Assembly (NCBI GenBank): GCA_024692825.1 | Contig: JAILMB010000098.1 | Span: 1 to 51,963 of the forward strand | Direction: 5' to 3' | DNA: 51,963 nt | From: Lachnospiraceae bacterium | GTDB taxonomy: Bacteria > Bacillota > Clostridia > Lachnospirales > Lachnospiraceae | Shown here: positions 1 through 51,963 of the stretch, one piece after another | Layout: each line of letters begins with the position of its first letter | Position numbering within the stretch: the first letter of the stretch is position 1 | Notes under the pieces: model-generated | Told to the model about the DNA's origin: nothing | Databases searched by the model: none | What the model saw: the letters and a program-made list of their open reading frames with translations, nothing else | Program-made: the position numbers and the translations under genes

Positions 1-583
1 TTGCAATGGCATTGGTTAAGTTTCTAGCAATGCCGTTTGCAGTCTCTCCATTTTCTTGAACAATACCAAGCGTCTCTTCTGCTTTTTCAATAAATGCATT
101 TCCTCGTCGAACTGCTACAATGAGTGCTACGGATTCAAATATTAAAATCGCTACTTTTGTAAGAGCCCCTGCCACGGTATACTCTGTTCCATCAATAATC
201 CATGGAAAAACAATCGCGCAAAGCAATCCATCTGCCCCCATTACAATAATGAAGTATTTCACATATTTTTCTTCAAAATAGATGGCCATTAAAGCCACAA
301 ATAAGTAGTTCGCTAAGAAGGATACGGCATTCCCCCCTAAAACATAGGAATAAGCTGTAGTAGCTAAGGCCGGTGCCAAAATCATAACCATGGCCTTTTT
401 TAAATCATCCTTTACAAATTTATAACCAATTGTAGCAACAACGCCGGCGATCAGAAGTACCACGCATCCATTGAGCGCAGATAATAAATTCCCTCCGGAA
501 GCAAAGACACTAAGTGCCATCATTACTACTACCCCAATCCAGATAATCGTCAAATTGTTCTTATGTAATTTTTGAATATCCAT
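1..583 (-). CDS. Partial multi-TM protein, probably the N-terminus of a methyl-accepting chemotaxis-like protein (cut by window edge)
   Basis: Reverse-strand reading from ATG at 583 (MDIQKLHKNNLTIIWIGVVVMMALSVF...RRGNAFIEKAEETLGIVQENGETANGIARNLTNAIA) is open to the window edge. AGGAGG lies upstream. Several TM segments are followed by a HAMP/MCP-like helical region. Confidence 0.6.
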   Translation of the reverse strand, partial: MDIQKLHKNNLTIIWIGVVVMMALSVFASGGNLLSALNGCVVLLIAGVVATIGYKFVKDDLKKAMVMILAPALATTAYSYVLGGNAVSFLANYLFVALMAIYFEEKYVKYFIIVMGADGLLCAIVFPWIIDGTEYTVAGALTKVAILIFESVALIVAVRRGNAFIEKAEETLGIVQENGETANGIARNLTNAIA

Positions 584-766
584 TCCCGTACCATCCTCCT
601 GTATTAAACTTATATGTATTTTCGGATATTTGTATTATATCATAGCTATGTCCACAAATGTGAAAAAAAGAAAAAACTTGAAAAAACGGGAATTTTTTGT
701 ACAATAGGGGTGTTGCCTATTAGCAAAAAATATAGATTTAAATACATTAAAGAAAGGATGTCTGTC

Positions 767-2407
767 ATGATTCAAGCTAGTAACGTCACCCTTCGATTAG
801 GAAAAAAAGCTTTATTTGAAGAAGTTAATATCAAGTTTACCGAAGGAAACTGCTACGGTTTAATCGGTGCCAACGGTGCCGGAAAATCTACCTTTTTAAA
901 AATTTTATCCGGAGTATTGGAACCTACCAACGGAGAAGTAATTATCACTCCCGGTCAGCGTTTATCCGTATTGGAACAGGATCACTTCAAATACGATGCT
1001 TATACCGTATTAGATACTGTTATTATGGGTAACCAGCGCCTTTATGACATCATGAAGGAAAAGGATGCTATTTATATGAAAGAAGACTTTTCCGATGAAG
1101 ATGGTGTTCGTGCTGCTGAGTTAGAATCCGAGTTTGCAGAGATGGACGGTTGGAATGCCGAAAGCGATGCTGCTACCTTATTAAATGGTTTGGGTGTTCC
1201 TACAGAAGACCACTACACTCTTATGGGTGATTTAGATGGTGCAAAGAAGGTCAAGGTCTTATTAGCCCGTGCCCTTTTTGGTAACCCTGATATCCTGTTA
1301 TTAGATGAGCCTACAAACCACTTGGATTTGGATGCCATTGGTTGGTTGGAAGAATTCTTAATTAATTTTGACAACACCGTTATTGTTGTTTCCCATGACA
1401 GATACTTTTTAAATAAAGTATGTACACATACGGCTGATATTGATTATGGTAAGATTCAGCTTTACGCTGGTAACTACGACTTCTGGTACGAGTCTTCACA
1501 GTTAATTATGAAGCAGCGTAAAGAAGCAAACAAGAAAAAAGAAGAGCAGATTAAAGAGTTACAGGAATTCATTCAGCGATTCTCTGCTAACGCTTCAAAG
1601 TCAAAGCAGGCTACTTCCAGAAAACGTGCCCTGGAAAAAATTGAGCTTGATGATATTCGTCCTTCTTCCAGAAAGTACCCATATATTGATTTCAGACCAA
1701 ATCGTGAAATCGGAAACGAAGTACTTACCGTAGAACATTTATCAAAAACCATCGATGGAGAAAAAGTATTAGACGATATTTCCTTTACCTTAAATCGTGA
1801 AGACAAAGTTGCACTTGTTGGTTCTAACGAAGCTGCAAAAACAGTTTTATTCCAGATTTTAGCCGGTGAAATGGAACCTGACGAAGGGGAATACAAATGG
1901 GGAGTTACTACTTCTCAGTCATACTTCCCTAAGGATAACACTAAAATCTTCGACAATGATTTAATCATTGTAGATTGGTTAACCCAGTTCTCAGAAGTAA
2001 AGGATGCCACTTATGTTCGTGGATTCTTAGGAAGAATGCTTTTTGCCGGTGAAGACGGTGTTAAGAAAATGAAGGTCTTATCCGGTGGTGAAAAGGTACG
2101 TGTACTTCTCTCTCGTATGATGATTGAAGGATCAAATATCTTAATGCTTGATGAGCCTACTGACCACTTAGACATGGAAAGTATCACCGCATTAAATGAA
2201 GGTTTAAAGAAATTTAAGGGCGTATTGATTTTCTCTTCTCGAGATCATCAGGTAGTAGAAACCACTGCAAATCGTATCATTGAAATCCTTCCAAACGGAT
2301 CCATCATTGATAAGATTACAACTTACGATGAATACTTAGAGTCAGATGAAATGGCTAGAAAACGTACTGTTTACAGCACAACTGACGATGAAGAGAATGA
2401 TGATTAA
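767..2407 (+). CDS. ABC-F family ATP-binding protein (YkpA/YbiT-like)
   Basis: Two NBDs: GANGAGKST, LLLDEPTNHLD, LSGGEKVRVLLSR, LMLDEPTDHLD. Start set at 767 because AGAAAGG (751-757) is well spaced from it; the ORF track start at 614 is too early. Confidence 0.9.
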   Translation: MIQASNVTLRLGKKALFEEVNIKFTEGNCYGLIGANGAGKSTFLKILSGVLEPTNGEVIITPGQRLSVLEQDHFKYDAYTVLDTVIMGNQRLYDIMKEKDAIYMKEDFSDEDGVRAAELESEFAEMDGWNAESDAATLLNGLGVPTEDHYTLMGDLDGAKKVKVLLARALFGNPDILLLDEPTNHLDLDAIGWLEEFLINFDNTVIVVSHDRYFLNKVCTHTADIDYGKIQLYAGNYDFWYESSQLIMKQRKEANKKKEEQIKELQEFIQRFSANASKSKQATSRKRALEKIELDDIRPSSRKYPYIDFRPNREIGNEVLTVEHLSKTIDGEKVLDDISFTLNREDKVALVGSNEAAKTVLFQILAGEMEPDEGEYKWGVTTSQSYFPKDNTKIFDNDLIIVDWLTQFSEVKDATYVRGFLGRMLFAGEDGVKKMKVLSGGEKVRVLLSRMMIEGSNILMLDEPTDHLDMESITALNEGLKKFKGVLIFSSRDHQVVETTANRIIEILPNGSIIDKITTYDEYLESDEMARKRTVYSTTDDEENDD

Positions 2408-2430
2408 TTCACTGTAAAACATATGAAAAG

Positions 2431-2462
2431 ACAGCAGTTTTAACAACTGCTGTTCTTTTTTT
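2431..2462 (+). terminator. Rho-independent terminator after the ABC-F gene
   Basis: ACAGCAGTT...AACTGCTGT stem followed by a T-rich tract. Confidence 0.8.
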
Positions 2463-2560
2463 ACACATTTTTACAAAAATTGTTGCAAAACATTTGACAA
2501 TCAAATTAAATTTTGTATAATTGAATTGCTCAACACTTATACAGGAAAGGAAGAATTAGA

Positions 2561-3229
2561 ATGAAAAAGATTAAAATAGCATTTTGTTTAAACCTATGTA
2601 TTTTTCTACTGGAAGTACTGGCAAACCTTTGGATGGTAAGCGGCATTCACATTTTCTCTGATGCAGCTGTTTTAAGTGCCTCAAAGCTTGCTATGTTACG
2701 CTACTTCACAGTAGATTCCAATATTTTAATGGGAATTGTAGCCCTTGTAAGCGCTTGCTACTACAAGAAAATGTTATCAAACAATTCCACTTCAGTACCG
2801 AAATCTCTCTATGTTTGGCAGCTATTAGGTACTGTCAGCGTTACTTTAACTCTACTAGTTACAGTATTCTTTTTGGTTCCTACCGCCAATTACCCATGGA
2901 CGCAACTCTTCGCTGACAGTAACTTTTTGCTACATTTAGTAAATCCTCTGCTAAGCATTGTTGCTTTTGTTTGCTATGAAAAGGTTGTGGACGCTCCATT
3001 TAAGACCACTTTCATCGGAATCGTTCCTATGCTTTTATATGCAGTTTACTATGTTGGAGCAGCTGTTACTCACACCACTAACGGAGTCATTGACTTCGGA
3101 TATGACTGGTATGGATTCTTCTTTGCAGGATTAAAGAGTGGTTTTATCGTAGTTCCAATCATTATCGTATTTACTTATTTAATTAGCCTTGTACTTTGGA
3201 AGCTTAACAAAAGCTTTATCAAAGAATAA
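2561..3229 (+). CDS. Pr6Pr-like integral membrane protein
   Basis: 222 aa, about six TM helices; pattern 'LRYFTVDSNILMGI...NYPW...LLHLVNPLLSI' resembles Pr6Pr family proteins. AGGAAAGGAAG RBS upstream. Confidence 0.65.
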   Translation: MKKIKIAFCLNLCIFLLEVLANLWMVSGIHIFSDAAVLSASKLAMLRYFTVDSNILMGIVALVSACYYKKMLSNNSTSVPKSLYVWQLLGTVSVTLTLLVTVFFLVPTANYPWTQLFADSNFLLHLVNPLLSIVAFVCYEKVVDAPFKTTFIGIVPMLLYAVYYVGAAVTHTTNGVIDFGYDWYGFFFAGLKSGFIVVPIIIVFTYLISLVLWKLNKSFIKE

Positions 3230-3246
3230 GAATTCTTATCACACAC

Positions 3247-3295
3247 TAAAAAAGCTTCCCTGATATGTAATTCATATCAAAGGGAAGCTTTTTAT
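3247..3295. terminator. Bidirectional terminator between convergent genes
   Basis: AAAAGCTTCCCTGATATG-TAATT-CATATCAAAGGGAAGCTTTTT, a long stem between a plus and a minus gene. Confidence 0.8.
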
Positions 3296-3693
3296 TAGTT
3301 ATTTAAATACTTTTCGTAAAGTTCTTTTACCTGATTGATTTCTTCATCGGTAAGTTCTTCACGAGCCATATCCTTTAATGCAGCAGTATCACCACTCTTA
3401 TACAAATCAATGGCTTCCTGAACCGTCTGTGCATCAGCGTGTTCTTCGATCATGTCCTGAACAGTTTCCTGGTCTTCTTCTGACATGCTGTTGTAAAGTT
3501 CTGTTGCCTGAGTGGAATCTACTCCAGCCTGCTCTGCAACACTGGTGATTGCCTTATCAGCTACCTTGTCCACTACCTGATTTTTAACAGGTCCCCATAC
3601 GAAAAAGTAAGCCAGGGCCACAATAATAATAACTACTACAATAAATGTAAATAATACAGCGATAGGGCTCTTTTTTTGTTTTGTTCTACTCAT
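3295..3693 (-). CDS. Small single-TM membrane protein with helical acidic ectodomain, unknown function
   Basis: 132 aa ORF, N-terminal TM (IAVLFTFIVVVIIIVALAYFFVW), AGGAGG upstream. Confidence 0.75.
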   Translation of the reverse strand: MSRTKQKKSPIAVLFTFIVVVIIIVALAYFFVWGPVKNQVVDKVADKAITSVAEQAGVDSTQATELYNSMSEEDQETVQDMIEEHADAQTVQEAIDLYKSGDTAALKDMAREELTDEEINQVKELYEKYLNN

Positions 3694-3713
3694 GATTTCC
3701 TCCTAGTCATCTA

Positions 3714-5078
3714 TTAATTTTTAAAGGAATGTACCGGTGCTGGTATTCTTCCTTTTCTAGAGACAAAGGCTTCACATGAAAACTCATTTACTGGCATTAC
3801 CGGTGCATAACCTAACAATCCACCAAATTCCACAGTTTCTCCAACATCTTTTCCAATGACAGGAATTAAACGAACTGCAGTGGTCTTTTGATTAATCATC
3901 CCAATTGCCATTTCATCTGCTATAATTCCAGAAATCGTTGCTGCCGATGTCTTTCCCGGAACTGCAATCATATCAAGACCTACGGAACAAACGCAAGTCA
4001 TTGCTTCTAATTTTTCAAGGGTAAGTGCTCCTGCTGTAACAGCATCAATCATTCCCTGATCCTCAGATACAGGAATAAACGCACCGGATAAACCACCTAC
4101 GTAAGAAGATGCCATAATTCCGCCCTTCTTAACCTGATCATTTAAAAGTGCCAAAGCCGCTGTTGTTCCCGGAGCTCCCGCATGTTCTAATCCAATTTCT
4201 TCTAAGATTCCAGCTACGGAATCACCAATGGCAGGTGTTGGAGCCAAAGATAAATCAATAATTCCAAATGGAATTCCTAATTTCTTCGAAGCTTCCTTTG
4301 CAACTAACTGACCAACTCTTGTAACCTTAAAGGCTGTCTTTTTAATGGTTTCGCAAAGTACTTCAAAGCTTTCTCCACGTACCTTTTCAAGGGCTGTTTT
4401 AACAACACCAGGGCCAGATACACCAACATTAATAATGGCATCTGCTTCTGTCACTCCGTGGAAGGCACCAGCCATAAATGGATTGTCGTCAGGAGCATTA
4501 CAAAATACAACTAATTTTGCGCATCCCAAAGAATCATTTTCTTTGGTAAATTCAGCTGTCTCCTTTACGATTTCACCCATAAGTCGTACAGCATCCATAT
4601 TGATACCGCAACGGGTTGAGCCAAGATTTACAGAACTACATACAAAGTCTGTCTCAGCTAATGCCTGAGGAATGGATCGAATCAAATATTCATCATAGGT
4701 AGTCATTCCCTTTGAAACCAAAGCGGAATAACCACCAATAAAGTTAATACCAAGTTCCTTTGCACAATCATCAAGGGTATGTGCAATAGTTACATAATCT
4801 TCCGGGCTTTTGCAGGCAGAAGAACCTACAATTGCAATAGGTGTTACAGAGATTCTTTTATTAACAATTGGAATACAATAATCTCTTTCAATTTCTTTTC
4901 CTACTTTTACTAAATCCTTAGCTACGGTAGTTATTTTTTTATAAATGTTTTTATTTAAGGTGTCCAAATCGGAATCCATACAATCTAACAAAGAAATTCC
5001 GATGGTAATGGTACGAACATCAAGATTCTCCTGTTCTACCATCTTATTGGTTTCGTTTACTTCAAATATATTTATCAT
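3714..5078 (-). CDS. UPF0210 / PFL family protein
   Basis: 454 aa; [33 protein letters not shown] and [13 protein letters not shown] are typical of the UPF0210 family. Confidence 0.85.
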
Positions 5079-5086
5079 GCCTACTC

Positions 5087-5371
5087 CTAAATACGATGCA
5101 TCATTTCAAAAATTTCAGCTCTTTGACATTTTATGTCAACGCCGATTTCTTCTCCGATTTGTGTCAATTCCTTTTGTACTTCATCAAAAGGCTTATCGGA
5201 TGTGGTAAGATCCACAATCATCATCATATTAAAAAATCCAGAAACAATCGTCTGAGAAATGTCTAAAACATTTACATGATTGTTTGAAAGGTAGGTACAA
5301 ATCTTAGCAATAATGCCTACCGTGTCTTTACCCACAACAGTAATGATAGTCTTTGAGTTCTTGTTTTCCAT
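5087..5371 (-). CDS. ACT domain-containing protein (UPF0237-like)
   Basis: 94 aa, [36 protein letters not shown]; 8 nt upstream of the UPF0210 gene. Confidence 0.85.
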
Positions 5372-5407
5372 GTTTCGCTCCTATTTCTAATTTAATATTC
5401 CCGTGGA

Positions 5408-6205
5408 TTATACCACAATTCTTTCTGAAACGTTACTTCTATTTGCAATATCGATAGGGAAATCATTTCCTTTGTATGGATTATCTCCCATGGTAACCTC
5501 TGATTTAACAGTTTCGTAGGCTAATTTTTCGTAGTTATTTTCTTTGCTCAAATGACCAAGAAGAATATGTCCCATGTTGTCATGAAGCACCTTTCCTAAT
5601 AACTGTCCTGACAACTCATTGGATAAATGTCCCCTGTCTCCGCTGATTCTTTGTTTCAAAGGATAAGGATAAGGTCCTACCCGAAGCATATTAACGTCAT
5701 GATTTGCCTCTAATAAAAGCGCATTCATTCCCTTCATATTCTCAACAATATAATCGTTGTAACAACCCAAATCGGTAATGACTCCGATTTTCTTTTTACC
5801 ATCTGTCACAGAGTAGGCAACCGGATCTGCCGCATCATGGCTGACTCTGATCGGATGAATGGTTAATTCTCCAATGGTAAAATCCACATCCGGCTCAATA
5901 ATATGAAAAAGACCTTCGTCGATTTTCCCTACAGATTTAATGTGCTTAATGGCTTCCACTGTGCCCTTTGTGGCATAAATCGGCAAACCATATTTTCTGG
6001 AAATCACTCCTAATCCCGAAATGTGATCGCTGTGTTCGTGAGTAACTAAAATACCATCCATGTCAGAGGTCTTTAAATCAAACTCTGCCATTCCGGCGTC
6101 TACCCGCTTTCCGCTAATGCCCACATCAATCATCACATGATTTCTGTCGTTTCCAACGCATATGCAATTTCCAGAACTTCCACTGGCAATACTAAATAAT
6201 TCCAT
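5408..6205 (-). CDS. MBL-fold metallohydrolase (YycJ/WalJ-like)
   Basis: MELFSIASGSSGNCICVGNDRNHVMIDVGISGKR...VTHEHSDHISG. Start trimmed to 6205 from the ORF-track start. Confidence 0.8.
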   Translation of the reverse strand: MELFSIASGSSGNCICVGNDRNHVMIDVGISGKRVDAGMAEFDLKTSDMDGILVTHEHSDHISGLGVISRKYGLPIYATKGTVEAIKHIKSVGKIDEGLFHIIEPDVDFTIGELTIHPIRVSHDAADPVAYSVTDGKKKIGVITDLGCYNDYIVENMKGMNALLLEANHDVNMLRVGPYPYPLKQRISGDRGHLSNELSGQLLGKVLHDNMGHILLGHLSKENNYEKLAYETVKSEVTMGDNPYKGNDFPIDIANRSNVSERIVV

Positions 6206-6206
6206 C

Positions 6207-8321
6207 TTAATCCTCTGACCAACGAATATCCACGTTATCTCCGTCGTGGATCGGATCTGCATAACCACAACGCACTCCATTAATCGTAGTGATTACTGTA
6301 CGTCCACCACCAACATTGGTATCAAAATCTATTACTCTAAAAATATCAGAGAAGATATAATCCTTTTGTCCTGATAAGGTAACTTCCTCTCCGTTTGCTC
6401 TTAAATGAATAGAGCCATAAGCCTGCTTGTTGATAGCAGTTGCTGCTTCCTGGGTAAGCGGTGTGTTTGGACGATAAAGGGTTGTATCATCCTCTTCTTC
6501 CTCATAGGAATCTTCCACTTCATTTTCTTCCTCATTGGAATAAATATCCGAAGCAGGGACAAAAGCACCTTCTGTCCATTCTACACTGAAGTTTTCATAT
6601 ACAAGGGTGTTTAAATCTCCTACCCGGTTATTAACGATGATTTCGTGATTTGGATCTACAATCACATCCATAAATTCAGCCAACTGACCAACGGTATAGA
6701 ATCCTCTTGTTTCAATATCATCGCCCTCTTTGATAATATAGCTGCCTGGTTCTAAAGAGCCATTTACTTCTACGAATTTCGGACAAACTACTCTTTGTCC
6801 ATTTACCACAAAGTTTACATTTGCACCCTGGAACTCTTCTAACTGATCAATGGTCATATTAGCGGAAGTTCCTTCTGTAGATCCCTCGATGGTTACGTCA
6901 CAGTTTGGAATTAGCTTTGTCTTCAATCCCACTTCCTGACCATTCATCTTTACAACAGCAGATTCACCGAATCCGCCTCTGGCCATTCGGGCAACGCCAT
7001 TTACCTTAAAGTTAATTTCTGAACCACGTCTTGGGAAAAGTTCTTCTGTTGGAACTCCTGCCTGCATGGCAGCATCCACAATTCGTAAATGTCCGTTATC
7101 ATAAAGCTTCATCATTTCACCGTTAAAGTGAATCATGATAAAGTTGTTCTTTTGCTCGTAGTAGTTTAAGCAGATACCAATTGGTGTTACAAGAAGTGGA
7201 TCTTTCTTAACATCTTCCTGTAAGAACTCTACTTCCTTCATAACCTCTTCTCCACGAAGAGCAACACGTTCTTTGATAATATCCAACTTCTTTGCCAAGG
7301 TCTCACAGAATCCATGAACCTTTCCACCACCACCTACAACAAAGGTGGCTGCTACAGAAGAATCACCATTTAATTCCTTAATTTTTGTGGCAACTTCTGT
7401 GGTTATTTTTTCCATAACAGGATCTGTTAGCTTCCAGACTTCCTCGGATTTAACTGTATAGGATAAGCCCATAATATCCTCATAGGTTACCTCATCCTTT
7501 ATGGTAGAATCCTTTTTGATTTGCTCTGCGGTAGCAAAATCTACCAGATAATGCTGAACAATAACTTCTGTAAGTTCGTCTCCAGCGTAAGGGATCATAC
7601 CATAGGCAATAATACTTCCGTCCTTTGTAATACAAATATCCGATGTACCTGCTCCAACGTCCACAAGGGCGATATTTAACATACGGAAGTTTTCAGGAAT
7701 GGCAACATTGATTGCGGCAATAGGCTCCAATGTCATATTTGCTACAGAAAGTCCCACACGCTCAACTGCAGAATAAAGTCCATCTACAACATCCTCCGGT
7801 AAGAAGGTAACGATGATAATCTCTTCAATTTTATTGGCTTTATGGCCTTCCAGGTTGGAGAAGACTTCTTCGTTTAGGAAGTACTTCATAACGGAGTATC
7901 CAACGCAATAGAACTTATATCGCTCATCTCCTTCTGCCAACTCATGTTGCGCCTGATCAATACCCAATAAATCCAGATTATTTAGGTCTTCTCCTGTAAC
8001 CACAGACTCCTCGGGATATTCGTAGGAAACCTTTGTGGTAACAGTACGAAGCACACGACCAGCGGCAGCGATACAAACTTCTTTCAATTCAAAGCCAATC
8101 TGCTCCTCTAATTTTTCTTTCACGATACCAATGGTCTTTGACACTCTTCCAATGTCATGAATCTGACCATCTAACATGGCACGGCTTTCATGTTCAATAC
8201 TATAAAGTGCAATTACCTTAAAATTATCGTCTTCGTCCTTATAACCTACGGTACCAACTACATTTCTAGTACCAATATCCAAGCTAAAGACGTATTCTCT
8301 TTCATTATCCACTTCTATCAC
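6207..8321 (-). CDS. FtsA/actin-fold protein with long C-terminal beta-rich extension
   Basis: FSLDIGTRNVVGTVGY, VDVGAGTSDICI and VVGGGGKVHG are actin-like ATPase motifs. About 300 additional C-terminal residues with an acidic linker. Confidence 0.8.
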   Translation of the reverse strand: MIEVDNEREYVFSLDIGTRNVVGTVGYKDEDDNFKVIALYSIEHESRAMLDGQIHDIGRVSKTIGIVKEKLEEQIGFELKEVCIAAAGRVLRTVTTKVSYEYPEESVVTGEDLNNLDLLGIDQAQHELAEGDERYKFYCVGYSVMKYFLNEEVFSNLEGHKANKIEEIIIVTFLPEDVVDGLYSAVERVGLSVANMTLEPIAAINVAIPENFRMLNIALVDVGAGTSDICITKDGSIIAYGMIPYAGDELTEVIVQHYLVDFATAEQIKKDSTIKDEVTYEDIMGLSYTVKSEEVWKLTDPVMEKITTEVATKIKELNGDSSVAATFVVGGGGKVHGFCETLAKKLDIIKERVALRGEEVMKEVEFLQEDVKKDPLLVTPIGICLNYYEQKNNFIMIHFNGEMMKLYDNGHLRIVDAAMQAGVPTEELFPRRGSEINFKVNGVARMARGGFGESAVVKMNGQEVGLKTKLIPNCDVTIEGSTEGTSANMTIDQLEEFQGANVNFVVNGQRVVCPKFVEVNGSLEPGSYIIKEGDDIETRGFYTVGQLAEFMDVIVDPNHEIIVNNRVGDLNTLVYENFSVEWTEGAFVPASDIYSNEEENEVEDSYEEEEDDTTLYRPNTPLTQEAATAINKQAYGSIHLRANGEEVTLSGQKDYIFSDIFRVIDFDTNVGGGRTVITTINGVRCGYADPIHDGDNVDIRWSED

Positions 8322-8375
8322 TTTTTTACTCCTCTAAGCTATTCTATATTCCAAAAGGGGGAATGCAAAGCATCC

Positions 8376-8999
8376 TTATACATTTCTAGGTTTTCTTAAG
8401 GATAACACCCGCTCTAGCTGTTCATAGGTGTCTTCCTTCGATCCGTTATTGTCAATCGTTACACAACAAGCGTCCAAGAATTCATACTCTTCTAACTGAA
8501 CACGAAATGCATCATCAATTCTTTTATCATCATAGCCACGATTTTCTTTTAATCGAGTTCTTCGATTTTCCTTAGTTACGTAAATATACCACAGTTCATC
8601 GCAAAGCTTCTTATATCCATCCTCAATTAAAAGAGCAGCTTCTAAGAAAAAATAATCAATGTCCTTCTCTTTTCTATGTTTTTCTACTCTTCGAAGGACT
8701 TCTTTTTTCACAGCCGGATGAACCATTTGATTTAGGGTCGCTCGAAGCTCATCATCTGAAAGAATGTATTTTGCAAAGGCTTCTTTTCGAATACTACCAT
8801 CAGATTCAAATAAGGGTTCTTCAAACTCCATCTTAGAAAAGGTCTCCCTCATTGCCTCATTTAACTCATGGCCAGGGGACATCAGTTCTTTCGCCAAATC
8901 ATCTGCTAACACAACTTCGGAGTTTGTGTGTTCCTTCAAATAATTCATTACTACTGATTTTCCGGCACCAATTCCACCGGTAATTCCGATAAATCGCAT
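8376..8999 (-). CDS. coaE: Dephospho-CoA kinase
   Basis: MRFIGITGGIGAGKSVV P-loop, LADDLAKELM, VHP, LEAALLIE. Confidence 0.9.
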   Translation of the reverse strand: MRFIGITGGIGAGKSVVMNYLKEHTNSEVVLADDLAKELMSPGHELNEAMRETFSKMEFEEPLFESDGSIRKEAFAKYILSDDELRATLNQMVHPAVKKEVLRRVEKHRKEKDIDYFFLEAALLIEDGYKKLCDELWYIYVTKENRRTRLKENRGYDDKRIDDAFRVQLEEYEFLDACCVTIDNNGSKEDTYEQLERVLSLRKPRNV

Positions 9000-9102
9000 T
9001 TTATGCTCCTATCGCTACAATATCTTGTGGTGCAATCCACATAACACCGTGAAAATTATACCATTTCTAGCGATGACTTGCTACTCTTTTCTAAAAAAAG
9101 AA

Positions 9103-9131
9103 GGGAATTGAGAGTCGCCATGACAATTCCC
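9103..9131 (-). terminator. Terminator-like hairpin downstream of the MFS gene
   Basis: GGGAATTG...CAATTCCC with an adjacent A-run on the plus strand (T-run on minus). Confidence 0.6.
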
Positions 9132-9159
9132 AATTCCCTATAAATCCTAGATTCAATTT

Positions 9160-10545
9160 TTACTTAAAAGTATCAGCTGTTACTTTGTCCAAATCCACAT
9201 CTCTTGTTTCTTTTACCTTTGTCATAAGGATGAGAAGGGATATTGCCATAAATGGAACACAGATGACCAAAAACAGTGTATCCATAGACATAAAGTTTTG
9301 ACCTACGATAAAAATAGCCTGACCGATAAAGCTGCCTCCACCAATAAGGACTGACATAACACCCATAACGGATGATCTCATTCCGGAAGGAGCAGACTCT
9401 GCTGGCATGGTTAGAATCAATGTGTCTGACATAGACCATAGACCACCAATGGAACAACCATAAGCGCATCCAGCAACAAAAGATCCCCATTCCAGTCGAC
9501 AAGCTAAAACAAAGATTAATAATCCAAATAGCGCAATAGATCCAAGTAATAGGCATACTCTCTTTCTACCCAGTTTATCTGAGAAGAATCCACTTAAAAT
9601 CGTCAGGATACCATTAAACAACGGATAGATAACGAGCACTGCCGATACATCTGCTGTAGACATAGCTCCTTCTAGTACCGTTGCATAATAAGAGGTGTAA
9701 AAGGTTGTTGCAAAAAAGATAAATCCGGCAATAAACAACCAACGAAGCTGTTTATTAGTAAAAATAAACTTAATTGCCTTAAATACACCACCTTCTTCAG
9801 AGGTAGAATTCTCTTTGTTTGCTTCTTCCTTTGCCTTTCGCTCTTCATCTGTCATGGTAAGATATTTTCTTCTTTGTTCCACAAAGACCGGCGTTTCCTT
9901 CAAAAGGAAATAAGAAACAAATCCTACTACAAGTGCAACCACTACAGGAATGATATACACGCTTCTCCAGCTGGATGGATTTCCATCATCTAAAAACAGC
10001 TTTGAAAATACGCCGATTAAAGAAACACTAATCAGTGCAATTCCTTTGGCCACAAAGCTGTAGGTAGCTCGTTTTTCCTTTGGCGCCGTTTCCATAATGT
10101 ATAAAACCTGCATATCATTTGGTGTAAAAAACAACATGCAAAGCATACCGATAATGTACATAGGAACATTTGGTGCAGTCATTACTACACACATGCCAAG
10201 TCCCATGCCTACGGTATTAATCATAAGAAAAAGACGACGGCCATACTTATCTGATAAGGCCTTATAAAAAGGTGTCACCACAAGTAAAAATGTAGATGCC
10301 ACCTGAAGTGGCGCTACCACATTAATAGCACTTTTGTACTCCACAGAGTTTACATCTCTTGATGTAATATTAAATAAATCAAACAGTATATATGGTTGCA
10401 TGGCAGCATTCATATTGGATGTAATCTCATCCACCACATAAATAATGGTTAAAACCACCATTGCAAACCCTAAATATCCTGCTGTTACGTGAAACGCGGA
10501 TTGTTTATTTAAGCGTTCCAATTCCCTCTTTTCTTTTTCTTTCAA
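9160..10545 (-). CDS. MFS transporter
   Basis: 461 aa, about 12 TM; motif DKYGRRLFLMINTVGMG and DKLGRKRVCLL. Confidence 0.85.
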   Translation of the reverse strand: MKEKEKRELERLNKQSAFHVTAGYLGFAMVVLTIIYVVDEITSNMNAAMQPYILFDLFNITSRDVNSVEYKSAINVVAPLQVASTFLLVVTPFYKALSDKYGRRLFLMINTVGMGLGMCVVMTAPNVPMYIIGMLCMLFFTPNDMQVLYIMETAPKEKRATYSFVAKGIALISVSLIGVFSKLFLDDGNPSSWRSVYIIPVVVALVVGFVSYFLLKETPVFVEQRRKYLTMTDEERKAKEEANKENSTSEEGGVFKAIKFIFTNKQLRWLFIAGFIFFATTFYTSYYATVLEGAMSTADVSAVLVIYPLFNGILTILSGFFSDKLGRKRVCLLLGSIALFGLLIFVLACRLEWGSFVAGCAYGCSIGGLWSMSDTLILTMPAESAPSGMRSSVMGVMSVLIGGGSFIGQAIFIVGQNFMSMDTLFLVICVPFMAISLLILMTKVKETRDVDLDKVTADTFK

Positions 10546-10643
10546 TTGTAATACCCCCTATTAATTAAAAGACTGAATTAATTATACCATTTCCTCTATA
10601 AATCGCCTATATAATTTCGCTTAGTTTTTTTGCAATTTCAATT

Positions 10644-10697
10644 AAAAAAGCCTGCAAATCTGACTTTTAAAAAAAGTCAAACCCCACAGGCTTTTCA
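10644..10697 (-). terminator. Terminator downstream of the GGDEF gene
   Basis: AAAAAAGCCTG...CAGGCTTTT stem. Confidence 0.7.
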
Positions 10698-10776
10698 TCT
10701 TATTTCCGAGAACTATTTAAGACATTTTTCAGTTCCTAATTTTTCTATGTTTCACTACTACTTTAAATCTATTTTT

Positions 10777-10835
10777 TGTCATTTTTTGCTTCCGCTTTTT
10801 CATTTTTAATTGTCATTTTTTGCTTCCGCTTTTTC
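10777..10835. repeat. 25-bp direct repeat (TGTCATTTTTTGCTTCCGCTTTTTC), 34-bp period, over the GGDEF stop codon
   Basis: Identical copies at 10777-10801 and 10811-10835. Confidence 0.9.
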
Positions 10836-11942
10836 TCTTTCAGCCTTTTCTGCTTTCATACGCATCTTGTCCTGATACATATTTTCGTCTGCTCTCTTCA
10901 CAAGAACTTCTACATCTTCATGGCCTCTATTGATGGCGCCACCAACGCTGATTTGAATATGTAATTCTCCCTGACCAATAATGCAAAGCGGTGTATTATT
11001 TACTGTTTGTTGAACCTTTTCAGCAATATCCAAAACTGTACAAGTACAGTTTTTAGAAATAATTCCAACAAACTCATCTCCACCGTATCGATAGAAATGA
11101 ACCAAATGCTCTTCTCCAGATTCCTTTAATATGGTGGCTACATGTAAAATGGCATCGTCTCCGATTAAATGACCATAGGTATCATTGATTTCCTTAAAGT
11201 CATTAATATCGATTACAATGACACCTTCTACGCCACCTTCATACTCATAGCGTTCGAAATCCAAAAAGAAATTCCTACGATTCCGCAGTCCTGTGGCACT
11301 GTCATGTCTTGAGATATAATCTTCCTGCCGAACCCTTGTAAAAGCCATGAGCTTCTGCCATGTAGTATAGCATCCAAAGAAATATGCGGTTACAGCAGCA
11401 ATAATAAGATCTGCGATTAAAAGAATAGACCATCGTGCCAATTCACCACAGGTCATAAATACATAATTTACACAACCACCTGTCACTATAAATGAAAAAA
11501 TCAATTTCGGTATTGGTAAGTCAATAATCAGTACCGGAAATAGAATTACATAAATAAACAGTGGATAATAATTCAGTGTTCCTCCTGTATCAATACGTAT
11601 ATGTACCACGACACTGAATAGTACCGCAAAAAATGAGAAAATATACGCAATATATTTTCCAATAAACTTTATATGTTTATACTCAATATAATAGTAACTG
11701 ATTCCAAAAATAATGATTAAATACGGAAGTGCTGCAGCATAGTACTTAACAATCCCTGCTTTATCTAAAAAAAAGTTCAGCACACCACTTATAATCAGCA
11801 CTACACCCATAATAAAACTGCCATTTAAAGCCAAACCTACATTTTCATCATAGATGGCAGTTCTATTTAATTCAAAATTCTCCTTCCAGTCATAGTTTCT
11901 TAAACTCTGAAATACGTCTCTTGTTCTCCCCGTTTTTTTCAT
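10806..11942 (-). CDS. Membrane-bound diguanylate cyclase (GGDEF)
   Basis: N-terminal TM helices, then HDSATGLRNRRNFFLDFERY...VIDINDFKEINDTYGHLIGDDAI...YRYGGDEFVGI. Confidence 0.9.
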   Translation of the reverse strand: MKKTGRTRDVFQSLRNYDWKENFELNRTAIYDENVGLALNGSFIMGVVLIISGVLNFFLDKAGIVKYYAAALPYLIIIFGISYYYIEYKHIKFIGKYIAYIFSFFAVLFSVVVHIRIDTGGTLNYYPLFIYVILFPVLIIDLPIPKLIFSFIVTGGCVNYVFMTCGELARWSILLIADLIIAAVTAYFFGCYTTWQKLMAFTRVRQEDYISRHDSATGLRNRRNFFLDFERYEYEGGVEGVIVIDINDFKEINDTYGHLIGDDAILHVATILKESGEEHLVHFYRYGGDEFVGIISKNCTCTVLDIAEKVQQTVNNTPLCIIGQGELHIQISVGGAINRGHEDVEVLVKRADENMYQDKMRMKAEKAEREKAEAKNDN

Positions 11943-11962
11943 TCAGAAACCTCCCGTTTCAG

Positions 11963-14659
11963 TTATTTTGCGTCGTACCAGGTGTTTCCATCATGCATGT
12001 CGATTTCTAACGGAACCAAAAGGTCCATTGCTCCACGCATTTCCTCCTCTAAAATCTGATGAACCCTCTCTAATTCATCTTTCTTTGCTTCTATAAGTAA
12101 TTCATCGTGTACCTGTAAAATCAATCGTGACTCCAGATTCTCTTCAAGCAAACGATCATGAACTCTAAGCATAGCGATTTTAATAATATCCGCCGCACTT
12201 CCCTGGATTGGAGAATTCATAGCAATTCTCTCTCCAAAACTTCGTTGCATAAAGTTTCCTGAAGATAACTCAGGAATAGGTCTGCGACGATTCTTTATAG
12301 TTAAACAATATCCTATCTCTTTCGCATCCGCAACTAATTTATCTAAAAAGATTTTCAGTTTTGGATAGGCTTCATAATAGTCATCAATGTACTTTTGGGC
12401 ATCCTTTCTTGAAATATTCAAATCCTGTCCTAGACCAAAGGATGATATTCCATAAATGATACCAAAATTAACGGCTTTTGCATTACTTCTTTGCAAGTCT
12501 GTTACTTCTTCAAAAGGAGTATGGAACACCAAAGATGCCGTTGCTCTGTGAATGTCTTTGTTTTCCCGATAGGCTTGAATCAGATTTTCATCCCCTGACA
12601 TATGAGCCAACACACGAAGCTCGATCTGGGAATAATCGGCATCCACAAAAACATAGCCATCTTTTGGATAAAATACTTTTCGAATCATTTTCCCAAGTTC
12701 TAATCTCATGGGAATATTTTGTAAATTTGGTTCTGTACTGGACAATCGACCTGTTGCAGTAACCATCTGTTGGAATGTAGTATGAATTCTTCCATCCTCT
12801 TCAATACACTTATCCAGTCCATCTGCATAAGTGGATTTTAGTTTTGTAAGGGTTCGATATTCTAAAATATCGTTAATTACCGGATACTTTGGAGCTAACT
12901 TTTCCAACACATCTGCAGCTGTAGAATATCCGGTTTTTGTCTTCTTTCCACCTTCAATTCCAAGCTTCTCAAATAGAATTACACCTAACTGCTTTGGAGA
13001 ATTAATATTGAATTCTTCTCCACAGGCTTCATAGATGGAAGCCTCTAATTTGTCCACGCCTTCCTGCAATTGTTTACCGTAAGCTTCTAACTCCTGTCGA
13101 TTACAAATGATGCCCTCTCTCTCCATATCATAAAGGGTAAAAAGCAAAGGCATCTCTAATTGGAGGAACAACTCCATCATAGACAGATCTGTTAAATTAT
13201 CATTTAATTTGTCAGAAGATGATACCGCTACAAAAGAATCGTAACAAAGCAGTGGCACCAGTTCTTCTTTTTTCGTTTCGTACACAGATGAGATTTTTTC
13301 TTTTCCAAATTTGTCCGCAAAGGTTGGAATCAAAAGTCCCAGGTACTCTTTTGCCAAGGCTTCCGTAGGATAAGAAGATATCAACGGATTTACTAAATAT
13401 GCTGCTAGAGCACTGTCGTAAAAACCTTCTACGTCACAAACCTTTCTATGCTCATTTAAAAAGTCTAATAAATCTTTTCCAAGTGTAGTTTTTGAATACG
13501 CGAGTTTTGTAAATGTAGATTTAATATCCGATATATACAATACAAATTCATTGTGATTGACATTTTGAAATACCACGCCAGAAAGCGTCTCTTCCATGAC
13601 TTCTCTTGGGAAGAACTCACTTTCTTTTCCATTGCTAAGAGAAAATCCAATCACCTCTTTCGACTCATCAAAGGACACCGCCATACCGGTCTTTCCATGA
13701 AGAAGCTTTTCCATTTGACTGATCACATCTTCTGTGGATGAAACCATATGAAAAGATGCTTCTAATGCATCATTGCTTGGTCCCTTGCTGTCAAAACGGC
13801 TTAGAATATTTTTTAATTCCCATTCTTTGCAAAGCAAATAGGCCTTTTCTGTATAAATTCCCTCTAACGTGGCCTTACTAAAATCATAGTCCACTTCCGC
13901 TTCAAGGGAAATGGTAGCCAACCACTTACTTTCTTTTGCCTGCTCCCAGAATTCCACAATATTTTTAGATGCTCTTGGAGGCTTTACATTCGGGGCATCT
14001 TCATAAACCCCGTCAATGGAATGATACTTCTGAATTAACGCAAAGGCTGTTTTTTCTCCAATACCGGGAACTCCTGGAATATTATCAGAAGAGTCTCCCA
14101 TCAAGGCCTTTACATCAATAAACTCGGTAGGAGTCACTCCATTTTTCTCAATGAAATCCTTTGCAAAATAATGCTCTACCTCCGTACCGGTTTTTTTCGT
14201 ACGGGGAAGGGCTATCTTTACATTATCAGTACAAAGCTGTAGTAAATCCCGATCTCCAGAAACAATGGTAACCTTCATACCATCTTTCTCTGCTTTGTGA
14301 GAAATAGTTCCAAGAATATCATCAGCTTCCCATCCTGCCTTTGAAATCACAGGTATGGTCATAGCTTCTAAGAGTTCCTGGATCATTGGAACCTGTTGCT
14401 TTAATTCTGGAAGCATAGGTTTTCTGGTTCCTTTATAGTCCGAGAATCGTTTGTGACGGAAGGTCGGCTCAGAACGGTCAAAGGCAACCATTAAATAATC
14501 TGGCTTTTCCGTCTCTATAAGTTTAAACATAATATTTAAAAAACCATAGACTGCATTGGTGTGTACCCCTGCAGCATTGGTCAAATCAGGCACTCCGTAA
14601 AATGCCCTGTTTAAAATACTGTGTCCATCGATTAATAGTAATTTTTGATTCTCGTACAT
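11963..14659 (-). CDS. polA: DNA polymerase I
   Basis: 898 aa with 5'-3' exonuclease (IPGVPGIGEKTA) and polymerase motifs (DYSQIELRVLAHMSGD, QVHDELLIE). Confidence 0.97.
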   Translation of the reverse strand: MYENQKLLLIDGHSILNRAFYGVPDLTNAAGVHTNAVYGFLNIMFKLIETEKPDYLMVAFDRSEPTFRHKRFSDYKGTRKPMLPELKQQVPMIQELLEAMTIPVISKAGWEADDILGTISHKAEKDGMKVTIVSGDRDLLQLCTDNVKIALPRTKKTGTEVEHYFAKDFIEKNGVTPTEFIDVKALMGDSSDNIPGVPGIGEKTAFALIQKYHSIDGVYEDAPNVKPPRASKNIVEFWEQAKESKWLATISLEAEVDYDFSKATLEGIYTEKAYLLCKEWELKNILSRFDSKGPSNDALEASFHMVSSTEDVISQMEKLLHGKTGMAVSFDESKEVIGFSLSNGKESEFFPREVMEETLSGVVFQNVNHNEFVLYISDIKSTFTKLAYSKTTLGKDLLDFLNEHRKVCDVEGFYDSALAAYLVNPLISSYPTEALAKEYLGLLIPTFADKFGKEKISSVYETKKEELVPLLCYDSFVAVSSSDKLNDNLTDLSMMELFLQLEMPLLFTLYDMEREGIICNRQELEAYGKQLQEGVDKLEASIYEACGEEFNINSPKQLGVILFEKLGIEGGKKTKTGYSTAADVLEKLAPKYPVINDILEYRTLTKLKSTYADGLDKCIEEDGRIHTTFQQMVTATGRLSSTEPNLQNIPMRLELGKMIRKVFYPKDGYVFVDADYSQIELRVLAHMSGDENLIQAYRENKDIHRATASLVFHTPFEEVTDLQRSNAKAVNFGIIYGISSFGLGQDLNISRKDAQKYIDDYYEAYPKLKIFLDKLVADAKEIGYCLTIKNRRRPIPELSSGNFMQRSFGERIAMNSPIQGSAADIIKIAMLRVHDRLLEENLESRLILQVHDELLIEAKKDELERVHQILEEEMRGAMDLLVPLEIDMHDGNTWYDAK

Positions 14660-14683
14660 AAATTAAATCCTTATTTTATAATT

Positions 14684-16474
14684 CTAGATTGGTGCTGTTA
14701 CTTCCTTTAACCACTGCGCTTCTTCTTTTGTTAGATAAGGAGAAATCTTTTCGTATACAGCAGCATGATAATCATTTAATGCTTTTCTCTCAAGATGAGT
14801 TAACTCTTCCGGATTAATGGCATCTCTTTCAATCGGAGCATAGGTCAACTGTTCAAATTTTAAGAACTGACCATACTCTGTCTTTTGATCTGTTACACAA
14901 AGAAGTTCGTTTTCAATACGAATTCCATAACCATCTTCTACATAAAGTCCCGGTTCATCTGTTGTAATCATACCTGGACGAAGTTCCCAGACTTTTCCCT
15001 TATCAGGAACTCTCCATCTAAAGGACTGAGGTCCTTCATGAACATTTAAGATATGACCTACTCCATGACCGGTTCCACATCTGTAATCAAGGCCTTCATC
15101 CCATACTGGGCCTCTTGCTAAAATATCAAGGTTTGCACCGATACATCCTACTGGGAAATGAGCATCCTGAAGTCTCATATTCGAACGTACCACTAAGGTA
15201 AATGCATGTTTTTCTTCCTTTGTAAGCTTTCCAAGGGCAATGGTTCTGGTAATGTCTGTTGTACCTTCTAAATAATGTCCGCCGGAGTCAACAAGTAAAA
15301 AGCTCTTTGGTTTCAATACCGCATTGTTGTCCTTTGTCGCTGTATAATGCATCATCGCTGCATTTGGTCCATAGGCTGCAATGGTATCAAAGGAAACATC
15401 CAAGAAATGTTCCTGCTGCTTACGGAAGTTTAAAAGTACATCAGAGGCATACATCTCTGTAATCTCTTCTTTGCCAATATGATGCTTTAACCAATAGATA
15501 AACTTTGTGACAGCAACACCATCTTTGATATGGGCTTCCTTGGTATTTTTAATCTCGATTTTATTTTTCACCGAACGGCCAAGTTCTGTTGGATTTGCCC
15601 CTTCAATAAATACAGTCTTCTTAGGGAAGCTTTTTACCAAAGCAATATTAACAATATTTGGATCAATTAAAACGCTTTCAACGGTTTCGTTCTTTAAATC
15701 CTTATAGATGTCATTGTATTCTTTTACTTCAATCTGATTATTCTTCAAATACTCTGCTACCTTCTCATCAATGGCTTCTAATGCCACATATAAGACAGCG
15801 CTCTTTTCTTTTAAGAAGAAATATGACATAAATACAGGAACAGAAGCAATATCGTCTGCACGTAGGTTTAATAACCATGCAATGTCGTACAACGAAGTTA
15901 AAAGATGAGCTTTTGCACCCTGTTTTTTCATTTCTTCACGAAGGTTTTTCATCTTCTCTTCGCAAGTAACTCCTGCGTATTTTTTCTTTAATTCCCATAG
16001 CTTTGTCTTTGGAAGTTCAGGGCGATCTCCCCAAATCTTGTCTAAAAGATTTTTCTTAAATGAAATCTTTGCTCCATTGGCCTTTGCAATGGTCTCATAA
16101 GTCTTATGCTGGTTTAAAGAAAATACTCTTCCATCATATGCAAGGGTTTGATCCTTCTTTAAATTCTTTCGGATGAATTCCTCTACTGTAGGAACCCCTT
16201 CCTCACCCATTTCATAAAGAGTGGTTCCGCTTCCTTTTAATTCTCTTTTGGCCTGGATAAAATATCTGCCATCAGTCCAAAGACCTGACTTTGTTTCCGT
16301 TACAACTACAGTTGCATTGGTTCCTGTAAATCCAGTTACATATTCAATCTCTTTAAAATAATCTCCTACGTACTCAGATGAATGAAAATCAGACATCGGG
16401 ATAAGATACATATCCACCTTGTTCTTTTTCATAATCTGTCTGAGATTATCCAGTCTTGTTTTTGTTGTTTTCAT
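14684..16474 (-). CDS. Xaa-Pro aminopeptidase (M24B)
   Basis: YRCGTGHGVGHILNVHEGPQSFRW, DSGGHYLEGTTDITRTIALG. Start trimmed to MKTTKTRLDNLRQ. Confidence 0.9.
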   Translation of the reverse strand: MKTTKTRLDNLRQIMKKNKVDMYLIPMSDFHSSEYVGDYFKEIEYVTGFTGTNATVVVTETKSGLWTDGRYFIQAKRELKGSGTTLYEMGEEGVPTVEEFIRKNLKKDQTLAYDGRVFSLNQHKTYETIAKANGAKISFKKNLLDKIWGDRPELPKTKLWELKKKYAGVTCEEKMKNLREEMKKQGAKAHLLTSLYDIAWLLNLRADDIASVPVFMSYFFLKEKSAVLYVALEAIDEKVAEYLKNNQIEVKEYNDIYKDLKNETVESVLIDPNIVNIALVKSFPKKTVFIEGANPTELGRSVKNKIEIKNTKEAHIKDGVAVTKFIYWLKHHIGKEEITEMYASDVLLNFRKQQEHFLDVSFDTIAAYGPNAAMMHYTATKDNNAVLKPKSFLLVDSGGHYLEGTTDITRTIALGKLTKEEKHAFTLVVRSNMRLQDAHFPVGCIGANLDILARGPVWDEGLDYRCGTGHGVGHILNVHEGPQSFRWRVPDKGKVWELRPGMITTDEPGLYVEDGYGIRIENELLCVTDQKTEYGQFLKFEQLTYAPIERDAINPEELTHLERKALNDYHAAVYEKISPYLTKEEAQWLKEVTAPI

Positions 16475-16489
16475 AACTAACCTTCTTTC

Positions 16490-16512
16490 TAGGGACGGTT
16501 CTTTTGTCTTCA
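16490..16512 (+). repeat. Left copy of a 23-bp imperfect inverted repeat, TAGGGACGGTTCTTTTGTCTTCA
   Basis: Inverted partner at 17588-17610 differs at 2 positions. Confidence 0.85.
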
Positions 16513-16547
16513 CCATCCCTCTAAATGCAATTATTTAAAATTCCCAA

Positions 16548-16607
16548 AAAGGAAATACTTTTTTATCAAAGGAAATACTTTTTATCAAATTACAAATTAC
16601 AATTTAC
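16548..16607. repeat. Short tandem repeats: two AAAGGAAATACTTTTT(T)ATC units and three (A)AATTAC-like units
   Basis: Units at 16548-16567 and 16568-16586, then 7-bp units overlapping the GNAT stop codon. Confidence 0.85.
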
Positions 16608-17079
16608 ATAACTGCATTTTCTTTAATGGTATCCATTCGTCTTCTACCATGGTATCTCCGGTAAAATCAAAGCCATTTTTCTTATAAAACTCTATGCCTC
16701 GCTCGTTCTGTTCCAGAACCCACAGCCAATTTGCGCCTTTATCAGAAACAGCAAAATTCAATAATGTACTACCAATATTCTCTCCCTGGAAATGTGGTTC
16801 AACATAAAGTTTTAATACTTCGTCCTGTTTTAAACGGATCATACCCTTTACTACACCATCATCATATACATATGTATCCTGTAGTATGTTTTCATTTTCC
16901 ATGTATTCTTTAGCTACATCAATAACATTTAACTCACCAAAATAGAATTCTTCGTTTTTATATATAGGAAAAAAATTCTTTCTATAATTTATAATAATCA
17001 TTTCTGCAATTCTAGAAGCATCCGTTTGATTAGCCTGTCGTATATTCATGTCTATCCTCTTATATAAATCGCAAGTCAT
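16597..17079 (-). CDS. GNAT family N-acetyltransferase
   Basis: MNIRQANQTDASRIAEMII...LYVEPHFQGENIGSTLLNFAVSDKGANWLWVLEQNERGIEFYKKNGF. Start is 17079 (ATGA overlap) or 17049. Confidence 0.85.
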   Translation of the reverse strand: MTCDLYKRIDMNIRQANQTDASRIAEMIIINYRKNFFPIYKNEEFYFGELNVIDVAKEYMENENILQDTYVYDDGVVKGMIRLKQDEVLKLYVEPHFQGENIGSTLLNFAVSDKGANWLWVLEQNERGIEFYKKNGFDFTGDTMVEDEWIPLKKMQLCKL

Positions 17080-17516
17080 GTATCTATCCTTTCCATTTCA
17101 ACGAGAGCTTTGTTACGATAAATTAAATCCCTCCGAACTGAAAATCCCATTTTTTCCCAAAAACCATTGCCAATTTCATTTCTGCCAAAAACAACTAATG
17201 CAACTTTATGAATACCATTCCTCACCAAGGAATTCATAGCTGTATCGACAAGTTTCTTTCCGATGCCTTGTTTTCTATATTGTGGATTCACAGCGGTATG
17301 ATAAATATATCCTCTTCTACCGTCGTTACCAACGATAATTGCACCAACAATATGGTTATCAATTTCAGCCACAAAACAAGTATCTGGATTTCTATTAAGA
17401 AATTTCTCAATGCCTTCTTTTGAATCATCAAGATTGTTTAATCCCATACCTGCACAGGACATCCACAATTCATATACATCCACATAATCTTCTATTGTCA
17501 TAGAACGAATATTCAT
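17076..17516 (-). CDS. GNAT family N-acetyltransferase
   Basis: MNIRSMTIEDYVDVYELWMSC...AVNPQYRKQGIGKKLVDTAM...FWEKMGF. GGAGG upstream of 17516. Confidence 0.88.
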   Translation of the reverse strand: MNIRSMTIEDYVDVYELWMSCAGMGLNNLDDSKEGIEKFLNRNPDTCFVAEIDNHIVGAIIVGNDGRRGYIYHTAVNPQYRKQGIGKKLVDTAMNSLVRNGIHKVALVVFGRNEIGNGFWEKMGFSVRRDLIYRNKALVEMERIDT

Positions 17517-17587
17517 AATAATCCTCCGTTTATTTGGAACGAGCGAAAGCGCTCCCTGCTTTGTCAAGAGCACGACAAACTATCATT

Positions 17588-17610
17588 TGAAGACAGTAGA
17601 ACCGTCCCTA
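17588..17610 (-). repeat. Right copy of the 23-bp imperfect inverted repeat
   Basis: TGAAGACAGTAGAACCGTCCCTA, reverse complement of the left copy with 2 mismatches; contains the stop codon of the downstream-coordinate MBL gene. Confidence 0.85.
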
Positions 17611-19248
17611 CCGGTCCCACTTGTCACTTAGCGCGGTAATCTGGTCAGCAAATTTTGCTAAATCTTTATTTGCCATGCCCTCACATTTTTCAATTACATG
17701 CATCAGGCGCTGACCGGCTGCTAATAAACGGGCAAATACGTTTGAGCTTGCCTTAATGGTAGATTTCTTCTTTTCTTTTGCAACCTTACTTCCTTCTGAA
17801 ATCATTCTTCCGGATATCAAGTCAAATCCGTCGCCGGAATATGGAGCATAGGTCTCAAAACCATGCTCTTCCTTAACAGACTTTGCAAATTCTTCTACTA
17901 CTTCATCATCACCGTGTACAATAAAGACTTTTTTTGGCGGATGTTCCTTAAAGCATCCCACCCATTTCAACAGTTCCGTTTTATCTCCATGGCCACTGAT
18001 GCCCGGAAGATTTTCAATGTGACAATTCACCGATACGGTTTCACCAAATAACCTTGCTTCCTTTGCTCCTGACAAAAGGTGATTTCCCAATGTCCCAGGG
18101 ACCTGATATCCCACAAATAAAACCGTGGATTCCTCTCTCCAAAGATTGTGTTTTAAATGGTGACGAATACGACCAGCTTCACACATACCGGACGCAGAAA
18201 TAATCACCTTTGGCTGTTTGTCCGAGTTAATCATTTTGGATTCATCCGGTGACACTGCAACACGAAGTCCCGGGAAGGTAATAGGGTTGATTCCACGATT
18301 GACTAAATCCGTAGCTTCCTCATCAAAGCACTCTGATATATTTTTATTGAAGATATGTGTGGCTTCTACTGCTAAAGGAGAATCCATATAAACAGGGAAA
18401 TTATCATGACCTTCAATCATATGCTCTTCTTTAATATGTCTTAAAAAGTAAAGCATCTCCTGAGTACGGCCAACGGAAAAAGCGGGAATAACAAGATTTC
18501 CGCCTCGATCTAAGGTCTCCTTTAACACCTTTGCTAAGGCGCTGGCAAAATCCGGGAGTTCTCCTCTTTCCCGATTTCCATAGGTAGACTCCATAATGAC
18601 ATAATCAGCTTCATGGAAGTACTGTGGATCTTTGATAAGCGGTCTTCCAGGATTTCCTATATCTCCTGAAAATACTACCTTTCGCACGTTCACTCCCGTA
18701 GTATCTGATCCGCCATAGCCATCTTCATCCGTCTCAGTCAAAGTTAATTCAATACTGGATGAACCCAAAAGATGTCCTGCATCAATAAATCGAACCCGAA
18801 TCTCATCACAGATTTCATAGGATTCATTGTATTGGCAAGGGTTGAAAAGCTGCATGGTATTTACCGCATCTTCTACCGTATACATTGGTGTTACTTCCGG
18901 CTTTCCTGCACGCTTTGCCTTTCTGTTTTTCCACTCTGCTTCAAACTCCTGAATATGAGCGGAATCCTTTAACATAATCTGACACAATTCCATGGTCGCC
19001 TGTGTACAGTACACAGAACCTCTAAATCCATGAGAATACAATAAAGGCAATAATCCTGAATGATCAATATGGGCATGGGTCACAAATACATAATCAATCT
19101 CGGAAGCATTCACCGGAATTTCCTGATTCTCATATAAATCCGGTCCCTGCTCCATACCACAGTCCACCAGAAATTTACGACGCCCAACTTCTACATAGTG
19201 ACAACTTCCTGTCACTTCATGATCTGCTCCTAAAAACTGGATCTTCAT
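17608..19248 (-). CDS. MBL-fold beta-CASP ribonuclease-like protein
   Basis: FVTHAHIDHSGLLPLL, FSGDIGNPGRPL, VIPAFSVGRTQEMLYFL, IISASGMCEAGRIRHHL, SGHGDKTEL. Confidence 0.88.
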   Translation of the reverse strand: MKIQFLGADHEVTGSCHYVEVGRRKFLVDCGMEQGPDLYENQEIPVNASEIDYVFVTHAHIDHSGLLPLLYSHGFRGSVYCTQATMELCQIMLKDSAHIQEFEAEWKNRKAKRAGKPEVTPMYTVEDAVNTMQLFNPCQYNESYEICDEIRVRFIDAGHLLGSSSIELTLTETDEDGYGGSDTTGVNVRKVVFSGDIGNPGRPLIKDPQYFHEADYVIMESTYGNRERGELPDFASALAKVLKETLDRGGNLVIPAFSVGRTQEMLYFLRHIKEEHMIEGHDNFPVYMDSPLAVEATHIFNKNISECFDEEATDLVNRGINPITFPGLRVAVSPDESKMINSDKQPKVIISASGMCEAGRIRHHLKHNLWREESTVLFVGYQVPGTLGNHLLSGAKEARLFGETVSVNCHIENLPGISGHGDKTELLKWVGCFKEHPPKKVFIVHGDDEVVEEFAKSVKEEHGFETYAPYSGDGFDLISGRMISEGSKVAKEKKKSTIKASSNVFARLLAAGQRLMHVIEKCEGMANKDLAKFADQITALSDKWDR

Positions 19249-19262
19249 AATATTACCCCCTT

Positions 19263-19318
19263 AAAAAAAATAAAAGGAGCCAGCTTCCCGCTGACCCCTC
19301 TGAACCTTTTATTTTTAT
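19263..19318 (-). terminator. Terminator downstream of ftsZ
   Basis: AAAATAAAAGG...CCTTTTATTTT stem with an inner CAGC/GCTG stem. Confidence 0.65.
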
Positions 19319-20604
19319 TTTTTGGTGTTCTTTAAGAAATCCGGAACCTTAATGTTTTCTTCCTTAACAGTACTTGTAGGCTGTGTGGGTCTCTGTAAAG
19401 CACCAAACTGTCCCTGTGGCTGAACCGGTGTTGTCTGCGCCTGAGCTGTAGCTGTAATGCTATTTGTCATAGTTGGCTGAACCGGTGTTGTAACAGTCTG
19501 TGTCTGAGCTGAAACCGTAGGTCTGGATGCAACGCTTTGTGCACGTGCTGTCTGAACACGATTGGTAGCTGCTCTAAATGCACTGTTCTGTGCTGAAGAG
19601 CCTGTACCTGGATAATTCAATCCCGGGAATACACTGTTTTGAACAGAAGCTTCCTCTGAAGGAAGACCTGTAGCAATAATGGTAGCAATTACCTGATCCT
19701 CTGCTGTAGGATCTTCTACAATACCCATGAATGCGTTTGTATCTTCACCAGTTAAATCTTCGATGTACTGTGATGCTTCCTGATAATCTAATAATCCAAT
19801 GTTACCAGAAAGGTTTACGATAATGTGGCTTGCACCCTCGATGGTAGTATCCAAAAGAGGTGATGAAATAGCCTGCTGAACCGCTTCAAGTGCACGAGAA
19901 TCGCCTTTACCCATACCAATTCCGATATGTGCCATTCCCTTGTCCTTCATAACTGTCTGAACATCAGCAAAGTCAAGGTTTACAGTACCAGCAACGTTAA
20001 TCAAATCCGTAATACCACGAACTGACTGCTGTAATACTTCATCTACATTTGCAAATGCATCATTGAAGGTAGTCTTACGATCAGAAATAGCAAGTACATT
20101 ATCGTTAGGGATTACAATAAGTGAATCCACTGCTGCTTTCAATTTTTCAATTCCTTCCTCAGCACGAGCACGTCTAAACTTCTGCTCTAAAGAGAAAGGC
20201 TTTGTTACGATACCGATGGTAAGGATATCCTGCTCCTTTGCCATTTTTGCAATAACAGGAGCTGCACCTGTACCGGTTCCACCTCCCATACCGCAGGTAA
20301 CAAATACCATGTCGGCACCTTTTAATACTGCCTGGATTTCTTCTTCACTTTCAACGGCTGATCTTTCTCCTACTTCAGGATTTCCGCCGGCTCCTAATCC
20401 ATGAGTCTCTCTCTCACCAATCTGAATCTTCTTAGGTGCTTGATTTAAATCCAAAACCTGTTTATCTGTATTAACGGCGACTAATTCTACGCCTGAAATT
20501 TTCTTTTCTACCATTCTGTTAATAGCGTTGTTTCCGCCACCACCGACACCAATGATAACAATTCGTGCATTTCCGCTATTCTCTTCAGGAATAATTTCAA
20601 CCAA
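19315..20604 (-). CDS. ftsZ: Cell division protein FtsZ
   Basis: GVGGGGNNAINRM, FVTCGMGGGTGTGAAPVIA, C-terminal tail NIKVPDFLKNTKK. Confidence 0.98.
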   Translation of the reverse strand: MVEIIPEENSGNARIVIIGVGGGGNNAINRMVEKKISGVELVAVNTDKQVLDLNQAPKKIQIGERETHGLGAGGNPEVGERSAVESEEEIQAVLKGADMVFVTCGMGGGTGTGAAPVIAKMAKEQDILTIGIVTKPFSLEQKFRRARAEEGIEKLKAAVDSLIVIPNDNVLAISDRKTTFNDAFANVDEVLQQSVRGITDLINVAGTVNLDFADVQTVMKDKGMAHIGIGMGKGDSRALEAVQQAISSPLLDTTIEGASHIIVNLSGNIGLLDYQEASQYIEDLTGEDTNAFMGIVEDPTAEDQVIATIIATGLPSEEASVQNSVFPGLNYPGTGSSAQNSAFRAATNRVQTARAQSVASRPTVSAQTQTVTTPVQPTMTNSITATAQAQTTPVQPQGQFGALQRPTQPTSTVKEENIKVPDFLKNTKK

Positions 20605-20738
20605 GGGTTCATCCTCCTCATTATTGATAACAATCTGTTATGTAGTCTTTTTTCAAAATAAAACTCTTATCTATAATAAAGTTTTTTGGGTAATTTATCA
20701 ACCCATTTTCAAGAGTTTTTTGTATTTTTCCACAATTT

Positions 20739-21515
20739 TTATTGGTTCACTTCAAACACAATATCTCGATTTCCTTCCGACCAATCTTCTAGATGTAGTG
20801 TTCCCGACTGGTTTGCAATCTGGGGCAAAATATACTTTAGCCGAAGAATCTTCGCTTCTAAATTTGCTGAGGAACCAAGATTTATTAAAATACTGTTATA
20901 CACAAGGGTAATACTCCCCTCATTTGTGAATCCAACTGACAAAACAGGCACTCCCTGTTCCTCTAAGTAGGAAAACAGATGCGTTAGTTCTCTTCTTCGC
21001 TTTGATTTCAAAGGAAGATTATCCCCTACAGATAAGCCTGATAATTCGACATCTTCCATGGTAACTTCCACCACAGTCTCTAATACTGTTGGAGAGACCT
21101 CATTTACCACTCCTTCAGAGTCAAAGTAAACCTGATTTCCATCCACATCCATCATTCTTCCTGTAAAGGACTTTTCTTTCACTTTTACCATTAAGGTATT
21201 AGGGTCTTTCAAAGAAATCTTTACGGAGTCTACAAATGGAATATCCTCTCTCGGGAAAATCAGATTTTTTCCCCAGCAATACACCGTATTATTAGAATAC
21301 TCATCTGTAAACAAATACTTCGACATTTCCCCATCAGAATAAATGGTGTTACCTGAAAAGTTCACTTTTTCTACTGAAAAGAAAAATGCAATTACCAAAA
21401 ATCCTCCTACAGCCAAAATTGCCAAAGCAAGGATAAGTCGTAAAAGGATGGAGAATACTCGCATGCGTTTTCGCTTTTTAATTTTTTTCTCTACTGCTTT
21501 TTTTCTCTTTGTCAT
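20739..21515 (-). CDS. ftsQ: Cell division protein FtsQ/DivIB (POTRA)
   Basis: N-terminal TM, VEKVNFSGNTIYSDGEMSKYLF POTRA start, position between ftsW and ftsZ. Confidence 0.85.
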   Translation of the reverse strand: MTKRKKAVEKKIKKRKRMRVFSILLRLILALAILAVGGFLVIAFFFSVEKVNFSGNTIYSDGEMSKYLFTDEYSNNTVYCWGKNLIFPREDIPFVDSVKISLKDPNTLMVKVKEKSFTGRMMDVDGNQVYFDSEGVVNEVSPTVLETVVEVTMEDVELSGLSVGDNLPLKSKRRRELTHLFSYLEEQGVPVLSVGFTNEGSITLVYNSILINLGSSANLEAKILRLKYILPQIANQSGTLHLEDWSEGNRDIVFEVNQ

Positions 21516-21519
21516 ATAT

Positions 21520-22617
21520 TTACTTCGGTTCTATATATTTCGAAACTCCAAGCGCCAAGCCCATCTCAGAAAGCAATATCAAAATAGAAGTTCCACCATA
21601 ACTAATAAAAGGCAGGGTAATACCTGTGTTTGGAATCGTATTGGTTACTACACCAATATTTAAGATAACCTGAATGGCAATGTGCGCCATTACTCCAACA
21701 CAAATAAATCCACCTGTTTTATCCTTCGCATTAATGGCAATTACCATTAATCTCCAAATCAAAATCAAATACAATACAATGACGCAAATAGCGCCGAAAA
21801 TTCCAAGTTCCTCACAGATAATAGAAAAAATCATATCATTCTGTGCTTCCGGAACGAAGCTTTTTTGGAAGCTTTCTCCTAAGCCCTTTCCAAAAAGTCC
21901 ACCAGACCCAATGGCATACAGGGCCTGAAGCGTCTGATATCCTTCGTCGTATTTTTCCGGGTGCTGCCAGGCATCAATACGAGCCATACGATAGCCCTGG
22001 CCAAATATAATAATCGCCATTACACCAACAAAGGCCAAAAAAACAAAGGACACAAATACCCTCGTTTCCTTACTGGCAACAAATAACATAATATAGGTAA
22101 TACCTAAAATAATCACAGCTGTAGACAGGTTATTGTAAGCTACCACTGCAACCAGAGGAATAATAATTCCGAACACCTTTAGTACATTTTTTGAACCCTT
22201 TAAGGCAGTGTCCGACTTTCCAATCAAAGTAGCTAAAAGTAAAATAACCGCTACCTTTGCAAGTTCTGAAGGCTGAAAGTTAATTCCGCCAATGGAAAAC
22301 CAACGGGATGCACCATACTTTTCATTACCGGCAAAAATAACAGCAATACAAAGGATAATAGATGCCACGTAAGCTAATAGTGCAAACCTCTTCCAAAAAC
22401 GGTAATCCACCTTTACAAAAAAGTACATCATTGCAAATCCCAGTAGTGCGGCTTTAAACTGACGCATTACATAGTGGGTTCCATCACCGAATTTTATAGT
22501 GGCATTATATGCACTGGTAGAGTAAAGCATAACCATACCAAAGGCCAACAATAAAATCACTGTAATCAGTAATCCAAAATCAAAATATTGAGTTTTAAAA
22601 CGTCCTTTTTTTGACAT
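21520..22617 (-). CDS. ftsW: FtsW/RodA/SpoVE-type glycosyltransferase
   Basis: AIGSGGLFGKGLGES, SFVPEAQNDMIFSIICEELG, GITLPFISYGGTSIL. Confidence 0.92.
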   Translation of the reverse strand: MSKKGRFKTQYFDFGLLITVILLLAFGMVMLYSTSAYNATIKFGDGTHYVMRQFKAALLGFAMMYFFVKVDYRFWKRFALLAYVASIILCIAVIFAGNEKYGASRWFSIGGINFQPSELAKVAVILLLATLIGKSDTALKGSKNVLKVFGIIIPLVAVVAYNNLSTAVIILGITYIMLFVASKETRVFVSFVFLAFVGVMAIIIFGQGYRMARIDAWQHPEKYDEGYQTLQALYAIGSGGLFGKGLGESFQKSFVPEAQNDMIFSIICEELGIFGAICVIVLYLILIWRLMVIAINAKDKTGGFICVGVMAHIAIQVILNIGVVTNTIPNTGITLPFISYGGTSILILLSEMGLALGVSKYIEPK

Positions 22618-22626
22618 AAAACTCTC

Positions 22627-23976
22627 TTACTCCTCATAGGCGCGGGCGAACTGTTTAAACATGTCACCACGCTGTTCATAGTTGTCAAACATTCCCCAAC
22701 TTGCACAGGCTGGCGAGAGCAAAATGGCCTCACCGCTTTTTGCTTCCTTGTAACAAATATCCATCGCCTCTTTTAAGCTTTCTGCAAAGCAATAATCCAT
22801 AAAGCCATGGGCCTTTGCACAATCTGCAATTTTTTCTCTTGTCTGTCCAATGAGTACAAGTTTCTTTACCTTTCCCTGGAAGGATTCAATCCACTCGTCA
22901 TAGGTGGAATTCTTATCATATCCTCCGCCGATCAAATAGGTCGGACGGTCCATAGCTTCGATTCCTTTAATAGCCGCATCCGGATTTGTTCCCTTCGAAT
23001 CGTTGTAAAAACGAACCCCTCTTTTTTCGCAAACATATTCGATACGATGTTCTACTGCATGGAAGGCCTTTAAACCACTTACGATTTCATCCTTTGAAAC
23101 TCCCATTGCCTCTGCCATTGCAATGGCTGCCATTGCGTTTTCATAGTTGTGTAAGCCTAAAATATTTAGCTCATCCACATCAATGATTTTTTCATCTGGC
23201 ATTTTATAAATAGAGCCTTCTTTGTAGTAGTATCCATCCAGGCCACCTGGTAATTTAGATGCACTGCTAAAATAAACCACCTTACAGTTTAATCCTTCAC
23301 CGAACTTGCGAAGAACCTCATCTTCATAATTTAGTACGCAAACATCATCTTTTGTTTGATTCTTTGTAACAGACTCTTTTGCTGCAATGTAGTTATCCAT
23401 GGTGTGATGTCTGTCTAAGTGATCCGGTGTAATATTTAAAATAGCACTTACCTTTGGAGCAAAGGTATCTGCTGTTTCTAACTGGAAACTAGAAATCTCA
23501 GCCACAAACACACTCTCTTCTGTGGAATCATTTACTCTTTCGGTATAAGGAATTCCAATATTACCAACTACACGAACATCCTTATAGTGCTGTTCCATTA
23601 AAAGTCCTGTCAAAGCAGTTGTAGTTGTCTTTCCGTTGGTACCGGTAATTGCAACAACCCTGCCCTTTCCTAAGGCATAGGCAAGTTCCACTTCTCCGGA
23701 TAAACGAATATCAAAACACTCTAAGTCCTTTACAAAACCAGAATCTGTAGGAACTCCCGGACTTAAGACTGCGCAGGTTACTTCCTTTTTTATTTCCTCC
23801 GGAACACTTCCAAGGAAAATATCCGTTCCTTTCAAAGATGGATTCTTTTCAAAAAAAGCATCACAATTTAAATTTTCATTTCCATCGTAAAGGTAAAATT
23901 TTTCACCTTTTCCTTTTAAAAGATTTGCGGCAGCTACACCACTTTTTCCTGTTCCTACTACTAAATACACTTCCAT
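22627..23976 (-). CDS. murD: UDP-N-acetylmuramoylalanine--D-glutamate ligase
   Basis: VAITGTNGKTTTTALTGLL, EISSFQLETADTFAPKVSAILNITPDHLDRH, NDSKGTNPDAAIKGIEA. Confidence 0.96.
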   Translation of the reverse strand: MEVYLVVGTGKSGVAAANLLKGKGEKFYLYDGNENLNCDAFFEKNPSLKGTDIFLGSVPEEIKKEVTCAVLSPGVPTDSGFVKDLECFDIRLSGEVELAYALGKGRVVAITGTNGKTTTTALTGLLMEQHYKDVRVVGNIGIPYTERVNDSTEESVFVAEISSFQLETADTFAPKVSAILNITPDHLDRHHTMDNYIAAKESVTKNQTKDDVCVLNYEDEVLRKFGEGLNCKVVYFSSASKLPGGLDGYYYKEGSIYKMPDEKIIDVDELNILGLHNYENAMAAIAMAEAMGVSKDEIVSGLKAFHAVEHRIEYVCEKRGVRFYNDSKGTNPDAAIKGIEAMDRPTYLIGGGYDKNSTYDEWIESFQGKVKKLVLIGQTREKIADCAKAHGFMDYCFAESLKEAMDICYKEAKSGEAILLSPACASWGMFDNYEQRGDMFKQFARAYEE

Positions 23977-23979
23977 TTT

Positions 23980-24936
23980 CTACACTCCAAAATAACTGAT
24001 TACACACATTACAAGAGTAACCACACTAAATACAAGAACTACTTTTTTCTCAGACCAGCCACCAAGTTCAAAGTGATGATGAATTGGCGCCATTCTAAAA
24101 ATTCGTTTTCCATGAGTCAGTTTAAAATAGCCCACCTGTAAAATTACAGATATAACTTCAATCATATAAATAAGACCAACGAGGATGATAAACAGTGGCA
24201 TTTGCAATACATAGGCAATCCCTGCTACAAAGCCACCAAGTGCGAGAGAGCCTGTATCACCCATGAAAATTTTTGCCGGATAGTGATTGTAGATTAAGAA
24301 TCCCAAAAGTGCTCCTATAACAGCTACACAAATGCAAACTAAATCAGGAGCTTCATGTAAACATACAACAGCAAAGAATCCTGCTACGATAATGGTAACG
24401 GTAGTTGCAAGTCCATCCAGTCCATCGGTGAAATTCACACCATTTACAGTACCTAAAACCGCAACAAATAAAATCACATAATTAAACCATCCAAAGTCTA
24501 AATATACACTAGGGAAAAATGGCACTCGAAGAGCCAGGCTAAGATGTAGTACCTGAGTAAGATAAAAAGCAAACACGATGGTTACTAAAAACTGCAATCC
24601 AAATTTTTGCCATGCAATAAGGCCGTCTGAACGGCGAAGTACTACTTTCAAAAAGTCATCCAAAAAACCAATAATACCAAAGCCGATGGTTAAGATTAAA
24701 ACAGCTGCAGTTCTTCCTCCATAGGTAGCACTGATAATAATTCCTGCCACTAATACTGCAAGCATAATTAAAAGTCCACCCATAGTTGGAGTTCCGACCT
24801 TTGCCTGGTGAGATTCCAGACACTCACGCTCTGTTTGAGACGCTTTCAACTCTCTTAACTTCTTAATTAAAATCGGCATAAATAAAGCCACAATTCCAAA
24901 TGACAGAACTGCAGATAACGCAATCATTGTTATCAT
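23980..24936 (-). CDS. mraY: Phospho-N-acetylmuramoyl-pentapeptide transferase
   Basis: GTPTMGGLLIML, NFTDGLDGLATT, PIHHHFELGGWSEKKVV. Confidence 0.97.
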   Translation of the reverse strand: MITMIALSAVLSFGIVALFMPILIKKLRELKASQTERECLESHQAKVGTPTMGGLLIMLAVLVAGIIISATYGGRTAAVLILTIGFGIIGFLDDFLKVVLRRSDGLIAWQKFGLQFLVTIVFAFYLTQVLHLSLALRVPFFPSVYLDFGWFNYVILFVAVLGTVNGVNFTDGLDGLATTVTIIVAGFFAVVCLHEAPDLVCICVAVIGALLGFLIYNHYPAKIFMGDTGSLALGGFVAGIAYVLQMPLFIILVGLIYMIEVISVILQVGYFKLTHGKRIFRMAPIHHHFELGGWSEKKVVLVFSVVTLVMCVISYFGV

Positions 24937-24950
24937 AATTACTCTCCTTA

Positions 24951-26840
24951 CTAATTTGAACCGTATGGAATCAACTCACCACTTACAGTGGAATCTTCCG
25001 GTTCTTCTATTGTTGAAATATTTAAATAGGGCAAAATTTGCACCAAAATATTATGTACGATTTGCTGTGCATATACGGAATGTGCCTGATCCTCCACATT
25101 CGGCTGGTCCACGATACAATATATTAGCACTTCTGGCTCATCTTGTGGGGCATATCCGATAAATGATACCAAATAATTTCCATCCCCACGAGGAAGTTTC
25201 TGTGCTGTACCGGTTTTACCGCCTAGATCATAGCCATAAACACCAGCAGTTTTACCAGTTCCGTCGGAAACAACCTGGCGCAAATATTCTTTTATCTGAT
25301 TTGACACTTCACTGGAAATAATTTCTTTTTCTACCACAGGATTGATTTCATTTAATATATTTCCTGCTTCATCTTCAATTTGCGTAACAACATGAGGCTG
25401 ATATAAATTTCCGCCATTTACAAGCGCACTAAAAGAAGATGCCAACTGAATCATGGTGGTATTAAAGTTTTGCCCAAAAGAGTTTGTAGCCAAATTAATG
25501 GTCTTTCCTAAATCATCTTCAGAATAGAGCAAAGAATCTGTTCTTGCTTCACCGGGCAAGTCAATATTTGTCTTTTGGCCAAATCCAAATAATCTTTGAT
25601 AGTAATAAAAATTTGATCCGCCAATAATATAAGACATCTGCATCAAAGCATCATTACAGGAGTCCATCAGGGCACCGGCAATAGTTTCAAGGCCATGTCC
25701 GGAACGATTTACACAATGGATTTCATATCCGCTTATGTTTTCCACACCATCACACATAAAGGTTTCGTCTCCGGTTAAAAGACCGCTTTCCAATCCCATA
25801 GAAACGGTAAAGGGTTTAAATGTTGAACCTGGTTCATAGGTAGAACTTACACAGTAGTTTTGCCACAATCCATTCAACACATCCAACTGGGTATCTGTAT
25901 CCATAGCTGCAAGCTCTTCTTCTGTATAAAGAGCACTTAAATCCCTGGGATTATTTAAATCAAAGGTGGGATAAGATACCATAGCATAGACTTCCCCATT
26001 TTGAGGATTCATAATCAGCACTGCTGTGTTTAAACTTCCGTCGTTTTCCTCGTCAGCATAAGCTGCATTAAAGGCTAACACCTCGTTTTCTGCAATGCTT
26101 TGAATATTCATATCAATAGATGTAATGATATTTTTACCATTTTCCGGATCAATGACTGTCTGTTCCAAATCATTATCGGAATTCAAGTAACCATAGGAAC
26201 GACCATTTACTCCATTTAGCGTCTCATTGTATTCATTTTCCAATCCAAGGACACCGTTATTTCCTGAAGATACAAACCCTACCAAAGATGAGGCGTAGGT
26301 AGAATAAGGATATACTCGATCATATTCCTTTTCAAACCAGATTCCGGATATGGTCTTCCCAATATCTTCATCATCTTCGTACTCTTCAAAGGCTGCCATT
26401 TCTTCATAGGAAACCTTCTTTGCCAAGACGATATACTGACTATCGCTTTTTTCCTTTAGGGCAGTTCGCATAACAGTCTCATCGATTTCCGGAAAGCACT
26501 TTGTCACATAAGATACCGTCGAATCAATTTTATCTTCATTTTGATTCAACACCTTAGCATCTAAAATAACGTTGTATACATCCACCGATGTAGCTAAGAC
26601 TGTTCCATTGGAGTCCACAATATCCCCTCTTTTATAAGGGATGATAGTACTGTCATATTCCAATTGAGAAAGAACGATTTTTTCATACTTATCTCCACTG
26701 GTGTATTCGATGTACATCAGTCTGCCTATTAGAACAACAAAAAGAACGCATATAACACCGAACACTAATGTCAGTCGCCTCTGCATTCTTCTTGATAACT
26801 GTTTTCTTATTCTTTTTTCCTGTCTTCTTCTTACAACCAC
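24951..26840 (-). CDS. Division-specific penicillin-binding protein (FtsI/PBP2B/SpoVD type)
   Basis: YEPGSTFKPFTVSMGLESG (SxxK), YDLGGKTGTAQKLPRG (KTG); dcw position. Confidence 0.93.
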   Translation of the reverse strand: MVVRRRQEKRIRKQLSRRMQRRLTLVFGVICVLFVVLIGRLMYIEYTSGDKYEKIVLSQLEYDSTIIPYKRGDIVDSNGTVLATSVDVYNVILDAKVLNQNEDKIDSTVSYVTKCFPEIDETVMRTALKEKSDSQYIVLAKKVSYEEMAAFEEYEDDEDIGKTISGIWFEKEYDRVYPYSTYASSLVGFVSSGNNGVLGLENEYNETLNGVNGRSYGYLNSDNDLEQTVIDPENGKNIITSIDMNIQSIAENEVLAFNAAYADEENDGSLNTAVLIMNPQNGEVYAMVSYPTFDLNNPRDLSALYTEEELAAMDTDTQLDVLNGLWQNYCVSSTYEPGSTFKPFTVSMGLESGLLTGDETFMCDGVENISGYEIHCVNRSGHGLETIAGALMDSCNDALMQMSYIIGGSNFYYYQRLFGFGQKTNIDLPGEARTDSLLYSEDDLGKTINLATNSFGQNFNTTMIQLASSFSALVNGGNLYQPHVVTQIEDEAGNILNEINPVVEKEIISSEVSNQIKEYLRQVVSDGTGKTAGVYGYDLGGKTGTAQKLPRGDGNYLVSFIGYAPQDEPEVLIYCIVDQPNVEDQAHSVYAQQIVHNILVQILPYLNISTIEEPEDSTVSGELIPYGSN

Positions 26841-26863
26841 AATTCAAACATTCCTAACGGATA

Positions 26864-27361
26864 TTAGTATTGACTCATATAGTCTTCATCATCTATATCA
26901 TAATACACTATTTGACCTTCACTTGCATAGACCATACCGTATTCGGTTAATGCAGTCTGTTTAATTGCATTAATATCTGTAGAAGTATTGATTCTAGACT
27001 GAGCGGCACTGTTAGAGGCCTTCATATCGCTGATATCTTCCTTTAAGGAAGCGATATTTGACATGTGAGAACGAATGCTTGTCTGTAAATTTACATAGCC
27101 AATGAAAAATCCGCCAAATGCTACAACAGCAGCAATCACTGCTACAGCAGTCATACGACTTCTTTTTAATGCTCTTGCGTTTTGACGAGCACGGCTCTTT
27201 TGTTTGCGACGACGCTCCTCTTCTTCTTCTCTTCTTCTAGTCTCTCGATCCGGAAGGATATCTCCAACACTTACAGCGCTTCCTTCCACATAAGTCTGAT
27301 AATATTCCTGATTTAAGGCTACGTTTCCATTGCCGTAATAATAAGTTTGAACTTCTTTCAT
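26864..27361 (-). CDS. FtsL-like septum protein
   Basis: Single TM followed by a coiled coil (LQTSIRSHMSNIASLKEDISDMK); located between rsmH and the PBP. Confidence 0.7.
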   Translation of the reverse strand: MKEVQTYYYGNGNVALNQEYYQTYVEGSAVSVGDILPDRETRRREEEEERRRKQKSRARQNARALKRSRMTAVAVIAAVVAFGGFFIGYVNLQTSIRSHMSNIASLKEDISDMKASNSAAQSRINTSTDINAIKQTALTEYGMVYASEGQIVYYDIDDEDYMSQY

Positions 27362-27508
27362 ATCTTACACACCTCACTACTTGGCCATCGATTCCTTTGC
27401 ATCACGCGAAGGAATCGACCCAAGCGTTCCCACTCTTAGCATCACGCTAAATTTTTAAGCTGTTTTTCTATATCGGAGATCTCTCTCCTCCTAAAAGCGT
27501 TGACTCGC

Positions 27509-28456
27509 TTAAAGTCCTCTTTCAAAGACTCGTAATTTCGCACTCTTTGATCTGGAATTTTCTTCTAACTCCTTTTCTCCAGGCAAAATCGGTTTTCTTG
27601 TTAACTGTTTCCCTTTTGATTTTTTTCCGCACACACAAACAGGGAAATCTTTCGGACAGGTGCAAGGGTCCTCGTTCTTGCGAAAAGCATTCTTTACAAT
27701 GCGATCTTCTAAACTGTGGAAGGTGATAATTGCGAATCTGCCATCCGTGTTTAAAAGGTCCACCATATCGTCTAGGTTTTCTTCTAGAACAAACAACTCT
27801 CGATTCAATTCTATCCGAAGGGCTTGAAAGGTTCTTTTGGATGGATGGCCACCGGTTTTTTTCATCTTTGCCGGTATGGAAGCATCAATCACCGCATTCA
27901 ACTGACCAACTGTTTCAAAAGGTTCTTTCTCCCTTTGTTGCACGATGTGTTTTGCTATATTTTTAGCGAATTTCTCTTCGCCATAGTCCTTAATAATATG
28001 GAATAATTCCGATTCGGAATACTCATTCAAAATTGTTGCAGCCGTTTTAGGATTTCTTTGATCCATACGCATATCCAAAGGCGCATCCGAAATCATGTAG
28101 GAAAAGCCCCGCTCTTCTGTGTCGAGTTGAAATGAGGAAACCCCCAAATCAAGTAGGATCCCGTCCACTTTCTCAATGCCGAGCTTTTCCAATTCGCTAG
28201 TCATATTCTCGTAGTTACTATGAACAATAGTTACCTTTTCAAACTGCCCTGCTTCTTTCAAGCGTTTTGTGGCTGCTTCAATGGCATCTTCATCCTGGTC
28301 AAAGCCAATGAGGCGTCCGGTGGTTAAACGTTTGCAAATCTCTGTACTGTGTCCCGCTCCACCTAGAGTGCCATCAACATAAATGCCATCTTCTTTAATA
28401 TTGAGTGCATCAAGCACTTCATTTAACATTACCGAATAATGTACGAATTCTTTCAT
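27509..28456 (-). CDS. rsmH: 16S rRNA (cytosine(1402)-N(4))-methyltransferase
   Basis: [66 protein letters not shown]. Confidence 0.97.
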
Positions 28457-28457
28457 A

Positions 28458-28889
28458 TTAGATTCCGATTCCTAACTCTGCCATTTGTTCGGCAATTTCA
28501 TCCATATCATCAAAGTTATTGTTCTCGTCCCATTTCTGACCGCTCCAGATTTCCACACGGTTCAAAACGCCTACAGTCACAATATCTTTTGTTAAATCAG
28601 CAAACTCTCTCAACTGATTTGGAAGAAGAATTCTTCCCTGCTTATCAATTTCTACATTACAAGCTCCTGCAAAGAAGAATCTTGCAAACTTTCGAGCGCT
28701 TGCTGTAGTGGTATTTGCTTCTCGAAACTTTTCTTCAATTATGTTCCATTCAGACAAAGGATAAACAAACAGACACTGGTCGATTCCCTTTGTAACAACG
28801 AACTCTTTTCCTAAAGCTTCACGGAACTTTGCCGGTACGATTAAGCGCCCCTTTTCATCTATGTTATGCCGGTATTCACCCATGAACAT
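28458..28889 (-). CDS. mraZ: Transcriptional regulator MraZ
   Basis: [44 protein letters not shown]; start at 28889 with GGAGG upstream. Confidence 0.95.
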
Positions 28890-28905
28890 AAGGGACACCT
28901 CCTCT

Positions 28906-28942
28906 CCATTTTGTTCCACTTTCATCCACTTTCTACCACTGA
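28906..28942 (-). promoter_or_regulatory. MraZ-box-like array: four ~AAAGTGG repeats at exactly 10-bp spacing
   Basis: Minus-strand reading AGTGGtagAAAGTGGatgAAAGTGGaacAAAATGG, immediately upstream of the mraZ RBS. Confidence 0.75.
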
Positions 28943-28969
28943 TAAACAAATTTTAAGGCAAAAATGGCA

Positions 28970-29012
28970 AAAAATCAACCCGCAAAGCCTTATATTACAA
29001 GGTTTGCGGGTT
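28970..29012 (-). terminator. Terminator for the GH36 operon, upstream of mraZ
   Basis: Minus strand AACCCGCAAACCTTG-TAATAT-AAGGCTTTGCGGGTT followed by GATTTTTT. Confidence 0.8.
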
Positions 29013-29164
29013 GTGGAGGGATGTGGAGCAAAAGTGGAGGGCAATGGTTTTCGCCCATGTTGTGTCCGGTTTTATCCAAAACCACAACATCTTGTGCTCG
29101 CCTCTATTCTTTTGTGAGTATTCTACAAAATTCTTCCTCCATTTTTGTATTTTTTGTGCAAGAG

Positions 29165-31516
29165 CTACACTTCTTCCATGAAATATAATCTCGCATTGTG
29201 ATCTTTCATGATACGAACATTTCCTTCCATATCAAATCCAGTGGATGCAAAAGCGGGTTTTAAGCCAACTCCTGCATTCATAAGAGCATTACCATAAGCC
29301 TCATAATCCTCTTTGTCACCCTTTGGTGTCACAAACTTATCAATAAGGTTATGTAAGAAACCATCCTGCTTTACATGGACTGGTACCGCTCCATTGATTA
29401 AATCTCCAAAGGTTTTAATGGAAACCTTACTTTCATTGCTGTAAAAATGATACTTCTTCAAAGGGTCAAGACCATAGGCATGATAATCCAAGAATGGTTT
29501 GTTTGGCTGAACTTCCTTTTGGAAAATCATACCAACTGCCTGCTTTTTATCCTTAGACACAACGGTCCACTCTACTACATTTCCAAACTTTCCTCTGTAG
29601 AAATTTCCAAACTGCATACATTCACGGAACTTCTTATAAATCTCTATCTGAGATTTAATTGCAGTCAAATCTTCTTTTTTCATATCAGAAAGATTGCATT
29701 CATATCCTAAGACTCCAAAAGAAGCCACTGCAAATCGAGAGTCAATTGGTACCCGTCGCAAGGTCTGATGGTTTGGTACGTTTGACACATGAGCAGATAC
29801 GCAAGACATTGGATATCCATAGGAATATCCGTTTTGAATAGAAAGTCTGGCAATCGCATCCGTATCATCTGATGCCCAGATCTGTGGGAAATAGCAAAGA
29901 GCTCCTAAATCAAATCGATTTCCACCAGACGCACATCCCTCAAATAGTACATGAGGGAAACGCTCTGTTAAAGCTTTTGCCAACTGATAAAATCCCATAA
30001 TATATCGATGGAACACTTCTCCTTGTGCATCAGCTGCTAAATGCTGTGAATACACATCAGAAAAGATACGGTTCATATCCCATTTTACATAGGCAATATT
30101 TGCAGATGAAATCACCTCGCACATTGCTTTTGTAATGTAGTCTACTACCTCTGGATTGGCAAAATCTAAAATTCTTTGATTTCGGCCTTCCGAATGTGCT
30201 TTTCCAGGAATCTCAATGGACCACTCCGGATGCGCACGGTATAGTTTTGAATCTACATTCACCATTTCCGGTTCAATCCAAATACCAAAATCAAGGCCGA
30301 CTGCATTAATTTTTTCCGCTAATCCTTTTACACCACGAGGAAGTTTTTTCGTATTTACAAACCAGTCCCCAAGTGCGCGTTTGTCATCATTTCTTTCACC
30401 GAACCATCCGTCATCCATAACGAAAAGTTCAACGCCCACTTCCTTCCCCTTTTTCGCCAAGGCAACAAGCTTTGACTCGTTAATATCAAAGTAATTTGCT
30501 TCCCAGCTATTCAAGAGGACCGGTCTCGCTTTTTTTGACCATTCACCTCGAACAATGTGATTGTTTACAAACTCATGCATATTCTGACTCATGCCATTAT
30601 GTCCTTCTTTTGAGAAGGTCATAACAGATTCCGGAGCTTCAAACTCATCGTTTGGCTTTAAATTAAAACTAAACTGAGTTGGATTTATACCACAAACCAC
30701 ACGGGTTTTATCGTATGCATTTACTTCTACTGCTTCATAGTGATTTCCTGAATAAACCAGGTTAAATCCATAGCAATCTCCCTGATGCTCTGCTGTTCCA
30801 GGACGGGAAATCATAATAAATGGATTTGCACGGTTAGATGAAGAACCGGTAAAGGATGAATTTACAAACTTACCTGCCTTTACCACGGTATCAACCATCT
30901 GCATTTCTTTAATCCATGCACCTCTAAAAGTAGAAACCGTAAGGCCAGCTTCATTATAATCAATCTGTGTCGACATCAGTCTCTTTAATTGAACCGTAGC
31001 TGAACTTGTATTTACAAATTTCGCACAACGGGTAATCACATCTTCCTCTTCATATACAAAGTAGGAAAGAACCAATGTGTATCCATTATTTTTATCCTTT
31101 AAGGTAACATGTAATCCTTCTACATTATCACCAAAGGAAGATGGAAGAGTTTTTAACTCTTCCTTTCCTTTTTTAATCTCATCAGAATCATAAACAAAAT
31201 CTGTGGTTGCACTTCCATCTGCTGCCACTACTTCAACGAAAGGTTCTCTAATATCACCCTTTCCATAGCCAGATGTTTCAAGGCAAACATCCTCTAATGT
31301 AAATGACAAATGCTCCTGGTCATAGGCAATGGAGTTTCCCTGCTGAAAGGCTCTCTTTTCTGAAAGTGCTTCCAAATCAGATGCTTCATTAACAGTAATT
31401 TTAGCACCATAGTAAAGATGCTCTAACTGACCTGTCTCCATGACCTTGAAAGCATAACTGGTATTCTTTGTATCCAGCACAAATGCCGGATAATCTCCGT
31501 TTAACTTTCGAATCAT
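29165..31516 (-). CDS. Alpha-galactosidase (GH36)
   Basis: FVMDDGWFGERNDD, YVKWDMNRIFSD, FEGCASGGNRFDLG, IWASDDTDAIARL. Confidence 0.93.
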   Translation of the reverse strand: MIRKLNGDYPAFVLDTKNTSYAFKVMETGQLEHLYYGAKITVNEASDLEALSEKRAFQQGNSIAYDQEHLSFTLEDVCLETSGYGKGDIREPFVEVVAADGSATTDFVYDSDEIKKGKEELKTLPSSFGDNVEGLHVTLKDKNNGYTLVLSYFVYEEEDVITRCAKFVNTSSATVQLKRLMSTQIDYNEAGLTVSTFRGAWIKEMQMVDTVVKAGKFVNSSFTGSSSNRANPFIMISRPGTAEHQGDCYGFNLVYSGNHYEAVEVNAYDKTRVVCGINPTQFSFNLKPNDEFEAPESVMTFSKEGHNGMSQNMHEFVNNHIVRGEWSKKARPVLLNSWEANYFDINESKLVALAKKGKEVGVELFVMDDGWFGERNDDKRALGDWFVNTKKLPRGVKGLAEKINAVGLDFGIWIEPEMVNVDSKLYRAHPEWSIEIPGKAHSEGRNQRILDFANPEVVDYITKAMCEVISSANIAYVKWDMNRIFSDVYSQHLAADAQGEVFHRYIMGFYQLAKALTERFPHVLFEGCASGGNRFDLGALCYFPQIWASDDTDAIARLSIQNGYSYGYPMSCVSAHVSNVPNHQTLRRVPIDSRFAVASFGVLGYECNLSDMKKEDLTAIKSQIEIYKKFRECMQFGNFYRGKFGNVVEWTVVSKDKKQAVGMIFQKEVQPNKPFLDYHAYGLDPLKKYHFYSNESKVSIKTFGDLINGAVPVHVKQDGFLHNLIDKFVTPKGDKEDYEAYGNALMNAGVGLKPAFASTGFDMEGNVRIMKDHNARLYFMEEV

Positions 31517-31569
31517 TTCACTGTCCTCCTATATTAATTACATTTCCCTCTAGGAATCATAAGAGTTCT

Positions 31570-33012
31570 TTATGCGTTTTCGCGTTTTGCTTTTAATTCA
31601 TCAGAAATCTCAACAAGCTTTTCATCTGTTAAGATATATCTCTTCTTAAACCAAAATACTGCGAAGATTAATACAGCAATTGGAATCAAAGACATTACAA
31701 GACGAAGTCCCATCTTAGAAGCCATATCAACGCTAGCTGCAAAATCAACTGTCTGATCAGCCTCTGTAGTAGCTGCATCACTTAAATGGAATACAGATAA
31801 AGCGATAGATGCAATAAATGCTGCAAGTCCTGATGCAAGTTTAACTACAAATGTCTGCATTGAGAAAATAACTGATTCATCACGACGGTTGTTCTTTAAT
31901 TCACCATAGTCTACCGTATTTGCTAAGAATACAGTAACAATAACGTTATTCATACCAGCAGTAGCCATGATTAAAATACCTGGAAGTAATAAAGGAACAA
32001 TGTTATTAGTACCTATAGTAGCCAATACTAAAAGAACAATATATCCAACTATCGACATTCCTGCACCGATATAGAAAATCTTAATGTTGTTAAAGAACTT
32101 TCTAAGTAAAGGATATAAAAGCATCATAGAAAGAATCTGTACACCACCACCAACAGTGTTAAATAAGGTGTAGTTGTCATACCAGGTTGCTCCACCAAGG
32201 TCATACTTAAAGAAGTAAAGTACTAGGTTTGAAGTAATATAAAGTGCTGTATTAATGCAAACGATAGTAACTACTACTGTCATAGCCTGATCATTTTGAA
32301 TCAATGCTTTAAACATTTCGCCAACAGTTGCTGTCTTCATATCTACAGAAGATTTTTCTTTTACTGTTACACAGCAAATTACAATAAATACAACGAATAA
32401 AACTGCAATAATAAGAGCAAGATATTTGAAACCGTAAAGTTCTACCTGTTTTGCAGTTGCATCTGCTCCACCAGTTGCCTGTCCTAAAGCCTGTACCACT
32501 TTGATAGCAAAAATAGAAACAAGTGCAGAACCAACACCAGCGCAAGAACGGGCTAATGTTGTAAGTCCTTCTCTTTCCTTACCACCTTCAGTGAATGCAG
32601 GAATCATTGACCAGTAAGGGATATCCATCATAGTGTAAGTAACACCCCAAACGATATAAAATACTGCTGCATATGCTACCAATCCACTGCCGGAAAGTGT
32701 TGGAGGGCAAGCAAACATCAAGTACAGAATAATAGCATTTGTAATAGTACCAATTAAAAGCCAAGGTCTGAATTTACCCCATTTGGTTTTTGTCTTAGCT
32801 ACTAAGACACCCATGATTGGATCGTTAAATGCATCAAATACACGGGCAACTAAAAGAATTACACCCATAATCCATGCTTCTACGCCTAAAATATCCTGAT
32901 AGTAATAAAGGATATAACTTGCTGAAAGCATATATACCATATCTTTTCCTACAGCACCCAGGCCATATCCAAGCTTTGAAGCGCCTGTTAGTTTCATTTT
33001 TTCTTCTGCCAT
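31570..33012 (-). CDS. GPH (glycoside-pentoside-hexuronide):cation symporter family transporter
   Basis: KLGYGLGAVGKDMVYMLSASYILYYYQDILG, RVFDAFNDPIMG, TKTKWGKFRPWLLIG. Confidence 0.92.
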   Translation of the reverse strand: MAEEKMKLTGASKLGYGLGAVGKDMVYMLSASYILYYYQDILGVEAWIMGVILLVARVFDAFNDPIMGVLVAKTKTKWGKFRPWLLIGTITNAIILYLMFACPPTLSGSGLVAYAAVFYIVWGVTYTMMDIPYWSMIPAFTEGGKEREGLTTLARSCAGVGSALVSIFAIKVVQALGQATGGADATAKQVELYGFKYLALIIAVLFVVFIVICCVTVKEKSSVDMKTATVGEMFKALIQNDQAMTVVVTIVCINTALYITSNLVLYFFKYDLGGATWYDNYTLFNTVGGGVQILSMMLLYPLLRKFFNNIKIFYIGAGMSIVGYIVLLVLATIGTNNIVPLLLPGILIMATAGMNNVIVTVFLANTVDYGELKNNRRDESVIFSMQTFVVKLASGLAAFIASIALSVFHLSDAATTEADQTVDFAASVDMASKMGLRLVMSLIPIAVLIFAVFWFKKRYILTDEKLVEISDELKAKRENA

Positions 33013-33043
33013 TTTTAATTTTTCCTCCTCTTTTAAGCCTAAC

Positions 33044-34549
33044 TTATTTGTTTTTTAACCCCATGGCAATTTCTACAACCTTGTATGCACCATCGTACAT
33101 ACCGATTGAGTTGTTAATCTTGATATTTTCACACATTTCATTCAAAAGATCTGTATTCATAAAGAGATCTAACATCTGAATGGTATGTGGGATATCCCTA
33201 CATTCTAATGAGCCATCACCGATTTCTGCTGAGTGGATTGCTCCCCACATTTCATGCTTTCCAACTCGTTTAATAAAGAGTTTTGGAATCGGATAAAATG
33301 CTAATTCAGAAGGTTTTGTAACAAGTACATCTGCGCTTCTCATTAAAAGATTGGTACAGTAAACTGCATCAAAAATATTTTCATGCCAGAATCCGTGGAT
33401 TCCTTCTACTTCACCATCAATAGCTTCTTCTGCAAATTTTGTTGTAGCTTCAAAGTCATTGAAATGTTCTTTTGAAACTTCCTTCATTCCAGGAATTTCA
33501 GCTACTAATTCATCCCAAACGTTTTTGTAATCACCAACGTTTACGTAAAGAGCCGCTTTTCCTGCGTTGATCATAGGAAGTAAATATTCGATAATTGCAG
33601 CAAAGATTTCCTTTTGTGCTCCTGCTCCACCAATGGTAAGTAAAAATCTCATTGGCTTTCCTGAAGCTTTTCTATCACATCTCTTCTTACAATCTTCTTC
33701 AATGTTTGCTACGAGTTCATGATCAATATAATGGCCGGTGTAAACCAGTTCATCCTGAGGCATTGGTTTACAAACCTTATCCTTCATCATACCGTTACAA
33801 ATACGATATCCCATATAGGCATTTCTACACTGAATGGTATGGATAGAACCTTCTGCAAAATGAAGGGCCATTGGCCAGTTATCACAAACTGCAGATACCA
33901 CATTTTTCATTCCTGCATGAAGAGCTGCCTGAGCAGTCCATGCATGGGTAGAAATTACTGGAATGTCCTTTGGTACATTTCTATATACAGGAGCCATAAG
34001 TTCTGCATTTGCCTGATCGTTTGAGTTATATGTCAAAGCACGGAAACCTTCATAGTTCATAGGCTCCCAAACAAGCTTATTGAAAATTGGATTCTTTGAT
34101 AAACGACTTCCCATAGAGTACAAATCATTTTGAGCACCAATAATCTTTGTACAAGTTGTTTCGTAGTAAGAATTCAAATCCATCCAATAAGGAGTGTATC
34201 CCATGTGATGTGCACAGGAAGCCATTGCCATAGACATACGATAATGGCCAAATCCCATACGAATATTTCCAATAATTACTCCTTTTTCATTGTCCCAAAC
34301 AGGATCCGGAAGCGTACCATCCGGATGTTTTGATACATCAAAATGTGCATTCTGCTTCAGGTCTCCAACTAAGACATTTTGTACGCCTAAAGAATCCCCA
34401 ATATAAGCATTCTTTTCCAAATGAATCGGATAGTTTACATTGGAATCATCACCAAACTTCTTTGCACTTTTTGCTTTGGTTTTCATGGCTTTTTTGTACT
34501 GAGCTTCGCCCAAATCATTTCCAAAAATAACCCTTGATCTGTCTTGCAT
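33044..34549 (-). CDS. GT-B-fold glycosyltransferase-like protein of unknown function
   Basis: 501 aa; GNIRMGFGHYRMSMAMASCAHHMGY, LLTIGGAGAQKEIFAAIIEYLLP and SADVLVTKPSELAFYPIPKLFI resemble MurG/MGDG-synthase-type GT-B landmarks. No family name assigned with confidence. Confidence 0.7.
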   Translation of the reverse strand: MQDRSRVIFGNDLGEAQYKKAMKTKAKSAKKFGDDSNVNYPIHLEKNAYIGDSLGVQNVLVGDLKQNAHFDVSKHPDGTLPDPVWDNEKGVIIGNIRMGFGHYRMSMAMASCAHHMGYTPYWMDLNSYYETTCTKIIGAQNDLYSMGSRLSKNPIFNKLVWEPMNYEGFRALTYNSNDQANAELMAPVYRNVPKDIPVISTHAWTAQAALHAGMKNVVSAVCDNWPMALHFAEGSIHTIQCRNAYMGYRICNGMMKDKVCKPMPQDELVYTGHYIDHELVANIEEDCKKRCDRKASGKPMRFLLTIGGAGAQKEIFAAIIEYLLPMINAGKAALYVNVGDYKNVWDELVAEIPGMKEVSKEHFNDFEATTKFAEEAIDGEVEGIHGFWHENIFDAVYCTNLLMRSADVLVTKPSELAFYPIPKLFIKRVGKHEMWGAIHSAEIGDGSLECRDIPHTIQMLDLFMNTDLLNEMCENIKINNSIGMYDGAYKVVEIAMGLKNK

Positions 34550-34576
34550 TATTTTTCCCTCTTTCTTTATACTCGC

Positions 34577-37012
34577 CTACTTAGGCATTACGCTAACGTG
34601 GAATTTAATTTCCACAGTTGCTGCGCTCTCACAATGAATACGAAGGGTTGCATCCCCTTCTTCAAAGCAGGATTTTACATAGATACCTGCCATACCGCCT
34701 CTAAAAGGCACTACCTTTGGTCCGATGATTTCGATTGGTCCCTCTGTTTCTAAAAGCATAGCTTCCTGGAAATAAGGTAAAATATTTTTATTTTCATCAG
34801 AAGCAACCACACGAACCGATGCCACATCATAGGTATTTGTTTCTATTAATTCATTGGAAGAAACATCTACGCCAAGCATTACCTTTGTCATTGGTTTCTT
34901 CACAACTGACTTCACTACTTTTCCATCTTTAACGGCATCAAATCGATAACTCTTTGACTCGCCGCCCCAATCGCCAATGTACTTCTGGAATAATCCAACC
35001 GCATCATTCATTGACATATGATGGAATAAAATCAAGCGAAGAGCTGCCCAAATAACCTTTGGTGTCATCTTATATCCATGGATGGCAGTTTCATTTAAAC
35101 AAATCTTTACAAGTTCGTTTTGTTTTGCTGAAAAGCCTTCGTTCTTCATCATTTCATCGCCGATTAAATCGTCGATTACCACTGGTCCGTGTTCCAAGTG
35201 AGGGAACAAATCAGAATGGGTATCGTATTCTTTAATCAATAGATTGTTCTTATACATACGAACGGAATCTGCATTTGAAATAATATAGGTATCTCCTCTT
35301 ACAGATGCAGGATGTTCTCCAATATCCATAGAAGTAGTTACTTCTAAAACATCCTCATCCTTCCCCTGAGCCGCATACACAGCCGCAGCCATCTTTGGAT
35401 TTCGAAACATATCCATTACTCCGTGGTAACAAATACGATCTCCCGAACCAAAGTCTTTATGAGTGTTGTAGTCAAACATACACCAGGCAAAGGAACCAGC
35501 TATATCTTCATAAGAATTTACAGACTCTAGTACTCTTGCATGACGAAGGGTATGTTCCATACGGTGTTCTTCCCAGTCGAAGCTCTTTGTAGGATACATA
35601 TGTCCGTTGTATTCAGAAATCAAATAAGGTTTTTCTACATCGCTGGTTACCTTATCCTTTGCTTCACAACCTTCATTTTTGCCACTGTGTACAAAGTCGT
35701 TATAAGTGTATACATCTTCTAAAAGATTCATTTTCTTATAGCAACGTACGCCACCGGTTTGACGGGTAGGATCACATTTATGAGCCACTTCATTGGTTCT
35801 TTCATAAAACTCATCGTCGTCCTGGGATTCATTGATACGTACGCCCCAAAGAATAATGGATGGATGGTTACGATATTGTTCTACCATCTCTCTTGTATTC
35901 TTTACTGCAATATCCTTCCATCTTTCTCCACCAATATGCTGCCATCCTGGAATCTCAGTAAATACCAAAAGTCCCAAACGATCGCACTCATCAATAAAGT
36001 AATGAGACTGAGGATAGTGAGAAGTACGAACTGCATTTAATCCAAGTTCTTTTTTCAGGATTCTTGCATCCTGTCTCTGCATCGACTCCGGCATTGCATA
36101 ACCAACATAAGGATAAGACTGATGACGATTTAATCCACGAATCTTTACCTTACGGCCATTGAGGTAGTACCCGTCTTTTTTAAATATGGAATGACGGAAG
36201 CCCACCATAGAAATATTGGAATCCTTCACTTCTCCATCTACTAAAATCTCTGTTGTAAGCTGATATAAGGCAGGACTTTCCACATCCCAAAGCTTAACGT
36301 TTCCTGCTAAGGTTTTCGTAAGTCCCTTTGCAGCCATAGGCTGTTCTGAAATTTGCTTATCATTTAAAATCTGTCGAACGCTAAGACGTCTATCTTCTGC
36401 TAACGCTTTTGCTTCATCAGATAATTCAATTACAGTTGTTAACTGTCCAGGTACCTCTAAGTCAGCAATCTCCTCTGAGCTTTTACCGGAAACCGTAATT
36501 CCCTCATCCACCTTTGGCATAAGGAAAATATTTTTCATATATACCGGATCTTTAATGTCCAAATATACATCTCTATAAATTCCACCATAGGTCATGTAAT
36601 CAATTACAAATCCAAAAGGAGGTTGATCAATCTCTTCTTTTGAATTCACCTTTACGGTCAGCAAATTATCAATGTCATAACGAATTTCATTGGTAATATC
36701 TACTGTAAACGCAGTATATCCACAGAAATGTTCATAAAGCTTCTTTCCGTTTAAATACACTTCACTCTGATGTCCAACACCGTCAAAGGTTAAAAGGAGA
36801 CGCTTTCCCTGCCACGCCTCATCCGGTACAATCAATCGCTGATAGCCGCAAATCATCTGATAAGACGACTCATCGAAATAATGAAATGGCACTTCCTTGC
36901 AAGTATGTGGAAGATTCACTTCTGTTCCGTTCTCCATAAAAGATGAAAGCATCTCTTCTGAAAAAGTCTCATTAAACTTCCATTTTCGATCAAAATATAT
37001 TCTCTGACTCAA
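34577..37012 (-). CDS. Glycoside hydrolase family 2 protein (beta-galactosidase/beta-glucuronidase-like)
   Basis: GVGHQSEVYLNGKKLYEHFCGYTAFTVDIT, RGLNRHQSYPYVG, NAVRTSHYPQSHYFIDECDRLGLLVFTEIPGWQHIG, NHPSIILWGVRINESQDD. Confidence 0.9.
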   Translation of the reverse strand: MSQRIYFDRKWKFNETFSEEMLSSFMENGTEVNLPHTCKEVPFHYFDESSYQMICGYQRLIVPDEAWQGKRLLLTFDGVGHQSEVYLNGKKLYEHFCGYTAFTVDITNEIRYDIDNLLTVKVNSKEEIDQPPFGFVIDYMTYGGIYRDVYLDIKDPVYMKNIFLMPKVDEGITVSGKSSEEIADLEVPGQLTTVIELSDEAKALAEDRRLSVRQILNDKQISEQPMAAKGLTKTLAGNVKLWDVESPALYQLTTEILVDGEVKDSNISMVGFRHSIFKKDGYYLNGRKVKIRGLNRHQSYPYVGYAMPESMQRQDARILKKELGLNAVRTSHYPQSHYFIDECDRLGLLVFTEIPGWQHIGGERWKDIAVKNTREMVEQYRNHPSIILWGVRINESQDDDEFYERTNEVAHKCDPTRQTGGVRCYKKMNLLEDVYTYNDFVHSGKNEGCEAKDKVTSDVEKPYLISEYNGHMYPTKSFDWEEHRMEHTLRHARVLESVNSYEDIAGSFAWCMFDYNTHKDFGSGDRICYHGVMDMFRNPKMAAAVYAAQGKDEDVLEVTTSMDIGEHPASVRGDTYIISNADSVRMYKNNLLIKEYDTHSDLFPHLEHGPVVIDDLIGDEMMKNEGFSAKQNELVKICLNETAIHGYKMTPKVIWAALRLILFHHMSMNDAVGLFQKYIGDWGGESKSYRFDAVKDGKVVKSVVKKPMTKVMLGVDVSSNELIETNTYDVASVRVVASDENKNILPYFQEAMLLETEGPIEIIGPKVVPFRGGMAGIYVKSCFEEGDATLRIHCESAATVEIKFHVSVMPK

Positions 37013-37022
37013 ATCATCACTC

Positions 37023-37580
37023 CTAACTGTTCACACTAATACCATCAATTAAAAGATCTACCAAATGATGCAACGCATCCATATAATTTATCTTGTTATC
37101 TTCAAGTTCACTTCCATTTAAGAATCTTTCTAGAGAAGACTCATACACCATCTGAAAAATCGTAATATTTACTGGTCGAAAAACCCCTTCTTCCACACCT
37201 TGATTCAATAGTGCAATGGTGTAATCCCAACCACTTTCAATACGATCTGCAATTAACGTGTAAGCCTCTGGATATTTGCTTCTCATACTGTATAGCTGAG
37301 TAAAATCCAATCCTGCCACCTGATCTGGCATTACACCTAAAATCTTTCTTAAGCGATCTACTGTGGAAAGATCTGGCTCCTTCATAATCTCTTCTTCGCT
37401 TCTTTTAATAGCATCGAAGGTATAATTCACCATATCTGTAAACAAAGTTCTCTTGTCCGGAATAATGGTATAAATTGTCTTCTTACTCATTCCAAGCTTA
37501 TTTGCTAAATCATCCATAGTGAATTTAGCGCCTTTTTCACGATAAACTTCTAAAGCTGCCTCAACGATTTTTTGTTTCAT
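37023..37580 (-). CDS. TetR/AcrR family transcriptional regulator
   Basis: MKQKIVEAALEVYREKGAKFTMDDLANKLGMSKKTIYTIIPDKRTLF helix-turn-helix. Confidence 0.9.
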   Translation of the reverse strand: MKQKIVEAALEVYREKGAKFTMDDLANKLGMSKKTIYTIIPDKRTLFTDMVNYTFDAIKRSEEEIMKEPDLSTVDRLRKILGVMPDQVAGLDFTQLYSMRSKYPEAYTLIADRIESGWDYTIALLNQGVEEGVFRPVNITIFQMVYESSLERFLNGSELEDNKINYMDALHHLVDLLIDGISVNS

Positions 37581-37604
37581 ATTTTTCTCTTTTCTGATAC
37601 TGCC

Positions 37605-37742
37605 CGTTTCCAAAAAACTTGAAAACTGTTTTTCGTTTCCAAAAAACAAATTCAGGTTTTTAAAGGTTTCAAGTGGAAACTGATTTTTCTAGGAAACTAC
37701 AATTGTATTAATTAGTTTCCTTAATTTTATCATTAGTTTCCC
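37605..37742. promoter_or_regulatory. Cluster of GTTTCC/GGAAAC motifs with a palindrome, putative TetR operator region
   Basis: Direct repeat CGTTTCCAAAAAAC at 37605 and 37634; GGAAAC at 37675; palindrome AGGAAACTA (37691-37699)/TAGTTTCCT (37713-37721); TAGTTTCCC at 37734. Confidence 0.6.
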
Positions 37743-37802
37743 GAAGTGTAAACTCGACACAAGTGCTAAAAACCTCTGTGGTTTTTTGTATGATATTACT
37801 AT

Positions 37803-37836
37803 AAAAAAAGAGCTTCCCCAAAGGGAAGCCCTCTTA
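37803..37836 (-). terminator. Terminator downstream of the DUF5692-like gene
   Basis: AAAAAAAGAGCTTCCCC-AAA-GGGAAGCCCTC stem with T-run on the minus strand. Confidence 0.8.
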
Positions 37837-37867
37837 ATAACAATATAGATTGTTTATCCTATTCGGA

Positions 37868-38986
37868 TTATTCAGCTCTAGCCATAGCCTCTTCAAAGTC
37901 CTTAGTTCCTTCAAATACACAGTTAGAATAAGGATTCTTGCCCATTTCGATAGAGCGTTTAATAATAACTGAGATACAAACTACGTTGCATACTAAAGCG
38001 ATGATGGCAACAACACCCTGAGCTGTAGGTTCAGCAGTGATTCCCATAGCTGCCATTGCTTCGTTAGCTGCAGAAGTCTTACCCTGGCCATTTGCATAAA
38101 GTTCAATAGCCTTTGAGTAAAGATCCATAGTTGTAATTCCGTTTTCTGTAGCACCACCGTATACATGAGGAAGTGCTGCTGCGAAAGTACCCTTTAACTG
38201 GAATAGAGGTACGATCTGAGCCCACATACACCAAATAGCAAGTGTGTTTGCACGGTTCTGAATCCAACCACCCTTGTTCCACAAAGCATTTGCAAATGTA
38301 GGAGCAAGTAAAAGTGCAACACCACAATACCAAGAATGTGTAGGAAGGTTCAAGTATGTATACTCGAAGTTCCATGTATCGTATGCAATGATGAACCAGA
38401 TAGTCATATCAGGCCAAAGCATATCGCTCTTGTTCTTGTCCTTAGAAGTGAATAACTTAACGCAACCTGTCATACAGAAGATGTTAATCATTCCTGAAAT
38501 GAAGTTTACGATGTTCCACCATCCGCCATAGATGAATACACCTTCGTTTGAACACCACCAAGCACCGGTGAAGTTTCCAGTGATTCCGTATGCTGCGAAT
38601 GCTGACTCAAGATCAGAAACATTAGCGATCATGATGTTGGCAGCTACGATGAACCAAGGCCACCATTTGAACCATTCATGCTTTCCAAGTCCCTCTTTGT
38701 ACTTGATCATCATGAAACCTACGCATCCGATATCTGCTGCGTAAAGTTTGAAGTAATGGAACCATCCGTCCATGTAAGCAACGGTAGGATTTGATGTTCC
38801 ACCGAATGCACCACAGTGAATTGCAATGAAGTACACTGTTAAAATAGCAGGAATGATTACAAAAATAAGCATTCCGCCGAGTTTTGTGCGACGTCCGATT
38901 TCGTTCATGATAATTAAACCAGCGAAAACGAGGCACCAACCGATGAGCTGCATAGGAGCTGCATCGCTGTAAAGTTGAAACAACAT
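37868..38986 (-). CDS. Polytopic membrane protein, DUF5692-like, unknown function
   Basis: 372 aa, about 9-10 TM, conserved-looking W/Y-rich segments (MDGWFHYFKLYAADIGCVGFMMIKY, GITGNFTGAWWCSNEGVFIYGGWWNI). Family name is from memory. Confidence 0.6.
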   Translation of the reverse strand: MLFQLYSDAAPMQLIGWCLVFAGLIIMNEIGRRTKLGGMLIFVIIPAILTVYFIAIHCGAFGGTSNPTVAYMDGWFHYFKLYAADIGCVGFMMIKYKEGLGKHEWFKWWPWFIVAANIMIANVSDLESAFAAYGITGNFTGAWWCSNEGVFIYGGWWNIVNFISGMINIFCMTGCVKLFTSKDKNKSDMLWPDMTIWFIIAYDTWNFEYTYLNLPTHSWYCGVALLLAPTFANALWNKGGWIQNRANTLAIWCMWAQIVPLFQLKGTFAAALPHVYGGATENGITTMDLYSKAIELYANGQGKTSAANEAMAAMGITAEPTAQGVVAIIALVCNVVCISVIIKRSIEMGKNPYSNCVFEGTKDFEEAMARAE

Positions 38987-39070
38987 ATTTAACTCCTCCT
39001 CTTTTTAAAAATATGTTTTACCAAAAAATTATAGTTCTCTGTTAAATTATTTTCAATCGATGCAGGGGAT

Positions 39071-39150
39071 AATACACACCCTGTGTATTTTGTGTAACAA
39101 TCGTTCAAAGTCCTACAAAAATCAAGGTTTCTCAGAGTTTTTTGATTTTT
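39071..39150. promoter_or_regulatory. Two dyads upstream of the DUF5692-like gene
   Basis: AATACACA-CCC-TGTGTATT at 39071-39089; AAAAATCAA...TTGATTTTT at 39117-39150. Confidence 0.5.
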
Positions 39151-39180
39151 GATTTATACAATTTAGTAAAAATGTTTAAA

Positions 39181-39214
39181 AAAAGCTTTCGATCAAAAGA
39201 CCGAAAGCTTTCTA
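39181..39214 (-). terminator. Terminator downstream of galT
   Basis: AAAGCTTTCG...CGAAAGCTTT stem with an A-run on the plus strand. Confidence 0.75.
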
Positions 39215-39244
39215 AAATACTATGTTTCTATTTCACAACTGTTT

Positions 39245-40732
39245 TTATAGAGTAGATACAAATCTTCTAAATGCCTCTAAACCTTCTTCGCTACACTTAA
39301 AGACACCAGCATCCTCTAATACCTTGCAGAATACGATTCCCACTTCTTTTTGCAGGATTTCTTCTACATTGTCCTTTGTGATGGTGTAGTTTCCTTTGAA
39401 CTCATCCACCCAATCTGCATGCTTTGCAAGAACCTCATCTTTGCGAAGATTCTTTCCGGAAACAATGGCATCTGCCAACTGTTCCAATTCTCCCTTTAAT
39501 CGAGATGGAAGCACTGCTAGTCCCATAACTTCAATCAGGCCAATGTTTTCCTTCTTAATGTGATGAAGCTTTTCATGAGGATGATAAACTCCCAAAGGAT
39601 GTTCCTCTGTTGTAATGTTATTACGAAGTGCCAAATCTAACTCAAATAAGTCACCTCTCTTACGGGCAATTGGAGTAATGGTATTGTGAGGTTCTCCGTC
39701 AGTTTCTGCAAAAACAAATGCTGCTTCATCGGTATAACCTCTCCAGGCACCCAGGATATGATCTGCTAAATCAATGATTCGCTTCTCATCCTTACACTGT
39801 AAACGAATTACTGATAATGGCCATTTTACAATACCACAGGTAACATCTTCATAACCCTTTACACTAAAGGTATCAATAATAGGAGCCTTTTCCATAGCAA
39901 AGGTATAATGTCCACCCTGGAAGTGATCATGGCTTAAAATAGATCCCCCTACGATTGGCAAATCTGCATTTGATCCTAAGAAGTAATGAGGGAATAACTT
40001 AATAAAGTCAAAAAGCTTTACAAAAGTAGCCTTTTCAATCTTCATAGGTGTATGCTGTCCGTTAAATACAATACAGTGTTCATTGTAGTATACATATGGA
40101 GAGTACTGAAATCCCCAATCACTGTCATTGATACGAATTGGAATAATTCTGTGATTCTCTCTTGCCGGATGATTTGCTCTTCCTGCATAACCCTCATTTT
40201 CCACGCAAAGCAAGCATTTTGGATAAGCTGACTGAGGTGCATTTTTCGCAGCTGCAATGGCCTTTGGATCCTTTTCCGGCTTCGATAGATTAATGGTAAC
40301 ATCTAAGGTTCCATAATCTGTATCTACTGTCCATTTCAAATCCTTTTTAACACGATAGGTACGAATGTAATCAGAGGCACGGCTCAATCCATAGAAGTAA
40401 TTTGTAGCTTCCTGCGGGCTTTCCTCATATTTTTCTTTAAATACACGCTGTACCTCTGCCGGACGTGGAGTCAAACAATTCATAAGCTTTGTATCAAACA
40501 AGTCACGATAGACAATGCTGTCTTCGATAATTCCTCTTTGAACTGCTTCATCCAACAAGTCCTTTAACACTTCCTCTAACACGATGTTTGACATATCGCA
40601 TTCAACATCTGTGTACTCATCCTCATGAAAACATTCTAATAATAAATTTGTTGCATATACTCTCTCGCACTCTGGCATCAACCCACTGCTGATTCCATAC
40701 TGAACTAATTTTTTAATGTTTTCGCTTAACAT
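39245..40732 (-). CDS. galT: UDP-glucose--hexose-1-phosphate uridylyltransferase, class II GalT
   Basis: ENHRIIPIRINDSDWGFQYSPYVYYNEHCIVFNGQHTPMKI, GGSILSHDHFQGGHYTFAM. Confidence 0.93.
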   Translation of the reverse strand: MLSENIKKLVQYGISSGLMPECERVYATNLLLECFHEDEYTDVECDMSNIVLEEVLKDLLDEAVQRGIIEDSIVYRDLFDTKLMNCLTPRPAEVQRVFKEKYEESPQEATNYFYGLSRASDYIRTYRVKKDLKWTVDTDYGTLDVTINLSKPEKDPKAIAAAKNAPQSAYPKCLLCVENEGYAGRANHPARENHRIIPIRINDSDWGFQYSPYVYYNEHCIVFNGQHTPMKIEKATFVKLFDFIKLFPHYFLGSNADLPIVGGSILSHDHFQGGHYTFAMEKAPIIDTFSVKGYEDVTCGIVKWPLSVIRLQCKDEKRIIDLADHILGAWRGYTDEAAFVFAETDGEPHNTITPIARKRGDLFELDLALRNNITTEEHPLGVYHPHEKLHHIKKENIGLIEVMGLAVLPSRLKGELEQLADAIVSGKNLRKDEVLAKHADWVDEFKGNYTITKDNVEEILQKEVGIVFCKVLEDAGVFKCSEEGLEAFRRFVSTL

Positions 40733-41628
40733 TAATGCTCCCTCTCTTTTCTTACTTTAATAAAAATTTTATCTTTTAATTTAATAAAATGATAAACCAG
40801 ATAAATAAGCGACAGGATTACAAGTACTGCTGATAATACCTGAGACACTGCCACGTTCGTACCAGAAAACTTTAACTGATCTGTACGAAGCCCTTCAATC
40901 CACATTCTTCCAAGTCCATACAACGCCAGGTAAAAGAACCATATTTCTCCATCAAAGGATTTCTTTTTTCGAAGGAAAAATAAAAACAAAAATACACCTA
41001 CGTTCCAAAGACTTTCATATAGAAACGTGGGATGAACGCTTATAAAAGATATGCCATCTATAGTCACAAGATGTTGCATCATCTCTGTCGTAATGTCTGT
41101 ACTGTCACGAACCGCCTCTATTGGAATCTGCATAGAGAATAATCCATCAGAATATCCACCAAAAGCTTCCCGATTAAAGAAGTTTCCCCAACGACCGAAA
41201 ACCTGTCCGATCAAAACTCCTAAACAGGCAGAATCTGCAACATCTAAAAATTTTAATTTTTTAATATGGCATACAATCAGTGTACCAATAAGTCCACCAA
41301 TAATACCACCATAAATCGCCAGTCCGCCTTCCCGGAACTTAAAGACATCAATCCAATTGTCTTTGTATTCATCCCACGAAAAGACGACGTAATAGACTCT
41401 CGCACCGATTACTCCTATAATAATCGCCCAAAGAATCACATCCATATACGCATCTTCGTCCTGACCTTTTCTTTTTGCATCAGACAAAATGAAGGCCCCT
41501 GCAAGTACCATCCCAAAGGCTATGATCATTCCATAATAGGCAATGTCAATACCAAAGAGTTGTATGCTTTGGCCCACGTTTTTAAAAGCAATGTGTAAGT
41601 TTTGAAATAAAATACTGTCTACGCTCAT
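40732..41628 (-). CDS. lgt: Prolipoprotein diacylglyceryl transferase
   Basis: GARVYYVVFSWDEYKDN, GGLAIYGGIIGGLIG, GQVFGRWGNFFNREAFGG, HPTFLYESLWN. Confidence 0.95.
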   Translation of the reverse strand: MSVDSILFQNLHIAFKNVGQSIQLFGIDIAYYGMIIAFGMVLAGAFILSDAKRKGQDEDAYMDVILWAIIIGVIGARVYYVVFSWDEYKDNWIDVFKFREGGLAIYGGIIGGLIGTLIVCHIKKLKFLDVADSACLGVLIGQVFGRWGNFFNREAFGGYSDGLFSMQIPIEAVRDSTDITTEMMQHLVTIDGISFISVHPTFLYESLWNVGVFLFLFFLRKKKSFDGEIWFFYLALYGLGRMWIEGLRTDQLKFSGTNVAVSQVLSAVLVILSLIYLVYHFIKLKDKIFIKVRKEREH

Positions 41629-41978
41629 TCTTCCTTGTCCCGGTCTTCTAACATCTGGTAAATCTTAATGCGCATAGACTCCCTGTCTTCTAAACCGAAG
41701 AAAATGCTACCGCAGTCAAAAGTACCGTCCTCTCTTTTATTGCATCGGACGATTTTCAAGAAGACATCCACTGTCTGTTTGGTCCAAAGAGTTATTTTGC
41801 CCATATAGCAATCCCCAATGTTTAACTCCTTATCACAATGAAATCCCACACCATTTTCAGAAACATCATGTACTGAGATTTCAATTTCTGGCGCCTGTCC
41901 CTTGTCAGATTTGCTAACCAGTTTCAAGGTAAATCGATCCTCCAGTTCAGATCTTTTTTTCCGTCTCTTCTCGTCCAT
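41625..41978 (-). CDS. PilZ domain protein (putative c-di-GMP effector)
   Basis: RRKKR (RxxxR) and DVSENG (DxSxxG) motifs, beta-barrel-like body. Start trimmed to MDEKRRKK. Confidence 0.8.
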   Translation of the reverse strand: MDEKRRKKRSELEDRFTLKLVSKSDKGQAPEIEISVHDVSENGVGFHCDKELNIGDCYMGKITLWTKQTVDVFLKIVRCNKREDGTFDCGSIFFGLEDRESMRIKIYQMLEDRDKEE

Positions 41979-42033
41979 ATTAATTCCCCCTATCACGCTC
42001 CACAGTTTCTATTATCAATATACCATTAAAGAA

Positions 42034-44184
42034 TTATATCATCAAATCTGTTTTTTCTTTGCTCTCTTTAATCATTAGATTTAGTTTCTTACATGGAATA
42101 CTAAGTACCAATCCAATTACAAGAGCAACACCGATATAGGTTAAAAGTCCTGACATATATACCCAATAATCGTTTTCATACATTCCGGCTACGCATTCTC
42201 GAATGGCATTCATTCCATAGGCAAATGGCATATATTTATACATGAGCTGATAAACCACAGGAAGAACTTCTACCGGGAAGGTTCCACCACTTCCTGCCAC
42301 CTGCAATACCATTAACACAACTGCAACGGCCTCTCCAACTGCTTCGAAGGCATAGGTAAGTGAATACAAAAGCAGGGTAAAGGTAAAGCTCGTAAAGGAG
42401 CATGCCAGCCAGAATAAAAACTTATGCTGACACTGAATCTGAGTAAAGAACAATGCACCAAACACCGTTATGACGGTCTGTAATTGACCAATCAAGAAAA
42501 ATACGATGTATCGCCCAAAGAATTCTTCAAAGGTGGTCATCTTCTCAACACCAGGAATCGGTTCTACCTTTGTATGAACTAAAGCAACTAGTATCAGCGC
42601 CCCTACCCAGATGGATAAGACAATATAAAATGGAGCTGTGGCAGAACCATTGTTTTCCACTTCATAAATGTTTTGCTGATTCAAATCAATAGGATCAGAA
42701 ATAAAATCTGAGATCACTTCCGGATCTGTCTCAATAAGCTTTAGAAGCATTTTATACTGCTCATTTTCTTCCATTCCCTCCATGTCAGAAATCAATCCCT
42801 GCAAATCCCCCTGCATTCCAAGGATTTCATCTCTTGTGCTCTCTAGGTTTCCTTTTCCCATAGAAAGCATATCCGGATAAGAACCTAAAATATCAGAAAG
42901 TTCCTGAATTCCAGAGCTGGAATAATTTAAAAGAGAACTTACTTCATTTAAGGACTGTCCAATGGCACTCATAGTAGAAGAAAGTTGAGGTTCTACTGTA
43001 TTTTTGTAATCATTAGATAGGGTTTGAAGTGATTCTCTTGCTCCCGATACTTCTCCTAAAAGGGCATTCAAAAGGGACTGTGCATCCTGCTGGGTTCCCT
43101 GTGCACAAGCCTCTAGAGCTTTTGCATTTGTAATCATAGTGTTAAAATTCGTATCCACATCATCAATACCTGCATCAATGATGGAATTATACTGTCCCTT
43201 CACCCCGGAAGATGTGGTTTGGAAGGCAGCCTGAACAGCGGATACTGCAGTTCTAATAGATGCAGCCTGAGCTTCTGTAATTCTACCTGCTGTTTGAACG
43301 TCGTCTAACACCTGGGACAAAAGCGATTCCAGCTGAGCCAACTGGCCATCTGCTTCCTCTAAACTAAACATCACCATGTCAGATACTGTGGATACTGCTT
43401 CTCCGCCGGAATCTGCAGCAGCATCAGCTGCATTAATCATAGCTCTACTGTTATTTTCAATATAGTCTAACTCATCCGTAACACCCTTTGTTGCTTCCAT
43501 CAAAGAATCAGAAGCATCAATCAAACTAATAAAGGAGTTTAAGATTGCTACTGATGTAGACAAATCCGAATCCATTCTCTTTAGTTTTGAAAGTGCACTG
43601 TCAGAAAGAGCAGCGGTATCAGAATCCTCTCCTGAAACAATGTAGGCACTTGCCTTTACCATAGTTTCTGCTAAGGTACTGACAAAGGCTTTGTTTACCT
43701 CTTCTTGCACCGTGGTTTTTACTTTTCCTGTAATCTTTGGTGCAATGGCATTTTTCTTTTCATTTTCATAATAGATAATACGAGGATGATTTAAATCACC
43801 TCCAATGAAGCTAAGCATATCTTCAGAAAAGTTTTGGTCAATAACCAAGGCAGCATAGCACTGTCCACTTTCCACCTGTTCCACTGCTTCATATGAGCTG
43901 TCCAAAAATACCCAGTTGATACTGTCATTTTCCTTTAAATTATCAACTACAATCTGGCCAACGTTTACTTCTATTCCATCTAAATCTGTTCCCTCATCTG
44001 CAGTGGCCACCGCAACAGAAAGCTGACTTGTTGCCTCTTTTTCATAAGGTGCCCAGTTTGACAGTATATTAAACCATGCGTATAGAGAAGGAATTACAGA
44101 TAATCCGATAATAACAACAACCGCTACAACGTTGGTATATAAATGCTTTGCATCAGAGGCAAAAATACGAATAATATTACGCAT
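42034..44184 (-). CDS. YhgE/Pip family membrane protein
   Basis: VPSLYAWFNILSNWAPYE N-terminus, coiled-coil middle, C-terminal ABC-2-like TM block. Start 44184 has better RBS spacing than 44190. Confidence 0.85.
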   Translation of the reverse strand: MRNIIRIFASDAKHLYTNVVAVVVIIGLSVIPSLYAWFNILSNWAPYEKEATSQLSVAVATADEGTDLDGIEVNVGQIVVDNLKENDSINWVFLDSSYEAVEQVESGQCYAALVIDQNFSEDMLSFIGGDLNHPRIIYYENEKKNAIAPKITGKVKTTVQEEVNKAFVSTLAETMVKASAYIVSGEDSDTAALSDSALSKLKRMDSDLSTSVAILNSFISLIDASDSLMEATKGVTDELDYIENNSRAMINAADAAADSGGEAVSTVSDMVMFSLEEADGQLAQLESLLSQVLDDVQTAGRITEAQAASIRTAVSAVQAAFQTTSSGVKGQYNSIIDAGIDDVDTNFNTMITNAKALEACAQGTQQDAQSLLNALLGEVSGARESLQTLSNDYKNTVEPQLSSTMSAIGQSLNEVSSLLNYSSSGIQELSDILGSYPDMLSMGKGNLESTRDEILGMQGDLQGLISDMEGMEENEQYKMLLKLIETDPEVISDFISDPIDLNQQNIYEVENNGSATAPFYIVLSIWVGALILVALVHTKVEPIPGVEKMTTFEEFFGRYIVFFLIGQLQTVITVFGALFFTQIQCQHKFLFWLACSFTSFTFTLLLYSLTYAFEAVGEAVAVVLMVLQVAGSGGTFPVEVLPVVYQLMYKYMPFAYGMNAIRECVAGMYENDYWVYMSGLLTYIGVALVIGLVLSIPCKKLNLMIKESKEKTDLMI

Positions 44185-44596
44185 TGTCATCCTCCTTTAG
44201 CTTTTCAATTTTTTCCATCACTTTTTGTTTCCCCTCATCGATTCTCGCATCAATGGCATCCATCTTTCGGTTCACTTCTGCCTCGGCAATTTCTACCTTT
44301 GCACCGATCAAAGAATCTGCCTGTTTTTCTGTTTCGCCAGAAAAATCCATTAGCTGCTCCTGCAGCTTATAATCACTGTACTCGATATATACAAGATATG
44401 CCGCAATCCCAAATAAGGACACAATCCACAAAATTAAAAATATTAGTTTTGAATCTTTTACAAAAAAACTCATAAACAAAAATACCAGGGGAAGCAAAAT
44501 ATTTACCTTTAATCCCACACGTATTTTATTCTGATTCTTCTCGTGCAAATCCTGCTGATACTGCGTATATTTTTCAAATGCTTTCTTATAATCCAT
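44177..44596 (-). CDS. Small 2-TM coiled-coil membrane protein
   Basis: 139 aa, two hydrophobic helices followed by an EAEVNRKMDAIDARIDEGKQKVMEKIEKL coiled coil; overlaps the next gene start. Confidence 0.75.
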   Translation of the reverse strand: MDYKKAFEKYTQYQQDLHEKNQNKIRVGLKVNILLPLVFLFMSFFVKDSKLIFLILWIVSLFGIAAYLVYIEYSDYKLQEQLMDFSGETEKQADSLIGAKVEIAEAEVNRKMDAIDARIDEGKQKVMEKIEKLKEDDNA

Positions 44597-44605
44597 AACT
44601 ACCCT

Positions 44606-46765
44606 CTATAACATCTTTGTATCTTCCATACGTTTTTCCATAAAGTGGCTCAAAGGCATAAATGGCTTTCGAATCCAAAGTCCAATGGCTAGGGATGCGA
44701 TTACAAAGCCGCCTAACTCCAATAAATAGATGACGTAGTCGTGACCATAGAATCCTGCGATACACTCTCTCATGGCATTGATGCCATATGGGAATGGGAA
44801 GAAAATATAAACTCTCTGGAAAAATTCCGGTAAAAGTTCAATCGGGTAAGTACCACTACTTCCTGCAATCTGAAGTACAACAATTACAACTGCCAATGCC
44901 TTTCCCACATCTCCAAAAGCAAGAACCAAAGAGTAAATCAGTAGGGAAAATACAAATCCCGTAATGGCCGACGCCACCCAGAACAAAAATGGATGAACGC
45001 ACTGTACATGTAATAAATACAAATCTCCAAGTACAATAATCAATGTTTGAATCTGTCCCACCACGAAAAAGATAAGATATCTTCCAAAGTACAATTCATA
45101 ATCTTTTGCATCCGGATATCTGTCTTCTGAAGGTTTCACTTTTAAAATCGCTGTTAAAATCAACGCTCCAACCCAAATGGCAAGCACGGTATAAAATGGT
45201 GTAACTGCAGAACCGTAATTTTCCACCGGATAAATGGCTTCTGATTCAATCTGTACCGGTTCTGAGAAAAATTCTCCATAGATATCCGGATTTCCAGATA
45301 GGGTGTCCATTAATACTTCTACTTTTTCATCATCTGAAGCCTCTTGCACCTTTTCAATGGTTTCTGTCAATCGATCGCTTAACATGGCTAAGGCTTCTTT
45401 TGTTTGTAGTAAACTTTGATTTCCAGAATTAACAGTTAACTGAAGGGCTCCAAAAATATCTCCCATACCAGCCAGGGTTCCTGATAAATTCGTCATCAAT
45501 GTATTTGCATTTGTAATGACAACCGATAGGGATTCTAAGGTCTCATCCAATTGAGGAATCAGGCTCTTATCCAATTTTGATTGCATTGTTTCTACAAAGC
45601 CAATCAATCCATCTAATTGCTGAATAAGGGCTGCTTGATTACTAGAAAACGCCTCTTCAGAGGTAGTTGCTGCAAGTTGGCTTTGAATGGTTGCAATCTG
45701 AGTTTCCATATCGCTTGTAATACCAAGTAAGGTAGAAATCGTTGAAACCGTATCTGATATGGTGGTATTTCCTGTAGTATCTGTAGCAACGGATACCAAA
45801 GATGACTTTAACGCTGTCAGTGCCTTATCACTTTGATTTAAATCTGAAATGGTTTTATCCAAAGCTTCATTCATAGCTTTCACGTCATTTGTTAAAATGG
45901 CCGCTTCCAGATCGCTCTTTGCTTTTGTAAGGGCATTGTCTACTGATCCAAGAGCCAGAGACACTTCCTTTGAATAATCCGATAAGGTTCCCTGGCTGTC
46001 TTCAATACTATCACTTGCATCTGCTAAAGATTCCTGACCTTCCTTTGCCTTTTCCTCATAGTAATCTACATCTTTGTCCGCACTTGAGATTGCAGAGGAA
46101 AGAACCTGATTTCCAGCCACAGCTCCATCAATGGTCTTTTCATATTCCTGTAATTCGGAATTCACCTTTTCCATTCGTTCAATCAAAGAATCGATGCCGC
46201 CATCTTCTTCGATATCATCAGCCAGCTGATTTGCATCTTCAAAAATCGTAGTAGTCATAACCTTTACAAATTTTTCATTGATATTATTTTGCAAAGTTTC
46301 CACTACGGTATCTGATATTTTTGTTGCTACGGGGTTTTTCTTTTGATTCTGATAAAAGATCAGCTGAGGTTTTTCTACATCTTCAATGAACACGTTGTAC
46401 ATGTTATAAGAAAAATCTTCTGTTACTACAACGGCTCCATAATAGGTGCCATCCTCAACCTTTGCTAGAGCTTCCTCTTGAGAGTCTACAAACTGCCAGT
46501 CAATCTTATCGTTTTCTTTCAACTCTGCGATAATGTCATCACCGGCATTTTCGTATACTCCCTCGTCATCCGTGTAACCTTTATCCAGTGACACTGCTGC
46601 CATTTTCAGGTTTCCGGTATTTCCGTAAGGATCCCAGTTAGAATAGATATTACACCAGGCATATAATGCCGGCAAAAAGCAAACGCCCACCACAATGATG
46701 AGCGCAAAAAAACTCTTAAATAAATGTTTAAGATCTGTATGAAAAATAGTTTTTATCATTTTCAT
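44606..46765 (-). CDS. YhgE/Pip family membrane protein
   Basis: FLPALYAWCNIYSNWDPYGNTGNLKMAAVSLDKGY; same architecture as 42034-44184. Confidence 0.85.
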   Translation of the reverse strand: MKMIKTIFHTDLKHLFKSFFALIIVVGVCFLPALYAWCNIYSNWDPYGNTGNLKMAAVSLDKGYTDDEGVYENAGDDIIAELKENDKIDWQFVDSQEEALAKVEDGTYYGAVVVTEDFSYNMYNVFIEDVEKPQLIFYQNQKKNPVATKISDTVVETLQNNINEKFVKVMTTTIFEDANQLADDIEEDGGIDSLIERMEKVNSELQEYEKTIDGAVAGNQVLSSAISSADKDVDYYEEKAKEGQESLADASDSIEDSQGTLSDYSKEVSLALGSVDNALTKAKSDLEAAILTNDVKAMNEALDKTISDLNQSDKALTALKSSLVSVATDTTGNTTISDTVSTISTLLGITSDMETQIATIQSQLAATTSEEAFSSNQAALIQQLDGLIGFVETMQSKLDKSLIPQLDETLESLSVVITNANTLMTNLSGTLAGMGDIFGALQLTVNSGNQSLLQTKEALAMLSDRLTETIEKVQEASDDEKVEVLMDTLSGNPDIYGEFFSEPVQIESEAIYPVENYGSAVTPFYTVLAIWVGALILTAILKVKPSEDRYPDAKDYELYFGRYLIFFVVGQIQTLIIVLGDLYLLHVQCVHPFLFWVASAITGFVFSLLIYSLVLAFGDVGKALAVVIVVLQIAGSSGTYPIELLPEFFQRVYIFFPFPYGINAMRECIAGFYGHDYVIYLLELGGFVIASLAIGLWIRKPFMPLSHFMEKRMEDTKML

Positions 46766-46845
46766 TGATTTATTCTCTCCTTTTGAATCAATGAAAATTA
46801 TAACATTTTTTTATTTGTATAACACCTACAAATTAATACATTTGT

Positions 46846-47910
46846 TTATGTCTCATCGATAATCAACATTGCATCGCCAAATGAGAAGAAACGATATCTA
46901 TCTTTTACTGCTTCTTCGTAGGCCGCTAAAACATGCTCTCTTCCTGCTAAAGCAGAGACTAGCATAATAAGGGTAGACTGAGGCAAATGGAAGTTTGTAA
47001 TCAATCCATCAATCACTTTAAACTCATAGCCCGGGTAAATGAAGATTTCTGTATCACCGCTCTTTGGCTCTAAGCATACATTTTTACCATCAATCTTTTC
47101 TGCCACTGCAGACTCTAGGGTTCTCGTAGAAGTTGTTCCAACGGAAATTACCCTTCCACCATTTCGTTTGGTTTCATTGATAATATCACAGGCTTCCTTT
47201 GACACTTGAAAATACTCCGAATGCATGTGATGCTCTAAAATGTTTTCCACCTTTACAGGACGGAAGGTTCCTAGACCTACATGAAGTGTAACTTCAGCAA
47301 TCTTTACTCCCATGGCTTTAATTTCTTCTAGAAGTTCCTTTGTAAAATGAAGTCCTGCTGTAGGAGCTGCTGCGGATCCTTCGTATTTTGCATAAACTGT
47401 TTGATAACGATTCTTATCTTCCAACTTATGGGTAATATAAGGTGGAAGCGGCATTTCTCCCAGGGAATCCAACACTTCTTCAAAGATGCCTTCATAGGAA
47501 AAGCGAATCATTCGATTGCCTTCCTCTACCACATCAATTACTTCTGCTGTTAAACGTCCATCACCAAAAGAAAGTTTAGCACCCACACGGCATTTCTTTC
47601 CAGGTCGCACTAAAGTTTCCCAAACGTCCCCTTCGTGACGTTTTAATAGAAGCACTTCCACTGCTGCTCCTGTTTCTGCCTTCACACCATAGAGTCGTGC
47701 AGGTATTACCTTTGTGTTGTTAATTACAAGGCAGTCCCCTGGACGCAAATACTCTTTTACATCATAAAAGTGGCGATGGGTTACATCGCCGCTTTTTTTA
47801 TTTAAGACCATTAGTCTTGATTCATCTCTTTTTAAGAGAGGATCTTGAGCTATTAATTCCTCTGGAAGTTCATAGTCGTAATCCTCTACTCTCATAGCTA
47901 ATTCGCTCAT
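46846..47910 (-). CDS. queA: tRNA preQ1(34) S-adenosylmethionine ribosyltransferase-isomerase
   Basis: [62 protein letters not shown]. Confidence 0.97.
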
Positions 47911-47965
47911 GAAAAAATTCCTTTTCTAATCAAAATTTCTTTTACAGAAATTCCATTATACTCTC

Positions 47966-50386
47966 TTAAGCACGAAGTTCAATATTTAATTCCTTAAGTG
48001 CTTTTAAGATTCTTTCCATTGCTGAGGTAATATCCTCTTCAGAAAGGTTTTTATCCTTTGCTCTAAAGGTCAAAGAATATGCCATTGACTTATGGCCTGT
48101 AAGAACCTGCGCACCCTCGTATACATCGAAGAGTTCGTAAGATTCTAAGTAAGCGCCGCCCTTCTTTTCAAAGACTTCTTCAATATCACCTGCAAGAACA
48201 CTCTTAGGTACTACCATGGAAATATCTCTTGTAGCTGCCGGGAAGTTTGCAATTCCCTGATACTTCTTATCGAAGGATGACATCTCAACAATATATGGCA
48301 TATCGATTACTGCCACATAGGCTTCCGCTTTCATATCGTAATTCTGACAAACAAGTGGATGTACCTGTCCTAAGTAACCAACTACAGTGCCATCATAAAT
48401 AATGTTTGCCTGACGTCCTGGATGGAGGAAGTTCTTTTGTGCCTTTGGATCATAAGAAATCTTTTTATTCATTCCACACTGACTTAAGAACTCTTCTACC
48501 ACACCCTTCATGGTAAAGAAATCTCCATCTCCATAGAATCCCAAAGTAAACTGCATACGTTCCTCAGGAAGTTCTGTAATAGGAAGGCTCTTTGGAAGAT
48601 AAATATTACCAAGTTCATATAAACGAACATCTTTGTTTCTTCTATTGTAGTTTGTAGCAAGTGAAGTTAACATTCCGTTTAAGGAAATGGTACGCATAAT
48701 TGAGAAATCCTCTCCAAGTGGATTTGAGATTACCACTGCTTCACGTTGCTTATCATCTCCATCTAAAAGTAATTTATCAAATACCTTTGGACTTTCAAAA
48801 GAATAGGTATATGCCTGAGAGAATCCACAGTATTCAGCCACATCTCTCGCAATATTTTCGATTTCCATCTTATAAGAAATCTTTCCTGCAGTAGCTGCTC
48901 CACTAGGTAATGTAGTAGGAATCTTGTCATATCCAAAGAATCTTGCTACTTCCTCTGATAAATCTGCATAGGATAATAAATCCTGACGGAAGGTAGGAAT
49001 CAAAACGCTCTTTCTGTCATCACTTACTTCTAACTCTAAGCGTTTAAAGTAATCTAACATCTCTTCAACAGATACGTCTGTTCCAAGGATTTTATTATAG
49101 CGTTCTGGCTCAAAAGGCAAGGTAATAGGTTCATTCTTTTCAGGATAAATATCTACGACTCCTCCTACCACTTCGCCACAGCCTAACTCTTCTACTAACT
49201 GGCAGGCTCTGTTCATTGCACAAATTGCATTGTTAGGATCTAAGCCCTTTTCAAAAATACCAGAGGCTTCTGTACGCATACCTAACTTCTTTGCAGAAAG
49301 ACGGATGTTTGTTCCATCAAAGGTAGCTGCTTCAAAAAGCATGGTAGAAACATTATCTGTAATCATGGAATTTTCACCACCCATGATACCACCGATACCA
49401 ACTGGCTTCTTTCCATCACAGATCATTAAAATGCTTTCATCAAGTTCATGTTCTACTCCATCTAAAGTAGTAAACATTTCACCCTGCTTAGCATTTCGAA
49501 CAACAATTTTCTTATCTTCAATGGTATCCAAATCATATGCATGCATTGGCTGACCATATTCTTCCATAACATAATTTGTAATATCTACAATGTTATTGAT
49601 TGGGCGAATTCCCTGAGCGCGAAGTCTTTCCTTCATCCATTCTGGAGAAGGTCCAATCTTAATGTTCTTTACTACTCTTGCAGTATATCTCTTGCAAAGA
49701 TCATGATTTTGAATCTCTACAGAAATATAATCGTTTACATCTTCTGAATTACCGGTCTCTGTTACAACAGGTGGCTTAAACTCTTTTCTAAAGGTAGCTG
49801 CTGCTTCTCTTGCAATACCAATCACTGAATAGCAGTCTACACGGTTTGAAGTAATCTCATACTCTACTACTGCATCATCAAGGCCTAATACTTCAGCTGC
49901 ATTTGCACCAACCTCTGTATCTTCCGGGAATACATAAAGTCCGTCAGAAGGTGCTTCAGGGAACATATCGCAGTCTGAACCAAGCTCTTCTATAGAGCAC
50001 ATCATTCCGCAGCTTTCTACTCCACGAAGTTTACCTTTTTTAATCTTTACGCCGCCTTCAACTCTCTTTCCATCATGTCCACCGGCAACGCGACCACCAT
50101 CTAAAACTACAGGTGTCTTCATACCAACTACTGCATTTGGAGCACCGGTTACGATTTGAACGGTTTCAGTTCCAATATCCACCTGGCAGATAACAAGTTT
50201 GTCTGCATCCGGATGAGGTGCGATTTCTTTGATTTGACCTACTACAATCTTGTCCAAGTCTCCATCTAGCTCTTCAAAGAACTCTACCTTTGAACCAGAT
50301 AAGGTCATTGCATCCATATATTCCTGAGGTGTGACATCTTCCATGCCAGGCACCATACTCTTTATCCACTTTAAAGAAGTCTTCAT
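47966..50386 (-). CDS. pheT: Phenylalanine--tRNA ligase beta subunit
   Basis: 806 aa; tRNA-binding (EMAP) N-terminus, ITNYVMEEYGQPMHAYD, FDX-ACB C-terminus. Confidence 0.97.
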   Translation of the reverse strand: MKTSLKWIKSMVPGMEDVTPQEYMDAMTLSGSKVEFFEELDGDLDKIVVGQIKEIAPHPDADKLVICQVDIGTETVQIVTGAPNAVVGMKTPVVLDGGRVAGGHDGKRVEGGVKIKKGKLRGVESCGMMCSIEELGSDCDMFPEAPSDGLYVFPEDTEVGANAAEVLGLDDAVVEYEITSNRVDCYSVIGIAREAAATFRKEFKPPVVTETGNSEDVNDYISVEIQNHDLCKRYTARVVKNIKIGPSPEWMKERLRAQGIRPINNIVDITNYVMEEYGQPMHAYDLDTIEDKKIVVRNAKQGEMFTTLDGVEHELDESILMICDGKKPVGIGGIMGGENSMITDNVSTMLFEAATFDGTNIRLSAKKLGMRTEASGIFEKGLDPNNAICAMNRACQLVEELGCGEVVGGVVDIYPEKNEPITLPFEPERYNKILGTDVSVEEMLDYFKRLELEVSDDRKSVLIPTFRQDLLSYADLSEEVARFFGYDKIPTTLPSGAATAGKISYKMEIENIARDVAEYCGFSQAYTYSFESPKVFDKLLLDGDDKQREAVVISNPLGEDFSIMRTISLNGMLTSLATNYNRRNKDVRLYELGNIYLPKSLPITELPEERMQFTLGFYGDGDFFTMKGVVEEFLSQCGMNKKISYDPKAQKNFLHPGRQANIIYDGTVVGYLGQVHPLVCQNYDMKAEAYVAVIDMPYIVEMSSFDKKYQGIANFPAATRDISMVVPKSVLAGDIEEVFEKKGGAYLESYELFDVYEGAQVLTGHKSMAYSLTFRAKDKNLSEEDITSAMERILKALKELNIELRA

Positions 50387-50487
50387 TTTCTTATCTCCTT
50401 TTTTCTACTGTTGCGAATTGTTTTCACTATGTAAATTTCTCTTCTTGTCGAATATTTTTAACTTTATTTCGATTAAAGATTTCCTTA

Positions 50488-51507
50488 CTAGAACTGGCTT
50501 AGGAATCTCTCGTCGTTTTCGTAGAGAAGACGCATGTCGTCGATTTCGTATTTTAAAAGTGCAATACGCTCTAAGCCAACACCAAAAGCGAATCCTGAGT
50601 ATACTTCCGGATCAATGCCACTCATCTTTAATACCTTAGGGTGTACGGTTCCGCAACCAAGGATTTCAATCCAACCTTCGCCCTTACAGAAGCGGCATCC
50701 CTTACCGCCACATTTAAAGCAGGTAACATCCATTTCTGCAGATGGCTCTGTAAATGGGAAATGATGAGGACGGAATTTCACCTTTGTATCTTCTCCAAAC
50801 ATTTCTTTTGCAAACTCCTGTAAGGTTCCCTTTAAATCAGCAAATGTAATGTCCTTATCGATTACCATACCTTCGATCTGATGGAAGGAAGGAGAATGGG
50901 TTGCATCTACTTCATCTGAACGGAATACTCTACCAGGTGCAATCATACGAATAGGAAGTTTTCCTTTTTCCATTTCACGAACCTGAACCGGAGATGTCTG
51001 TGTACGAAGTAAAATATCCTTTGTAATATAAAATGTATCCTGTTCATCCTTTGCAGGGTGATTTGCAGGAATATTTAATGCTTCAAAGTTGTAGTAATCA
51101 AGTTCCACTTCAGGTCCTTCTACTACTTCATATCCCATACCTACGAAAATCTTTTCCACTTCCTGTAAGGCAATGGTATTTGGATGACGATGTCCAATTT
51201 TATTCTTCTTGGCAGGAAGGGTAACATCGATTGTCTCTTTTGCAAGACGAGCTTCCATTTCCTTTTTCTCTAAGTTCTGCTTTGCTTCTAAAAGCTTTGC
51301 TTCGATGGCTTCTCTTGTTTCATTTACCATCTGACCAACCTTAGGTCTGTCTTCCGGAGATACATCCTTCATACCCTTTAAGATTGCGGTCATTTCACCT
51401 TTTTTTCCTAAGATAGAAACTCGAACATCATTTAACGATCCAAGTTCTTGAGCATTTTCGATTTGCTCTAATGCTTTCTTTTGAATTTCCAGCAATTTGT
51501 CTTTCAT
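50488..51507 (-). CDS. pheS: Phenylalanine--tRNA ligase alpha subunit
   Basis: [65 protein letters not shown]. Confidence 0.97.
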
Positions 51508-51561
51508 AGTTTTCCTCCAAAATTAAACTCAAATTCTGCGAGAACGGATATATTTTTCCAT

Positions 51562-51785
51562 AAAAAAAGCTCCGTCCCCATATACTAGGGACGAAGCATA
51601 AACTCCGCGTTACCACCCTGATTCCTGTAATAAAAACTACAGGCACTCAATTCTTTATATAATTGTAGGCTCCTACTTGAAATTCGCTTTGCACCAATAT
51701 GAACAGGGCTTCCAGCCTGTGACCCCGTCTCTCTCTCACGGAAGATGCATCACTACTGTGAGTACTCATCACCTTTACCGCAAAT
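51562..51785 (-). ncRNA. T-box leader (phenylalanine) of pheST
   Basis: Minus strand has the T-box AGGGTGGTAACGCGG (51605-51619), terminator GCTTCGTCCC...GGGACGGAGCTTTTTTT (51562-51597), and a likely UUC specifier at 51679-51681 (GAATTTCAAGTAGGAGCC). The 5' boundary is approximate. Confidence 0.9.
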
Positions 51786-51852
51786 AATGATAGCACGGCA
51801 AAATTTAAAATTCAAGGCAAAAAATAACCCAAAATGCTAAGCCTGCGATTTT

Positions 51853-51963
51853 GACTCCTAGCTAAAGCTAGGTGGGTTACCGCAACTCATCTTTTGCCGT
51901 CCACTAGCGTCAAAGACGGAGGCATGACAGCCAATGAGAAATATAGGAGTCCCGTTTAAAGTA
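51853..51963 (-). other. Structured element at window edge; candidate IS605/TnpB-type right end or other ncRNA
   Basis: Hairpin CCTAGC-TTTA-GCTAGG (51857-51872), outer arms GACTCCTA (51853-51860)/TAGGAGTC (51944-51951), inner CCGTC...GACGG. Confidence 0.4.

Follow-up and report, generated by a model that had tools for sequence, protein, structure and literature searches.

Galactolipids make up the bulk of chloroplast membrane lipid, and the head group of DGDG is alpha-Gal-(1,6)-beta-Gal-glycerol. Hydrolysis of galactolipids has been reported for Butyrivibrio strains in work from the 1970s on, as summarised in a review (PMC9626764), and PMC8333865 cites the proposal that the lac operon of Escherichia coli serves the use of galactosylglycerols from plant galactolipids (Egel 1979). 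The sulfolipid counterpart is already well studied, the degradation of sulfoquinovose and sulfolipid in gut and rumen having been followed experimentally, including the sulfoquinovosidase YihQ (PMC12330013, PMC13219744). Genes for using the released galactosylglycerols were not described by any paper in the literature searched, and the keyword-matched text of the Roseburia polysaccharide-locus and Butyrivibrio hungatei expression papers had no passage on the operon presented here.

The window is the whole stretch of 51,963 nucleotides of Lachnospiraceae DNA that was analysed; the named records nearest to it, with 91-95% identity, are MAGs of Lachnospiraceae. It contains on its minus strand the gene order TetR > GH2 > DUF6937 gene > GPH > GH36, separated by 10, 27, 31 and 53 nt. 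The preliminary description had read this order correctly, including the 501-aa open reading frame at 33044..34549, and the gaps span 10-53 nt. This frame opens with ATG, and a plausible ribosome-binding site, AGAGGG, precedes the start codon by about 7 nt. The neighbours of the frame, all on the minus strand, were identified with the support of Pfam, NCBIfam and PDB searches. They include a MelB-like GPH cation symporter (31570..33012; TIGR00792, 357 bits; MelB 4m64, E 1.3e-62), a GH36 alpha-galactosidase (29165..31516), in which the motif YVKWDMN marks the nucleophile and WASDDTD the acid/base region and which among solved structures comes closest to AgaA and other bacterial alpha-galactosidases, and a GH2 beta-galactosidase-like enzyme (34577..37012). 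The TetR-family regulator (37023..37580, minus strand) probably starts at ATG 37580, giving about 185 aa, and the TTG at 37649 in the table of open reading frames is probably a mis-start, because the predicted promoter and operator sit immediately upstream of ATG 37580; the median length of the TetR homologues (188 aa) agrees with this start. Ahead of it, in order, are a terminator-like hairpin (37806..37835, minus strand) that ends the DUF5692 gene and lies between it and the TetR operon, a promoter-like site recognised by consensus match only (TTTACA-17-TAAAAT with a TG ahead of the -10; 37724..37752, minus strand) and, immediately downstream of the latter, the predicted TetR operator GGAAACTAATTAATACAATTGTAGTTTCC (37692..37720). 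A DUF5692 membrane protein is encoded directly upstream of the operon (37868-38986) and was present in 12 of the loci surveyed first, the window included. The Leloir pathway is represented upstream on the same strand by GalT, UDP-glucose--hexose-1-phosphate uridylyltransferase (39245..40732, minus strand; TIGR01239, 691.6 bits), which also has an open reading frame in 12 of the loci surveyed first, again with the window among them.

The Pfam families DUF6937 and DUF6938 span the 501-aa protein end to end (387.1 and 387.1 bits, cut-off 27). No NCBIfam model matches it, no PDB relative was found by sequence or by profile search, and in the literature searched no paper names DUF6937 or DUF6938 and no biochemistry on the family was found; its earlier labelling as uncharacterised is therefore upheld, and no function has been assigned to the family. 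The AlphaFold model, built from a 37-sequence alignment, has a pLDDT of 92.9 and a pTM of 0.92. Among PDB structures, Foldseek places the Arabidopsis MGDG synthase MGD1 (4wyi/4x1t) at ranks 1 and 2 (E 5e-7 and 4e-6; TM 0.66 and 0.59, normalised by target length), and nearly all of the top 50 are GT-B enzymes; matches to viral structures are mostly generic glycosyltransferases. With hhalign, the DUF6937 profile matches the MGDG-synthase/UgtP homologues with a probability of 92% in local and 97% in global mode, against 0.8% for MurG, 0.2% for GT4 and at most 1.3% for nine unrelated families; as positive controls, MurG and GT4 reached 99% and 98% against the MGDG-synthase set. An origin from MurG or GT4 was rejected on these values. 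The GT-B fold and the kinship with MGDG synthase and UgtP (GT28) are thus held with high confidence, and what had been called GT-B-like proved to have a glycosyltransferase fold and was narrowed by the profile comparison to a remote relative of these enzymes. The curated models PF06925 and PF04101 do not match the protein, a Pfam scan to E 1 returning DUF6937 and DUF6938 alone, and for this reason it is described as related to the MGDG-synthase/UgtP branch of GT28 and not filed as a member.

In GT-B enzymes generally, a glycine loop binds the donor diphosphate and a glutamate binds the ribose. The protein does contain the three motifs named in the preliminary description, IRMGFGHYRMSMA, TIGGAGAQ and SADVLVTKPSELAFYPIP, whose cores hardly vary across 108 homologues. 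The active-site reading given here rests on alignment. In MGD1, His155 of the GxGH motif is the catalytic base (PMC7419546). This motif corresponds to G99-F-G-H102 within G94-NIRMGFGHY-R104 (34238..34270, minus strand), where H102 aligns with H155 and the histidine is kept in 108/108 homologues. MGD1 T151, a DAG contact, aligns with M98, and R156 with Y103. The donor site lies at T411-KPSELAFYPI-P422 (33284..33319, minus strand), with a glycine loop five residues short. At this place the sequence is TKPGGLSSTEAAVKGIP, with close variants, in the MGDG-synthase/UgtP proteins and TKPSELAFYPIP in DUF6937; TKPSEL stands in nearly all 108 homologues where the former have TKPGGLSSTEA.....P. DUF6937 retains the Lys, the Glu and the distance from Glu to Pro, whereas the five glycine-loop residues, and with them the diphosphate loop GG(L/I)(S/T) after TKP, are missing in nearly all 108. 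Four basic residues, R97, R104, K412 and K423, are invariant.

From the alignment, the loss of the loop together with these basic residues makes phosphate or an unusual donor plausible, and the same loss could mean altered or lost catalysis. The latter possibility, a catalytically dead GT-B protein whose role inside the cell is that of a galactoside sensor or a scaffold, would fit the deletion of the donor loop and the lack of any assigned activity, but about 100 residues, among them the catalytic His and many with polar side chains, are invariant at identities down to 44%, the operon already has a TetR regulator, and the gene is retained in genomes without the operon, so that a dead protein is very unlikely. 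The active site bears also on a forward glycosyltransferase, in which DUF6937 would glycosylate an acceptor with the UDP-galactose or UDP-glucose that the Leloir pathway supplies, much like MGDG synthase and UgtP; the acceptors envisaged are diacylglycerol or monoacylglycerol left by lipolysis, glycerol or an imported galactoside. The fold and the kinship with biosynthetic GT28 enzymes favour such a transferase, as do the conservation of the GGAGA loop and of the Glu that occupies the position of the ribose contact; against it, the whole family has lost the diphosphate loop that characterises GT-B enzymes using NDP-sugars, and the DAG-contacting T151 of MGD1 aligns with M98.

The neighbourhood of DUF6937 was counted in 66 loci, each flanked by 6 kb or more in both directions; most of these loci had been selected for their close relationship to the query. 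GH36 was found in 59/66, GPH in 60/66, GH2 in 33/66 and TetR in 49/66, on the same strand and within 6 kb. Loci from genomes drawn evenly across the family and the class gave the same picture, and the association is far above chance. The link to a galactoside operon first noticed in the window is accordingly real and conserved, GH36 and/or GPH standing beside the gene in 64/66 loci; homologues away from glycoside operons are confined to the 2/66 loci with neither gene, one of which (L116) still has the operator of the operon. A consistent place in a catabolic, TetR-controlled operon is unexpected for a biosynthetic enzyme and speaks against the forward transferase. The divergent homologues (L087, L098, L107-L110, L139) adjoin a GH36 of another, short type, either complete or as a fragment, which in the case tested (L110) was closest to TmGalA, and in three loci of these homologues galactokinase is the next gene. 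The pairing therefore persists when the hydrolase, and often the transporter too, is exchanged. A general excess of alpha/beta hydrolases beside DUF6937 was not found (8 loci, partly near-duplicates), these being counted only where the operon or operator is common with DUF6937. In four operons (L061:4013-5494, with the cluster also in L046, L048 and L050) a chemoreceptor (MCP) gene lies between TetR and GH2, which suggests chemotaxis towards the operon substrate.

The DUF6937 family is uncommon, being present in 46/299 Lachnospiraceae genomes, in 15/291 and 17/391 genomes of the class (two overlapping draws), in 5/399 genomes of the phylum and in 0/14 control genomes. Two near-complete genomes of 1.2-1.3 Mb (G432 and G597) have a lone DUF6937 gene (L099 and L100, respectively) and no GH36, and the reaction is therefore not strictly bound to alpha-galactosides. 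The copy in G597 lacks much of the N-terminal extension. No galactokinase was found in the near-complete G432 genome. The retention of the gene in these two small genomes without GH36 would suit a forward transferase, and so would the absence of PF06925 enzymes, none of which were found in the genus of the window. No homologue was found in phage records, and plasmid records yielded one, from the spirochaete Treponema saccharophilum (plasmid pTS2; L087:11998-13479). There DUF6937 is accompanied by GH36, TetR and GPH, about 7 kb from galT-aldose epimerase-galK, and a transfer between phyla is possible.

The sequences upstream of TetR are rich in GGAAAC/GTTTCC half-sites, 188 being observed where 15.7 were expected in 71 entries, two of which spanned whole loci. 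The half-sites form palindromes with a spacing of 16 in 61/76 cases and of 17 in 10/76, and the predicted TetR operator has the consensus GGAAACTANTTTTNNAAAANTAGTTTCC, or about GGAAACT-N14/15-AGTTTCC. Where TetR is not adjacent, the predicted operator lies directly upstream of DUF6937 (L104, L116, L144) or of GH2 (L023, L025).

A scan of the genus found the predicted operator also before one secreted protein in four genomes, including that of the window (L197:4094-4942, on C237 of G000; orthologues in L198, L199 and L202). This protein has a signal-peptide-like start, a GHSLGG motif and a match to the class-3 lipase family Lipase_3, which is weak, scoring above the Pfam cut-off in 2/3 orthologues tested and below it in the one from the window's own genome. 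The lipase promoters of the genus carry a second, less exact copy of the operator in each genome, likewise found at many TetR promoters. In 30 other DUF6937-positive genomes the scan returned 45 operator palindromes against 16 for the reversed pattern, and therefore many matches outside the operons are noise. Sites inside atpA (L235, L236) and other coding regions were discarded as such, and hairpin-like GGAAAC...GTTTCC palindromes near thiolase genes of three genera (L233, L238, L242) were also taken as noise, probably unrelated to this TetR. In a second genus (G922), the predicted operator precedes a secreted Lipase_3 gene (E 4.7e-7). In a third (G789; L226/L246, C7), it lies 31 nt upstream of a glycerol-3-phosphate (G3P) oxidoreductase, the first gene of an operon that continues with a flavoprotein, a 121-aa protein and the glycerol kinase GlpK (723 bits). 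In a fourth (G933), it precedes DUF6937 and an alpha/beta hydrolase, 2 nt apart, and the TetR-GH2-GPH-GH36 operon is located elsewhere under its own copy of the operator. In the genus of the window the TetR and lipase sites both have a spacing of 17, and in G789 the TetR and glp sites both have a spacing of 16. A secreted 378-aa protein of no known family (L229:3194-4330, on C21 of G894) has GGAAACT-N15-AGTTTCC about 155 nt upstream. The lipase and glycerol members of the predicted regulon were found in few lineages; across several genomes, genes for the lipase, the transporter, the cleavage of alpha- and beta-galactosides and the use of glycerol have a predicted operator in common, and a common operator at the lipase, glycerol and DUF6937 promoters is predicted from the sites themselves.

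An ordinary melibiose/raffinose-type operon, in which DUF6937 would modify or sense a soluble alpha-galactoside and the operators at lipase and glycerol genes would be coincidental, agrees with a GPH nearest to MelB, with a GH36 nearest to bacterial alpha-galactosidases such as AgaA and with galK and galT close by in several loci. Those sugars require no GT-B enzyme, however, and coincidence would have to extend to a common operator before the lipase in two genera, the glycerol-kinase operon and the DUF6937-hydrolase pair, as well as to the matched spacings of 17 at TetR and lipase in the genus of the window and of 16 at TetR and glp in G789. This explanation is considered unlikely. Melibiose, raffinose and lactose, the substrates put forward in the preliminary description, are probably not the physiological ones, since the predicted regulon has a secreted lipase and a glycerol kinase, which speaks for galactosylglycerols from plant galactolipids over melibiose or raffinose. 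The galactolipid-substrate hypothesis was set down before the operator scan revealed the lipase.

Here it is proposed, tentatively, that the locus is best explained by a cytosolic GT-B enzyme related to MGDG synthase and UgtP, acting in a TetR regulon that scavenges the head groups of plant galactolipids. In this pathway, the secreted class-3 lipase would strip the fatty acids off MGDG and DGDG, the MelB-like GPH symporter would take up digalactosylglycerol or galactosylglycerol, and GH36 would cut off the alpha-1,6-galactose. The leftover beta-galactosylglycerol would be split by DUF6937, plus GH2 where present; galactose would enter the Leloir pathway (GalK/GalT) and glycerol would continue through GlpK and the G3P oxidoreductase. 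Where GH2 is missing, DUF6937 is the sole candidate within the operon for the cleavage of beta-Gal-glycerol; about half of the operons do have GH2, and in these a second enzyme for cleaving beta-galactosides is not obviously required. That galactolipid head groups are the substrate is regarded as slightly more probable than not.

DUF6937 itself would run an inverting GT28 reaction in reverse, with the glycerol oxygen as the target of His102 and C1 attacked by phosphate or UDP, to produce glycerol and alpha-Gal-1-P or UDP-Gal, by which one ATP would be saved. Both sugar products are intermediates of the Leloir pathway, an outcome that would fit a galactokinase-free genome as well. This phosphorylase or reverse-transferase reading derives from the operon content, the lost diphosphate loop and the basic residues R97, R104, K412 and K423, and it is doubtful, clearly less secure than the substrate, that the reaction runs towards cleavage and takes phosphate or UDP as its co-substrate; the forward transferase described above is almost equally likely. 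It is less probable still that DUF6937 represents a new, catabolic class within the GT28-like GT-B enzymes, one that splits beta-galactosylglycerol with inversion, as a phosphorylase or as a UDP-dependent reverse transferase, and that derives from galactolipid-synthase-like ancestors, in a head-group regulon dedicated to this use in Lachnospiraceae of gut and rumen. If the cleavage reading is true, a GT28-type scaffold would run in the direction of breakdown, which would be a new catabolic use of the fold, and gut and rumen bacteria would feed on the sugar heads of leaf-membrane lipids by means of this regulon. The question can be put to a direct test in Roseburia inulinivorans, Pseudobutyrivibrio ruminis and Butyrivibrio, for which the analysis supplies a defined set of genes together with a predicted operator and a candidate enzyme.

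Compared with plant MGD1 (CAZy GT28; 4wyi/4x1t), the DUF6937 protein has the same GT-B fold, the same GxGH motif with its catalytic His and, in the donor half, the same TK and E/P spacing, but only about 12% identity in the structural alignment, an additional N-terminal segment of about 90 residues, no diphosphate glycine loop and a location in a catabolic operon. UgtP, the processive diacylglycerol beta-glucosyltransferase, and bacterial PF06925 proteins are the only sequence-profile relatives found (92-97%), and they have TKPGG(L/I)(S/T)xxEA or close variants where nearly all members of DUF6937 have TKPSEL. With the melibiose operon, the system has in common a MelB-family GPH symporter and an alpha-galactosidase; what it has beyond that operon is GH2, DUF6937, regulation by TetR and, under a common predicted operator, genes for a lipase and for glycerol use, and melibiose leaves these extra genes unexplained. 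As in the sulfoquinovose pathways, the head group of a chloroplast lipid would be catabolised by gut and rumen bacteria, although the sugar and the enzymes are different and the DUF6937 pathway is a prediction. As in the proposal cited for the E. coli lac operon, a gut bacterium would use the galactosylglycerols of plant galactolipids; unlike lac, the DUF6937 system is a TetR regulon with a secreted lipase, a GT-B protein, a transporter of another family and an alpha-galactosidase for the alpha-1,6 bond of DGDG.
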